Shown in pieces: positions 1 to 58,256 of a stretch of DNA of 58,256 nt (positions within the stretch are counted from its first letter, which is position 1; each line of letters starts with the position of its first letter). The position numbers and the translations under genes are program-made. Below the pieces are notes generated by a model. The model ran no database searches. It worked only from the letters and a program-made list of their open reading frames with translations, and was not told the origin of the DNA. Origin of the DNA: Triparma columacea (taxonomy: Eukaryota; Sar; Bolidophyceae; Parmales; Triparmaceae); NCBI GenBank assembly GCA_030267965.1, contig BRYA01000296.1, positions 1 to 58,256 of the forward strand. Reading direction: 5' to 3'.

Positions 1-342
1 GGCAATCTTCACGCCGTCCTTACACACGTTGTAGATCTTTGAAATATTGGCCTCGAGCTCCAACCCGAACGTTGGGTCGGTATCTGACTCGGCGATAATG
101 TCTGCGGCCCTTCCCATTAGCTGCTGGTACTCGAGCTGAGCCACCTGGTAGGCTTGGGTTGCAAGCCACAGCATGTTCTTCGTGTTCTCCCTGTCAGCGT
201 CTCCCACACACCCCAATGCCTGTTTCATAAGCTCGTCTCCCTTCCACCTCTTCTCGGCCATCTTGATAACTCCGAAGATGTCGTCTATGGTGGCCCCAGA
301 CTCCCCGGCCCAGGTCAAGCAGGCCATCAATTGTTTGCCCAT
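1..342 (-). CDS. Partial unknown helical protein, runs off left edge
   Basis: An open frame enters from the left edge on the minus strand. It is free of stops back to position 463, and its first in-frame Met is at 342. The translation is mixed-charge and helix-prone, with Trp, Cys and ordinary composition (residues such as MGKQLMACLTWAGESG near its start), so it looks like real protein and not an antisense shadow. I recognise no family. Its upstream end overlaps, on the other strand, the beginning of a glutamine amidotransferase fragment. The true N-terminus is therefore uncertain, and the gene may itself be broken at about 315-345. The C-terminus lies outside the window. Confidence 0.45.
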   Translation of the reverse strand, partial: MGKQLMACLTWAGESGATIDDIFGVIKMAEKRWKGDELMKQALGCVGDADRENTKNMLWLATQAYQVAQLEYQQLMGRAADIIAESDTDPTFGLELEANISKIYNVCKDGVKIA

Positions 343-747
343 GCCCGTGGAGGCGCTGCTGTTACAAATCCTTTGGGACCAACTCTGTTCGAAGTTGAGT
401 GCTCGGCGACGACGCCAAAGGGAAAGGAATTGTTCGGTGACGAAAAATATTTGTTGTTGTCTTCACACTGTGATATCGTTAAGACGCCTGGACGAGACGG
501 TGTAACCCTTCTGTCATCTTCACGTACTGAACATCAAGTGCTAGGTTATTTTAATGAGGCTGACGAGGCATACGCGTTTAGCATTCAGTCCCACCCCGAG
601 TACTGTTGCGGTGGTAAGGCAATCTTGGATGGAGTCGCCAAGGTGATGGGCGTTTCGGAAGCCCACGCCGCCCCAGTCAATGAGCAACAATGCGCGGAGT
701 CCGCTGCGATGTTAATGAAAAAGATAATACTCAGTTTGTGGGGCTGA
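313..747 (+). pseudogene. Truncated class I glutamine amidotransferase (C-terminal part)
   Basis: The plus frame ending at the TGA at 745-747 carries the C-terminal half of a class I glutamine amidotransferase domain. A GHQLFAHARGG segment aligns with the family's nucleophile-elbow region, and IQSHPEY supplies the His and Glu of the triad. The nucleophile Cys expected just before GHQ is absent (the frame reads GQAGHQ). Everything upstream is antisense to another open frame, and no credible start exists. The family hydrolyses glutamine to supply ammonia. Without Cys this copy should be inactive, so I read it as a 5'-truncated remnant or an assembly chimera. The breakpoint is near 310-345. Confidence 0.55.
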
Positions 748-1265
748 AATCAAATGTCGTACGGATAGGACCGGTGTTTTGGTCTTACAGGGTAGGACAT
801 TGATTTGTGCCCACTTTTTTCAATTATCGGTAGAATTTCGACGGCGCTTTCGCGGAGTAAACTTTCGTAGTAAATTTGTTAGTTCGTAAAGGTCTAAAAT
901 TAATATAGAAGCAGTGGTTCTTGGATTTTTTTTTGGTTTTTGCATCTCGGCTTTTGTTCAGTTTTGTGACCGTGATTATTACTGTTGTTGCAACTAGTGT
1001 TTATATTATTTGGAAACGCTATAAAGAAGTTATTCTATTTGTAATCCTCTCGTCCGTCTCCAGTTTGCCACTTTGAGCAAGCTCAAGCCGAAGTTTGAGG
1101 TTGGAAGAGCCCATTCTTTGTCAATTCCTCACTCGAATCCTCGTCCAGTAGTAGGTCCAAAAGCCCAATCAATTAGTCTCTTTCGGGATTTTTTTTGGTA
1201 TTAGAAGGGTTGTCTTAGTTGAATCCTGTCCTTTTCATCTCTCATATTTCGCGTCGAGGTCAAGA
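748..1265. other. Intergenic region with TATA-like element
   Basis: No coding frame is supported here. An A/T-leaning block at 1014-1029 contains CTATAAAG within a 16-base string that recurs exactly at 10658-10673 upstream of another plus-strand gene. It could be a core promoter element of the zinc-knuckle gene, though it lies about 240 bases before the ATG. Confidence 0.4.
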
Positions 1266-2517
1266 ATGTCATTCTCAGTCGTCCAAAGCGGTGACATGGG
1301 CAGTTTTAACCAAAATTCTGCTGACTACATTGAGTCTGTGAGGGCCAGTGGGAGTAGGAGGCGCCGCAGAGATACTGCGGTAGTTAAGAGCATGGCGGAT
1401 TCTCTGAATGGGGACGATGATAGGATTAGGAGGGTTACAGATGAGGACTCCCCGGCAGAAGGGAAGGAAGTGAACCCCATCCAGACAATCGCTCATATGT
1501 CAATGGAGGAAGCTAACTTGGACAATGGGGTCGCATCGGCATTTCCAGAGTCCGTTAAGCCCAAAGTGCCCTCTGCGGTGGAGAATGAGGTCTTCTCAGA
1601 GGACAGGGAGTTTGTCCTCGAGGAGATTGAGCTCCGCAAGGAGAGGCTGAACTCTAAGAGGAAGCGGGAGAGTGTCGCTGCGGAAATACGGTCCTTCGGG
1701 ATGTCCAGGGAGGGAATGGTCGGGACTGGGCTTACCAAGCCCAACTCCACCTTTGGTGAGACTTGCCTTGTGGTTGGTCGGGGCACGACGAGGAGATCCT
1801 TCTCCCCCCCCCGTGGACGCTCTGGTGTAAGGACCTGCACCAACTGCAACAAGACAGGCCACGATCGCAGGAATTGCAACAAGCCGAGGCTCGACAGCAA
1901 CGGCGAGGTCATCGTCTCACAACGTCGCTGTACCCGTTGCGGATCCCTCCGTCATGACCGCCGCACCTGCAACATTAGCGCAGAGGAGGTGAGGGGGGCG
2001 AGGAGCAAACATTGGTGCCGTGTCTTTTTCGTCTAAACCTCCTTCCCCCCCCCCCCCCTCCCCTTCCGCCACCCTCTCTCCAGGCCAAACGCCTTGCAGC
2101 CGAGGGCATCCCCCTCTCAAACCGTGTCAAGGCCAAGGCTAACGTCCCCCCCCCCTCCTCCGGCATGGCCCCGTTGAAGCTCATCGCCGACACTGACGTT
2201 CCCGTACCACCCGCTCCCCTCATTGGCCTTCCCCCTCCCCCCCACGCCGTCCACCAGTACGGAGGTGCAGCAGGGGTCGGTGTCGGGGTTGGGGTCGGTG
2301 TCGTCGGTCACCAGCAGGGCCAGGGTGGTCCCTCTGGCGCACCAGCAGCGGGGGCCGCGGTCCACTACGACCCGCAGGGCTTCACGAACTACCAGAACAT
2401 GATGTTCAACCAGTACGCGGCGGCGGCGCAGGCGTACCAGAGCATGGGGGCGGGGGGGGTGCAGCAGGTGATGAGGAGGGCTATGGAACAGAGGATGGCT
2501 ATGGAGAGGCAGATTAT

Positions 2518-2551
<34 letters not shown>

Positions 2552-3007
2552 GTAGAGGTAGAAGAAGAAGGAGAAGAAGAGCAGCAGCAACAACAACAAC
2601 AACAGGTGAACATGAACCAAACGCAGTACTACGCAGCCCTAGCCAGACAGCAGCAGCAGGCGGCTGCGGTTATGGGCGAGGGCGGTAGAGACGTTAATCA
2701 GGGGATTATGGGGCCCGGGGGGGGGATACCGGGATTCGAATTCGTGAGGGAGCAACAGCAGAGGGTAGTGGCGGCGTACATGCAGGCGGCGCAACAGCAG
2801 GCGCATGCGGAACAGATGAGGATGGGGATGGGGATGGGGATGGGGATGGGGATGGGGATGGTGATGGGAATGGGGGGGGAGGGGGGGGGAGAGGAGGGGG
2901 GGGGAGAGGAGGAGGGGGGGGGGGGGGGGACTAAGGGGGAGGGGACAAAGGGGGAGCAGGCGGATTATGCGGCGGAGGTTCTGCTCATGATGAGCGGGAA
3001 GACTTAA
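1266..3007 (+). CDS. CCHC zinc-knuckle, low-complexity nucleic-acid-binding protein
   Basis: Two exons (1266-1988 and 2084-3007) give 548 residues. The intron opens with GTGAGG, ends with a long C tract and CAG, and is phase 0. The N-terminal 170 residues are charged. Two tandem zinc knuckles follow near residues 190-240: CTNCNKTGHDRRNC is a perfect CX2CX4HX4C, and CTRCGSLRHDRRTC has the same spacing. The second exon is Pro-, Gly-, Glu- and Gln-rich, with poly-Q and a Met-Gly dipeptide run from an ATGGGG hexanucleotide repeat. CCHC knuckles bind single-stranded RNA or DNA, so an RNA-associated nuclear role is a reasonable inference. No protease, reverse transcriptase or repeats flank it, so it is not read as a retroelement Gag. 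Confidence 0.75.
2500..2935 (+). repeat. Coding microsatellites and G-runs
   Basis: Within the zinc-knuckle gene lie GGA/GAA triplet runs (about 2527-2590), CAA/CAG runs (2581-2605), an ATGGGG hexanucleotide repeat (about 2818-2860) and several runs of 7-10 G up to 2931. They encode Glu, Gln, Met-Gly and Gly tracts. Such runs are prone to slippage and to G-quadruplex formation on the coding strand. Confidence 0.8.
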
Positions 3008-3598
3008 ACGGGGGGGAAGGGTGGGGGGAGGAGGAGTGGGGGGAGAACGAAGAAATCGAAGTGAACGGGTTTGTCAAGTAGCTAATGATATGCATATATA
3101 TTTGTGTATATGCGGTTAATAATAGCACTATTGTCTCAAGCGTCTATTTGAGTACCATTTATATAAACAAGAGAAAGAAAGAGGGATCTTCTGGAGAGCC
3201 GGAATGAGCATAACTGGACCCGGTTCCACACACCCCCAGAGTTGATTCTGTTGTTCAAGCTCTCACCTTTCATCCTCCATCTCATCCTTCCTTGTTTGTT
3301 CGTGTTGTGGTCTTTTGAATATTGCAGTGTTACCAAGTTGTTTTGTTTGTGATTTTTTTGTCCCATCAAAGTCACGACACAAATTCCCGAACTTGCTTTG
3401 AAGCCTTTTTTACATCCTATTCCACATTAAAGTGGTAATTTAGGGTACTTTAGGGGTACAGTATTCGAGTAGTACCATCTACATTATTCTACTTGCGCTA
3501 AAAGCTTCAAAAGGAGAGAATCTACCCCTTTGCCCCGTTACCTCACCCTTCAGTTGTGTCTACAGTTGTGTCTATAGTTGTGTCTATAGTTGTGTATC
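3008..3598. other. Intergenic region, nothing recognised
   Basis: The stretch is A/T-leaning and lacks a credible coding frame. Just before the next start codon, a short GTTGTGTCTATA-type unit is repeated four times (about 3553-3595). Confidence 0.5.
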
Positions 3599-4048
3599 AT
3601 GTCAACAGCAAAGATACAACATTCACTAGAAAACTCAGTAACAACCTCAGTAACAACGTCTGTACCATCTACAATACCATCTACAATACCATCTACAATA
3701 CCCTCATCAGTAGCAATTCGATCCACAGCGCCATTCCAATCCAAACAAGCCAACAATAAGGCTTCATTAGAGGACATACTATTAGACAACAACGACGACG
3801 ACGGTAACGACGACGGTAACTCCGACGGTAACTCTGCACCATCAGTCACCTTGGAAAACCTACAGCTCAACGATGTAGAATTAGCCAGTCTGAACAACGA
3901 CTACGCTGTGCTTGATGATATAGTAGCATACGGAGTGCCGCTGATGAGCTGGTGTGACACTGATGTAGGAAACAGCGTAGGAAATAACGTAGGAAACAAC
4001 AGCAAGGATGATATATACAGGACAGAAAAGGGAAGAAATGGAAGTAGG

Positions 4049-4116
<68 letters not shown>

Positions 4117-5298
4117 TAGTAATGGCAACGGCAACGGCAACGCTCCAAATTTCCTGATAGACGTAATCGACCGAGTCCTCCGAGAGTGTCTTCTCAGCCG
4201 TTTCTCTCATACCAGTTACAAGCCCTCCCGCGTCGAGTACTCCTCCACCCACACATCCATAACCCCCTCACTCTCCATGTCAACCTTCGTCGCTAGGACA
4301 ACTCACCTCGTCTCGCTCCTTAGGGCCTTCCCGGCCGCGCCCTTCACCATCCAGAGGTTGTCTGAGATTTTGAGAAAGCCACCAAGATGTTATGAACAGA
4401 CGAACAAGTTCGCGAACGCGGTTGAGAGGTGCCTGACTGTCACGGGAACAGTGGAATGGGTCAAGGATAAGAAGGGGATCAAGAAGAGGGAGGTGAGAAC
4501 GAGATATTTTTGTTGTATCTGTCAGGGTTAGGATTAACCATCCTCCTCTTTCTCACACTCGCTTCATCCGCGCCCCTCCAGTTTGTCACTCAAACTATCT
4601 CCAATCCAAATCCCACTCCTGCCGATGATTCCGACATATCCGACAGTGACAACATCGGCTCGCACACTTTCTCCATCGCCCCCAGTCCCCCCCCTTCCTC
4701 CCCCCCCCTCCCAACCTCCTCCCCCCCATCCTCCCCTCCCCCCCAAAGCTCCTCCCCCCCATCCTCCTCCCCCCTCCCAACCTCCTCCCCCCCCCTCGCC
4801 GCCTCCCCCCCCCCCCCCTCCACCACCATAACCACAACCACAACGCTCCCCCTCCCTACCCCCCCCCAATCAGACGAAACCCTCCCACCCCAAACCTCCG
4901 CGAAGCGTCAAAAGATGAACGATACATCCTCCCCCTCCTCCTCCCCCACCCCCCACCCATCAGAATCTTCCATACCCCCAGACGACGCTGAGCCCCCATC
5001 ATCCTCATTCTTCCGAACGAGTCCAAACCACGACTTAGGTCGTGAAATCACACACGGTTACGGTACCCTATCAGACGACGCTCTCCGCGATCATTCCCAG
5101 TCCGCCGAAGGCTCTGACTCTGACTCCGATAGCTCTGGTAGTTACGAGTCCCTAACGGCTGTTCGTGTTATGGCGTTGAATAGGATACAGCAGAGTAGGA
5201 GGAGGGAAGGTTACGAATCTGAGGGGAGCAGCACGAGAGGGTTGGTAGATAGTGAAGGGAGTGAGAGCGATAGGGAAAGCGTGGATAGCGAGACTTAA
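3599..5298 (+). CDS. PP4 regulatory subunit 2-like protein
   Basis: Two exons (3599-4492 and 4582-5298) join in phase 0 to give 536 residues. The intron opens with GTGAGA and ends in CTCCAG. The conserved core (about residues 235-300 in exon 1) carries PFTIQRLSEIL followed by a Cys/Tyr-rich segment, a KFANAVER helix and a TVEW strand. This is the PPP4R2 signature. PPP4R2 holds the catalytic subunit PP4C and R3 in a phosphatase complex acting in DNA-damage recovery and splicing-factor maturation. The N-terminal and C-terminal arms are low complexity: Asn-Gly repeats from a GGCAAC hexanucleotide, then Ser/Pro and acidic stretches, as is usual for R2's disordered tail. An upstream TTG in frame was not used as start; the first ATG is at 3599. 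Confidence 0.8.
4050..4141 (+). repeat. GGCAAC hexanucleotide repeat coding Asn-Gly
   Basis: About 14 near-perfect AACGGC units are interrupted once by an AATAGTAATGGC variant. They sit inside the PP4R2-like coding sequence and encode alternating Asn and Gly. Confidence 0.9.
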
Positions 5299-5440
5299 TT
5301 TTGATAGAATGAGAAATTGTTTGGTTGAATGAGGAGAATCTTTTCCTTAATCGTCATTAATCCACGACGCGACTTAATTTGATAGAATGAGAAATTGTTT
5401 GGTTGAATGAGGAGAATCTTTTCCTTAATCGTCATTAATC
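5292..5440. repeat. Tandem duplication of about 70 bases spanning the PP4R2 stop codon
   Basis: Copy one (5292-5362) and copy two (5371-5440) differ mainly by one T in a short T run and are separated by 8 bases. Each begins with the GACTTAA that holds the gene's stop codon, so the duplicated unit runs from the last sense codon into the 3' untranslated region. Confidence 0.9.
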
Positions 5441-5519
5441 TCCGACTCCCTCACAACTCGCCCGACCTCTATCTTCCGCGTTTCGTCTTCCCTTCCCGTC
5501 TTCACATTTTCAAGCTCTT

Positions 5520-7296
5520 TTACAACTCTGGCTCCTCGCACCCCTTCTCGTACTTTTTCCATTCCTCTCCCATGATCCAGCTCCTGAACATCTCAAAGCT
5601 CGCCTCCGGCTTGTAAGTGGGTGTCATATGTCCCGCCCCCCTGATCGTCAGGAACGAGAAGTCGCCCTCGTATCTAGTGACGTACCCTCCCATGCGTGCG
5701 CAGCTATCAAGCGTCCAAGGCCTCCACGCAGAAATCTCCTCCAGCCCGAGCGAGCTCGTCCAGTTCTGGGCCACGAAGCTGTTGATCCCAGGGTCGGTGT
5801 CCCCGTTGTAAACCATCACCCTGACGCCGAGGTCGGCGTACTTTCCGATAGCGACGTCCTTGTAGAACGGCATGAGGTTCCTTTCCGTGAGTGTGTAGTT
5901 GAAGCCGATACCGTCATCCCCTGAGAAGAAGAAAGAGTCCTGGGATACGTGCAAGGCATCCCTCACTTCGGTGACGTTCGCGTACAACTGTGAGTTGTGA
6001 AGCGAAGAACGAAGCGATGAGTAAGGTTAGTGAACGCGATTCCCTTTGAATACGAACTCTTCCTTTCCCTTTGAATACGAACTCTTCTTTTCCCTTTGAA
6101 TACGAACTCTTCTTTTCCCTTTGAATACGAACTCTTCCTTTCCCTACCGTGATCCCCCAACTCACCTCCATGACCTCCCCACCACCGCAGGTGTAATCGT
6201 TCAGCGCGCCCTCGACGTTACCCCTCCACAAAGTGTGCTGGGGACGGGCGGCGCTCTTCAAGAGGCCGTTGTCATAGGTGCAGTCGTCGTACAGCGCATA
6301 CTCGTAGTATCCGCCAATCTCGTCGTCCATTTCAGCGAGCTTGGCGTTGCAGGCATCGCTGAGACCGCCGTTGGCAAGGGGGTGCTTGAGCGTGTCCTCG
6401 CCGCCGCAGGCTGACTTGATGGAGTCGTAGGTCTTGGTGGACAGCTGACCGTGGCCGTACATGAAGGTCAGGTCCCACCAGGGTCCGAAGTCTCCGTCGC
6501 TTCCGCATAGGACCTCGGTGCCAGTGCAGGCGTCCCCCACAGCGAAACCCTTCAAGTTAATGGAGGGATCGTTGGTGATTATCGAGCGGGCCATGGTTGG
6601 GATGTAAACGCCGGCATACGACTCGCCGCTCAAGTACAAATCCTTGGTTTTCAACTCGGGGAACTTGAGGTAAAAGGCCTGAAGAGCCAAAAGGTTGTTC
6701 TCCGCTGCCAACTCATCAGTCCAGTCTCCGCATGAGGTTCCATCTGCAGAGACATCGTCGCCGCAGTACGAGAAGCCAACGGGGCTGGGGGCCTCAAATA
6801 TGAGGAGGTCTCCGAGCTGGCTCCAAGAGTTTTCGTTGGGGAAGACGGTGGGGATGCCAGTGGAAAGGTACTCATCAGTGGTGAGGCTGTCAGCGTTGAG
6901 GCTGAAGGGGCCGACTTCAGTCATGAAACCGAACATGCTGGACGCTCCAGGTCCTCCATTGCTCCAGAAGATTAGCTTTCCCTCATCATATTCACCCTCC
7001 ATCTGCTGAGTGAGGATGTAATGGGTGTTGACCTGTCGTCACAAAGGGGAGACGTAAATAGTTTGGGGTGCATAGCGGGTTGCGGAGATTTTTGCGTTTG
7101 TTAGTTCGTTCGTAGCACATAATCCCCCTATTTCCAATCTCACCTGCTGTCCCGTTGACATCGTGTAGCTGAGAAAGCCACTGTACATGGAGAATGGGAG
7201 CTCTCCGTAACCGGGGAGGTTAGTCACAATATCCTCGGTTGGAGCAGCGCCTACTGCGGCCAAAGCTCCGAGAAGGAGGGAGGAAAGAACAAGCAT
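5520..7296 (-). CDS. Serine carboxypeptidase (peptidase S10)
   Basis: Three exons (7296-7144, 7032-6166, 5987-5520), both introns phase 0 with GTGAG donors, encode 495 residues. A signal peptide (MLVLSSLLLGALAAVGA) directs entry to the secretory pathway. The family hallmarks are all present: the oxyanion motif NGGPGASS near residue 76, GESYAG with nucleophile Ser189, NGDTD with Asp403, and GAGHM with His460. S10 enzymes remove C-terminal residues from peptides, usually in lysosomes or vacuoles or outside the cell. Length is typical. The second intron holds four copies of a 25-base unit. A GTG codon lies further upstream in frame, but the ATG at 7296 starts exactly at the signal peptide. Confidence 0.93.
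6041..6145. repeat. Four tandem 25-base units in an intron
   Basis: Units begin at 6041, 6066, 6091 and 6116, each opening with TCCCTTTGAATACGAACTCT and differing only at one C/T. They fill most of the second carboxypeptidase intron. Confidence 0.92.
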
Positions 7297-7547
7297 CGTG
7301 CAATGTCGATTTTCAGATTGACTCGAATTGACCCAAGGGTCGTCGAAAGCATTATTTATTTGGTGACAATTCACTCAATGAACGTCGTTCGCAAAAGCCA
7401 TCCTTCGATAAATGATGCACGTGGGTAACAACGTATAGACTCCATATCGTCTCCTTACAAGGCGCTTCGGTTTATTGTTACAAATGGCGACAACTTACTC
7501 TCCCTCTACTCCAGTCCTGCCAACTAACCCTCCCCACCCAATACCCA

Positions 7548-9413
7548 TTAGTCGCTGATGAAAATTCCTAAGTTCTCAAAGAAGTCCTTGAACTCCGGCG
7601 TCTTTTTGAACCTCGCAAAGTTGTCCCGCACCATGAGCTTGTAAATTTCGGTTTGACATCCCTCAAAGATGTCAGCCCCTACGGCCGCCTCCCCCGCTAC
7701 AAGCTTATTCACCTGCTTTCTCATCTTTCCGGGGACGTTCACTTGGAGCTCCGCTGATTCTGAGATGTACTTGTCATAAAGGTCCTTTGCGGCTGCGTTG
7801 GAGACATCACTCTTAAAGTTGTTGACGGCGACCCAGAACTGGATGTTTTCGTCTGCTAGCTCCTTCTTCAAAAATACATTGAACATGGAGAGGCCCGTGG
7901 GATGGGCCAGGATGTGCTTGAGCTCGGCCTTCTCCTGCAGGCACCTCAACTTGAACTCGCACAGCGCCTGGGGATTCGCGTCGAAGATCTTGTGGAAGAC
8001 GTCAGCCCCAACGCTCATGAGAATAGCGTGGGTGTTACTGACAACACTCGCTGCCCTCGTTGAATGGGCCACTAAGGCCATCTCTCCGAAGTACTTCCCG
8101 GGGCCCAGGTGCCCAATGTCCATGCTCATTGACCTGCTCATCTTCTTCAGTGGCGCACCATTCCCTGCAGCTTTAGTAGCGTCCTCTCCGCCACCATGAC
8201 CATGACCATGACCACTGCCCATCTCAACTCTAACCTCGCCGTGTATGATAATGTAAAAGCGGTCTCCCATTTCCCCCTCTTTAAATACAACCGCGTCCTT
8301 TTCCATCTCGTGCATCTCCACTCCGTGGGCGAACTCCGAGAACATTTCAGGGGAGATTCCCTGGAGGAAGGGGATGTCCATACTACTCAACTTGCCGATC
8401 ATCCTGTCCTTCATGACCTCGTTCATTCTGTCCTTCACGTCGGGGCAGACGCGGAGGAAATTATGGAACGCGACCTTGTCAATTGTCAGGAAGAGAGACT
8501 TGTCTCGGGTCCGAACAGTGGTGGTTCGAGGGATGTTCACCATCAGGGCGGTCTCCCCGAAGTAGTCCCCCGCCTTCATTGATGCCAAGAAGGTGTGTTC
8601 TTCTTCAATCGACGGGCGGGGTGAATCCGAGTCGTCGCCTACAGGTATGTCGCTAAAAAGTTCCCCGTTCTTCGTGAGATTGATCGACTTTCTAAATTTC
8701 CGCCCTTGGTCTCCTGCGTCGTCGCCGCCGTCTTTTTGTAATGTCACATCACTTTGACCACTCAGGATAATGTAAAGCTTGTCTCCCTCGTCCCCCTGGT
8801 TGAAGAGGGTTGCCTTGCCGTCAAAGGCCTCGTACTTGCACATAGCAGCAAGCAACGATATTTGGCTCTCCTTGATGCCCTTCAGGAAAGGGAGGGGTGA
8901 GAGGTAGTTCCCAATGTCGCTCTGGACGATTTGTTGCATTAGCGACCGAAGGCTCTCGTGTTCCTTCAGAAACTTCTCAAACTTTTCCTCGTTGCACTCC
9001 AAAAGGACCGAGTCTACCTTGGCGTATAAGCTGACATCCTCGACGAAGTTCTGTAGCTTGGCCTTGCTGACCCTCCTCTTGGCGTCCTTCTCCGTGCTCT
9101 TCTTGTTGACTATGTCTCCTGGAAACTTGGAGCACAGGAATCCCTTCTGGAAGAGCGACTTCCGCTGCGTCGTGGGGATGACCGTCGATAGTTCCATCTC
9201 TCCCTTCGCCACAATGTACATTTTATCGCTCTCGACTTCCATCAACTTCTCCCCAGCCTCTACACAGATGGTGCTGTCAAAGCATCCGGCCAACTCCTCT
9301 AAAAGCGCATCAGTGTCGAGGTACATAAAGAAGGGCGTGTGTTTAAGGTGCTCCACTCTCTGAGCAGGTAGCATGTTGCCATCGTGGGGGACGACACTAT
9401 TGCAGTTTCCCAT
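7548..9413 (-). CDS. Myristoylated cyclic-nucleotide-binding protein with C-terminal RGS domain
   Basis: This is a single-exon gene of 621 residues. The N-terminus MGNCNS fits N-myristoylation at Gly2 with an acylatable Cys4, so membrane attachment is likely. Cyclic-nucleotide-binding domains follow: one degenerate domain (about 35-115) and two good ones (about 175-340 and 345-490). Their phosphate-binding cassettes are recognisable as FGETALMVNIPRTTTV and FGEMALVAHSTRAASV, with the cAMP/cGMP-contacting Glu and Arg. Residues about 505-612 form an RGS box that includes ENIQFWVAVNNFK. RGS boxes accelerate GTP hydrolysis by G-alpha. No kinase domain is present, so this looks like a G-protein regulator gated by cyclic nucleotides (inference). 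Confidence 0.88.
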   Translation of the reverse strand: MGNCNSVVPHDGNMLPAQRVEHLKHTPFFMYLDTDALLEELAGCFDSTICVEAGEKLMEVESDKMYIVAKGEMELSTVIPTTQRKSLFQKGFLCSKFPGDIVNKKSTEKDAKRRVSKAKLQNFVEDVSLYAKVDSVLLECNEEKFEKFLKEHESLRSLMQQIVQSDIGNYLSPLPFLKGIKESQISLLAAMCKYEAFDGKATLFNQGDEGDKLYIILSGQSDVTLQKDGGDDAGDQGRKFRKSINLTKNGELFSDIPVGDDSDSPRPSIEEEHTFLASMKAGDYFGETALMVNIPRTTTVRTRDKSLFLTIDKVAFHNFLRVCPDVKDRMNEVMKDRMIGKLSSMDIPFLQGISPEMFSEFAHGVEMHEMEKDAVVFKEGEMGDRFYIIIHGEVRVEMGSGHGHGHGGGEDATKAAGNGAPLKKMSRSMSMDIGHLGPGKYFGEMALVAHSTRAASVVSNTHAILMSVGADVFHKIFDANPQALCEFKLRCLQEKAELKHILAHPTGLSMFNVFLKKELADENIQFWVAVNNFKSDVSNAAAKDLYDKYISESAELQVNVPGKMRKQVNKLVAGEAAVGADIFEGCQTEIYKLMVRDNFARFKKTPEFKDFFENLGIFISD

Positions 9414-9793
9414 GAAACTAAGGGATTCTTCGGGAAGTTAGTTGGGGTGTGGGGTGTTGGCCTGAACTTCTAGGGCCCAGAAACTAAGGCGCGTCGTCTT
9501 TTCACGATCACGGGTCCTTTCGTGACTAATGGGGGTCAGTGGTAATGATCGGGGGGCTTAGTTTTCGAGGGTACACAAAACCCTTTAGAAGCTGTTGTGG
9601 CTTCAGTTGTTGTTGAGGATCAGCGAAAGCCAGTGGTGAAATTCAAGGATGCAAAGGTAATGTTTTATCTTGTCATAAAAGAGAAAGCGTGTCGTGCTTG
9701 AATGATACACACAGTCTTTATTGGATTACCGCGGCAACTGGAATCCCTAGTTTCCGTCTCGTATCATTTTCTGAATATAATAAACACCAAAAA
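9414..9793. other. Intergenic region, nothing recognised
   Basis: This stretch lies between the start of the RGS gene and the 3' end of the next minus-strand gene. It should hold the RGS gene's promoter, but I see no clear TATA element or coding frame. Confidence 0.5.
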
Positions 9794-10534
9794 TCAGAGG
9801 AAAGGCCAAGGGGTGAGGTGGGGGAGCTTGCTGATGTTCCTTCTGAACACTCTCCTGTTCTTCGTCTTGTCCTTCATTATTCCGAACTTGTCGGCCATAA
9901 AGACGACGAGGTTCCGTGCCTTCTTCGTGACTTTGCCTAGCCCCTTCCTTGCGTTTCCCCCGCCCACCACGCCCCCCCGACCCTCCCGGGCCGAGGCGGA
10001 CTCCTCGTGCTCCTCCCCCGGGCTGTCTTTGCGGGTGAGGACGTCGAGGAAGTCGCTCCAAAAGTTTTGCAGCTCTCCCGACTCGTCGCCCTCGTCCACC
10101 TCCTCCCCCCCCAGGCCATCAAGAACGTCGTTGATTCGGGGGATGATGCCCTTCCTGATTATGGTGACGTAATTGCTCCCCGAGGTGCTCTCCTCGTAGC
10201 TCAAAATATACTCCCCGTCCCCCTTGCTCTTGCTCTTCCATATTATCCCCTTGCTGTTCTTTGGGCTGTCCCCTTGTCCATGAATAATCTCGCCCCGGCT
10301 GCTCAGCATAAAGTACTCCGGTTCACACGCCGATAGCACCGACGTGCAGCGAACCATGTAGTCGTTGCTCTGAAGCTCCTCGCTGCCCAGGGGTGTCAGG
10401 GCCCGCGTCGACACAAGGTGGGCAGGAACTGTCTCCCTTGCCACCTCCTCGATGTGGAAAAGGATCAAAATTGAGAATGTGAAGAGGATTATCGAACAAA
10501 GGCCAGATAAGGCGTTTTTAACGCTGGTCCTCAT
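9794..10534 (-). CDS. Unknown single-pass membrane protein
   Basis: This is a single-exon frame of 246 residues whose first ATG is at 10534; a TTG 20 codons upstream was rejected. Residues about 10-30 form one hydrophobic segment (SIILFTFSILILFHI), a signal anchor or uncleaved signal. The middle (about 55-135) has the alternating hydrophobic pattern of a beta-rich domain. The C-terminus is acidic, then basic. I recognise no family. The gene is divergent from the one at 10729, with 194 bases between the starts. Confidence 0.6.
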   Translation of the reverse strand: MRTSVKNALSGLCSIILFTFSILILFHIEEVARETVPAHLVSTRALTPLGSEELQSNDYMVRCTSVLSACEPEYFMLSSRGEIIHGQGDSPKNSKGIIWKSKSKGDGEYILSYEESTSGSNYVTIIRKGIIPRINDVLDGLGGEEVDEGDESGELQNFWSDFLDVLTRKDSPGEEHEESASAREGRGGVVGGGNARKGLGKVTKKARNLVVFMADKFGIMKDKTKNRRVFRRNISKLPHLTPWPFL

Positions 10535-10657
10535 TGCGGTGGGGGGGTGGGGGGGGGGGAGGGGACGGGAGAACTTCTTGCAATTTTTCACCAAATTTGT
10601 GTCCGGATTGGATTGTGTCTGGATCCATATTATATTTTCCAGACAAAACGTGAAGTA

Positions 10658-10673
10658 AAACGCTATAAAGAAG
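10658..10673 (+). promoter_or_regulatory. TATA-like element shared with 1014-1029
   Basis: The 16-base string AAACGCTATAAAGAAG occurs here, 56 bases before the ATG at 10729, and identically at 1014-1029. The TATAAA core and distance fit a core promoter. Confidence 0.4.
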
Positions 10674-10728
10674 GCCCAGTGGTAGTCCGATCTTACCTTT
10701 CCGGTCTCGAGCTTCTCAGATCGTCCGA

Positions 10729-11244
10729 ATGGATTCGTCTCAGGGAGATAAGGTGGTTAACTGGAACTCCTCCCTATCTAAGCAGGTCATATTAGAATGC
10801 GTGGAGAAGAAGAGGGGTCAGATCGAGGGCGGCGGTGGTGAAACTTACGACGTCAGTCTCGTGGAGATATACGCTTCCGGCGCCGGTAAGTTGGGGGTAG
10901 GTATAAGGGAGCTTGCTCGTCGCGTCGTTGCTCACGAGGCAGCTTTGGAGGTCGGTCGGGGGGGGGAGGGCGGGGCGGCTGCTGCCGCCGTCGCTTCGGG
11001 TGTGAAGCGGCCCAAGCCCACTTCGAAGACCTCCTCGTCGGCGGTCCCGACTCCCCCGGCTCCCCTGGACACTGGCGGTTCACGGAGCTCCCTGAACACA
11101 CTCCNNNNNNNNNNNNNNNNNNNNNNNNNNNNNNNNNNNNNNNNNNNNNNNNNNNNNNNNNNNNNNNNNNNNNNNNNNNNNNNNNNNNNNNNNNNNNNNN
11201 NNNNNNNNNNNNNNNNNNNNNNNGGGGAGGGCGAGAAGAAGTAA
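10729..11244 (+). CDS. Unknown protein interrupted by an assembly gap
   Basis: From the ATG at 10729 a frame runs through about 125 readable residues, into 119 unknown bases, and out to a TAA at 11242-11244 preceded by a GEGEKK tail. The visible part begins MDSSQGDKVVNWNSS, has a helical Arg/Ala segment (IRELARRVVAHEAALE) and then Ala/Pro/Ser/Thr-rich sequence. I recognise no family. Because the gap length may be nominal, the frame continuity across it is only apparent. A GTAAGT at 10887 could be a splice donor, but the frame stays open without splicing. Confidence 0.5.
   Translation: MDSSQGDKVVNWNSSLSKQVILECVEKKRGQIEGGGGETYDVSLVEIYASGAGKLGVGIRELARRVVAHEAALEVGRGGEGGAAAAAVASGVKRPKPTSKTSSSAVPTPPAPLDTGGSRSSLNTLXXXXXXXXXXXXXXXXXXXXXXXXXXXXXXXXXXXXXXXXGEGEKK
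11105..11223. other. Assembly gap (119 N)
   Basis: A run of 119 unknown bases lies inside the preceding gene. Confidence 1.
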
Positions 11245-11372
11245 GAAGCTGATTTTCGCGTCAAAAATGTGTATTTTTTTTCTTCTATGTCTGTTCAGGC
11301 ACTCGGTGTTCAGTTTTGCCCACGTTCTCCATCTTCCCCCCCACCCCTCCCCCCCCCACATAGACGCCCTTC

Positions 11373-13531
11373 TCAGTCCCCTCCCCCTTCCCCTCCCTCC
11401 CCCTCATTCCCTCCCCCTCCCCCCCCACCTCCCCCCTCCCCCTCGAACGCTAGCTTAAGTTCCTCCTCCTCCCCTTTCAGGAACCTGTTGTAGCTGAGCC
11501 TCTCCGCCTCCCCCCCCTCCCTGAAGTTCGCCCTGATGAAGCTCCCGTCACGACCTATTATTATTATGGTGTAGGGCTCGCTGCCGAACGCGCAGATGCT
11601 TGGTGATTCTATGCCCTTTACCTGCGCGTAGCTGCAGGTAGGGATTTTGTGTGGGTTGTGTGTGTGTGTGTGTGTGAGTGTGTAGTGTGTATGTGTGTGT
11701 ATGTATGTATGTGTTAGCCATCCCTGTTACACCGCCTCCTTATCGTCCCCCCCCCCCCCTTCCTTCAAAACTCCCCAATCTCTCTCACCTCCACTCGCTC
11801 TCAAAGTACTTCCCGAATCCGTTCGGTAGTAGCTTGTTGACGAAGCTAAGTCCTGATTTTTTGTTCCCCCCCCCCCCCACGTTGCTGCTCTGTCTCTCCA
11901 GATCCAGCGTCTGTTGTTGTTGTCTTTGTTGCTGTTTCAGCTGTTGCCCTCCCCCCCCATCCTTCCCCCCCCCACCCTCAGCCTGCCCCAGGTTATGCGT
12001 CCCTCCCCCTCCCCCCGTCCCTGTCCCCCCCGTACCCCCATCCCCTGTACCCACACCAATCTGTCCCCCCCCCGTCCCCCCAACCCCCACCCCCGAAGGG
12101 TCAGTAGATTCCTCAAGGCTGAATATATGAACCGTCCCCTTATCGCTCGTACAAGCCACCCACTCGTTGCTCTGGCTGAAGCACAAGCTCTGAATCTCCG
12201 CCCTCTCCGTCCCCCTCCTAAGCTCCCTAAGCTTCGCGCCGGAGTGCGTCTCGTAGATTCTGATAAGTGTCCCTTTCTCCGAGCACGTTGCCAGACGGGA
12301 ACCTGACTCGTTTAAAGCGAGGGCTCCGAGCTCGGCCTCGTGGGCTGGGATTAGGGTTGACTTGCGGGCGTCGTAGAGCTCGACGCGGACGTGACCACGG
12401 GTTATTGAGGGACAGGCTAGGACGGTTGAGGAGGAGGAGGGGGATAGGGCTAGGAGACCCTTGGGGTTGTTTAAGGTGTTGAACTGATCAAGGAGAGCGA
12501 GATCGGAGAAACGATACTGGGCAGGGGGGGGAGGGGGGGGGGGTTAGAGGGGTGGGTGGGGGGTTGGGGGGTTGGTATTTGAAAAGTATGTGGCCTGAGT
12601 GGCTGTGAAAGAAGCTGAATGGCTGTGAAAGAAGCCTCTCCTTCTCCTCGCCTTCCCCTCTTGGAAGCTTCGCCTAAGCTTCGCCTACGCTTCGCCTAAG
12701 CTTCGCCTAAGTTTCGCCTAAGCTTCACCTTCCCCTCTCAGTTTCCCCTCTCCTCTCCCCTCCCCCTTCTTACTCACCACGTAGACTCTACTAAGCAGCG
12801 CAACCACCACTCTATCCCTCCTAAGCTTAACCGCAATAACCCTCTGCCTGAAGCTAAGTTCCCCTATACACTTGTTCTGATGGTCGTCCCATATCATGAC
12901 CTTATTAGGCGGGTACCTAGGGTTGGAACCGCCACCGACGAGGGCGAGGAGATTGCAACGGAAGAGCATCTCGACGTAACCGATACCACCGCCGCGGTTG
13001 AAGGTTCGACGGAAGGTCTCACGGTAGGGCTCACAGTTGTAGATCCTGAAACCGTTTGTTGTTCCTGTTGCAAAACAGCTGTGGTGTGGGGTGCGAGGGG
13101 AGGGGGGGGGTTTGTTGGTGTGTGTGTGTGGGTGGGTGTGTGAGTATGTAGTGTGTGTGTATATGAGTGTATATTTGATGAGTAATTAGGCAAGTAATTA
13201 GGCAATTTCTCGATGTATTTGTAAAGTGGGTCATTTATTCCCCCCCTATCTACGTTATATATCATTGTGTGGGGTGTATGTGGGTATATGGGGGGATATA
13301 TGGGTATATATATGGATATACAGGCATATATCCCTACATACACCCATATTTATCCACATATCCCCATATCCACTTCTCGAGCTGAAACACTGCCTTAAAC
13401 TCCAATATCTACCAAACTCCTCAACTAACAACTTCAATTCCTTTACGCATACAACGTAATACAATAACATACCTACAATCTTGATTCCATCCTACATATA
13501 GTAAGGAGGAAGACCTATCAAAAGCACTCAT
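11373..13531 (-). CDS. PROPPIN (WIPI3/WIPI4, Atg18 family) autophagy protein
   Basis: Four exons (13531-13473, 13078-12778, 12516-11789, 11631-11373) give 448 residues; phases agree at every junction. The WD-repeat propeller is recognisable throughout: LLYVGWNQD at the start, [24 protein letters not shown], a [16 protein letters not shown] blade and NPKGLLALS. The phosphoinositide-binding LRRGTERAE matches the family's FRRG motif, and [13 protein letters not shown] follows. PROPPINs bind PI3P and PI(3,5)P2 on endosomes and phagophores. A loop of about 90 residues rich in Gly and Gln is inserted after the FRRG blade, the position of the variable membrane-inserting loop. The C-terminus ends in Gly/Glu repeats. 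Intron 2 holds a 12-base tandem repeat. Confidence 0.93.
12665..12729. repeat. 12-base tandem repeat in a PROPPIN intron
   Basis: About five units of AAGCTTCGCCTA with single-base variants fill part of intron 2 (12517-12777). Just upstream, GGCTGTGAAAGAAGC is also doubled (about 12600-12635). Confidence 0.85.
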
Positions 13532-13767
13532 TAAACCAAATGCAGGATGGAAGGGCCAATGCCTGTGTCCAAAGGAAACCTTGTTTCTCTGTTGATATTT
13601 CCTTTGGTTGACGTATCCAAAACCCTGTAATTTTGACATCTTCGGGTGTTCCCGTATTTCATCAACGATTTCCCTAAATTTCATCGCGATCCTTCCTCAT
13701 TTTGGTATCTGCAAGTGCTTGCCCCTGACATCCTTGGAAGATCTCACTCACAAAAAAGGCCATTTTC

Positions 13768-15102
13768 ATGGAGCTCCAGGGTACGGTAATGAGGAACTTG
13801 GAGAATATGGGTGAGACAACAACGAAGGAGGAGATGAGTATGGTGAAAATAGAGCTTCCTAGAGGTTATGGTGATCTTGATCATGCAGGTTGCAAGGTGG
13901 AGGATGTTGGGGGTGAGAGTAGCTTTGAGGAATGGGGGGGAGGTGGAGTGGGGGAGTTCGTTTGCTTGTACAGCGATGAAGAGGAAGAGGAGGAGGATGA
14001 GAGAGAAGGGGAGGAAGAGGACGTTGGAGGGGGAAAGGGGGGGAGAGGCGCTTTGTTTTGTGGGGTGTGTAAGGAGGAGGAGGGTAGGGAGGAGGAGGGT
14101 AGGGAGGAGGATGAAGTGGATTTTTGTTCGATCGACTCTAACAGCGACGACAGCGAAGAGGAGGAGGGAGGGGATGGGGAGGAGGAGGGGGAGGAGGAGG
14201 AGGAGGACGAGGACGAGGATCTAGTCTCGATTGATGAGGATAGTGACGAAGAGGCAGAAGTCGAAGAGCAAGCTGTGGGTAGTATGAAGGATGGGAAGAA
14301 GTTTGTTTGTAGTAAGCGTGGATGCAGCTACAGGACAAATTGGAAATGTTCCCTCATCAGGCATCGTGCAAATATCCACAATGAAAACGTGACCTGGCAC
14401 CACTGTGAGGACTGCGACTACAAAGCGAAGCAAAAAAGCCATCTCAAGATGCATCGCGCATTGATCCACAACAAAAACGTGACCTGGCACCACTGTGAGG
14501 ACTGCGACTACAAAGCGAAGCGAAAAGACTCTCTCAAGCAGCATCGCGCATTAATCCACAATGACAACATGACCTGGCACCACTGTGAGGACTGCGACTA
14601 CAAAGCGAAGCAAAAAAGCCATCTCAAGATGCATCGCGCAGCTATTCACAATGATAACGTGACCTGGCACCACTGTGAGGACTGCGACTACAAAGCGAAG
14701 CAAAAAAGCAACCTCAAGCTGCATCGCGCATTGATCCACAACAAAAACGTGACCTGGCACCACTGTGAAGACTGCGACTACAAAGCGAAGAAAAAAAGCC
14801 ACCTCAAGACGCATCGTGCAGATATCCACAACGAAAACGTGACCTGGCACCACTGTGAAGACTGCGACTACAAAACCAAACAAAATGCCAACCTCAAGAA
14901 GCATCGCGCATCCATCCACAATGAAAACGTGACCTGGCACCACTGTGAGGACTGCGACTACAAAGCGAAGCAGAAAAGCGACCTCAAGAAGCATCGCGCA
15001 TTCATCCACAATGAAAACGTGACCTGGCACCACTGTGAGGACTGCGACTATAAAGCGAAGGACAAATGCTCTATCAAACGACATGTCGCCTCAATGCACT
15101 AA
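13768..15102 (+). CDS. Nine-finger C2H2 zinc-finger array protein
   Basis: This is a single-exon gene of 444 residues. Residues 1-170 are very acidic, with Glu/Asp runs from GAG repeats. From about residue 178 come nine fingers with an 84-base period. The first is CX4CX12HX4H and the other eight are CX2CX12HX4H. Each of the eight is preceded by the near-invariant linker VTWHH and starts CEDCDYKAK. The Tyr two residues after the second Cys replaces the usual Phe. Repeats are almost identical at DNA level except in the recognition helix. The protein should bind DNA, with the acidic region acting as an activation or interaction surface (inference). It shares a 236-base divergent promoter region with the PROPPIN gene. 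Confidence 0.9.
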   Translation: MELQGTVMRNLENMGETTTKEEMSMVKIELPRGYGDLDHAGCKVEDVGGESSFEEWGGGGVGEFVCLYSDEEEEEEDEREGEEEDVGGGKGGRGALFCGVCKEEEGREEEGREEDEVDFCSIDSNSDDSEEEEGGDGEEEGEEEEEDEDEDLVSIDEDSDEEAEVEEQAVGSMKDGKKFVCSKRGCSYRTNWKCSLIRHRANIHNENVTWHHCEDCDYKAKQKSHLKMHRALIHNKNVTWHHCEDCDYKAKRKDSLKQHRALIHNDNMTWHHCEDCDYKAKQKSHLKMHRAAIHNDNVTWHHCEDCDYKAKQKSNLKLHRALIHNKNVTWHHCEDCDYKAKKKSHLKTHRADIHNENVTWHHCEDCDYKTKQNANLKKHRASIHNENVTWHHCEDCDYKAKQKSDLKKHRAFIHNENVTWHHCEDCDYKAKDKCSIKRHVASMH

Positions 15103-15739
15103 AATCCAGTACGTTTATAAAACAAAAAATATGCAGGTAGTAAGAAACACAACCAAGTGTAGTATTTTGGAGGGACAGAAAGCCCCCTTTACGTATATGA
15201 TGATCTGATGATCTGAAAAAGGCTATTCTGAAATCAGCTCAAGATTTGCTGGCAATAAATATAGCTTTGAAATTAGGTAAGAAGGACAACAATTACAATG
15301 ACAATGATAACACTTTTCAAGGCTTTCACCAGTTGTTATTGTGCTATTGTTGATTTTCATCTCCTATTCACGTCCAAGTTCAAGTTATTTCCCCTCTTCA
15401 ATCGCGGTGACGGACTGACTGAGTATTCATTGGGGATTATTCGTCTCATAGACAAGATAATACTACTTTCGGCCATATTTCCGATACTATTAGTACCATG
15501 TTGGGGTTTATATGGGGCAGATAACAGCAATTGACGCCGCAATGACGCATTCCTTGAGGGTCTCACCATCCCTCTCCCTTGTTTTTCGTTAATCACACCA
15601 CACTAACCCTCCTGATTCCCGTCAATAATGTAGGAATTCCTTGAGTATTGAAGCTGTTAACGACAAGACTGTATAATAAATCCAGGGTTAGGGTTAGGTT
15701 ACTGAAAGGACGGTATAAAAGATCCTCTCCATCCTTACT
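15103..15739. other. Intergenic region with telomere-like repeat and TATA box
   Basis: No coding frame is supported. GGGTTAGGGTTAGG at about 15685-15698 is a short interstitial match to TTAGGG telomere repeats. TATAAAA at 15714-15720 lies 20 bases before the next ATG and is a plausible TATA box, although the spacing would leave almost no leader. Confidence 0.5.
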
Positions 15740-16624
15740 ATGAGTGAATTAGACTTTGCTTATGGTGATGACTATAGTGATGACTATGATGGTGACTATG
15801 ACGACCCAGATGATGGGGACTCTCCCCTTCCCAAAACAGAAGTATACTCCGGAGGGAGCTTCTTTAGCAATCCTGAACTCCCCACAGAAGTAACTTTTGC
15901 ACAAGGAGTGACGACAATTAGCGAGGACGCCTTTTTCAGATGCTCCTCCCTCACGGCCATCACAATCCCAGACGGAGTGACGACGATTGGTTTACAAGCC
16001 TTCTACGGATGCTCCTCCCTCGCAGCCATCGCCATCCCGGACGGAGTGACGACAATTTGCGAAGGCGTCTTCTGTGGATGCTCCTCCCTCACGGCCATCA
16101 CCATCCCAGACGGAGTGACGACGATTGGCAGTTATGCCTTCGGTGGATGCTCCTCCCTCACGGCCATCACCATCCCAGAGGGAGTGACGACTATTGGTGG
16201 TGGCGCCTTCTGGGGATGCTCCTCCCTCACGGCCATCACAATCCCGGACTCAGTGACGACGATTTACAGCAGCGCCTTCAGAAAGTGCTCTGCCCTGACG
16301 AAACTCATTCTATCTCCTGCCGTTTCCATCGGTGAAGACTGCTTCTTGAACTGCACTGCCCTAATCGCTGCCGCTGCTGAAAAAAATATGCCGACTGTCT
16401 CTGACCTCCTCCATTACAGGTGGCACCGCAATCTCGCTGTGATTGAACGCGTCAACGCTCTTCTGTGCCTCAAGGGAAGCTGGGATCACGTGGAGAACCC
16501 ACCCAGGAGATCGGCGAGGAAGCGAAAGCGAACTGACGGAGTTGAAGCCCCACCGCTAAGGGTAACTGAAGCACGTGAGAAGATCCCTAAAGATTTGTGG
16601 AGAGTAATTCTGGAATTTCTGTGA
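15740..16624 (+). CDS. BspA-type leucine-rich repeat protein (LRR_5)
   Basis: This is a single-exon gene of 294 residues. After an acidic Asp/Tyr/Gly start, residues about 50-195 consist of six to seven repeats of 23 residues. The pattern is ITIPDGVTTIG followed by AF, GCSSLTA, the BspA/LRR_5 consensus. Five central copies are near-identical at DNA level with a 69-base period (about 15905-16260). The C-terminal 100 residues leave the repeat, contain a basic patch (RRSARKRKR, a possible nuclear signal) and end in KDLWRVILEFL. Such repeats make protein-interaction surfaces; this family is often greatly expanded in stramenopile genomes. No signal peptide is visible. Confidence 0.88.
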   Translation: MSELDFAYGDDYSDDYDGDYDDPDDGDSPLPKTEVYSGGSFFSNPELPTEVTFAQGVTTISEDAFFRCSSLTAITIPDGVTTIGLQAFYGCSSLAAIAIPDGVTTICEGVFCGCSSLTAITIPDGVTTIGSYAFGGCSSLTAITIPEGVTTIGGGAFWGCSSLTAITIPDSVTTIYSSAFRKCSALTKLILSPAVSIGEDCFLNCTALIAAAAEKNMPTVSDLLHYRWHRNLAVIERVNALLCLKGSWDHVENPPRRSARKRKRTDGVEAPPLRVTEAREKIPKDLWRVILEFL

Positions 16625-16996
16625 AGTCTGTTAGGGTCAGATGATTATACGTTTAGAAGTCTTGGTTGTTGTGGAATGTAATGTGATTTTTCATTTTTTG
16701 GAAGGCTCGGAAGAATTCAGCTCTCTCCCATTCTCTCCTCCTCTCCCATCTATCTCAAACCCTGCACTACTACGTCAACAACACAGTCAATACAACAACT
16801 TCTACTACAACCAACTACAACAACAACAAGCACCTCACAACAACAAGGCAAACAACAAGGCAAACAACAAGGCATTCCCCTCCCCCCCTCCGCCTCCCTC
16901 CGACCAATTTCTCCCCCCAAAGATTGCTCCAAAATCACGCTCAACCCGATAATATCACATTCAACGCCAATATACTTCCACACAAACACATATACA
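16625..16996. other. Intergenic region, nothing recognised
   Basis: It holds CAA-rich and C-rich low-complexity sequence leading to the RMI1 start. It includes AACAACAAGGCA repeated three times near 16843-16872. Confidence 0.5.
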
Positions 16997-18919
16997 ATGT
17001 CATATCCACCAAATATCGAAGTAGTACACTCCTACATGTCCTCAAAGTTTCACGTCCACCTCTCCAGGGCTTGGCTAACCTCCTGCCTGCAAACCCTCCC
17101 CCCTCCTACGAATCCTCCCCCCGCAGCAGGTTCCATAGACGAGGACTACATGTACTCCGTATACATGCAGGTCATAAACAGCGACATCAGGGACTCAGTG
17201 AACGGTAGATCAACCACAACCTCACAACTCAGGGAAGCCATACAAACATCACTTTCACAGGCACAGGAATCAGGACAGGGCTCCCCACCGACACCATCGG
17301 TGGACGAAAATTTCAGGCTGATGGTCCAGGTAGATGAGCTGGTTGACGTGTCAACAAACGCTGAGAGGAGGGCTGAGAGGGGGGCAAGCAGGACTCAGGG
17401 TTTCTCCAACCCTGGCTACTACAACGGTCGGTGCATGAAGATTGCCATCTGCGACGGCTGGGTGAGGGAGGGTGGTGACGGGGGGGAGGGCGGGGAGGGG
17501 GGGGGGGAGGTAACAGGTGGCTTTGCCCTCCCAGTTATTGCCATGGAGGTAACTCCAATTCCCGACCTGAGCGTCAACACCCTGGCCGGTTGCAAGGTCG
17601 TTTTGAAGGGCCCCTTCCCCGTCGTCCTCGGTGTCGCCCTCCTTCACCCCTCTAACGTTCTGGTGTTAGGTGGTAGCGTAGACGTCTTGGTAGCCATGCA
17701 GGAACAGGCGGTTGAGGCGGGGAGGAGGACGTACGGGAACGGGAGGGGGGGGGCGACGCTGAGGGCCCTGGTCACGAGCAGGGAGGAGGAGAGGGAGGGG
17801 GAGGAGGAGGGGGTAGGGGAAGAGGAGAGCGGGGACTTGGAGAGGGAGAGAGAGGGGGGGGGGGAGAGAGCTATTATGCAGAGGCAACAACAACAAAGGC
17901 AGCAACAACAGTATCAGCGGCAGCAGCAGCAACAACAGCAGCAGCAACAACAGCGGCAGCAACAACAACGGCAGCAACAACAACAACAACAACAACAACA
18001 GCAACAACAACAGCAGCAGCAGTATGCCTCACAAATCAATACCCCTCGAACATCTAACAACCCGTATAGCTCTAGCTCTGGTGGAATTAGTAACCCTTAC
18101 AGAAGGCCAAACGACGCCCCCCCGCCAAACATGCCTCAGGTGCCCAAGACTCGTTCTCCGACTGCTCAGGTCACGCCTGTGGTACCCAGTCAGCCTTGCC
18201 CCCCCCAGCAGCAGCATCCCCCTCCCCAGTCTCAGTTGAACAAGCCCCCCCTCCACCCGCCCCCTCCGGCGCCACCAACCGGGGGAGGATGCAGCAGGTT
18301 CCCTCCCCTACCCTCGGATCATGGCAACGCTGTACAGGCCAGTCTAGCGAAGCTGAAGGAAATGGTATCATCACCATCAGCCCAGTCGCATGTGAACGGG
18401 GAGGTCGCGTACGTTGCCCAGGCCAAGCTATCCGGGTGCTTAGGTGTGAAGTTCACGCGTATCAAAAAGGTTCGCAAGGAGTGCAGGATGCTCGTCTCCG
18501 CGTCACACTCCGTCAGGGGCCTCGAGGGGACGGGAACGCAGGGGAGCGGGGGGAGCGAGGGGGGAGGGGGGGGAGCGAAGTACATGTACAGGAGCTTCGT
18601 GGACCTCGTGGACCCGGAGGGTTACACGCTCACGGCGGAACTTAGTAACGACATCGTGGAACACCAGGTTGGGTTCGGGGCGGACCACGTTAAGGGGGTG
18701 TTGAAGGGGGGGGGGGAGAAGGAGAGGGAAGAGATAAGGGGAAGGCTGGGGGGGGACTGGCCGCACGAGATTAGGGGGGGGGTAAGGATCAAGATCGTGG
18801 GGGGGGCGGAGGAGGGGGGGGAATCAGGGGAATATAAAGGGGGGGGGAGGGTACACCCGATGGTCGTGGGGTGGGAGTGGGAGAAGGAGAAGGAGAGGGG
18901 GAGGCCAAGCGCGGATTAG
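16997..18919 (+). CDS. RecQ-mediated genome instability protein 1 (RMI1)-like
   Basis: This is a single-exon gene of 640 residues. The N-terminal helical region has the RMI1 pattern (AWLTSCLQ, then VYMQVINSDIRDSV near residue 60). It is followed by an OB fold whose best segment is NTLAGCKVVLKGPFPVVLGV, with LLHPSNVLVLGGSVDVLV after it. RMI1 stabilises the topoisomerase III/RecQ (BLM) dissolvasome that resolves double Holliday junctions. A Gln tract (about residues 295-340, many CAA/CAG) and a Pro-rich linker separate this from a C-terminal part (about 460-630). That part resembles a second OB fold, as in longer RMI1 proteins, and is broken up by Gly runs. The second OB assignment is tentative. 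Confidence 0.82.
   Translation: MSYPPNIEVVHSYMSSKFHVHLSRAWLTSCLQTLPPPTNPPPAAGSIDEDYMYSVYMQVINSDIRDSVNGRSTTTSQLREAIQTSLSQAQESGQGSPPTPSVDENFRLMVQVDELVDVSTNAERRAERGASRTQGFSNPGYYNGRCMKIAICDGWVREGGDGGEGGEGGGEVTGGFALPVIAMEVTPIPDLSVNTLAGCKVVLKGPFPVVLGVALLHPSNVLVLGGSVDVLVAMQEQAVEAGRRTYGNGRGGATLRALVTSREEEREGEEEGVGEEESGDLEREREGGGERAIMQRQQQQRQQQQYQRQQQQQQQQQQQRQQQQRQQQQQQQQQQQQQQQQQYASQINTPRTSNNPYSSSSGGISNPYRRPNDAPPPNMPQVPKTRSPTAQVTPVVPSQPCPPQQQHPPPQSQLNKPPLHPPPPAPPTGGGCSRFPPLPSDHGNAVQASLAKLKEMVSSPSAQSHVNGEVAYVAQAKLSGCLGVKFTRIKKVRKECRMLVSASHSVRGLEGTGTQGSGGSEGGGGGAKYMYRSFVDLVDPEGYTLTAELSNDIVEHQVGFGADHVKGVLKGGGEKEREEIRGRLGGDWPHEIRGGVRIKIVGGAEEGGESGEYKGGGRVHPMVVGWEWEKEKERGRPSAD
17882..18022 (+). repeat. 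CAA/CAG repeat coding poly-Gln
   Basis: About 45 codons of CAA and CAG, interrupted by CGG and TAT, lie within the RMI1-like gene. Confidence 0.9.
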
Positions 18920-19035
18920 ACGAGCTGGGAGGGGGGGAGGTTTGTGTTTTGTGGCGTGTTGTAAAGAGGTGAAGCTTTCTTTTGTTGTTGTTAGACTATA
19001 GATATATTTTCCTTTTTTCCCTTTTCAAGTGACGA

Positions 19036-20249
19036 TCAGGTTATCATGCGACCCTTGGCAAAGCTCTCGACGGCCTTCTTAGAAATCGCCTTGAAGGCCA
19101 TCAAACCAGTCTGACCAACAGTCTTCCTGAAGACCCACTTAGGAATATTGCCACCGAGGTCGACCTTCATAAAGCACTCAACGTGGGTGACAGACGCGGA
19201 GAGGGCGCTCGCGGTAATGATGAGGTCCTGGAAGGCTCTCGTGTACGGGGTGCTCGGGTTCACGAGGGGGTGGGAGGGGTGAGATATCGAAAGCGCGGCG
19301 AACCTTGTCGCGTTGAGGGAAGGGAGGGACTCCTTGAAGCAGGCGAAGACCAAGTCGCGGCGACCGAACGTCAGCAGCCTCTTGGTTGTTCTTCGACCTA
19401 TCGAGATCGAGACTGGAGGGGATTTGGAGGAGCGGGGGGAGATGGGGCCCAGGTCGTGAAGGACTTCCCAGTTGGCGAAGAAGGGGTCCTGGATGTGTTG
19501 CGTCTTAGGGAGGGGGGGAGGTGGGGTGGGGTGAGGGGTAAACCTCGTCGAAAATGAGACACAAAACACAAAGAACTCACCTTACTCCAGTGGTCAGGGT
19601 CGAGGTAAAACTCAACGTACTCAATCGGGGCAAGAATATCAAGGACCACCTTTATCGTGGGAGGGTAGATGGAGTCTAACAAAGAAACGGTGATCTGGGA
19701 ATTACCGGCGATTTTCTCCCAAGAGGAGGCAGAGGAAGAGTCGTAAGCATCAGAAGACTCGCTATAAAGCGACAGCAACCGAAGCTCCTGCTCCCGAGCC
19801 TGCCTCTGCATATCCTTTTTCGTCGCCTTTTGATTCCAACGCTTTGCCCTCTTTGACCTTCCTGTCCCAGGTGAGGGAGAAGCCAGGTATTGTAGGGGTG
19901 ACGGGTCAAACGTGATTGTCGACCAGCCCCAGTTCACCGAAGGTTCAGTGGCGATAGGGGTAGTAGGTGTAGAGCTTGGGGTTCCAACAGAGGACAGTAG
20001 GAGGCCAGTGAGCGAAACTTTCCCATCCCGGATCTTCGACATGAGCACAAGGCCCATCAAGAGGACCGAAAAGCCAATCCGTTTGAGGGAGCCCGAGAGT
20101 TCATGTCGTGGACCAGAACGGTATGGGTTTTCGATGTGATGGGATTTGGATTTGGAAAATGAAGTCCCTTCTCCTCGACGCTTGCCTCCATTCTGTTGCC
20201 TCCGGTTCCGCCGCGACCTGCGACCACCACCAGTGATCAAAGAGAGCAT
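19036..20249 (-). CDS. START-like lipid-transfer domain protein
   Basis: Two exons (20249-19581 and 19503-19036, phase 0 intron of 77 bases) give 378 residues. The N-terminus is Arg/Lys-rich, with a possible hydrophobic segment near residues 55-75 (IGFSVLLMGLVLM). After a variable middle, residues about 205-378 fit a START/Bet v1-type lipid-binding cavity. The line of evidence is VEFYLDPDHWSK, a long beta-rich stretch with an HP-rich turn, then VECFMKVDLGGNIPKWVFRK, which matches START's final strand and helix (GG-x-IP-xW). The ligand is not predictable. An anchored START protein working at membrane contact sites would fit (inference). Confidence 0.65.
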
Positions 20250-20767
20250 GTTAGATGTTAGGGTGGCACGATTAGATTGATCAACATATAACGTATTGGA
20301 GTTAATTGAAGATAATTTTTGAAGGCTTTAGAAACGTTTTTACCAATTTAAAATCATTTAATAAGCTTGTATTATATTTAAATACAGGTAAGATAACAAA
20401 AACAACACAACTTGATTTATTTTTAAGATTGATTCCATTGACTCTATGCATGCAGTAAAATATTAAAAATTGATACAATTAATGATTAAGCAATCTTTGG
20501 CTAATAAAATGTACAACTGCAGTTATTAAGTAAAATTAAATTTTAGTAATCTCTCTCTAACAAAAGATAAAAAGTATTAATTGAATATTTAATCAATAAA
20601 AGTGATGTATAGAGATTATTCTAGAGGATAGATCCTGAGAAAAAATTCTAAATTTTTGGATTTTTCTTTCTTGTGTTTCTCTCCATCGTAGGTCTATTTT
20701 ATATATCAAGACTCGACGTCATCCGTGCAACTTACGCACTTAGCACATTTACAACCCAGCATCGAGA
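20250..20767. other. Strongly A/T-rich intergenic region
   Basis: About 340 bases (20260-20600) are much richer in A and T than anything else in the window, with many TTAAT and AAATT words. This is the divergent spacer between the START-like gene and gamma-glutamyltranspeptidase. No coding frame or RNA gene is seen. Confidence 0.6.
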
Positions 20768-23613
20768 ATGAGCGACAACAACACCCACCAACCGCTCTCT
20801 ATGTCTTCTCCTGCGCCATTTCCTGCCATTGACATTGACACCCACGTAATCCTCGATGATCTCGATGACGATAGTGATGAGGGGATGAAGCACTTTGACG
20901 ACATGATAAAGGAAGCTACTGAGAGGCGGAGTCACAAGCCCAGCTGCCTTAGATGCTTCGAGGGTGACGAAAGTTACTACCGAGTCTCGTCCTATGACAA
21001 GGCTTCAAGTGATCGTCGGAAAGTTCGAAAAATTATCGCGTTTTCGCTCTTCATGCTGCTTTTAGGTACAGCATTGGGAGTTGCCATGGGCTCTGCCCTT
21101 TACCCTTCCCCGCCCCCCTCCTCTCCCCCCTCCTCCCAACCTGACATTTCATCGCTGAAGGAACAATCTTATCTCCCTCCCGATAAGTATAAGGGTGTAG
21201 TCGCGGCCGACGACGGCCTGTGTTCTGATCTTGGGGCGAATTTAATGAAAACCACCTCTGCGAATGCTATCGACGCCGCAGTGGCTACGGCCCTCTGCTT
21301 GGGAGTTGTAAATCCGGGATCATCTGGAATAGGCGGAGGTTGCTTCATCCTCTTTCACGACTCATCAACCTCTTCGACCTCCTTTATTGATTCTCGCGAA
21401 TTTGCTCCTGCGGCTGCCAGTTCCACAATGTACGACAATCTCCCCCCCACCTCCTCAACCGATGGCCCCTATGCCGCTGCCGTGCCGGCGGAGTTGAAGG
21501 GTCTCGAGAAGGTGAGAAGGGACAACATCGAAGACAGTACTGCGACGACGATGAGGATGTAAACGAATTTTGCCGTGGCACCGCAGTCGAATAGTGTGAT
21601 TTTCCCTCCCGCAAACGCAGCCCTTTTTGAGGTTCGCCTCGCTCGCCACTCTGTTGAGGCAACAAGCATGGGCGGGCGCATAAGACGATAATTGCGTCCT
21701 CAAACTTAAACTAACAGCGAGACAACCCAACGCAACCCTACCCGGGACTCGCTTCGCTTGTCGCAGATGCATCAGCTACACGGCAATGTGAGTGGAATGG
21801 ACAATACTTGAAGTAGCGCATTAAGATACATAGCACACGACTTTTGGCACAATTCTTGGAAGATAAACCAAAACCAACAAACTAACTAACACCAAACTTC
21901 TTCGCTTGCCACTTTGCTCCCTAGATCCCCTGGGCCGACGTCGTCTCTCCCGCTCGTGACCTCGCCCGCAACGGATTTCCTACCTCTCCCTACCTCGCTC
22001 ACCTTGCCTCTGACCACTGGGAGAAGGTGAGTCACAATCTCGACGACAAATCCCAAAAGTCTTTACACTTAACCAACCACAATTATGATACCCCGACTTG
22101 CTTCGCTCATCGCAGATATCAATGAATGCGGCGCTAAAAAACCTTCTATCGTCCCCCTCAACCCCAAACAATCCAATCAAGGCAGGAGAGATTTTCAAGA
22201 ATTCGAAGCTCGCAGAAACTTTCGACGTAATCATGGAACATGGAAGCGACGCGCTCTACAACGGGCCTATTGGCGAAGCTCTTGTCGCTGACTTGACTGA
22301 GGGCGGAGGAATCATCACCACTGACGACCTTGCATCCTACTCTGTCACGGTGCGGGAGCCCGTTTCTACAACAATCAACGGATTTACAATCACCGGCGCA
22401 CCTCCGCCATCATCTGGTGGCGCCACCGTCCTCGCCATCCTTCGTTTCGTTTCCGGCTTCCCCACACCTTTTGCTGCCGATTTGGACACCCTCTCACAGC
22501 ATCGTCTCAGCGAAGGAATGAAGGTAGGTGGGGAGCTGTGGCAAGCAAAGCGAGCCTTGGATACGCGCTGATTATTACGTTTTTGTTTCTCCTGTTGCTA
22601 AATAATTCGGTCATCGCATCGCTTCTCCACTCAATCTGCTCCCCCCCCCCCCCCCAAGCACGCCTTTGCAATGCGAATGAGCCTCGCCGATCCTGCCTTT
22701 TACCCCGACGTCGGGACGGTCGTCGAGGATATGGTATCGTCATCTTTTATAGACGACCTAAGAGAGAGCAAGGTGAGGAGTGAGGAAGGTTAGGGTTAAT
22801 AACACACATACCCAGCACGCAACGCACCTCGCACCTAACCACTTGTCCTCCCCCGCTCATCGCGACGTTTCTCCTTCGTAGTATTCGGATAACGACATCC
22901 AGACCATTACTGATTATGGCGGTTCGTGGTCACTTCTCAACGTGACGTCCTCCGACCCTCCCAACCGCCATCTCCGCGGTTTTCAATACTTGGAGGACCA
23001 CGGCACGACCCACTTGTCGGTAGTTGATGCAGACTTGAACGCAGTTGCCATTACGTCTACTGTAAATACGGAATTCGGGAGTGGCTTTCTCTCTCCATCC
23101 ACTGGCATCCTTCTCAACAATCAAATGGATGACTTCTCAAGTGCTGGCCGTGCAAATTATTTCGGCCTAGCCCCATCCCCAAGGAACTACCCCGAGCCGC
23201 GAAAGCGACCTTTGAGTTCCATGTCGCCCACCATTGTATTTGACTCTCTCGGCAAAGTGAGGATGGTGCTTGGGGCCAGTGGTGGGCCCAAGATCATTAC
23301 CGCCACCACCCAAATGATATTAAACCACTTGTTCGCCGGCTTGAACCTTTTCTCTGCAAACTCAAGGCCTCGAATCCACGACCAGCTGCTCTACCACGAC
23401 CAAGAAACCTGTACTTATTCCAAGGAAGAACTGCTTTCTGGGGTGGTGCTCGAGCTTTCAGACGAGACGAAAGCCAGCTTGGAGTCGCGAAATCACCCGA
23501 TGCTCGGAATCGACTATCTGGGGACATGTCAGGCCATCTCAATAACAAGTGAAAACCTCATCTCCGCCGTGAGCGACGTTAGAAAGGACGGCTCGCCATC
23601 TGGTTGGCTTTAA
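20768..23613 (+). CDS. Gamma-glutamyltranspeptidase
   Basis: Six exons (20768-21511, 21767-21787, 21925-22026, 22116-22523, 22659-22772, 22882-23613), all phase 0, encode 706 residues. A cytosolic tail of about 95 residues precedes one transmembrane anchor (FSLFMLLLGTALGVAMGSAL), giving a type II membrane protein. Family signatures are clear: NPGSSGIGGGCF in the large subunit, and EDHGTTHLSVVD with the processing/catalytic Thr505 that begins the small subunit. GSGFLSPSTGILLNNQMDDF, SSMSPTIVF and LGASGGPKIITAT follow. The enzyme cleaves the gamma-glutamyl bond of glutathione and conjugates at the cell surface or vacuole. Exon 2 is only 21 bases. Introns 1 and 3 end in CTTCGCTTGTCGCAG and CTTCGCTCATCGCAG. 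Confidence 0.93.
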
Positions 23614-23660
23614 GTAAATAGCTGCGGCGAAATTTTGCCTCTTGTTAAAGATTCGTTTGT

Positions 23661-26272
23661 TTATTTCCCGTAACCTCTTCCATCCTTGCTTCTCCTTAAG
23701 CTCTTTCCCTTCATTTCTTCAATAACCCTAACCCTCATTTCATAAATTACAGCTTTTTCCGACGACGACAACGACGAAGCCTGAGGCTCGACATCTTTGA
23801 TCCTGTGCACCATAACCGGTGTTACCTCGACGGGGACACGTGACAACCCCCCAATCTCCTTATCGTCGAGATCAGACCCACTCACATCGGTTGGTGGCGT
23901 TGGAGGTCTCGTCCTTGGAAACTGACGCTCGTCCGCAACGGCAGTCGTCCTGATGCTTGTTTGAGGCGGAAGCGAAGGAAGGGGATTAATTGAAGTATCC
24001 CCGCTTGAGCAAGCGAGATGCAGTTGGATTTGATTATGAACATGACGAGTGAGAGGGCCGCCTTGGGATTCAACCTTGACATCGTCCTCGACAAAGGCGG
24101 CAAGGCTGTCAGGTTTCCCATTGACTTTCATCGCTTGACGATGATTCAACGTTGACATCTCCTCGACAAAGGCGGCAAGGCTGTCAGGTTTCCCATTGTC
24201 GTTCATCGCTTGATGTTGTCCCTCAACCGAAGTCCTGCGACAATACGGCGGTGGATGGGTTAGTAATGGGGTGTGTGTTATGTGCTTGGTGACACGCCGC
24301 TTGTGCGTTTTGTCGACAGTTTCCCCTCGCGGCGTTAGGCAAAGGCCGTCCATTCTTACCTTGAACCTCTCTTCTTGTTGTCCTCGCGTGGCGACCCTAC
24401 ATCAGCAAATTCACGGGCAGCCGCCATCATTTCTTCTCCTAGTCTCGCAATGTCAATCTTATCGGGGTTAGAAATATCCCACGTCGACGACGATGATTGT
24501 AGGTTTACCGGGTGGTGAGGTCCAGCCGGTTGCCCAGTAGGTTGGTGCGGAGACCTAGACACGACGACGGTCTTGTTGGTCACGACAACGCGTTCGGGAT
24601 TCGATTGTAATGAAGGGGAAGACGAGATGTCGGTGGATGCAGCCTCAAGGTCACCTCCCTCATCGAAGTCGAGGATGCTAAGCTTCCGCTGTGCGAAGGC
24701 TTTCCTTTTGTTCCGCAACATAAAACCCAAAAGAGCCACGAACACAACGCCAGCACTGACGAGCGAGGCGAATCAAGAGAAGGGTTGGTGCCATGATCTA
24801 TTAGTGAGAATGAGAGCGATGTCTGCGTTGTGCTTAATTCAATCTCACCTTGCTGACGTCGCCGCAATCAGAACAGTGGAACGCGATTTGCTATTTCCTA
24901 CGCTTTCTGTCGTTCCTTTCCCTTTCTTCGATTTTCCTTTTGACTTCCCCTTCGTAGTAGGCGAGGGTGTCACAGAGGGCGCTTGTGTAGGAGCCGACCT
25001 TGTAGGCGAGGGTGTAGGGACAGTAGGAATGGGCGTCCCAGAGGGCGCTTGTGTAGGAGCCGACTTTGTTGGCGAGGGTGTAGGGACAGTAGGAATGGGC
25101 GTCACAGCGGGCGCTCGTGTAGGAGCCGATGGCGAAGCTGTTGGCAAATCAAAAGGAGGCACTTCTGTAGGTGCAGCAGTGGGCGACCTCGTGGGTTTGG
25201 CAGTAGGAATAGGGACAGGGGTAGGGACAGGGGATGGGTGTTTCGTAGGAGGTGTAGTTGTTGGTGTAGATGTTGGGGAAGATGTCGGTGAAGCCGTTGG
25301 CGCAGCCGGGGGATAAGGACCGTTGTTTAGAAGATCGGCTGCTTGCTTACATGTTTCACAACACTTCGACCCAGAGTCAATCCAGTTACCTTCGTGAGGC
25401 AAACAGTGGTTGGCGAAAAACTGCTGCAGCGCAGGGGTATTATTCAGCGCAACCTTTTGGTCGAGCTTTTGTTTGATAGCAGCACATGTTGTTGTGGTTG
25501 CGTCGTTCCTGTTGACGATGACTACGGTGTTGTTGGCATCGGTACATTGTACAGGCACAGATGATGTTGGGGAACGGGTCGGTGCGGCGATCGTCGGAGT
25601 TGATGTTGGGGAAGATGTCGGCGAAGCCGTTGGTACAGCCGGGGGGGGATAAGGGCCGTTGTTTAGAAGATCGGCTGCTTGCTTACATGTTTCACAACAC
25701 TTCGACCCAGAGTCAATCCAGTTACCTTCGTGAGGCAAACAGTGGTTGGCGAAAAACTGCTGCAGCGCAAAGATATTATTCAGCGCAACCTTTTGGTCTA
25801 GCTTTTGTTTGATAGCAGCACATGTTGTTGTGGTTGCGTCGTTCCTGTTGACGATGACTACGGTGTTGTTGGCATCGGTACATTGTACAGGCACAGATGA
25901 TGTTGGGGAAATTGTCGGTGCGATTGTCACGATCGTCGGAGAATTCGTTGGGGGATTTGTTGAACCTTGAGGCGAGGGAGAAGGGGTTGATTTTGTCTTC
26001 CCTCCCTTCAAGATCCGCGACGAGGGCTCAATGCCATAATTTCGGTATTCAATACCAAGTAACTTCTCTCTGACTTGAGGGGTCGTCCAAAATTGCGCGT
26101 TTGAGGAGAAAGCTGAGGAGAAAGAAAAAGCGTCGTGTGAGAGAAAGAGAATTTTTGCTCAAAATGAAAGCTTTTGCCGACGAAATCTGCGCGATTGAAC
26201 ACCAATAGAACACTACGTACCACAGATGATGACCCACGAAAGGATTGTTGTCACTAACACTCGTTGGACCAT
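23661..26272 (-). CDS. Cell-surface protein with duplicated Cys modules, one TM helix
   Basis: Four exons (26272-26221, 26112-24849, 24755-24360, 24234-23661) give 761 residues; splice phases agree. Exon 1 supplies a signal peptide, completed across the first junction and ending near SSNAQ. Two nearly identical modules of about 88 residues follow, each running from [17 protein letters not shown] to a [19 protein letters not shown] end with seven conserved Cys. Between and after them are Thr/Ser/Pro stalks (SPT repeats), likely O-glycosylated. A Lys/Gly stretch precedes one transmembrane segment (about residues 430-455), which is split by intron 2. The cytoplasmic tail has an internal duplication around [11 protein letters not shown]. 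No known domain is recognised; adhesion or receptor functions are possible. Confidence 0.75.
24077..24212. repeat. Two imperfect 62-base copies in the cytoplasmic-tail exon
   Basis: Copies at 24077-24138 and 24152-24212 share CTCGACAAAGGCGGCAAGGC and the following 25 bases. They encode the doubled [11 protein letters not shown] segment. Confidence 0.88.
25273..25910. repeat. Two near-identical 264-base coding copies, 336-base period
   Basis: Positions 25311-25574 and 25647-25910 are almost identical, with the similarity extending some 35 bases to the left of each. The period is an exact multiple of three and corresponds to the duplicated Cys module of the surface protein. Confidence 0.93.
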
Positions 26273-26804
26273 GGATCAGAAACTTAGAAACTTGGAAAAT
26301 TGCACTCGCCGATTTTGGGGTTGGTTGATCCTGAATTAATTGGAGACGATTTTTTGGACGAAAAGGAGACGATATGACGTGACCAAAAAATCGTTTTCGT
26401 TGCTCTGCAACATTACCAAGATTAGTATTGGGATCGTACTGCTAAAAGAAGAACTGCGTTTCAACAAACATCGACGAATTGCGGGGGGCAAGAGTCCGGA
26501 AAAAGGCAAGAAAAAGAGACAAACCCCCAGTTTAGAAATTTGGGCAGATTACCCGAAAACTCACGAAGACCCTGCCACATTGATTCATACGTCAAGTTTA
26601 CACCAACGAACCCATCTCTTCGACCCGAACTTCTCAATTTGAGGAGAAGACCAACTCCCTCCACCTCCCTCCGGCACTCCTTCCTTTTTCACGACCCTCA
26701 CGGTCTCAACCACTCAATTTCTCGCTATACCACAGCTTTGAAACAGTAGAATACATCATATCGACCCATATATAGTTCCCTCTTGTCCCCCGATATAGTA
26801 GATC
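26273..26804. other. Divergent intergenic region, nothing recognised
   Basis: This is the spacer between the surface-protein start and the HUS1 start. TATATATAG near 26767-26775, 30 bases before the HUS1 ATG, may serve as a TATA element. Confidence 0.45.
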
Positions 26805-28036
26805 ATGAGGTTTAAGGCGAGGACGACAAAGGCAAGCGTTAGGTGAGTGGTCAAACAGGACAAGATCTCGATTCGAACTCTGACATCGCGCTAATACTCC
26901 CCATTCTACACATTCATCATCCCGTAATAGTTTTTTGGTCAGTTTGCTGTCCCCTTTGGCCCGGCTCAGTGAGACGTCTTATATAAAGATTGATCCTAAG
27001 CAGCTGAGAATATCCACCGGCGGTGGGGAACAGAGCGGGCTGAAGTGCTTCACGGAAGTAAGCCTGGAGGCGATATTTCATGCCTATAAGATCGAGAGTA
27101 TGCAGGGAAACCAGATCCTCGTGGAATGTGACCTGAACCACCTGCGTTCCCTGCTCTCATCGATCTTGACGGCCATGACCCCTACCTCAACTTGCCTCCT
27201 CAAGTTGGCCAAGCGCAATTTGTACCCGGTGATTGTCGTTGAGAAGGAGGGAGGGGAGGGGGTGGACGTGAAGGGAGAGGTTCCAGTCAGGGTCCTCCAG
27301 GTGAACGAGTTCTCCAACATGCTCCCCCCCAAAACTTCTGTACCCGACGTCCAGGTCATCCTCCCTCCTGCCTCCAACCCCACTCTTCGCAACGTACTGG
27401 AGAAGATGAAATCCATGGCGGGCCACGTGTACGTAGAGGGCTGCATGTCAGGTGACATATCATTCTCCTCCATGACGGATGGAGTGGCAGCAAAGGTTTT
27501 CTTCAGCGGACTCAAGGTGGCATTCCAGGACTGCAAGGCTTCAGCCGAGGTGAGAATGGGAGGAGCATTACGACGACTTTAGGCACCAGAATTAACCCTT
27601 CCCTCCACCCGAAGTACAAGGCTAGAAACAATCCTCGCAACTCCGCGCCTCGGGACGATGAAACTCACAAGTGCGTTGTCAAGGTTGAAGCGAAGAGGCT
27701 ACTCGAGGTGAGAATGGACAAGCTTGACCGCGACAAGTATATTGACTAATGCAAACCTTTTTTGCTCGCTCGCTTCTCTCATCGCCGCAGATGTTTAGGT
27801 GGCAGATACCTTTGCAGAAGTGGGTCGCCGAATCGACGCTATGTATGGTCAAGGATGAAATGCTCATACTCCACTGCCAGCTGCCTGTTGGGGAGGCAGG
27901 GACGGACGGGACTGGGGGCATCACATTCTATGGGAGTGTTGGGGAGATCGACAGGGATGAGCTTGGAGAGGGATGGGAGGACGATGATGTTGAGGAGGCG
28001 GAGGACGGCGAGGATCCAAGTGTGGCTGGTGACTGA
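26805..28036 (+). CDS. HUS1: Checkpoint clamp subunit HUS1
   Basis: Four exons (26805-26842, 26931-27549, 27615-27707, 27791-28036) give 331 residues. The start MRFKARTTKASV aligns with HUS1's MKFRAK start. The rest follows the HUS1 PCNA-like fold: LRISTGG, DLNHLRSLLSSI, LKLAKRNLYPVIVVE, VPVRVLQVNEFSNM, PDVQVILPP and VLEKMKSMAGHVYVEG. HUS1 forms the 9-1-1 clamp with RAD9 and RAD1, loaded at damaged DNA to activate ATR. Exon 2 has two usable acceptors (26931 and 26943) that differ by four codons; the longer form fits the family spacing. The C-terminus is an acidic tail. Its 3' end faces the next gene, 44 bases away. Confidence 0.9.
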
Positions 28037-28080
28037 TAGTATGGATAATTGTGGGTTTGTATCATAAACAAAATTTAGGT

Positions 28081-28128
28081 TCATCGTCTTCGTTGGTGCT
28101 GCATCGCTTTGAGCTGCTGCTGCTGATA

Positions 28129-28165
<37 letters not shown>

Positions 28166-28208
28166 CCTACCCCCGCCATCCCTTGGTGTTGCATTGCGCC
28201 CCCTGCCT

Positions 28209-28240
<32 letters not shown>

Positions 28241-30194
28241 TTAATTCGCTTCTTCATCTCTGCATAGAACTTCTGGTACTTCTTCAATGCAGCATCCTTC
28301 TTCGCCCCCTCTTCCCCCATTTCCCTCAGCTTTTTCTCCAGCTCTTCCAGCTTCGAGCTGTCCTTCCCCATCCTGCTCGCCGGGGCCACTCCCGCAGGGT
28401 TATCCTTGCTAGGGTACTTGTTCTTGAAGAGTTCCAGGGCGTTCCTCATGTTTTCGAAGCGCTGGTCGTACTCCTTCTTGAACTTCTTAACGAATTCCTT
28501 TGCCTCGTCCGCCTCGGCTTTCATCTGTCTCATGTTCTCATTCTCCCTAAGCAAAATGGCGTTCTGCGGGGGGGGGGCGGATGGGGGGACACGAAGTGGC
28601 GAGCAATTGAGGTCAGCAATAAGACACTACGAACGAGCCATAAGGTGTGTTGTATTCCAACCCTTTCAGTGCCTCAATTCGCTCGTCATTTCGCTCGTCG
28701 CTCACCTCCTCTGTCAGTGCCTGCAGTGTCTTCAACAAGTTTCCGATCCCTGCGGCCTCCTGTGATGACGATGGTGAATTCTTTTGCCCCCAAAGGGCCG
28801 AATTCGACGACGACGGGGAGGATTTTGGGGAATGCTGCTGCTTCCGTTGTTTATTATGAAGGCTCCTGGGCATCGTTGAGGCAGGGGACACCACCAGGGT
28901 CCCCCCTTTGTTTCCCCCATTGGACCGCCGAGCGTACTCAGAGTTGGGGACGACGCAGAAGCTCCCGTCCAAGGCTGCAGCGGCGGCGAAGCTGCGTGTA
29001 GTATATAGCGACGATATTAGGTTCCGCGTGGGGCAAAGCGAGATATTCCAAGCAATGGGGAGCTCACCTGCTAGCCAGCGACCTCTGCATGATAAACTTC
29101 CCCCCAGCCCCGACCCCAGCCTCACCACCAACCCCACCGCCAACCCCACCGCCAACCCCAACACCTTCCCCCCCCGTCCTTCCTCCCCTGGTCCTCCCCA
29201 ACCCTTCCCTCACTGCCTTGACGGCAGCCGAATGTATTCCGAGCTCTGCCGACAGGTGTGCGAGCTCAGTCTCAAGCGACATCATTGCAAGGACGGGGTT
29301 AGGGGCACTCTTCTTCGGAAGCTGTTCCTTCTGCTGCTCCTGTCTCTGCGCAGCGGCCTCGGGCGACCCCAGCTTCTTCTTTTCACCCTTTTCCCCGCCC
29401 GCCACCATGTCCATGAAAGCTGAGGCCGTCATGCTATCATTGCTCGTGACATGAACGGGAGTAAGACCCTTGCGAACGGCCTGCCTCAGTCTGGTCGAAG
29501 ACTGCAGAGTATTGCTCGGGTATGTCGGGGTGGGCGGGGCGGGGTGAGAGGCTCGGGCATGGTGCGCCGAAGCTTCCTCCGTTGGCATTCTCGTTGTTCC
29601 TGACTTTCCACTCCCTCCACCCTCCCTTGCATCTGATGATATCGCTTCCACCCCCCCCCCCCCTCCCCCCTCCCTCCTTTTCTGTTTCCTCTCCTCCACA
29701 ACCGCTAGAAGCTCATCGTGGTCAATGAGCCGTTGCAGCCCCTCTACGTTCCCACGGCACGTAATCTCCAGCCTCCTCACAGCTTCCAAGATGAGTCCAT
29801 CCACTTCCAACTTCTCCCCCACCTTTCCAGCCTGAGCGAAGAGCCTCCCCGAGTTACCGTAGTGTAAGAGTGCTTCAATAGACGAGCAGGTCACCTCCTT
29901 TGAACTCCGTTGGACATCAGTCCGTTGAACATCAGCAGCAAGTTCCATTTCCATTCTTGCCCTTGAAAGCAACATGGCAAAGCACATGGCTGGGCCAGTG
30001 TCGTCTTCAGCAATCAACGAGGAGCCCTCTTTTTGTTGCAGACCCTCCCCCAAGACCCCACTCAACAAGTTAGCTAGCAGATCAGAGGGATTTCGAGCCT
30101 GAAAAATTTGCCCTTCCTCGTTGTAAGGGTTATTAGTGATGGAGGGTTCGAAATCCGGTTCCTCGGCGGCAAGGATCTCGAAGCCCTCATCCAT
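28081..30194 (-). CDS. Unknown coiled-coil, poly-Gln protein
   Basis: Three exons (30194-29068, 28991-28706, 28563-28081) with consistent phases encode 631 residues. The N-terminal 170 residues are helical and may contain an MIT-like three-helix bundle (about 70-160), but this is not certain. A Gly/Ser/Pro-rich middle includes repeats of a GVGGG type. The last exon is a Lys/Glu coiled coil (about 475-565: LRENENMRQMKAEADEAKEF and on) that ends in two long Gln tracts from CAG/CAA runs. No catalytic motif is visible. A scaffold or trafficking role is only a guess. Confidence 0.7.
28101..28243. repeat. CAG/CAA repeats coding two poly-Gln tracts
   Basis: On the minus strand two runs of about ten or more Gln codons lie at 28101-28165 and 28209-28243, in the terminal exon of the coiled-coil gene. 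Confidence 0.88.
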
Positions 30195-30498
30195 TTGTCT
30201 CTCTAGGACACCAAGACAACGTGTCTTTCGGCCTAAGGATATGAGATTTTGATCTTGTTCTGATTCTTAGCCTGGTCCCTTTCCCTTCTCTCTCTCTCAC
30301 ATCGAACTTAATTCAACTCCCATAGATTTTCTGTGACGTTATTAGGATAAAATGAGCTCTGTCACTTGAAGTGTCAAAAAAGTCATATTTAATTACGTCG
30401 TCGCGCAAAATTGCAAGCGCCAATAGGCAGCTCTTCGTATTTTTCAAAAATGTTCCACACCCCCCTCCCTCCCGCACCCCCACCACCAGCAGTCGCGT
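30195..30498. other. Intergenic region, nothing recognised
   Basis: This stretch holds the promoter side of the poly-Gln coiled-coil gene and the 3' side of the cyclase gene. No motif or frame stands out. Confidence 0.5.
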
Positions 30499-33237
30499 TT
30501 AAGCGACTTCGCCACCCATGTAGAGACCATTCACAGCCTCCCAAAGGAACTCTCCGACCTCCTCGCTGCTTGACACCAGCTCGCCCTTGCCCTCGCTCCT
30601 GACAAAGTTAAGCTCCCCAGCGTCGTTGATGTCAGCGATGTTGTCAAACTCGCAGTCCCAGGCCCTCTTCAGCACATTGGACTGCCACTCCTCGTCGACC
30701 TCGACCAAGTACCTCAGCTCGGCGTTCTCATCATCAGAACGAAGCATCTTCCCGGGCCTCTGGGTAACAAGCTGGTCCACAGACTTGCTGGGATCACTGC
30801 AAGCGCAGTAGCCCCTCTTGTTGTCGCGGCGGACCACCGCAAGGACGCCCTCGACAAACTCCTCACGAGTCACTCCAAGGGTGTCAAACAGTGCGCGGAG
30901 AGGAGCAAAGTCAAACCCACCGAAGCGGTTGAACAAGTACACGAAGCACTGATGAAGCTTGAAGCCGTCTCCAGTTAGGACTCCCAGGTCATTGCTCATG
31001 GCACCCGCCCACTGAACCGCCATACCGACGCACTGGCCGTGAAGCTTGACGGCCTCAGGAGGGATCTCAATACCCCTCTCCTCAGCCCTGTAGTAGCAAA
31101 GGTTGGCATAGGCCTCGACGCCGTGGCCGAGAGTGTGGGCGTACTCGAAGAGGAGGGCGCGGTACTTCTCGAACGGGTCGGAGTAGGCGAGGAACATGGC
31201 CTTGGCAGACACGATCTCCTTGTTGATGGTGGTGAGGAAATTCTTGATCTTGGTGACCTTCTCGTCTCCGAGGGAGTAGTAGTTGGCACGGAACTGAGTC
31301 ATCAATTCGCGACGCTGGTGTACTAGCGCCTCAAGGGTGGCGGTATCTTTGCTCGTGAGCTTGATGGTGGAAGGAGAGAAACCGGCGTTACCATTGAACT
31401 CAGATACGCCATCCTCCTCGTCAAGGCTGCCTGAACTGCTCCCGGTGGGTGCAAGGGAAGCAATCGACTGAAGGGAGGCAATATTTGTGCCACTCACACC
31501 ACAATTTATTGTGGGGCAGCCACTCTTGATGTCCCTGATCTCCTTTCCAATGTTGATGATCTCCTTCTTCATGCTCTGGACCTTGGAGTCGTTGATGAAA
31601 GAAAGAAGAGTGTCAAAGCCTCCGACATTCTTCACGATCTTGGTGAAGTCCGAAGCGAACTCCTTCGCTCCTAGAATGTTAGAGTAATCGGATGCGCCCA
31701 CGCCAGAGTTCGCAACACCCAACATGTTCATGGTCTTGCAGGCCTCCCCAACTGTGGCATGAGCGTTGGCAGAGCTGAGCGTGAGGAAAGTCTCCGAGAT
31801 GCAAAAAACAAGCTTGGGGATGTAGAAAGCACCGAGGATGTTCTTCGAAAGGATCTTGCACTCCTTGACGAGGGAGAAGGCCTTCTTGGCAGAGGTCGTC
31901 GCATCGTTGAAGTGCATAGGAGTAGTAGGGATCTCGACGAGATCGGCCCCGGTCATGGCGGCAATCAGACCAATACAGTTGCCGTTCACACCGCCCCCGA
32001 CAGCAAGGATCACGGGGGTCAGCTTGAGAGAGTTGGCAAGGGAAATCTGCCTGAAGAGCTGGCGGCGAGCGAAGCGAGTCGCGGGAGGGGTTGCGTGGAG
32101 GGTTAGGATTGTTGCGTAAGAGAACGTGATATCGTTGCTCGCTTCTTGATTTTTCCCATTCTCACCTCCTTCGTTCCGTAGTTCGTCCAGCACTTGTAAG
32201 ACTCTCCACTCTTATGCGTGAAGTAGTACCCGTAAGGCTGCTTGAGGGCTTCGAGAACGTCAGATCCGTATCCGAGGGCGTCGCAGGTCTCGCCGCTCGA
32301 AACAATGGGAAAGTACCCGGCATCGTAGTGACTCGAGAGCATGTCAGAAAGAGCGCTCAGAGAGTTGTTGTACGATCCGTTGTGGGTCATCATGGGGAGG
32401 GTCAAACCCCCGATCTTGAAAGGAATCGGAGTCGTTGGGTGGCTCTCCTGATCCTTGTGGTTGATAAACTTGGAGGTGTTGATGTTATGCCAAGTTCCAA
32501 TCTTTTTCTTGACAGTCTTATCGGCAAGGGGGCCGAAGACGGCCTTGATGGGGAACATGCCCATCCTGGCAGAGTCGCCGGCGTTGATGTGGAAGACACC
32601 GGAAGGACTGGAATAGAAGAGGGGGTCGTTGTACTTGGTACGCTGCGTGAGCAGGGCCACCGTGAGGCCACGGAAAGGGAGCATACCGATGAGGGCGGCG
32701 TAGAAGTCGCCTCCGCCCCTCTCTTCGTCCTGCGAATGGTAGAGAAAATTGTAATGGGTGAGAATCTTGAGGAACTTCGGGAGGTTTTCGGAAGGTTTCC
32801 TGATGATGATCTGAACTTACCTCCCATCCGACGAATACGACAAGCGTGGCCCTGTCAGCCCCCTCTAACAGAAGCTTCTCCCCAATGGTGAATATCGTCT
32901 CGTACTCAGCCATAGCAGAAGAGACTGTTGGAGCAGCCTGACTTGAAAGTCGATGAACAACCCTGGGAAGGGAGCAGGATGTATCAGCCACTAGGCTAGC
33001 TATTGAGGCTTCTGCGGTGTCGTCTTCGACAACAAGAGGGGGTGCAATGATGTGGACGCCGGAGAAGGCGTCTTTACCCTTCGGCAAGGGGGTCTTTTTA
33101 ACAATCTCAGACAGCAAGTCTGTCGAAGATATGTGTTTGAGATGATTGTAATTGATTTGGACGCTTGTAGTGTTGACTTCGTTCGGAATCTTCTCGTAAA
33201 GAGTATTATTAGACGCGTTGGGTAGAAACTTAGACAT
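30499..33237 (-). CDS. Sugar-phosphate cyclase, dehydroquinate synthase superfamily, enlarged
   Basis: Three exons (33237-32821, 32729-32166, 32058-30499), phase 0 throughout, encode 846 residues. From about residue 245 the dehydroquinate synthase fold is visible: HKSGESYKCW, then ILAVGGGVNGNCIGLIAA (NAD-binding Gly triplet at 348-350), VEIPTTPMHFNDA, ILGAFYIPKLVF, EYAHTLGHGVEA (metal-ligand His639) and VKLHGQCVGMA (His667). The spelling of these motifs is closer to 2-deoxy-scyllo-inosose or valiolone synthases than to shikimate-pathway AroB. The superfamily uses NAD and a divalent metal to cyclise heptulose or hexose phosphates. Family members are usually 350-450 residues. Here about 240 residues precede the domain and about 130 extra residues sit between its halves. 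The substrate is unknown. Confidence 0.8.
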
Positions 33238-33692
33238 GTTAGACGTTTATTGGCTCAAAAGATTTGTAATTTTTGTTTTCCAGAACAGCAAGGCCAATGA
33301 CCCATCGGATCCTGACCGTTCATCTTACGTGTTCTGGAGTTATTGTGTTTCAGGTTATGGGGGAAGTTGATATTGGCGTTTAAGCTTTAAATTTCGCGCA
33401 GCGGTATTTTAATACGTATGATACGGAATTATCGAAAAAATATATAAAATTACGTACACCTTCATATAAAACCTGATCTCAATAATTTGATTTGTCCCCA
33501 AAACGGCTTTTTTTACGGCGATTTTAACGCTCCCTACCATTGCAATGTTGTTCATAGGACTGATGTACGCAAGAATTCTACTTACGAACCGTTTTGCTCA
33601 CCCTAAAATTGTCAGGAAATCACCACATCCAAAAAAAATCAATCAAAGAGAGGAGATGCAAAAAAAAATCAGAAAGTTTCTTATTGTTTCGT
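33238..33692. other. Intergenic region, nothing recognised
   Basis: A/T-leaning spacer upstream of the cyclase gene. No coding frame, tRNA or clear promoter motif is seen. Confidence 0.5.
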
Positions 33693-34907
33693 TCACTTCT
33701 TCTTACCCCTACCCTTCTTCCCCTTCTTGCCCTTCTTGCCCTTCTTGCCATTCTTCCCCGTCGCAACTGCTCCTTCCGCTACTCCCACATCCGCTACCCC
33801 CACATCCACTACTCCCACATCCGCTACTCCCACATCCGCTACTCCCACATCCGCTCCTCCCCCCTTCATCACCTTCCCTGTCTTGGATCTTTTCTTGACC
33901 ATTGCCTCACTCTCCCCCCTTTCGTTCAGCGGTCCCCTGCATTGCACCCTGTGCTCCCTCCAGTGCTTGACCTGGCACTCCCTCGAGCAGTAGGCGACGT
34001 TGCGACAGGGACACATTAGGAGCTTGTCGCGGGACTTGGCTGTTAGAGCCTCGCAAACGAAGCAGCAGAAGGGACGGCCTTGAAGGTAATGTTTCGTGAT
34101 GTTCGTGATTGTAAAATCGCGAATGGAAGGACGGAATGAATCGAATTTGTCTCGAACTATGTCAGAATCGGGCTTTCCGAGATGAAGAAATGTTGTGAAC
34201 ATCTTTATTGCGACATCTCTACTAAGAATAGGGGATTCTCCTCTGCACGCTTGGAGGCATATACCCAACACATTATACACGTCGTTGGTGGATGCAATAG
34301 CACCGCGCGTGAGAAACAGCCTGCATACGTCATGTGCTCCACAATTGACAGTACAAGCAAGTGGTGAAACAACATGTCCATCAGGGTCAACCACTGTCTT
34401 GTTCACATTTGCTCCATGATCGAGAAGTGCTATGGCCTGATCAATGTGTCCCGCATAAGCAGCAACCATCAAAAGGTTGGAAAAACCTTCCTTCAACCCT
34501 TCGAATCCTACGTCCATATTAGGGTCAAGTCCATGTTCTAAGAGCAATCTCAAGACTGTTGAATTGTCACTATTCTTCATTGACATCTCTGCGGCCATGT
34601 ACATGGCTTCCCTGTTGTCGAAGCCGGCCTCTAAGATAAGCTTGACCATCTCAACATTATCTACACAAGAGGCGATAGAGAGGACTGAAACTACATTCAC
34701 TTCCTCATCAACGTGCTGTGAATAAGCGCCTAACAAAACCTCAGGACCATGTTCCTTGACATACCCCTTGATGCGATCCCAGTCTTGTTCCCAAGCCCAA
34801 TCTAAGCACAACTGCTGACCGTCTGTCAAATCGTCCTTACTATATACTGCCACAGTTGTGGTCTCTGATGAATTGTGTGACGATTGTACCTCTGATTCTG
34901 ATGCCAT
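33693..34907 (-). CDS. Ankyrin repeat protein with MYND zinc finger
   Basis: This is a single-exon gene of 404 residues. Residues about 60-240 hold ankyrin-type helical pairs, for example LLMVAAYAGHIDQAIALLDHGANVN. Residues about 282-325 form a MYND-type zinc finger (CCFVCEAL, then CPCRNVAYCSRECQVKHWREHRVQC) with the usual C4-C2HC ligands. MYND and ankyrin domains are both protein-interaction modules and are often combined in stramenopiles. The C-terminal 70 residues are low complexity: five to six DVGVA units from a 15-base tandem repeat, then a KKGKKGKKG tail suited to nucleic-acid or nuclear targeting. The ATG at 34907 is the first in frame. Confidence 0.88.
   Translation of the reverse strand: MASESEVQSSHNSSETTTVAVYSKDDLTDGQQLCLDWAWEQDWDRIKGYVKEHGPEVLLGAYSQHVDEEVNVVSVLSIASCVDNVEMVKLILEAGFDNREAMYMAAEMSMKNSDNSTVLRLLLEHGLDPNMDVGFEGLKEGFSNLLMVAAYAGHIDQAIALLDHGANVNKTVVDPDGHVVSPLACTVNCGAHDVCRLFLTRGAIASTNDVYNVLGICLQACRGESPILSRDVAIKMFTTFLHLGKPDSDIVRDKFDSFRPSIRDFTITNITKHYLQGRPFCCFVCEALTAKSRDKLLMCPCRNVAYCSRECQVKHWREHRVQCRGPLNERGESEAMVKKRSKTGKVMKGGGADVGVADVGVADVGVVDVGVADVGVAEGAVATGKNGKKGKKGKKGKKGRGKKK
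33778..33855. repeat. Five tandem 15-base units coding DVGVA
   Basis: Units of GCTACTCCCACATCC with one- or two-base variants sit near the 3' end of the ankyrin-MYND gene. Confidence 0.9.
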
Positions 34908-35147
34908 TTTTGAGCGAACCTACACCAAGTGTAAGTTTATAGCGGCAGATTACGATGTGAAAACTTATCAACAAAGCCTTGAAAGTACTCCACTTAGGAA
35001 GAAGTGGTCGTGTAGGTGCTAGTATTGGAATCCACCTCTGAGAAAGTTTCTTCGGGGAAGCAGAAGGCAGAAGTCGAAAGTCTGTCGAAAGGAAGAGAGT
35101 AACGTAGATCATTTTTATTAATAGCATAAAATCGTCAATCCTTTCAG
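34908..35147. other. Spacer between ankyrin-MYND gene and 5S rRNA
   Basis: Apart from the 5S gene that follows, the intergenic stretch to 35387 shows no coding frame. Confidence 0.5.
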
Positions 35148-35261
35148 AATCGGCCACACAATCATGACAGCACCGCTTCCCGTCTGCTCAGCGAAGTTAA
35201 GCATGACCTGGCTCTATTAGTACTACGGTGGGGGACCACGTTGGAACACAGAGTGCTGATT
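35148..35261 (+). rRNA. 5S ribosomal RNA (dispersed copy)
   Basis: The stretch aligns with eukaryotic 5S rRNA through its length: CGGCCACAC near the start, CGTCTGCTCAGCGAAGTTAAGC in the middle (first 20 bases shown by position 35190 onward), TTAGTACTACGGTGGGGGACC and GGAACAC. The ends AATCGGC and GCTGATT pair to form helix I. The internal box C region (GAAGTTAAGC) used by TFIIIA is recognisable. A TTTTTTT run follows directly as the RNA polymerase III terminator. It is a single dispersed copy on the plus strand between protein genes. Exact ends are estimated from helix I, about 114 bases. Confidence 0.9.
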
Positions 35262-35266
35262 TTTTT
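35260..35266 (+). terminator. Pol III T-run terminator of 5S rRNA
   Basis: Seven T residues directly follow the 5S helix I. Confidence 0.8.
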
Positions 35267-35387
35267 GCATCTCTATAGATTTTTTTTTGGAGGCGGACGG
35301 CGAATATTTGTTCTCATTTTGCGACGGAAATATATGTTGTTGCTCATTTTTTTTTGTACAATATTACACATCCATTTACACTTGTAC

Positions 35388-38300
35388 CTAGAAATTGGCG
35401 AAGAGCATCCTTGCCCCAAGCGTGGATTCGTTCTTCTCCTCCTCCTCCTTGACCTCAACGCTCTTGCCTTCCTCACTCTTGACCAAACTTTCATCTTGGA
35501 GCATCGCTTCTTCATCGAAGTCATCGGCGTCGTCTTCATTTATGTCGTAGGTCTTCTGCTTCACCCACGGATTCTTGCACCACAGCGGGCATAAGAGCTT
35601 CTCATAGTAACAAAGCAGCCTCTCGTAGATTATGATGACGAGCTGCCAGAAGAGCCACAAGTTGTACATGAGGAAGCTGGCATTTCTACTAATAAGCAAG
35701 TACAACCCCCCAAGCCCCCTGACTCCGACTAAATCAACCTCGACGTTGATATCCGAGTGAGGGGGCAAGTTGTGATTGCCAAACACCTGGCCGAAGGCGT
35801 AGTCCTCCCTAATATTGATCATGCACCGTTCGCCCAAGCTCATCTCGCTGACGACTTCGTCAATCCCTCTCAGAACCATACCCCTCGTATGGTACACCAT
35901 TCTAAGGCCTATTTTACCCTGGACATCCTTAGCCCCGCTCTCTGCGTCCGGCAAAAACAAAGGATAGTACGTCTTCAGGCCCAAGTTCTTCCTCCCCATC
36001 ATCTTATCAAGCCAGCCCAGCTGCTGCGCCTTCTGCTCGTCCATCTCCGCATAAATCTTAGCCTTCCCTTTGATTATTTTCTTCCACATGGGCTGCTTCT
36101 CGAGCTCCAGCCTCCTCCAGATTTCCTCCAGCTCGGGGTTCTTTCCCATCTTGATGTTCAGCGGAACGTCGGCTAGCTTGATCCACTCTTCCCTCTGAAT
36201 AATTTCGAAGCCATCATCGTCCTCAAATATGCACTTCACACCAAGTACGTTGCTGAAGGCGATGCACGTACCGGGCTCATAACCTTCCTCGATGAGGCTT
36301 TCATCGTCGCTCTCCACCTCCTCCTCCCCTTCTCCTCCCTCTCCCTCTCCCTCCTCCCCCTCCTGCCCCGCCTCCTCATCCTCCTCGTTCTCGACGCTGT
36401 CCTTGCTCTCTCTACTACCCCTAGACATCCGAGACCCCCTCTCCCCTGCTTTCATCTGGTCTTTGTCAAGCTCAAGCTCTCCCTTCTTAATCATGCCCAG
36501 CATAAGGTCGGGGTTGTCCGCCATCGCCGCCAGCACGTTTGGAGGTAGCTCGTGCATTAAGCTTCCCCTCCTACCCTGTTTGCTCCCCCTGCTCCCCCTC
36601 CTGTGGCTCTTTCTTGTGTGGCGGGAAGCCCTAGAAGCCTTGGGGACCCCTTTGCTGTCCAAGCTTCCCTCGTCATCCTCAAGGTTAGGAACCTTGTACT
36701 CTTCGCTCTTCTCAAAGTCAACCCCCTTTTCGATTTCCTGTTCTACCTCTGCCTTGGCCGCGGCAAGCATGGCGGAGAGGCTGTCTCCCTGGGTGGCCCT
36801 CGTATCCCTAGTGTCTCTCGTGTCTCTGCTCGCCCTGTCCGCCATGGTCGCCATGCCCCTTTTCCTTAGCTCTTTCTTCAAGGCCACCTTGGCTGCTCTG
36901 TTTGTCGCCCTCTCCTTCCGCCTCTTCTCTTTGTCCATCGTTTTCCTAAGCCTCCTCTCCTCTGGGGTCTCAAGTCCCGCGTCGATCTTCTCCTGCAATA
37001 TTCTCATCTTTTCAGCCTCGTGTTCCTCCTTTAGTTTCTCCCTCTCCTCCTGAGCCTTCAAATCTATTTTGTGGAGAATATTCACCTTGAAATCGCTCTG
37101 CTTCGGCGTTCCTTCGAGCCTGGTCCACTCCTCCTCGATAACCCTCAGTACGTTATCGTCGATTGCCATGTCTGCAGTCGCGGCACTCTTCTCAACGAGC
37201 TCCTTAATCTCCTTGCCCTTGAAGGTGAGGATTCCAAGCCTGTCGTCACCTCCTATTCTGTCCCAGTCAAAGACTTCAATTACGAGGACCCCCTCCTCGA
37301 TCTCCTTGTCCTCGCTCCCCGCGGTCAGCTTCATTTCAAAGTAAGCGTGGTTCCACAAAGGATCCAGGGTGTTCTTGATGATCTTTGTCTTTCCAACCTG
37401 TTCATCGTTCCATTTGACAATGCAGTAAGGGTCTGACAGGGAGAAGGGGTCGGCCTTCGGCAAGTGCTTCCCATCGGTGATCTGCAAAATCAGGGTGCTG
37501 CTCTCCTCTCCCGTCTCCGACTCCGCCTTGTCTTTCTTCACAAGGCCCAACTTCATACCCAGCACGCCCCTCGCCTTCTTGGGCTCCAAAAAGAAGTTCC
37601 TGACCGGCTCTTCGTTCTGCTCGAAAAGGATTTGCAGCATCTCATTGTCACTGAACGTCTTCTGCCCCATGAAGTCGTTCTTGCTAAATTTATCGTAGTC
37701 GAAGACATCGAGCCTGAGCTTGGGAAGCTTGGCCAGTGCATTCTCTCCGCTAAGCTCCTCGACGATCTTCGAGGCGTCATTGGGCGAAAGTTTCATCCCC
37801 GGCCTATAGAAGCTGGGGTCATGGTGATGGTGCTGCGACACGAGCGAGAGGATTTCCAGCATTATTATGTTGTTAAAAGATGCTTCAGCTTCACGTTAGT
37901 GATATTTCTCGCCAGCACGCTGGCATTTTCTCACCTCCTTCCCCTTGTTCTTGTTCATAATGAACATGCTCTTGTCCTTGCCGTTTAAGCACCTGACGAA
38001 CTCCTTCTCCAGGGGCACAACGAAGGTCTCGTTTTCCCAGCTTGGGTCCCTGTTCTTCATGATGACCCTGGTGGTCCCTATGAGGGTGTCCTTCCACCAC
38101 ACTGCGACGTAAGGGTCCGACATGCCGTTGGTATCCATGCCCGCCACATTGCTGCAGTTGACCACCTGCAGGTGGATGCAAGGGCCAGAGGTGCCCACCT
38201 GGAACTGCAGCGGCTTCCCCCCCGTCCATCCGTAGGTGGAGTCAACCAAGGTGCCGTGAGAGGTGCGCTTCTTTATCAGTCCCCCCAGGGTGGTCAAACA

Positions 38301-38800
38301 ATTAAACATCCGCAGCCGGCGCGTATCGGCCTCGCCCTCTTTGTCCTTGACGTAGAGCTTGTAATTTAGCGTCACCCAGTCGTGGGTTTTGGGGAAGGTA
38401 AAGTTATCCCCATCCTCAAGCACCTTGACCTTGTAGGGTCTCCCCGTCGTGATTCTCTTGCGCTTGTGCATCGACTTCTTGATGTCACTGTGCACGATCG
38501 CGTCGCATTCCTCACAGTAGCACTTCATCTTGCAGTCAACACACAGGAAAAGGGAATCCTTCTTTATGCCGTTCCTATGGCACGTGAGGCATTTAGGGTA
38601 CTTCTTCATCTGCTGATATTTGGTCTGGAAGGGGAGGGAAGGGAGTGGGGTGAAGGGGGTCCAGCGAATCGATCGTGTGGTAAAAGTTAGGTTGGAACTC
38701 GGACCTTTCAACTCAGGGACAAAGCTATTTCTAGACGTCATTACTTTTTGTCAAGTCTCACCTCATCATAAAGATTACGGAGCCGGAGGGGCTCGATCAT
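35388..38800 (-). CDS. B-box / double C2 / FKBP-like membrane protein
   Basis: Three exons (38800-38762, 38624-37935, 37832-35388), all phase 0, encode 1057 residues. Domains in order are: a B-box-like zinc module (about 25-68, CLTCHRNG, CVDC, CYCEECDAIVHS); a first C2 domain (about 165-300) with Asp ligands in MDTNGMSDPY and VFDYDKF; and a second C2 (about 355-465) with SLSDPYCIVKW and FDWDRIGGDDRLG. A charged coiled coil with Arg/Ser-Asp-Thr-Arg repeats and an acidic stretch come next. Then comes a segment with the C-terminal half of an FKBP domain (GIDEVVSEMSLGERCMI, YAFGQV, LPPHSDINVEVDLVGV), and a hydrophobic segment (about 955-985) near the end. C2 domains bind Ca2+ and phospholipid. 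FKBP activity is unproven. Confidence 0.78.
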
Positions 38801-39326
38801 CTCCGAAAAAGGTTATATGAAGGTGTCAAAATTTGACTGAGGATGCTTGTCGTTGGGGGCTTGGGGCAAGGGTGTGGGCCAAGGGGGAGGGTTGACAGGA
38901 GGAAAGAAGTAAGAGTAGGGCGGAGAAAGGTAACGGCTGGGGGAATGGAGGAGGCGGTATCGGGTTTGAGGTGATGTGACTCAATGAGGGCTGTAGTCCG
39001 TTTATTTGTGAAGGAATTCGAAGGAAAAGGGAGCAAACAGGGGGTGTGAGAGGAGCAGCGCTATTTCTTCACCTGGTAAACTTATCAAGGCCAAAATATC
39101 TGTGAAACCTGTAAATTCCGCACCAGCCCGAGTGTCTCGTCTTACATTAGCTCAACCGACTCCCCGTAAGCCTGGGAGTTCCTCCAACAAGCCACCTTTC
39201 CTTTAGAAATCCACAGTGCCTGTTCCCGACCCACCGAGATAGGAGGACAGGTAAAAAGTCCATCCAATAGCAACACCCTCTGGTTTTAAAAGACTAGACG
39301 TCGTCGTAAAAGTCCCAACAGGCCCC
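38801..39326. other. Divergent intergenic region, nothing recognised
   Basis: This is the spacer between the start of the C2/FKBP gene and the start of the EF-hand gene. A minus-strand frame here lacks an ATG and is Pro/Thr/Ser-rich; I do not support it. Confidence 0.5.
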
Positions 39327-40562
39327 ATGCCGTCACCACTGAAGGGCGTGGAGGCCCTCTCCATGAACGAGATGAACGTGACGGGAAAGCAGAAGGATCA
39401 CCCCAGCATATCCGACTACTACAAGGCGGCGGCGGGGAAGGGGGACTCGAGATCGATCACGTACCAGCACGGGCTAAGCAACTTCAGCTCGGTGCAGCTT
39501 GGGGATGATAGGGTCACGTTTAAGAAGAGCTTGAGCCAAGACGTTTACAAGTGAGTGGCAAGGGGGGGGGGGGACTTGGGAGGTTAGGGACGATGCGATG
39601 CTCGGGTTTGAGGATTTGGTTGGGAGTTGGGTGTGTGTGGGGGGTTAGAGTGACTATGGGGTTCATCTCTTGTCTGTTTGCATCCCTGACACNNNNNNNN
39701 NNNNNNNNNNNNNNNNNNNNNNNNNNNNNNNNNNNNNNNNNNNCCCCCCCCCCCCTCCCCCCCCCCCTCCCCCCCTCCCAACAGACTAGACACCGAACGC
39801 CAAGCCCAGCTGAACCTGTCGGACCACATCTCCGAGTCCGTGGTGAAGCCCCCCGAGCAGCTGGCAATGGACTACAAGGAGGCCACCGAGATTGTCGGCA
39901 GCGAGAAGATATCTCAGATGGAGCAGATGATGAGGGACAAGCTGCAGCAGAGGACGAAGACCGGCCCCTTCCAGCTGCGGAAGACGTTCAAGTACTTCGA
40001 CCGCGACGGTTCCGGCGGCATCGACTTCGACGAGTTCCAGAGGGCCATGGAGCTAATGGGTTTCCAGTTCACCGAAATGCAGCAGCTCGGCCTCTTCGCC
40101 CGCTACGACGGCTCCTGCACGGGGGAGGTCGACTACACCGAGTTCGTAAACAAGCTCATGGAGTCGGACTTCAAGGGCGTCGCTTCCTCCGCCCACGGGG
40201 GTAGGCTCCACAACATGGTTAGGACGTTCACGGCTACGGAGTCTGACCTTGGGGGTGACGTCGTTGTCGTTGACGAGGACAGCGACGAGGACAGCGACGT
40301 CGACGACGACGAGAGGGACAGGTTCAGACGCGCCGAGGTTATGCAGGTGTTCCGGGTCATTGACAAGAACAACAGCAACACCCTGGATAAGGGGGAGGTG
40401 GAACTACTGCTGAGGGCGCTGGGGAAGAACTATACGAAGGCGCAACTTGATGAGGGGTGGGCGAAGGTGGATATGGATAAGAGCGGACAGATCGACTTTG
40501 AAGAGTTCTACAAATGGTACAATGAAATGGGCGGGATGAAAGTAATGGCGGTGAGAAAGTAA
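39327..40562 (+). CDS. Four-EF-hand calcium-binding protein
   Basis: Two exons (39327-39550 and 39785-40562) encode 333 residues; the intron contains an assembly gap. Residues 1-130 are unrecognised. Four EF-hand loops follow in two pairs: DRDGSGGIDFDE and a divergent RYDGSCTGEVDY, then after an acidic linker (VVVVDEDSDEDSDVDDDE) DKNNSNTLDKGE and DMDKSGQIDFEE. Loops one, three and four have good Ca2+ ligands; loop two lacks the first Asp. The second pair is centrin/calmodulin-like. The role is Ca2+ sensing, partner unknown. Its 3' end is 178 bases from the convergent RING-ligase gene. Confidence 0.88.
39693..39743. other. Assembly gap (51 N)
   Basis: A run of 51 unknown bases lies in the EF-hand gene intron, followed immediately by a C-rich acceptor tract. 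Confidence 1.
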
Positions 40563-40740
40563 TGAGACAAAAACTAAAAATGATTAAATCTCGAAAGGTT
40601 AGGGAAGGGAGGGAATACGGAAAATGTCGGGGAGGGGGTTAATGGGGGGGTTGGTTGAGAGTAAAGTGAGAGTCCGCCCAAAAATAAAGTTTGATAAAAT
40701 ACAAAAAATCATTTCTTTACTCCCCCCCCCCACCATCATC

Positions 40741-42473
40741 TCAGAACAGCAGAAGGCACAGTACGACGAAAGTGCCTAGGCAAAGTAGTAGTCTTTGCGT
40801 GTGTTTTGTAGCGTAAATATATATACATATGGGTGTTTGTGTGTGTGTTGTTCTTTTGTGTCAGTTTCCTAAGATCTTTAACCCTCCCCCTCTCCAGTTC
40901 CCATCCCGTCCTCTCTCCCCCCTCATTCTTTGCTCACCTGCTTAAAAAAGCCTGCATAGAGTGTTCGAGTATGATCCGTTCCCTCTGCTGATCCGTTAGT
41001 GCTTGGTAGCTTAGGTTACCGTTGCTTCCAAACGAGAACCACGAGGAGGGGGTCGAGGGCCTTTATATTTTTTGGGGGGAGGGGGGGGAAATTGAAGTAA
41101 GGAATTATACGAGGGAAGGGGTTAAGTCATCGTCGTCTCATTGTTGTTAAAAAAACAAAACAACTCTCACCTTCTCCCTTCATCTTCTTCATTCCCTCTC
41201 CCTTCCTCCCCTCTCCCCCCTTCACTTCCTCTTTCTCTCTGTAACGTGTTATTACTTCTGATCATATTAACAGCCGCGTTAACCACGAAACTAGGCACCC
41301 ATCCCCACACCCCATTATCCCTCCCTCCCCAACCATCTACCCCACCAAGAGAACCGGAATTCCCGATCCCTTCTCCGACGACGGAGGCGACAGTGCGAGA
41401 GTTATGAATTTGACTTAACCCCGTAACTGCCACGGGTACACCTACCCTACCATTACGAAGCCATGTTTTATGGGCCCTTTTAAATTCAGTAAACGATGTT
41501 GAAGATTCTAACATGGTTGGTGAATGAATTGAGTCATTATCACATGGGTCTTGAGGTGCGCTGTTATTTTGATTGAGATATTCTAACGCTGAGTTTGTAG
41601 TAGTATCAGAGGGTGATCCTACGTCTTCGGTTGTTTTTATAACACCATTGTTCCGTGTTGTTTCTTCATTTTCACTGTAATTATCGTTAACATTGTTTTC
41701 ATCATCATCTCCACCTCCATTATTCCCATAATCATTCGCAACCTTACGGCGACGAATATTCGAACCCTTTGTTCCCGTAGAGGGGTTGGAAATAAATTGA
41801 ACCTCCTCAATTTCATCATTCCCAATGGTATCAGATGAACCTGAAGCTTCACCTTTACCTCCTCCTCTCACCCTATTAACACCCTTTATTGTTGTCCTAT
41901 TGTTAGTACTGTAGACTGGGATAACGTCTTTAATACCATCCATAAATTCACACTTACAAACCGGACATGACCATTCTTCAGATGAGGAAGGAAGAAGGTT
42001 GGGGGAGGAGGGGGGGAGGGAGGGGGTGGAGGTTACCCATTTTGATATACATACCCAACAGAATACATGACCGCCTTAGATTGGGTGTAGGGGGGGGAGA
42101 GAGGGAGGGAGGGAGGGGTGGTTAGTTTTGTGTGTGTAGTGTGTGTGTAGTGTGTGTGAAATAGGTGTGTATGTGGGTGTTTGTGTGTGTGTATATATCT
42201 CTGTGTGTGTATATGTGTATATATCTCTTTTGTATATCCATATACACCCCTATATATCCCTGTATCTCCATATATCCCCCATTCCCCCCCTATTTGTGTC
42301 CAGTTGCATCGAGTTCTTTGGTCAGTTTAATCATTTTTTTGTCCATATTCTGTGAACTTACAAAGAGTTATTACAAAATCACAATCATCTTGTAAACATA
42401 TTGGACAAGTTAAGACGTGCTTGTTGTCGAAACGATTTGTGGATGAGTTTGAAGCATTGAGGGTTGCAGACAT
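40741..42473 (-). CDS. RING-type E3 ubiquitin ligase, RNF5/RNF185-like, tail-anchored
   Basis: Four exons (42473-42362, 42074-41171, 41060-40938, 40792-40741) encode 396 residues with matching phases. The C3HC4 RING spans exons 1-2: CPICLQDDCDF, then CGHVFCWVCISKWV, a loop of about 20 residues, and CPVCKCEF. It is followed by VIPVY, the RNF5/RNF185 hallmark after the ring. An Asn/Asp/Ser-rich linker of about 230 residues is longer than in animal homologues. The last exon encodes only a hydrophobic tail (LLLCLGTFVVLCLLLF), a C-terminal membrane anchor. RNF5-type ligases act in ER-associated degradation. If the intron after exon 2 is retained, translation ends at once (AGG TGA, 41169-41167) and the anchor is lost. 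Confidence 0.85.
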
Positions 42474-42728
42474 TCTTTTGATCGAGAAAAGAGAAAAGAG
42501 CAAAGAGGAGAGAGAATTTGAGAATTTATTTATCGGAAGGAAGAAGGAAGGGAGAAACGCGGAATTCGAATACGCAACGGTCTTTGTTATGGTTCACACA
42601 CCGTCTCGACCTGGTTTAAGACGTTGGAATATAGATGTAAATAGCTGCACATCCCATATCTCAGGCCTTAAAATAATAAATTCCATTCTCATCAAATATG
42701 TAACAACAGTTTACCAAAGTTCCACCAT

Positions 42729-43226
42729 CTAATCATAATACTGTTTCACCTTCTTGCTCTCCTTCTCAAACTTATCAATTCCAAGTGTCCATCTTCCCGG
42801 GTTAGCCATTTCCTGTTGTTTCTTCCCTCCGATATGTTTCCTCATGAAGTGCTGAAGGCCTGAGAGTGTGAAAAGCTTTCCTGATAACTCGATGTCTGAG
42901 AACTCATCGCAGGTAAGGACGCCGTCGTTATTTACGTCGAGCTTTTTGAAGAGCTGCTCAGTATCATCTTCGCTTAAGTTCAGGTTGAGTTTGGAGGTGG
43001 CAGCGAAGAATTCAGACTTGTCCAAAACACCGTTACTGTCAAGGTCGAGCGCGTTGAAGAGGGACTGGACATTCTGAGGGATCGTCGTCTGGGGGACATG
43101 TACTCCAGCTGTCTGAGAGATTGTAGACAGGCCACGACTTTGGAGACTGGCAAGTCCCTGGCTTTGGAGGTTTGGGAGCTTTTTCAGCGTCGACCTACTG
43201 AGGGTATGGAGAACTGTGTGCATCAT
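42729..43226 (-). CDS. Small EF-hand protein, possible mitochondrial targeting
   Basis: This is a single-exon gene of 165 residues. An N-terminal stretch of about 38 residues rich in Arg, Lys, Ser and Leu without acidic residues (MMHTVLHTLSRSTLKKLPN) resembles a mitochondrial presequence. Two canonical EF-hand loops follow, DLDSNGVLDKSE and DVNNDGVLTCDE, spaced as a pair. The C-terminal 45 residues contain a basic helix and a WTLGIDKFEKE segment. Likely a small calcium sensor; the location is inferred from composition alone. Confidence 0.85.
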   Translation of the reverse strand: MMHTVLHTLSRSTLKKLPNLQSQGLASLQSRGLSTISQTAGVHVPQTTIPQNVQSLFNALDLDSNGVLDKSEFFAATSKLNLNLSEDDTEQLFKKLDVNNDGVLTCDEFSDIELSGKLFTLSGLQHFMRKHIGGKKQQEMANPGRWTLGIDKFEKESKKVKQYYD

Positions 43227-43371
43227 GTTTGAAGTGGTTGTTTTCGCTGCTGGAAATGGACGTTTTTAGGTTTTAAAGACTTTTGACTTTTGTGAGTCAC
43301 CAGAACAAGAATTCGGTTCGGGAAAGATCGACCCAATTTCCTCAAAAATGAATGAATTCTAAAATTTGATT

Positions 43372-44295
43372 ATGATACTTTACGACATATTTATATTCAT
43401 TTTACTCATCTTCAACCCTTCAACAAACTCCTTCAAACTACCATTCTCAACAAAACGTCCCAAACATAACAAATATTCACTACCCGCACCAGCTCAGATC
43501 CAGGACCATCTAAATTATACACCACGCTACAATTCACGCCCCTCAACCTCCCTTTCCTCCACCACCTCCTCCCCTTCCTCCTCCCCTATCCCTGCGATCC
43601 TCTCAGGTGCGGTTGATGAGATTCCTTCAATCTTCCAATCCGGTGTTACCATGTGGAGTACAATCTCCACCTTACCCTCCCTCCTTACTGTCGACTCCTC
43701 CTCCCCTATTTCCCTCTCTAGTCTCCCCCTCTCCCCCGATCTACCTGTATGCGTGGTATTGTTGAGGTCATTCGGGTGACCCTTCTGCCAGGAGTATCTC
43801 CTTCAATTAAACTCCTGGCACCTTAAACCAAACGTCAACCTTATCGCTGTATCCATCGGTACTCCCACGTCCAGACACAAGGTTTGCAAGGCCCTTGGTA
43901 TTGACGAGACCTTCGTATACGCAGACGAGGAGGCTGAGATGCACAAGAGTTTGCGGCTTAGAAAATCCTTCAGACACACGTTCCTAAACCCCGCTACACC
44001 CATGTCTATCGCTGGTAGAATTTTCAGTGACCCTAAAAACGTTGGGAAAGGATTCAAGGATGGAGGTACGGATATGTTGAGGGAAGTTATGTCAAAGTGG
44101 GTAAAGGACGACCTCGTTATACTACCGCCTGAACCATCTCAGGCATTTAACCAAGGTGGATCATTCTGTTTTGATAAAGTAAGAGATGGGGGGGGGAGGG
44201 ATATACTTTACGCACACTATGATAGGTCTACGGGGGACCATGGGGACTTGAAGGATATGGAAAATGTCTTGGAAGGTATGGGAGGGGGACTATAA
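43372..44295 (+). CDS. PRXL2-type (AhpC/TSA_2) selenoprotein with in-frame TGA
   Basis: One exon carries a frame of 307 residues if the TGA at 43777-43779 is read as selenocysteine (codon 136). On both sides the same frame continues a peroxiredoxin-like 2 thioredoxin fold: VCVVLLRSFG, TGA, PFCQEYLLQL, then LIAVSIGTP, VYADEEAEMHKSLRL, FNQGGSFCFD and ILYAHYDRSTGDHGD. Relatives have Cys at the TGA position, giving a CxxC redox motif, here UxxC. A SECIS candidate follows the TAG/TAA-side stop by about 40 bases. The start (MILYDIFIFILLIFNPSTNS followed by Phe) looks like a signal peptide plus plastid transit peptide. It converges on the plastid sigma-factor gene. The alternative, a nonsense mutation or read error, is less likely given the SECIS. 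Confidence 0.87.
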
Positions 44296-44333
44296 GGTAA
44301 CCCCTGGAAACAACAAGTTCATAATCGAACATC

Positions 44334-44392
44334 TATCTCTCTGGGATGACTCCAACTCACGAATATGGGTGGGACGATGTAGAGAGAGAGAG
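44334..44392 (+). promoter_or_regulatory. SECIS element (candidate)
   Basis: This lies in the 3' untranslated region of the selenoprotein gene. Helix I pairs TATCTCTCT (44334-44342) with AGAGAGAGAG (about 44381-44391). The core quartet is ATGAC (44346-44350) facing CGAT (44375-44378), giving tandem G.A/A.G pairs. Helix II pairs TCCAACTCA (44351-44359) with TGGGTGGGA (44366-44374), eight of nine positions pairing. The apical loop CGAATA (44360-44365) has the conserved AA 12 bases after ATGA, the usual distance in eukaryotic SECIS. The structure was drawn by hand and not folded computationally. Confidence 0.75.
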
Positions 44393-44482
44393 TTCGGTCG
44401 AGAGACTTGTTGTTTCCCAAGCTTTTTGTTTGTTTTTGTATGTAAAAGAATGTTTTTTACCTTCCCCCCCAAAACCTCCTTA

Positions 44483-46854
44483 CTACTCGTTGCCCCTGAA
44501 GTCGTTCAAGCCCTCCTCCCTTGCAATCTTCTTCACTGCGCTTTTGAATACCTTGACGACCTTCCCCACGTTTTTCGTGTTCTCCTCCATCCCCAGGTCC
44601 CTGCATATTTCCTTGTACGTCCTCCCTCCCTTATCGAAGCTCCTCGTTGACTTCCGAAGGTCCCTCTCCATCCCTAGTCGAGACCTAACAACCGCCACTT
44701 CCCCCACGCTAAGTCTAGCCATGGCTTCCGCGAACCTCTCATGGAAGAGTTCCCCATCAAACCTCGCCACCGGGTCGTCCTCCTCGCTCGCTGCCAGTCT
44801 CTCCCTATGGTTGAACGCCGCTTCGTCTGTCCTTCCCCCCCCCCCCAAGTTCTGGTCGATGCTAGCGATTCCCCCCATAGCCTTAAGTTTATCAACGATC
44901 CCTTCCCCCACCCCAAGTTCCCCCGCAACCTCTTGACCCGTAGGTTCCCTCCCGTGTTCCCCCTCGTACTCCTTCCTGAATCTGTTGGCCTTTACCCTTA
45001 ATGCGTAGTACCTGTCTGGGACCTTTAACCCACCACCCTCCCCCCAGTTCTCGCGGTTCTGGCAACGCCTTAGGTAGGCTGTTATCCACGTCGTCGCGTA
45101 CGTGCTGAACCTGTTTCCACGACGACCGTCGTACTGAGAGAGGGGAATACAAGAGGGGTTAAAAAGGCGAGAGAGAGAGAGAATAGGCGGGCGGGCGAGC
45201 GTTAGAGGTAACGACATCAAGAATGTTTACCAACCTCCCCCCCCATCCCTGTTCTCTCCCCCCCTCTTGCTTCGCTCTTTTGCGCCTCACCTTCTCAGCA
45301 GCTCTGATAAGTCCAAGTATACCCTCCTGGTACATTTCCTCCCTCAAGTTACTCTCCTTCGTTCTCCCCCCCCCCCTGTTCGTGTTCGCCCTCCTCGCGT
45401 ATTGGTTCGATAGGCTTTTAACGAGTCTTAAGTTGTGTTTAACAAGCTCGTTACGAGCCCAGAAGTGAACCTCTGTGAGAGCCCCGAATTGGGACCTTGT
45501 TAGGGAGGGACAGGGGAGGGAGGAGGGGGGGGAGGATATGGGGGAGGAACGGATGTGGGAGAATACGCCAACGTTAAGACGACCGGCTTCTAGACACTTG
45601 CCGACTATGAACCTGCAAAAGAGTAAAGGCAGAGCCGCGAAGGAGAAAGGGTTGGTGGGAAATAAACGAGGGTTTAGGTTTAGGAGGAACAGGGTGGCAA
45701 TATGAGCGGGTGGAGCCACGGGGTAAATAAATATGTTCATCTTTAGCTTCTCTCCTCCCTCATCCCCGTTCTTACCTAAGCTCGTCCTTGCAACCCTGGA
45801 GGTCCTTTTCGTCACGGTGGATCTCGCAGTGCTCGTCAATGTCGAGCCCCTCGGGGAACGCCTTGGCGAATAGGAACGCGAACCGGTGGGTTGGGATGGA
45901 GGTTAGGGAGCGGAAGAGGAGGTCGGAGGAGGTGGTTCGGGTGGGGTGGGAGGCAGTGGCGGAGAGGGCCTTGAAGTCGGACGGGGAGGCGGAGCTTTGC
46001 TGGGCACCCTGAGAAAAAACCGGGGAGGGGGGGGGGGCGGAGGTTGGGGAAAGGGGAGAGGCGTTAGCGCAACGAGTCTTGGGTGTGTGGGGAGAAACCT
46101 CCTGACGATAAATTTTCACACTCTCACCTCCTCCTCCTCCCCGTCGTCCCACTCCGGGAGGCTCGTGAGAAACCACTGGTCGTCGGCGTCTAGGCCCACG
46201 AGGGTCTTCTGTAGCTCGTTGGCCACATTAAGGGTGTAAGTTATCACAAGGGAGAGGAAGTACTCAGAGGAACGGGTTAGGAGGTCATGGTTGGGAGGGG
46301 TGCTGACGTCAGTGCTGACGTCCGATTGATCGCCCGACAAGTTTCTATTAGCATTGGGTGGGGTACTGGGGGGGGGGGAGTGATGGGGGGGGGAGTGATA
46401 GGGCGAGTCGTCAGTTTGTCAGGTAATTGAAGCTTTCCGGAGTTTAGTGATTGATATAATCGATGTAACAGGGGTAATAGATAATCTCGAAGCGCTTCCA
46501 TATGTAATTACCCCCAACGTCGCACCCCCTTCCCCTCCCCCACCCACCCCCCAACCCGCACCTTTCTTCACTTGGTGTATTTAGCTGCCCTGTTTCATGT
46601 TTATCAATTATTTCTCTAAGGAGTTGTACATCTATAGGTACAGAACGTAATATTCTAGATGATGTTGACGTAGCTGTTGAATCCATCGTATAAAACAGAG
46701 GGAAGGAAAACCATTTGTTGCCTCTACTCCCTCTCTTTAATACTCTTGTCCTATCCACCCCGCCATGTGCATGCCCCCCAAACGATATTTGACGAGGTTG
46801 GAAGCTCGAGACGAACTTCAAAAGAAGGACCGCTAAGTACCAAGATTGTTTCAT
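44483..46854 (-). CDS. Plastid sigma-70 RNA polymerase sigma factor
   Basis: Five exons (46854-46562, 46365-46128, 46008-45776, 45612-45291, 45133-44483) give 578 residues with matching phases. The N-terminus MKQSWYLAVLLLKFVSSFQP looks like a signal peptide followed by Phe and a basic stretch, the bipartite targeting of complex plastids. Sigma region 2 is unmistakable: ELVKHNLRLVKSLSNQYA, EEMYQEGILGLIRAAEK, then across the last intron GNRFSTYATTWITAYLRR. Regions 3 and 4 follow, including LGMEEN and RTYKEICRDLG near the end. It directs the plastid bacterial-type RNA polymerase to promoters. The exon 1-2 junction is the least certain part; it uses a purine-rich intron with a C-tract acceptor. 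Confidence 0.88.
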
Positions 46855-47510
46855 CCAAGGAATTTGATGATCTCAAGTCTCCAGTTTTCGGCCAAATTTC
46901 TCAGGCGCCTTGTCATCAATCTACAACTCTGTTAAAACCACAGAAACCGCGGATACAAAATGGAGAAAAAGCACAAACTCAACAATCGCGAACAAGCATG
47001 TACGTGTTGTAAAAGCGCCCCGTCGCACTCTCACCTATCCGCTTCATTTCTTCTTGCAAACTTTTTCTCAGGGTGATTAAGGACGAGTCATCAATCAACA
47101 AAGCCTCGGGCTCCTCGGCGATGTTGACAGCGATCGCAGAGATTGCTTATAGATCAAATATCTCTTCTTAAAAACTCGAATGTTTTATGGAAACTTCTGA
47201 AAAAACTGTTAAGGTGAAGTTCAATTTTTGGGAATCTTTTTTCAAAAGAGCACTTTTCACAGCCCCAAAGATACATTTTCGTACATCTATAATCCTTCTT
47301 CACTAACATTTGTTCCTATCAGTCATCAACGTAGCTCCACTTGCCCCGTTGTTGACCTTGTCTTCACACACTTCCCTTTTTCAAGCAGCTCGCCTCGCTC
47401 TGGTCCTCACCCTTTGATTTCTTCTTTCTACACCCCCTTTTATCCCTCAAAGACGTCATCCCTTTCTCACTACTCAAACATATACATACACTTGACAATA
47501 AAAACTTAAA
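46855..47510. other. Divergent intergenic region
   Basis: This is the spacer between the sigma-factor and MFS-transporter starts. It contains a short minus-strand frame (46979-47146) described separately; otherwise nothing is recognised. Confidence 0.5.
46979..47146 (-). other. Orphan open frame, possible exon or gene remnant
   Basis: A minus-strand frame of 55 codons without a leading ATG has strikingly protein-like composition (NIAEEPEALLIDDSSLITL followed by a KSLQEEMKRIG helix). It contains a GTGAGAG splice-donor-like site after MKRIG. It ends at TGA 46981-46979. It has no partner exon that I can identify. It could be a relict, a noncanonical exon or chance. Confidence 0.25.
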
Positions 47511-49858
47511 ATGTCAAATATCATACAAAATGTGAGTCTCGTGTTGTCATTGCTCCAGTACCCATGCGACACCACTGTGTGGTGGTGCTTGGCGCTGGCG
47601 CTGCACACTAAGCAATGTATATATCGCTCCGCTCCTACTGGTGGTGTCGTAACGGTGCAGCGCACACACACCACCACACCCACTCACCCACATTGACGCC
47701 CACGCTGACACCCAAAACTATCAGGCAAACATTGAACGTGCCGACTCTTTCAATACCCGTAGTACCAGCGGCACGGTGGAGGATGTGATGGAAAGGCTTG
47801 AGTTTGGTTCGTTTCAAGTGGGCCTAACATTTGCGTGTGGTCTCACATTCATGTCGGACGCTGTTCAGATAAATTTGATGTGAGTCTCATTCCTATTCAA
47901 AGTTACATTGTCATCACTTCAATGGTGCTTGCTGCATGCTAACTCCCCTCTTCTTCATCGCAGGTCCTTCCTCTCTCTCGTCCTCTCCCACATCTGGAAC
48001 CTCTCCTCTTCGACCACCGCGTCTCTATCCGCCACGGTCTTCTTCGGAATGTTCATAGGATCCCTAGTTTGGGGCGTCGTCGCCGATAAGATCGGGAGAA
48101 GGACGGCGTGCATAGCGATCAGCGCCTGCATCACAGTGGTTAGCGTGGGGACCAGCACGGCGAGGAACGTCACAGAAATTAAAGTGTGGCTTCTGCTGAT
48201 GGGAATTAGCATATCCGGGTTCGTGATCCCCTTTGACCTGCTCGCTGAGTTTTCTCCCAATAAAGGTCGCGCCGCCCGCCTCCTCACCCTCAACTACTTT
48301 TGGGCGCTCGGTTCCCTATGTGTCCCCCTTTTCGCCTACCTGACTATCGGCGCGGACTACTCATCGTGGCGTCGCCTTGTCTTAATGTGCGCAATCCCGT
48401 GCTTTGTCAGCTTGATTATGGGATGGAAATTCGCCAAGGAGAGCCCCAGGTGGTTGATGGAGAATGGGAGGCCAGACGAGGCGAAGCAGGTGCTGAAGGA
48501 GGTCGAGGTAAGGGTTCCATTCCGCTCCTGCCCCCCCGCTCCCTATCGACTGCCCTCCTAACACAAATCGCATGCACGATTTCACTATCGCACTCAGGAG
48601 TACAACAAGATCTCTCACAACAACTTGATGATAACGCACGATTTTGCCTTCGTGGTTGATTCCACCGGGAACTCTTCGGGGTACTCCCCTGATTACCCCT
48701 CCTCAGGCAACCCTTTCCTCGACCTAGTTTCCCCCAAGTATCGGCAAACCACACTGAAGCTCTGGGCGATTTGGTTCTGCAAAAGGTGAGGAGCGAAGAG
48801 ACGATCTCGGAATGTCAACAACACCAATCATTCTATTCTCATTCCTTATCCTAACCCTGACCCACCCCTTTCGCACTTCGCAGCTTCACATACTACGGGA
48901 ATGTTTTACTCACAGCCAAGTTGCACCACGTAGTTGTTGAAGGAGAAGGGACGGGATTCGACTTCTTCAAGGTGATGCTCGCAGCGTCTTCCGAAATCTT
49001 CGCCACCACCTTTCTCATTTTCCTCGCCTCTCGCTACGGTCGTGTCCCAATCGGGCAAACGGCATACTCCTCCGCCGGCGCACTCCTGTTCCTTTTCTGC
49101 GTGACAGAGAGCGTCATCTTCGGCGTAGCGGCGAGGTGAGAATGTACCACAAAAAGCGCCGAGAACCTTAACCCTTGTCGTGACAACCAAATATTTAAAA
49201 CAACTAACTCCCGCGCTTCGTGGTGCACTCGTGACTTCTCCCGTCGAAGATTTGCCATAGTCATGGCCGTCAACATTACTTGGGTCCACACTCCGGAGCT
49301 TTATGGAACAGAGATAAGATCTACGGGACATAGTACATGCAGGTGAGAGAATTGTTTCAAGAATAGATAAGACGTGCGAGAAATGAAATACAGAAAACGC
49401 ACGAATAATGAACGAAAAACATTTCCAACCATCCCACTTACGAAACCCAACCCATTCAACGCTCGCAATAGTGCGGTGTCAAGGATCGGTGCACTACTCT
49501 CCCCCTTCGCCGTCTATAGATTTCCACCTATAGTCGTCGGAATGCTATTCTTTATGTCCGCCTCGCTAGCAGGACACCTCACCAGCTTCCTCCCCGAGAC
49601 AAAGGGAAGGAGTATGGGGGAAACAGACGGAGGAAGTGACCCAGCGCAAGTACTTGAAGGGAAAGTGATAGAGGTAAGAAGAATGAAGGAGAAAGGGGAT
49701 TCAACGACGAACGCTCACACTTTGTTTCGCTCCTGCAGTTCTCCACCCGCCTACCCCATCACAGCTCTCGCGAATCGGACTTCACCTCGGATATCACTGC
49801 ACTGACGGAACCAAGCGCATTCACGACGTCAAAAGAAGTTTATCGTAGAATGGAGTAA
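47511..49858 (+). CDS. SV2/sugar-transporter-like MFS transporter
   Basis: Eight exons (47511-47531, 47725-47879, 47964-48507, 48598-48785, 48884-49135, 49250-49342, 49472-49673, 49739-49858) with fully consistent phases encode 524 residues. MFS hallmarks are present: VEDVMERLEFGSFQVGLTFACGL at the start of helix 1 (20-residue limit respected by position), GMFIGSLVWGVVADKIGRRTA as the loop 2-3 signature, and PFDLLAEFSPNKGRA at helix 4-5. KESPRWLMENGRPDEA lies before the central loop, and ELYGTEIRSTGHS and LPETKGRSM near the C-terminal helices. These match the SV2/organic-ion and sugar porter group with twelve helices. The substrate is not predictable. The first exon is only 21 bases. Confidence 0.9.
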
Positions 49859-49919
49859 TTTAAGATTCAAGTCAAAAGAACTTTTATTACACATCCCTAT
49901 ACACATACACCTAGACACA

Positions 49920-52900
49920 TCACACATCCGTAAGCCTCAGCCTCGGTAGCACGTTCATGCTCTGTAGTTCCTGGAAGAGGAGCTTGCAAGCATAGGGCAG
50001 CCTGATATCGACCACCTTCTCCCCGTCCCTGCAGAACTGACACCAGTTCTTGTACTGCAGCAGCCCGCACTTCATGCAGACGTTCGCCGTAAAGGCGTCA
50101 CTGGCGGTCATCAGCCTCTCCATAATGAGGTTGCTCGCCCCGAAGGCGATCAAACAGTCCCTTTCCATCTCCCCCAACCTCAAGCCTCCGTCCCTGCTCC
50201 TACCCTCGGTGGGCTGGCGGGTTAGAACGGCCCTGGGCCCCTTGGCCCTCGCGTGCATCTTGTCCAACACCATGTGCTTCAGCTTCTGATAGAACACGGG
50301 GCCGGTAAAAATGTACGCGTCGAGGGGATTTCCAGAAGTGCCGGAGTACAGTGGGTCCTTCCCGCTGTAATTGAACCCGTTCGCAATCAGAGCCTTGGCC
50401 GCGGCCTCAGCAGTGTCTGCGTTCCCCTCAAGCTCCCCAAAGGCGCTCGCGTACGCCTGCCTCCCCTCGAACACCCCAGCCTTCCCGACCACGAGCTCAA
50501 GGAGCTTTCCGACCGTCATTCTACTAGGGAACCCGTGAGGGTTCATAATGAGGTCAGGGCAGGTGCCGTGGTCGTCGAAGGGCATGTCGGCCTGCTCGAC
50601 AATTATTCCGCAAACACCCTTCTGCCCGTGCCTACTACTGAACTTATCTCCGACCTCAGGCCTCCTCGTCTGCCTCAGGCAAATCTTGATGAGGTGGCTT
50701 TCGTTCTCGTTGCTCGTCAAAATGACTTTGTCAACGTAGCTTTTCACGTTGCTCTTGTATAGCACAGGGGTCGGTCTGGTCGGGGTCTCCTGCTCCCCAG
50801 GGATTATCATTTGACCGTTGGCGTCAACTGCACTCGTGACGTCCTTGGGGCTTGACTTGTTGACGAGGACAGAGAGGGGGTCGATCTCCGTTCCGACGCT
50901 CACGATGCCGTCGCTATCCAAATCCTTATATCTCTTGTACTTCTTGTCGTTCACGCCGTCATGGAACATTGAAACGTCGGGGGGCTCCTCCAAGCAGTCT
51001 CGGGTTCCATTGGGGAACTTCCTCAGAGCGCACTGCTGCTTCTTGAGGACCATGCACCTCCCGAAGCCCCTGTCAATGGAGGCCTTGTTAAGAACGATGG
51101 CATCCTCGATATCGTAACCGGAGTAGCTCATCACGGCGATACAGGCATTCTGCCCCCCGGGAATGTTGTCGAAGTTGACGAGGTCGAGTGTGCGGGTCTT
51201 GACCATGGGCTTCATGGGATAGACCATCGTGTAGATGAGGGAGTCGATGCGCTCGTATTGGTTCATGCTAACGGTTCCCATGGCCTGCTTACCCATCGCT
51301 GATTGATAGGTGTTACGAGGCGACTGGTTGTGATGGGGGAAGGGGATCAGCCCAGCGACGACGCCCAGGAGCGTCAGCGGATCGATCTCGAGGTGCGTGT
51401 GCTTCGAGCTCAGGTCCTTCTCTGTCACAGCCACCAAGCAGTTGTTCTCCTCGTTTACATCGACGTACTCCACGACACCCTGCTTGAGCAGGTCCTGGAT
51501 GTTGGTGATTCCCATGCTCAAGGCCTCGAGGTGCACCTGAGTCAACTTCGTCTTTCCGTCCTCAATCACAAGCAGGGGCCTGCACACCCGACCGCCGTCG
51601 CTCGCAATGTGGACCGTCTTCTGTTTCTTGTGCAGATAAACGCTGACAAACTCCCCGACCATGCCCCTCCTCCTCATGATCCTGAGCTGCTTGACCAGCT
51701 TTTTCGGGTGCAAGTGCGCCCCAAGCACCAGACCGTTGAGGAGCACAAGGTAGGACTTGGGGTCGTTTATCTCCCAGCCCGTGAGGCTCGCAATGTCGAC
51801 GACCCCGCAGTCGTAGCACAGCCTCTTGACGGGTTCAACCTCCTCGTCAGTGGTAACGTGGGAGAGAAGGGCGAGGTTCTTGACGAGCCCGCAGGCCTCT
51901 CCCTCGGGGGTGTCGGCAGGGCAGAGCATGCCCCACTGCGACGGCTGTAGGGAGCGGGGACCCGACACCTTCCTGGTCTTCTCAAACTGCGAGTTGACCC
52001 TGGTCATCATGCCGAGAGCCGAGATGTAGCTGAGCCTGCTCAAGACCTGCGTGACTCCAGCCCTGTCCATGCGGAATCGCTTGAGCACCCAGTTACCCGT
52101 GCTTATCGCCGTCACCATTCCCTGAGTGATGAGGTCATGTCTGAAGCACTTGGTGACGTCGAACGCCGCGGCGCGGTTGGGCTTCGAGAGGACCATGTCG
52201 GCCTCCTTCTTGAGGACCTTGTTGAAGTGTTTGAACAGGTCCTCGAAGAGAAGCGACAGGAGCTGCCCGGCTAGCTCGAGCCTTTTGTTCCCGTAGTAGT
52301 CCTTATCGTCGAGCTTGGCCTTCCCAACAGAGACAAGCAGGATGCGCCTCATTACATGACCGATGTAAATGCACTTGGGCCTGAAGTCAAAGTTTTTCAC
52401 CGGCACGTGGCTCAACACGACGTTCGCCAGCACCTCCCTCGCCTCATCCTCTGGATTCACCGGTCTCCTGAACCAGTTACCCCTGCTCCTCCCCCCCCCG
52501 CTCGCCAGCCCCGTCCTCTTGTCCGGGCTCCTTATTTTCAGCCCTACGTACTTGAGAGCCTGCCTCTGCGTCTTTATCCCCAGCTTGTCGCAGTCCTCCA
52601 GGCTCAGGGCCATCTGGTCGATGATCTCCTTTTCATCCCCCACCATCTGCACAATCTCCTGGTCGTTTGCCATGCCCATGGCCTTAAGAACGAGCACGAT
52701 CGGAATGTCCTCCCCAAGGGTGTTGTTTTTCATGTAGAGCTTGCCTGACTTGAGAACGATGTTGCAGCGGGACTTACGTTCGTGCGTGGAAGACGTAATG
52801 GAGGCGCTGAGGCACTTCTTATTGTCCTCTTCGATGATGACCCTGTTCTTGCTCAGCTGCTCCTGCATAAGGATCACCTTCTCTACCCCCTTGATCACGA

Positions 52901-54130
52901 AGTACCCCCCAGGGTCGTACGGACACTCCTTCATGGACGCGAGCTGGGACTCAGACTTATCCTTCAGCACGCACTTGGTCGAGCGGAGCATGACGGGCAT
53001 GCGGCCTATTTGGACCCCGTTCTTCTTCACACGCTGCTTACCCCTGACGTAGATGATGTTGACATAGATGGGGGCGGAGTACGTACAGTCGCGGAGCCGG
53101 CACTGGAAGGGAGTGGAAGCGGTGGAGAGGTAGGAGTCGTCCTCCACGTTTGGCTCTCCAACCCAGCAGTCGGTGTAGCGGAGGAAGAAGTTGGGGTCTT
53201 GTTCGGATCTGATTTCGCAGGCCGAGGGGGACTTTACGATTTTTTTGATTTCGACTGTGACGAAGTGGTTGAAAGAGTCGATGTGCTGGCGCATGAGACC
53301 GCGCATGCGGAGGAAGTGGGGAAGGAGACGCCACTTGTCGCGGAGTGTTGGGATGGGGGCGTCCACGGGGGTGGGGTTGTGGGCTTCCCTCTCCTCCCCA
53401 CTCTGCTTTTTCTCTTCCTCCATCTTCATCTCCTTCTCAATCATGATACTCCTAGCCTGCTCATTCACGCTCCCCCCCTTCAAGTCCACCGCGTGAACGT
53501 GATCAAACCCTTCCTTCGGGAAGGGGTTGCTTCCCACCGCCCCCCCGTACACTGGTTTGCAGCGGTATTCTATCTCCGCCTCCATGTTCATCCTCTCGTA
53601 CGCCTTCGCGAGGAACTCATCAGAACTATCACTGCCATTGACGCCATTGGCACTATCTCCCTCCTCGACCTTTACAGCAGACAGGGACGTTGGCCCATCT
53701 GCTCCTGGAGGTTTAGCCCGGCACTTATTTTTGTTGAAGTACGGGTAGTATGGGAGCTGTGGAAGATAAAGAGAGGCAAGTGTGGGGTAAGTTGTTTAAT
53801 ACGTATGAGCTTGACACGGTCATGAGGTTGAGACGGTCATGAGGTTGAGCAGATCATCCACCTGGTCATCCACCTTCCTCTTCTCTTGTTCCCATGATCT
53901 CTCTGGTCCTCCAACTCCTTCCTAGAATCATCGAGCAATACTATCCAACTATCAACCTTCTCCACTCTCCCCTTCAGCCCCCCCCTACCCCCCCCCTCTC
54001 CCCCCTCTCTCCCTACCTTGTTGGTTTGCTTCGTGAGCCCATCGATCTTTGTGTTTTGTTTTGCAATAGGGTCTGCCTTAGTAGCGGAAGTTGACGCTCC
54101 ACCAGTTGACCGTTGTCTTCTTGACGGCAT
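49920..54130 (-). CDS. RNA polymerase III second-largest subunit (RPC2)
   Basis: Two exons (54130-54017 and 53756-49920) give 1316 residues. Past a novel N-terminal extension of about 130 residues, the sequence follows the Rpb2 family and specifically the Pol III member. Diagnostic stretches are GLMRQHIDSFNHFVTVEIKKI, CRLRDCTYSAP, IGRMPVMLRSTKCVL, ECPYDPGGYFVIKGVEKVIL, PSQWGMLCPADTPEGEACG and GDKFSSRHGQKGVCG near the active site. A C-terminal zinc ribbon CMKCGLLQYKNWCQFC follows. RPC2 forms the catalytic cleft with RPC1 and transcribes 5S rRNA, tRNAs and U6. POLR3B is about 1130 residues, so the extension is notable. The long exon 2 has no other intron. A 253-base intron separates exon 1. Confidence 0.94.
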
Positions 54131-54288
54131 ATTAGACTTTCCTTTAATTTCTTAGCTATTAAGATTAATGATTTGACAACAAAGGATTGGATGGGGATGG
54201 CTGGGCTTGGGGCTGGAATCTGGATGGGCCTGGGATTGGAACTGGATTGTTTCGGAAAAGTGCAAACGGCCTTAAACGGGCTAAAAAC

Positions 54289-56696
54289 ATGAGCGAAATC
54301 CTACAATTCGTTGAACGCGAGCGTCTATCCCTTTCAAACAAGCTCGACGACAGCGCCCAATGGCTCGACTCGTTCTCCCACACTATGGGCCACCAAGCCA
54401 CCCCCCCCCCCCCTCCAAACGATCGAACCATGGGAGGTGAAAGACAAGGCGGGGTCGACGGGGACGGAGAGCCGCAGAGAGATGGGCCTCCCTCGCGACT
54501 AGGATCCCCTTCGGGATCGTCGCCGCGCAACTTTGGCCCCCCGAGCCCCTCTCCTCACCCTGTCGGCAGTTGGCATTCTGGCCCTTCGACCTATGACGAC
54601 ATTGAGAGGGCGAAGATGAAGTTGAAGGGGAGTATCGAGACTTTCAAAGCCAAGGTCGACGACTTGAAGGACGAGGCTGCTAGCAGGGCTGGCTCTGGGG
54701 AGTGGGGTGGGTCGCCTGGGTACGGTCGTCTGCCCAGGGAGCACTACCAGCAGCAGCAGCAGCACCAGCAGGACCACAGCACCCGGCCGCAGAGCGCTTC
54801 GTACGAAACTCCTCACACGCTTAATGTCGAAACTTACGCCGCTCAGTACGGAGGAGGTCACGACAACCCAAGATTGAGAGTCTCCACAGCACAACGCTCT
54901 GGGAACGCGGTTGAGGACAAGGTTAAGGGAGAGATGAAAAGACTGATGGGGAAGGTTAAGAAGGAGGTCGCTTTGGAGAGGGAAAACGTTGAGGACAAGA
55001 TGAAGAGGTGAGAAGGAGGGAGGAAGGAGTGAAGCTGGTTGGCTGGTCGGCTGGTTGGTTGTCCTCGCCCTCCTCGCCCTCTAGCTATCCTGTAGCCAAC
55101 TCCTTCGTTCATCGCTTCGTCCTCCCCGCTTCTCTCAGGTACGCAATTAAGGAGACCGAGAAGAAGCTGAATGAGATGCGCAGGGGCCACGTCGAGGAGC
55201 TCGAGAAAGTCCTCGGGGAGACTCTGACGACGGTGGGGGGAAGCTTGGTCAGCCACGACACGAAACAGATCATGCAGCTCAGGGAGGCGCTGGAGAGCAA
55301 AAGGGACGAAATGCTGGTGCAGCAGAGGGACAACATTTACGCCAAGCTTGAGGTGGCGGTGAGGAGCTTGGAAAGGGAGCACCATCATAGGATGAAGAAC
55401 TTGATGGAAGAGGCCGAGTTGAATGCAAGGAGCGAGATGATGAGCAGACTGGAGATCAAGGAGAAGGAGTTCAAGCTGATGATGGCCACGGAGGAGCTGA
55501 GGGAGAGCATAGAGGAGAAAATCAGGGAGATTAAGGAGGAGAACGAGAAGGAGAAGAGCAGGGTCTTCGGGGAGCTCGCAGTTGCGCTGGAGAACGGGGC
55601 GAAGAGGAACATCGAGCAGCTGAAGACGAGGCTCGAAACCAACCTGGAAACCAAGGTGAACAATCTCCAGATGCACACGGACAAGGTTGTCGGGGAGGCC
55701 ATGGAGAGCCTTGCGACCGAGATCCTCGACAGCGAGAGGCAGGAGCTCAACGAGATCAAGGTCCAGAGCGAGCAGCAAAGGGTGGAGGCGATGAACCAAA
55801 CAAGGAACGAGGGCACCAAGGCAATTGACGACGCCGTTACAAAGGAGAAGGCGAGGGTCAGGAGGAGGAGGGACCTCCGGGTCAAGGAGCTCAGGGAGGA
55901 GCTCCAGAGGAGGACGATGGCCGACCTTCAGGAGCTGGAGGAGGCGATGCAGGAGGACGTGAAGACGGCAGAATCGCTCATGATCGACTCGGTCAAGAGT
56001 GGGCTGGCGCAGACGCTGCAGCACGCGGCGGAAGAGCACGGAGAAAGAGTAGTGGTCGATGAGAAGATGATCGAGGATTTGACGAGGAGATTGAGGGAGA
56101 AGCAGATGGCGGTCGTAAAGGAACTCCCAGGGTTCATGAACAACTTCAGGCTCAGGGCGGTAGGGGAATCGGGGATCCGGTCCGGGAGCGCGGAGTTCTC
56201 GGTCAACAGGGGGGAGCTCGAGGCGGTGGAGGGTAACATGGGGGCAGGAAGGACTGCCATGGCGCTGAACAAATTGGCAGAGAAGTTCGAACTGCTGGAG
56301 AAGAGGAACGAGGAGGCAAGCAAGGCGCTGGCGAAGATTGTGGGGGAGACCAAGAGCCTGAAGAAGACGCTCCGGCAGGTCGACGAGGAGACGTACGCAA
56401 AGTTCTACAACAAGGGAGATTTTGCGACTGGGGCCAAGTTCCTGGACGACAGCACCGTGGTGAACAAGAAGGATGTCATCGACAACATACTTGACAACAC
56501 CTTCAAGACCCTGGCGGTCAACGGGGGGTTCGAGGATTTGGCTGAGGAGAGGAGTGGGGGGGCGAGGAAAGGGGCATGCAGGAAGTGCAAGAAGCTTTAC
56601 AAGGTCAACGGCGAGCTTTTGAAGGAGATTAATTTATATCAGGGGAGGGACGAGGGAGGTAAGGGCGGGGTGAGCGGGTACGAAGACGACTTGTAG
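54289..56696 (+). CDS. Long coiled-coil protein, unrecognised
   Basis: Two exons (54289-55007 and 55139-56696, phase 2 intron of 131 bases) give 758 residues. An in-frame TTG at 54187 was rejected for the ATG at 54289. The first 240 residues mix a short helix (MSEILQFVERERLSLSNKLD) with Pro/Ser/Gln-rich sequence. From about 225 to 530 there is an almost continuous Glu/Lys/Arg coiled coil. A second helical block (about 590-660) precedes a C-terminal segment that includes CRKCKKLYKVNGELL. The layout resembles mitofilin or filament-type scaffolds, but I see no diagnostic domain. It is divergent from RPC2, with 158 bases between the ATGs. Confidence 0.75.
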
Positions 56697-56776
56697 TGTT
56701 ATATAGTGTGTTATTTTTTTACTGTACAAAGTTCTTTCTTCTTAGTAAATGTGTGTTGTGGGGTGGCGTGGGCTTT

Positions 56777-57590
56777 TCACCTTCTGCCAGCCTTGCCCTT
56801 GGGTTTCTTCTTAAGGATGCGGTCGAGGGCGCCCGACTTTTGCAGTCCAATGATTCCCGATCCAGTCGGTCCTGATAGGCAGATGAGGAGCGAAGCGGGG
56901 AGGATCAAATGATGTTAGAACTTTTCCTTCGCTCATTACAACAGAATTATGCTCATCTTTAGGGTCAACATTTCAGTTCACCTCTCGTCCGCTCTCACCT
57001 CCGGTTGCGAATCCTCCCTGGTACTCTTTCTTCACAAAGAGCTTAGGCAGTGCAGTGGAACCCGTCATTTCCCCTAGCGCGACGCGCTTCTCAGACTCCG
57101 CTGGCATCATGGCGAACCACTCTGCGCCCAGTTCGATAACCTTTACATCATACTCGCTAAGAGCGTCCAGGGCCTGGGTCGAGAAAGGGGACCAGGCGTA
57201 AGTGTAAATAACAGCGCTATTGCGACTTAGCTCATCCTGAATGTCATCGCGGACGTCGTCGGAGTTGAAGCGGAAAGGGGAACCGATCACCTCCCCAAAG
57301 AGGCCCAACACAGCGGCCTGAACCTTGGCCTCGAGGGAGAAGGGGATGGAGAGAAGAGACATTCCCTTTCCTGCGATCCCAATCACGCCACCATCAAAGA
57401 GAGATGAGAGGGAGGGGAGGGAGGGGATGGTCGGGGTCGAACCAAATGCTACTGACTTCTTCACACCGCTAGATCGGGCACGGGCTCTTTCACCTGCAGA
57501 AAGTGTTGGCGCTGGTGTTTTGAGGGATAAGACCGTTTGGGACATAATGAGGAGAAGACTAAGGAGAGCAATCGACGATAGAGAGTTCAT
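56777..57590 (-). CDS. Glutaredoxin-like protein lacking both active-site cysteines
   Basis: Two exons (57590-56999 and 56871-56777, phase 1) give 228 residues. An N-terminal hydrophobic segment (SIALLSLLLIMSQTVLS) is a likely signal peptide. After a linker of about 90 residues the glutaredoxin fold appears: SAVIYTYAWSPFSTQALDAL, DVKVIELGAEW, GEMTGSTALPKLFVKKEYQGG, then GIIGLQKSGALDRILKK. The position of the CPYC/CGFS motif reads SPFS, so both redox Cys are Ser. The TALP cis-Pro site and GG glutathione-site turn are kept. The family reduces disulfides or binds Fe-S clusters; this copy is probably non-catalytic and might be structural or substrate binding. Plastid location is possible but lacks the Phe motif. 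Confidence 0.82.
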
Positions 57591-58091
57591 GGGAGGCTTG
57601 TGTGGGAGAAAGCGAAGGAGTCGGGATGGAAGTGTGAGTGCTTTGGGGTCTATAGGTGAACAAACGAGGAAATAAGGTTTATTTTACGTAGAACGATTTT
57701 GTTAAAGGAGATTAGAGCACAAATCACGCCAGCTCACATAATATCAAGTTGGAAATAGGAGAATTACAAATTTGCTAATTTTCTGACTCCCTACAATAAT
57801 TTGCTTAAATCTGACTCGATCTGAAACGGCCTCGAATGACACCAAAAAAGAAGTGACGGGCAGCTATAAGGTATATTTACTTGGTGACATCACAAAAAAG
57901 TTACGTCGATGCCGATGATACCTCCTTTTACCTCATTTCTTCCTATAAAAATAGTCTAAGAGCAATTCATGGACGCTTATAGGTAGATTCAGTGGATGCT
58001 GGTAAGATTTACGCCGTATTCTTCCTAATCCTAAAATGTTTTAAGACTTTCAACCCTGCAACATGCCAAAATCCAACAATATTGATTCTGA
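57591..58091. other. Intergenic region, nothing recognised
   Basis: A/T-leaning spacer upstream of the glutaredoxin-like gene. No coding frame or RNA gene is seen. Confidence 0.45.
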
Positions 58092-58256
58092 TTTGGGCCC
58101 ATTTTTGAGTTGAGGAGGGACGAAGAGACCATCTGGAGGGACCTCGTCTTCATGGGGTACGACAGGAACATGCGGCTCCTCTTCGCCAGGACCTGCATCA
58201 TGGCGATTCATTCCGAGGACAACTTCGAGCTCCACCCCAACGCGTTTGACGCGGAC
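58092..58256 (+). CDS. Partial unknown coding sequence at right edge
   Basis: A plus-strand frame open from 58092 to the edge reads as ordinary protein (FELRRDEETIWRDLVFMGYD, then an Arg/Leu helix and an acidic end). The 5' boundary is unclear: TGA at 58089-58091 precedes it, so translation may begin at an exon acceptor, or downstream at the ATG at 58134. No family is recognised. Confidence 0.4.

Follow-up and report, generated by a model that had tools for sequence, protein, structure and literature searches.

The window, a 58,256-nucleotide stretch of Triparma columacea DNA, contains a 307-codon open reading frame (ORF) on the plus strand (positions 43372 to 44295). As originally predicted, the frame is open except for a single in-frame TGA at 43777, which corresponds to codon 136. 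Codons 1 to 135 form a separate ORF, and 171 more codons are open downstream of the TGA. The features of the locus are as follows.

43372 to 44295, plus strand: intron-free coding sequence of 307 codons and TAA, with the TGA at codon 136 read as selenocysteine (Sec)
43372 to 43450, plus strand: start resembling a signal peptide, MILYDIFIFILLIFNPSTNSF, plus a basic/Ser-rich stretch, recognized by eye; possible bipartite plastid signal
43777 to 43779, plus strand: in-frame TGA, proposed Sec136 of the motif UPFC (UxxC; partner Cys139)
44293 to 44295, plus strand: TAA, stop codon of the full protein
44306 to 44417, plus strand: SECIS element in the 3' region (z = -5.24; score reached by 0 of 3000 shuffles)
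44346 to 44350, plus strand: 5' side of the SECIS core, ATGAC
44351 to 44374, plus strand: helix II, TCC.ACTCA / TGGGT.GGA, with the 6-nt loop CGAATA; AA at 44362 to 44363, 12 nt past the ATGA
44375 to 44378, plus strand: 3' side of the SECIS core, CGAT (tandem G.A pairs; U.U)

Upstream, the neighboring gene encodes an EF-hand protein on the minus strand (42729 to 43226). Downstream, approximately 190 nt separate the stop codon from the next ORF, and the hairpin occupies most of this interval. Two overlapping minus-strand ORFs (44483 to 45740), convergent with the selenoprotein gene, show weak matches to sigma-70 regions 2 and 3, below the Pfam cut-offs, and possibly represent a plastid sigma factor. 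In addition, the window carries a 5S rRNA gene on the plus strand (35146 to 35264; 91.8 bits).

The claim that homology continues in the same frame on both sides of the TGA was confirmed, as RSFG precedes the codon and PFCQE follows it (motif RSFG-U-PFCQE), together with a match to Pfam family AhpC-TSA_2 (PF13911) spanning residues 146 to 286 (40.7 bits; cut-off, 27). The assignment to the PRXL2 (AhpC/TSA_2) selenoproteins with a UxxC site holds in this respect, with one refinement: the nearest curated family, and the only significant one in NCBIfam, is the SelL-related redox protein NF040769 (37.1 bits; E = 2.4e-9). This score lies well below the curated cut-off of 120, marking the protein as related to that family and, by that cut-off, not a member of it.

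Residue U136 occupies the N-terminal place of the CxxC pair, and its counterpart in human prostamide/prostaglandin F synthase (PGFS; PRXL2B) is Cys44; in the sequence-profile match to PGFS (E = 2.4e-9), the CxxC pairs of both proteins are aligned. In the predicted structure, modeled with Cys at position 136, this residue immediately precedes a helix that comes after a core strand, with a local pLDDT of >90. The original prediction had placed the TGA at the resolving-Cys position. A redox-active Cys position is indeed what the relatives described below indicate, but Sec136, at the N-terminal place in CxxC, is likely the attacking residue and not the resolving one, judging from these alignments.

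Relatives were pooled from three protein searches, one of which was restricted in its scoring to the 7994 candidates with the most words in common, yielding 42 proteins. In the proposed comparison with Cys-containing homologues, among the 34 records in which the site is visible, 33 have Cys at the TGA position (G-C-P-[FL]-C) and one, P0013, has Trp (G-W-P-F-C). The site is not visible in the remaining eight. Two of these, P0034 and P0036 (the latter representing 12 contigs), end exactly one residue before it; P0011, P0012, P0025, and P0026 start downstream of it, while the sequences of P0015 and P0023 are garbled at this point. Over 118 residues, P0026 shares 99% identity with the window protein; it starts at the first ATG downstream of the TGA, the one a gene caller would choose, which is expected if its DNA also contains the TGA. 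Under genetic code 4, TGA is translated as Trp. P0013, P0034, and P0036 are therefore best read as three further putative Sec genes, as far as can be judged from protein records. Public protein catalogues seem to store Sec proteins as truncated or Trp-at-TGA records of this kind, and ordinary gene calling seems to cut such genes at the TGA.

The N-terminus of the window protein consists of a hydrophobic stretch followed by Phe, and starts of a similar kind are seen by eye in P0013, P0034, and P0036. Ochrophyte plastid proteins carry a transit peptide in addition to a signal peptide that is followed by an aromatic residue, and a plastid location of the window protein is plausible on this basis. 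A hydrophobic start alone would equally suit a secretory protein, and the protein could be a true selenoprotein that is secreted, retained in the endoplasmic reticulum, or located elsewhere. We regard such a location as unlikely, though far from negligible, in view of the Phe common to these four proteins and of the green algal homologue P0001, whose start looks transit-peptide-like.

The same genome has other Sec genes, recognized by in-frame TGA codons at familiar Sec positions. These comprise two SelU-type genes (L004 on C539, RRSGUGNCRE; L005 on C762, RRPGUQICRE), two glutathione peroxidase (GPx) genes with the motif NVASxUG (L012 on C173; L013/L040 on C547), and a SelT gene with the motif CASUG (L011 on C113). 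A tree of 28 rows was built from the window protein, 24 of the 42 relatives, L004, L005, and L007; several rows are fragments, and animal SelU and SelL are not among them. The window protein groups with the Trp-bearing P0013, with P0025, and with the Cys forms P0014, P0019, P0020, and P0021 (support, 99/98). Its exact place is unsure because of its long branch (1.68). Sec at the base of the clade with later replacement by Cys is the simplest reading of this sequence-based tree, albeit not a proven one.

Members of the SelU/PRXL2 group share the AhpC-TSA_2 domain with the window protein and have their Sec/Cys pair at the same place, raising the question of whether the gene is an orthologue of classic SelU rather than a separate branch. 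The common Pfam family points in that direction, as does human PGFS, a SelU-group protein that tops both the structure and the profile lists. However, the genome has SelU-type Sec genes in their own right, L004 and L005, which in the tree stand apart from the window protein on a fully supported branch (100/100; length, 4.22). Moreover, their motif around Sec is RR[SP]GUxxCRE, whereas that of the window protein is RSFGUPFCQE, and the best curated match is SelL-related. With L004 and L005 as the SelU-type rows of the tree, orthology to SelU is improbable. SelU is reported to rank with the most widespread selenoproteins of algae, two of them being found in Thalassiosira pseudonana (PMC7539508, PMC2375036).

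Other known systems resemble the window protein in part. SelL has two Sec residues in a UxxU motif, with a diselenide, whereas the UPFC of the window protein combines one Sec with one Cys. SelL is described as a peroxiredoxin-like protein whose Sec forms occur mostly in aquatic eukaryotes (PMC2398784). In green algae, the PRXL2-like proteins P0001 (Chlamydomonas sp. UWO 241), P0002, and P0009 have the motif GCPFCQE, with Cys where the window protein has Sec, and P0001 also has the blocks NPATP, QGG, and TGDH in common with it. AhpC_b of Thalassiosira oceanica is, like the window protein, an algal UxxC selenoprotein with an AhpC-type domain; compared here by its published description, it is reported to have only prokaryotic homologues (PMC7539508). 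As a probable UxxC selenoprotein, the gene is a new addition to a class that is broadly known from algae.

Eukaryotic SECIS elements feature a core of ATGA and GA and, in the apical loop, an AA located 11 to 12 nt after the core. A SECIS had been predicted about 40 bases after the stop codon, with ATGA, tandem G.A pairs, and AA at the canonical distance. All of these elements are present, although the spacing differs, as the hairpin begins approximately 10 nt past the stop codon and the ATGA lies approximately 50 nt past it. Its architecture comprises a long lower helix, the ATGAC / CGAT core, and a further helix that is interrupted by a single mismatch and capped by a six-base loop. Rather than rejecting the SECIS, folding of positions 44297 to 44423 yielded a stable structure of -50.4 kcal/mol (z = -5.24), and 0 of 200 shuffles were as stable.

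A scan for the SECIS form was performed with a scanner written after the window element had been seen. In the 600-nt 3' region, no shuffle out of 3000 gave an equal score and 8 gave any match. Sequence from elsewhere, 301,552 nt when the two strands are added together, contained 18 matches. One of these, at position 1954 of the window on the plus strand, is SECIS-like and has a total energy of -31.9, compared to -30.1 for positions 44306 to 44417, with poorly closed helix ends. It is probably a chance occurrence; closed helix ends became a requirement of the scan once this match had been seen. Elsewhere, the first scanner returned weaker matches in L008, L010, and L013 and one antisense match in L012, and it missed the candidates of L004, L005, and L012. 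L008 has a PF13911 match under the cut-off and no convincing redox motif in the DNA examined.

A wider scanner, designed once the sequence 3' of L004, L005, and L012 had been read, found one candidate within 900 nt of the stop in each of L004, L005, L012, and the window gene (L006), and none in L013, whose stop had been guessed. With loosened limits, it gave one candidate in the SelT gene L011, which looks textbook, and three in L040. Before this loosening, the background of the wider scanner amounted to 19 matches in 367,132 nt, a figure that includes the gene candidates and counts the window element twice. As in the window element, candidates with an ATGAC core are located past the stops of L004, L005, L012, L011, and L040. 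An Rfam SECIS search gave no match at E values up to 10 between window positions 43000 and 45000. This silence says little about the window gene, since the search was likewise silent for L004, L005, L012, L013, and L006 (L011 was not included).

Most of the Sec machinery is present in the genome, including the tRNA-Sec, SBP2, and EFSec components for which a genome search had been proposed. Rfam identified two tRNA-Sec genes with the anticodon UCA (64.5 and 61.7 bits; cut-off, 47); ARAGORN reported no tRNA-Sec in L001 to L003, where Rfam found the two. A single base of the variable arm distinguishes the copies in L001 and L002. For the SBP2 candidate, SBP2 is the only significant match among solved structures (E = 2.1e-7), and an exon in L025 has eEFSec as its best match (E = 3.3e-14). 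SepSecS is present in three stretches, and SelD was found in three pieces, each below the family cut-off; when searched exon by exon, no selB or selD match exceeded its family cut-off. The best selB match, L017, was rejected as eEFSec, as it reads by eye as an organellar EF-Tu. A search for PSTK yielded no clear candidate: three matches were just over the KTI12 cut-off, and of the two whose frames were read by eye, neither looks PSTK-like.

Considering this evidence, UGA codon 136 is very probably decoded as Sec, such that a gene that looks broken encodes an intact redox enzyme. That the UGA instead acts as a genuine stop, or as a leaky one at which some other amino acid is inserted, giving short and extended selenium-free proteins, is hard to credit: leaky UGA codons are generally known and the first 135 codons are an ORF of their own, but the short product would be without most of the modeled thioredoxin-like domain, Cys is found in nearly all records showing the site, and the locus has a SECIS and the genome most of the Sec machinery. 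An assembly error (a true TGC or TGT, each one nucleotide away from TGA) or a decaying pseudogene with a premature stop is highly improbable, given the SECIS at the right place, the records P0034 and P0036 that end at the same codon, the start of P0026, which fits a stop upstream, and the 171 further codons that are open and conserved.

Under the preferred reading of Sec insertion, the product would carry Sec in a thioredoxin fold and fall within the PRXL2/SelL-related (AhpC-TSA_2) group, with the SECIS in the 3' region recruiting the eukaryotic Sec machinery to UGA codon 136. Sec136 would attack the substrate, which may be a peroxide or another oxidized molecule; Cys139 would then form a selenenyl-sulfide bond with Sec136, and thioredoxin or glutathione could reduce this bond. 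The protein would act in the plastid. Taken jointly, the plastid location and this chemistry are somewhat favored. If they are correct, a selenoenzyme would be at work inside a complex plastid, and redox control close to photosynthesis would be directly affected by the supply of selenium.

We tentatively propose, at a little short of an even chance, that the gene represents an undescribed clade of plastid-imported UxxC selenoproteins that is ancestral in an ochrophyte lineage, in which some members later replaced Sec with Cys and the Sec forms are hidden as truncated or Trp-bearing records. A search for the string GUPFC across the main text of a limited set of papers returned three, none with a title on selenium. 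The interesting part is that a single clade seems to mix Sec and Cys forms in related organisms, making the reasons why Sec is kept or lost testable.

Two further observations concern Sec genes elsewhere in the genome. Short-helix-II SECIS candidates, with 5 to 6 pairs and the AA only 7 to 8 nt after the ATGA, were seen in L004 (reverse-strand coordinate 1959) and in L040 (approximately 69 nt past the stop, reverse strand). In L032 (C366), an NADH-dehydrogenase-like oxidoreductase seems by eye to be joined to SelD/SPS, which lies behind it in the fusion; PMC2398784 describes an Ndh-SelD fusion from metagenomes of marine origin.
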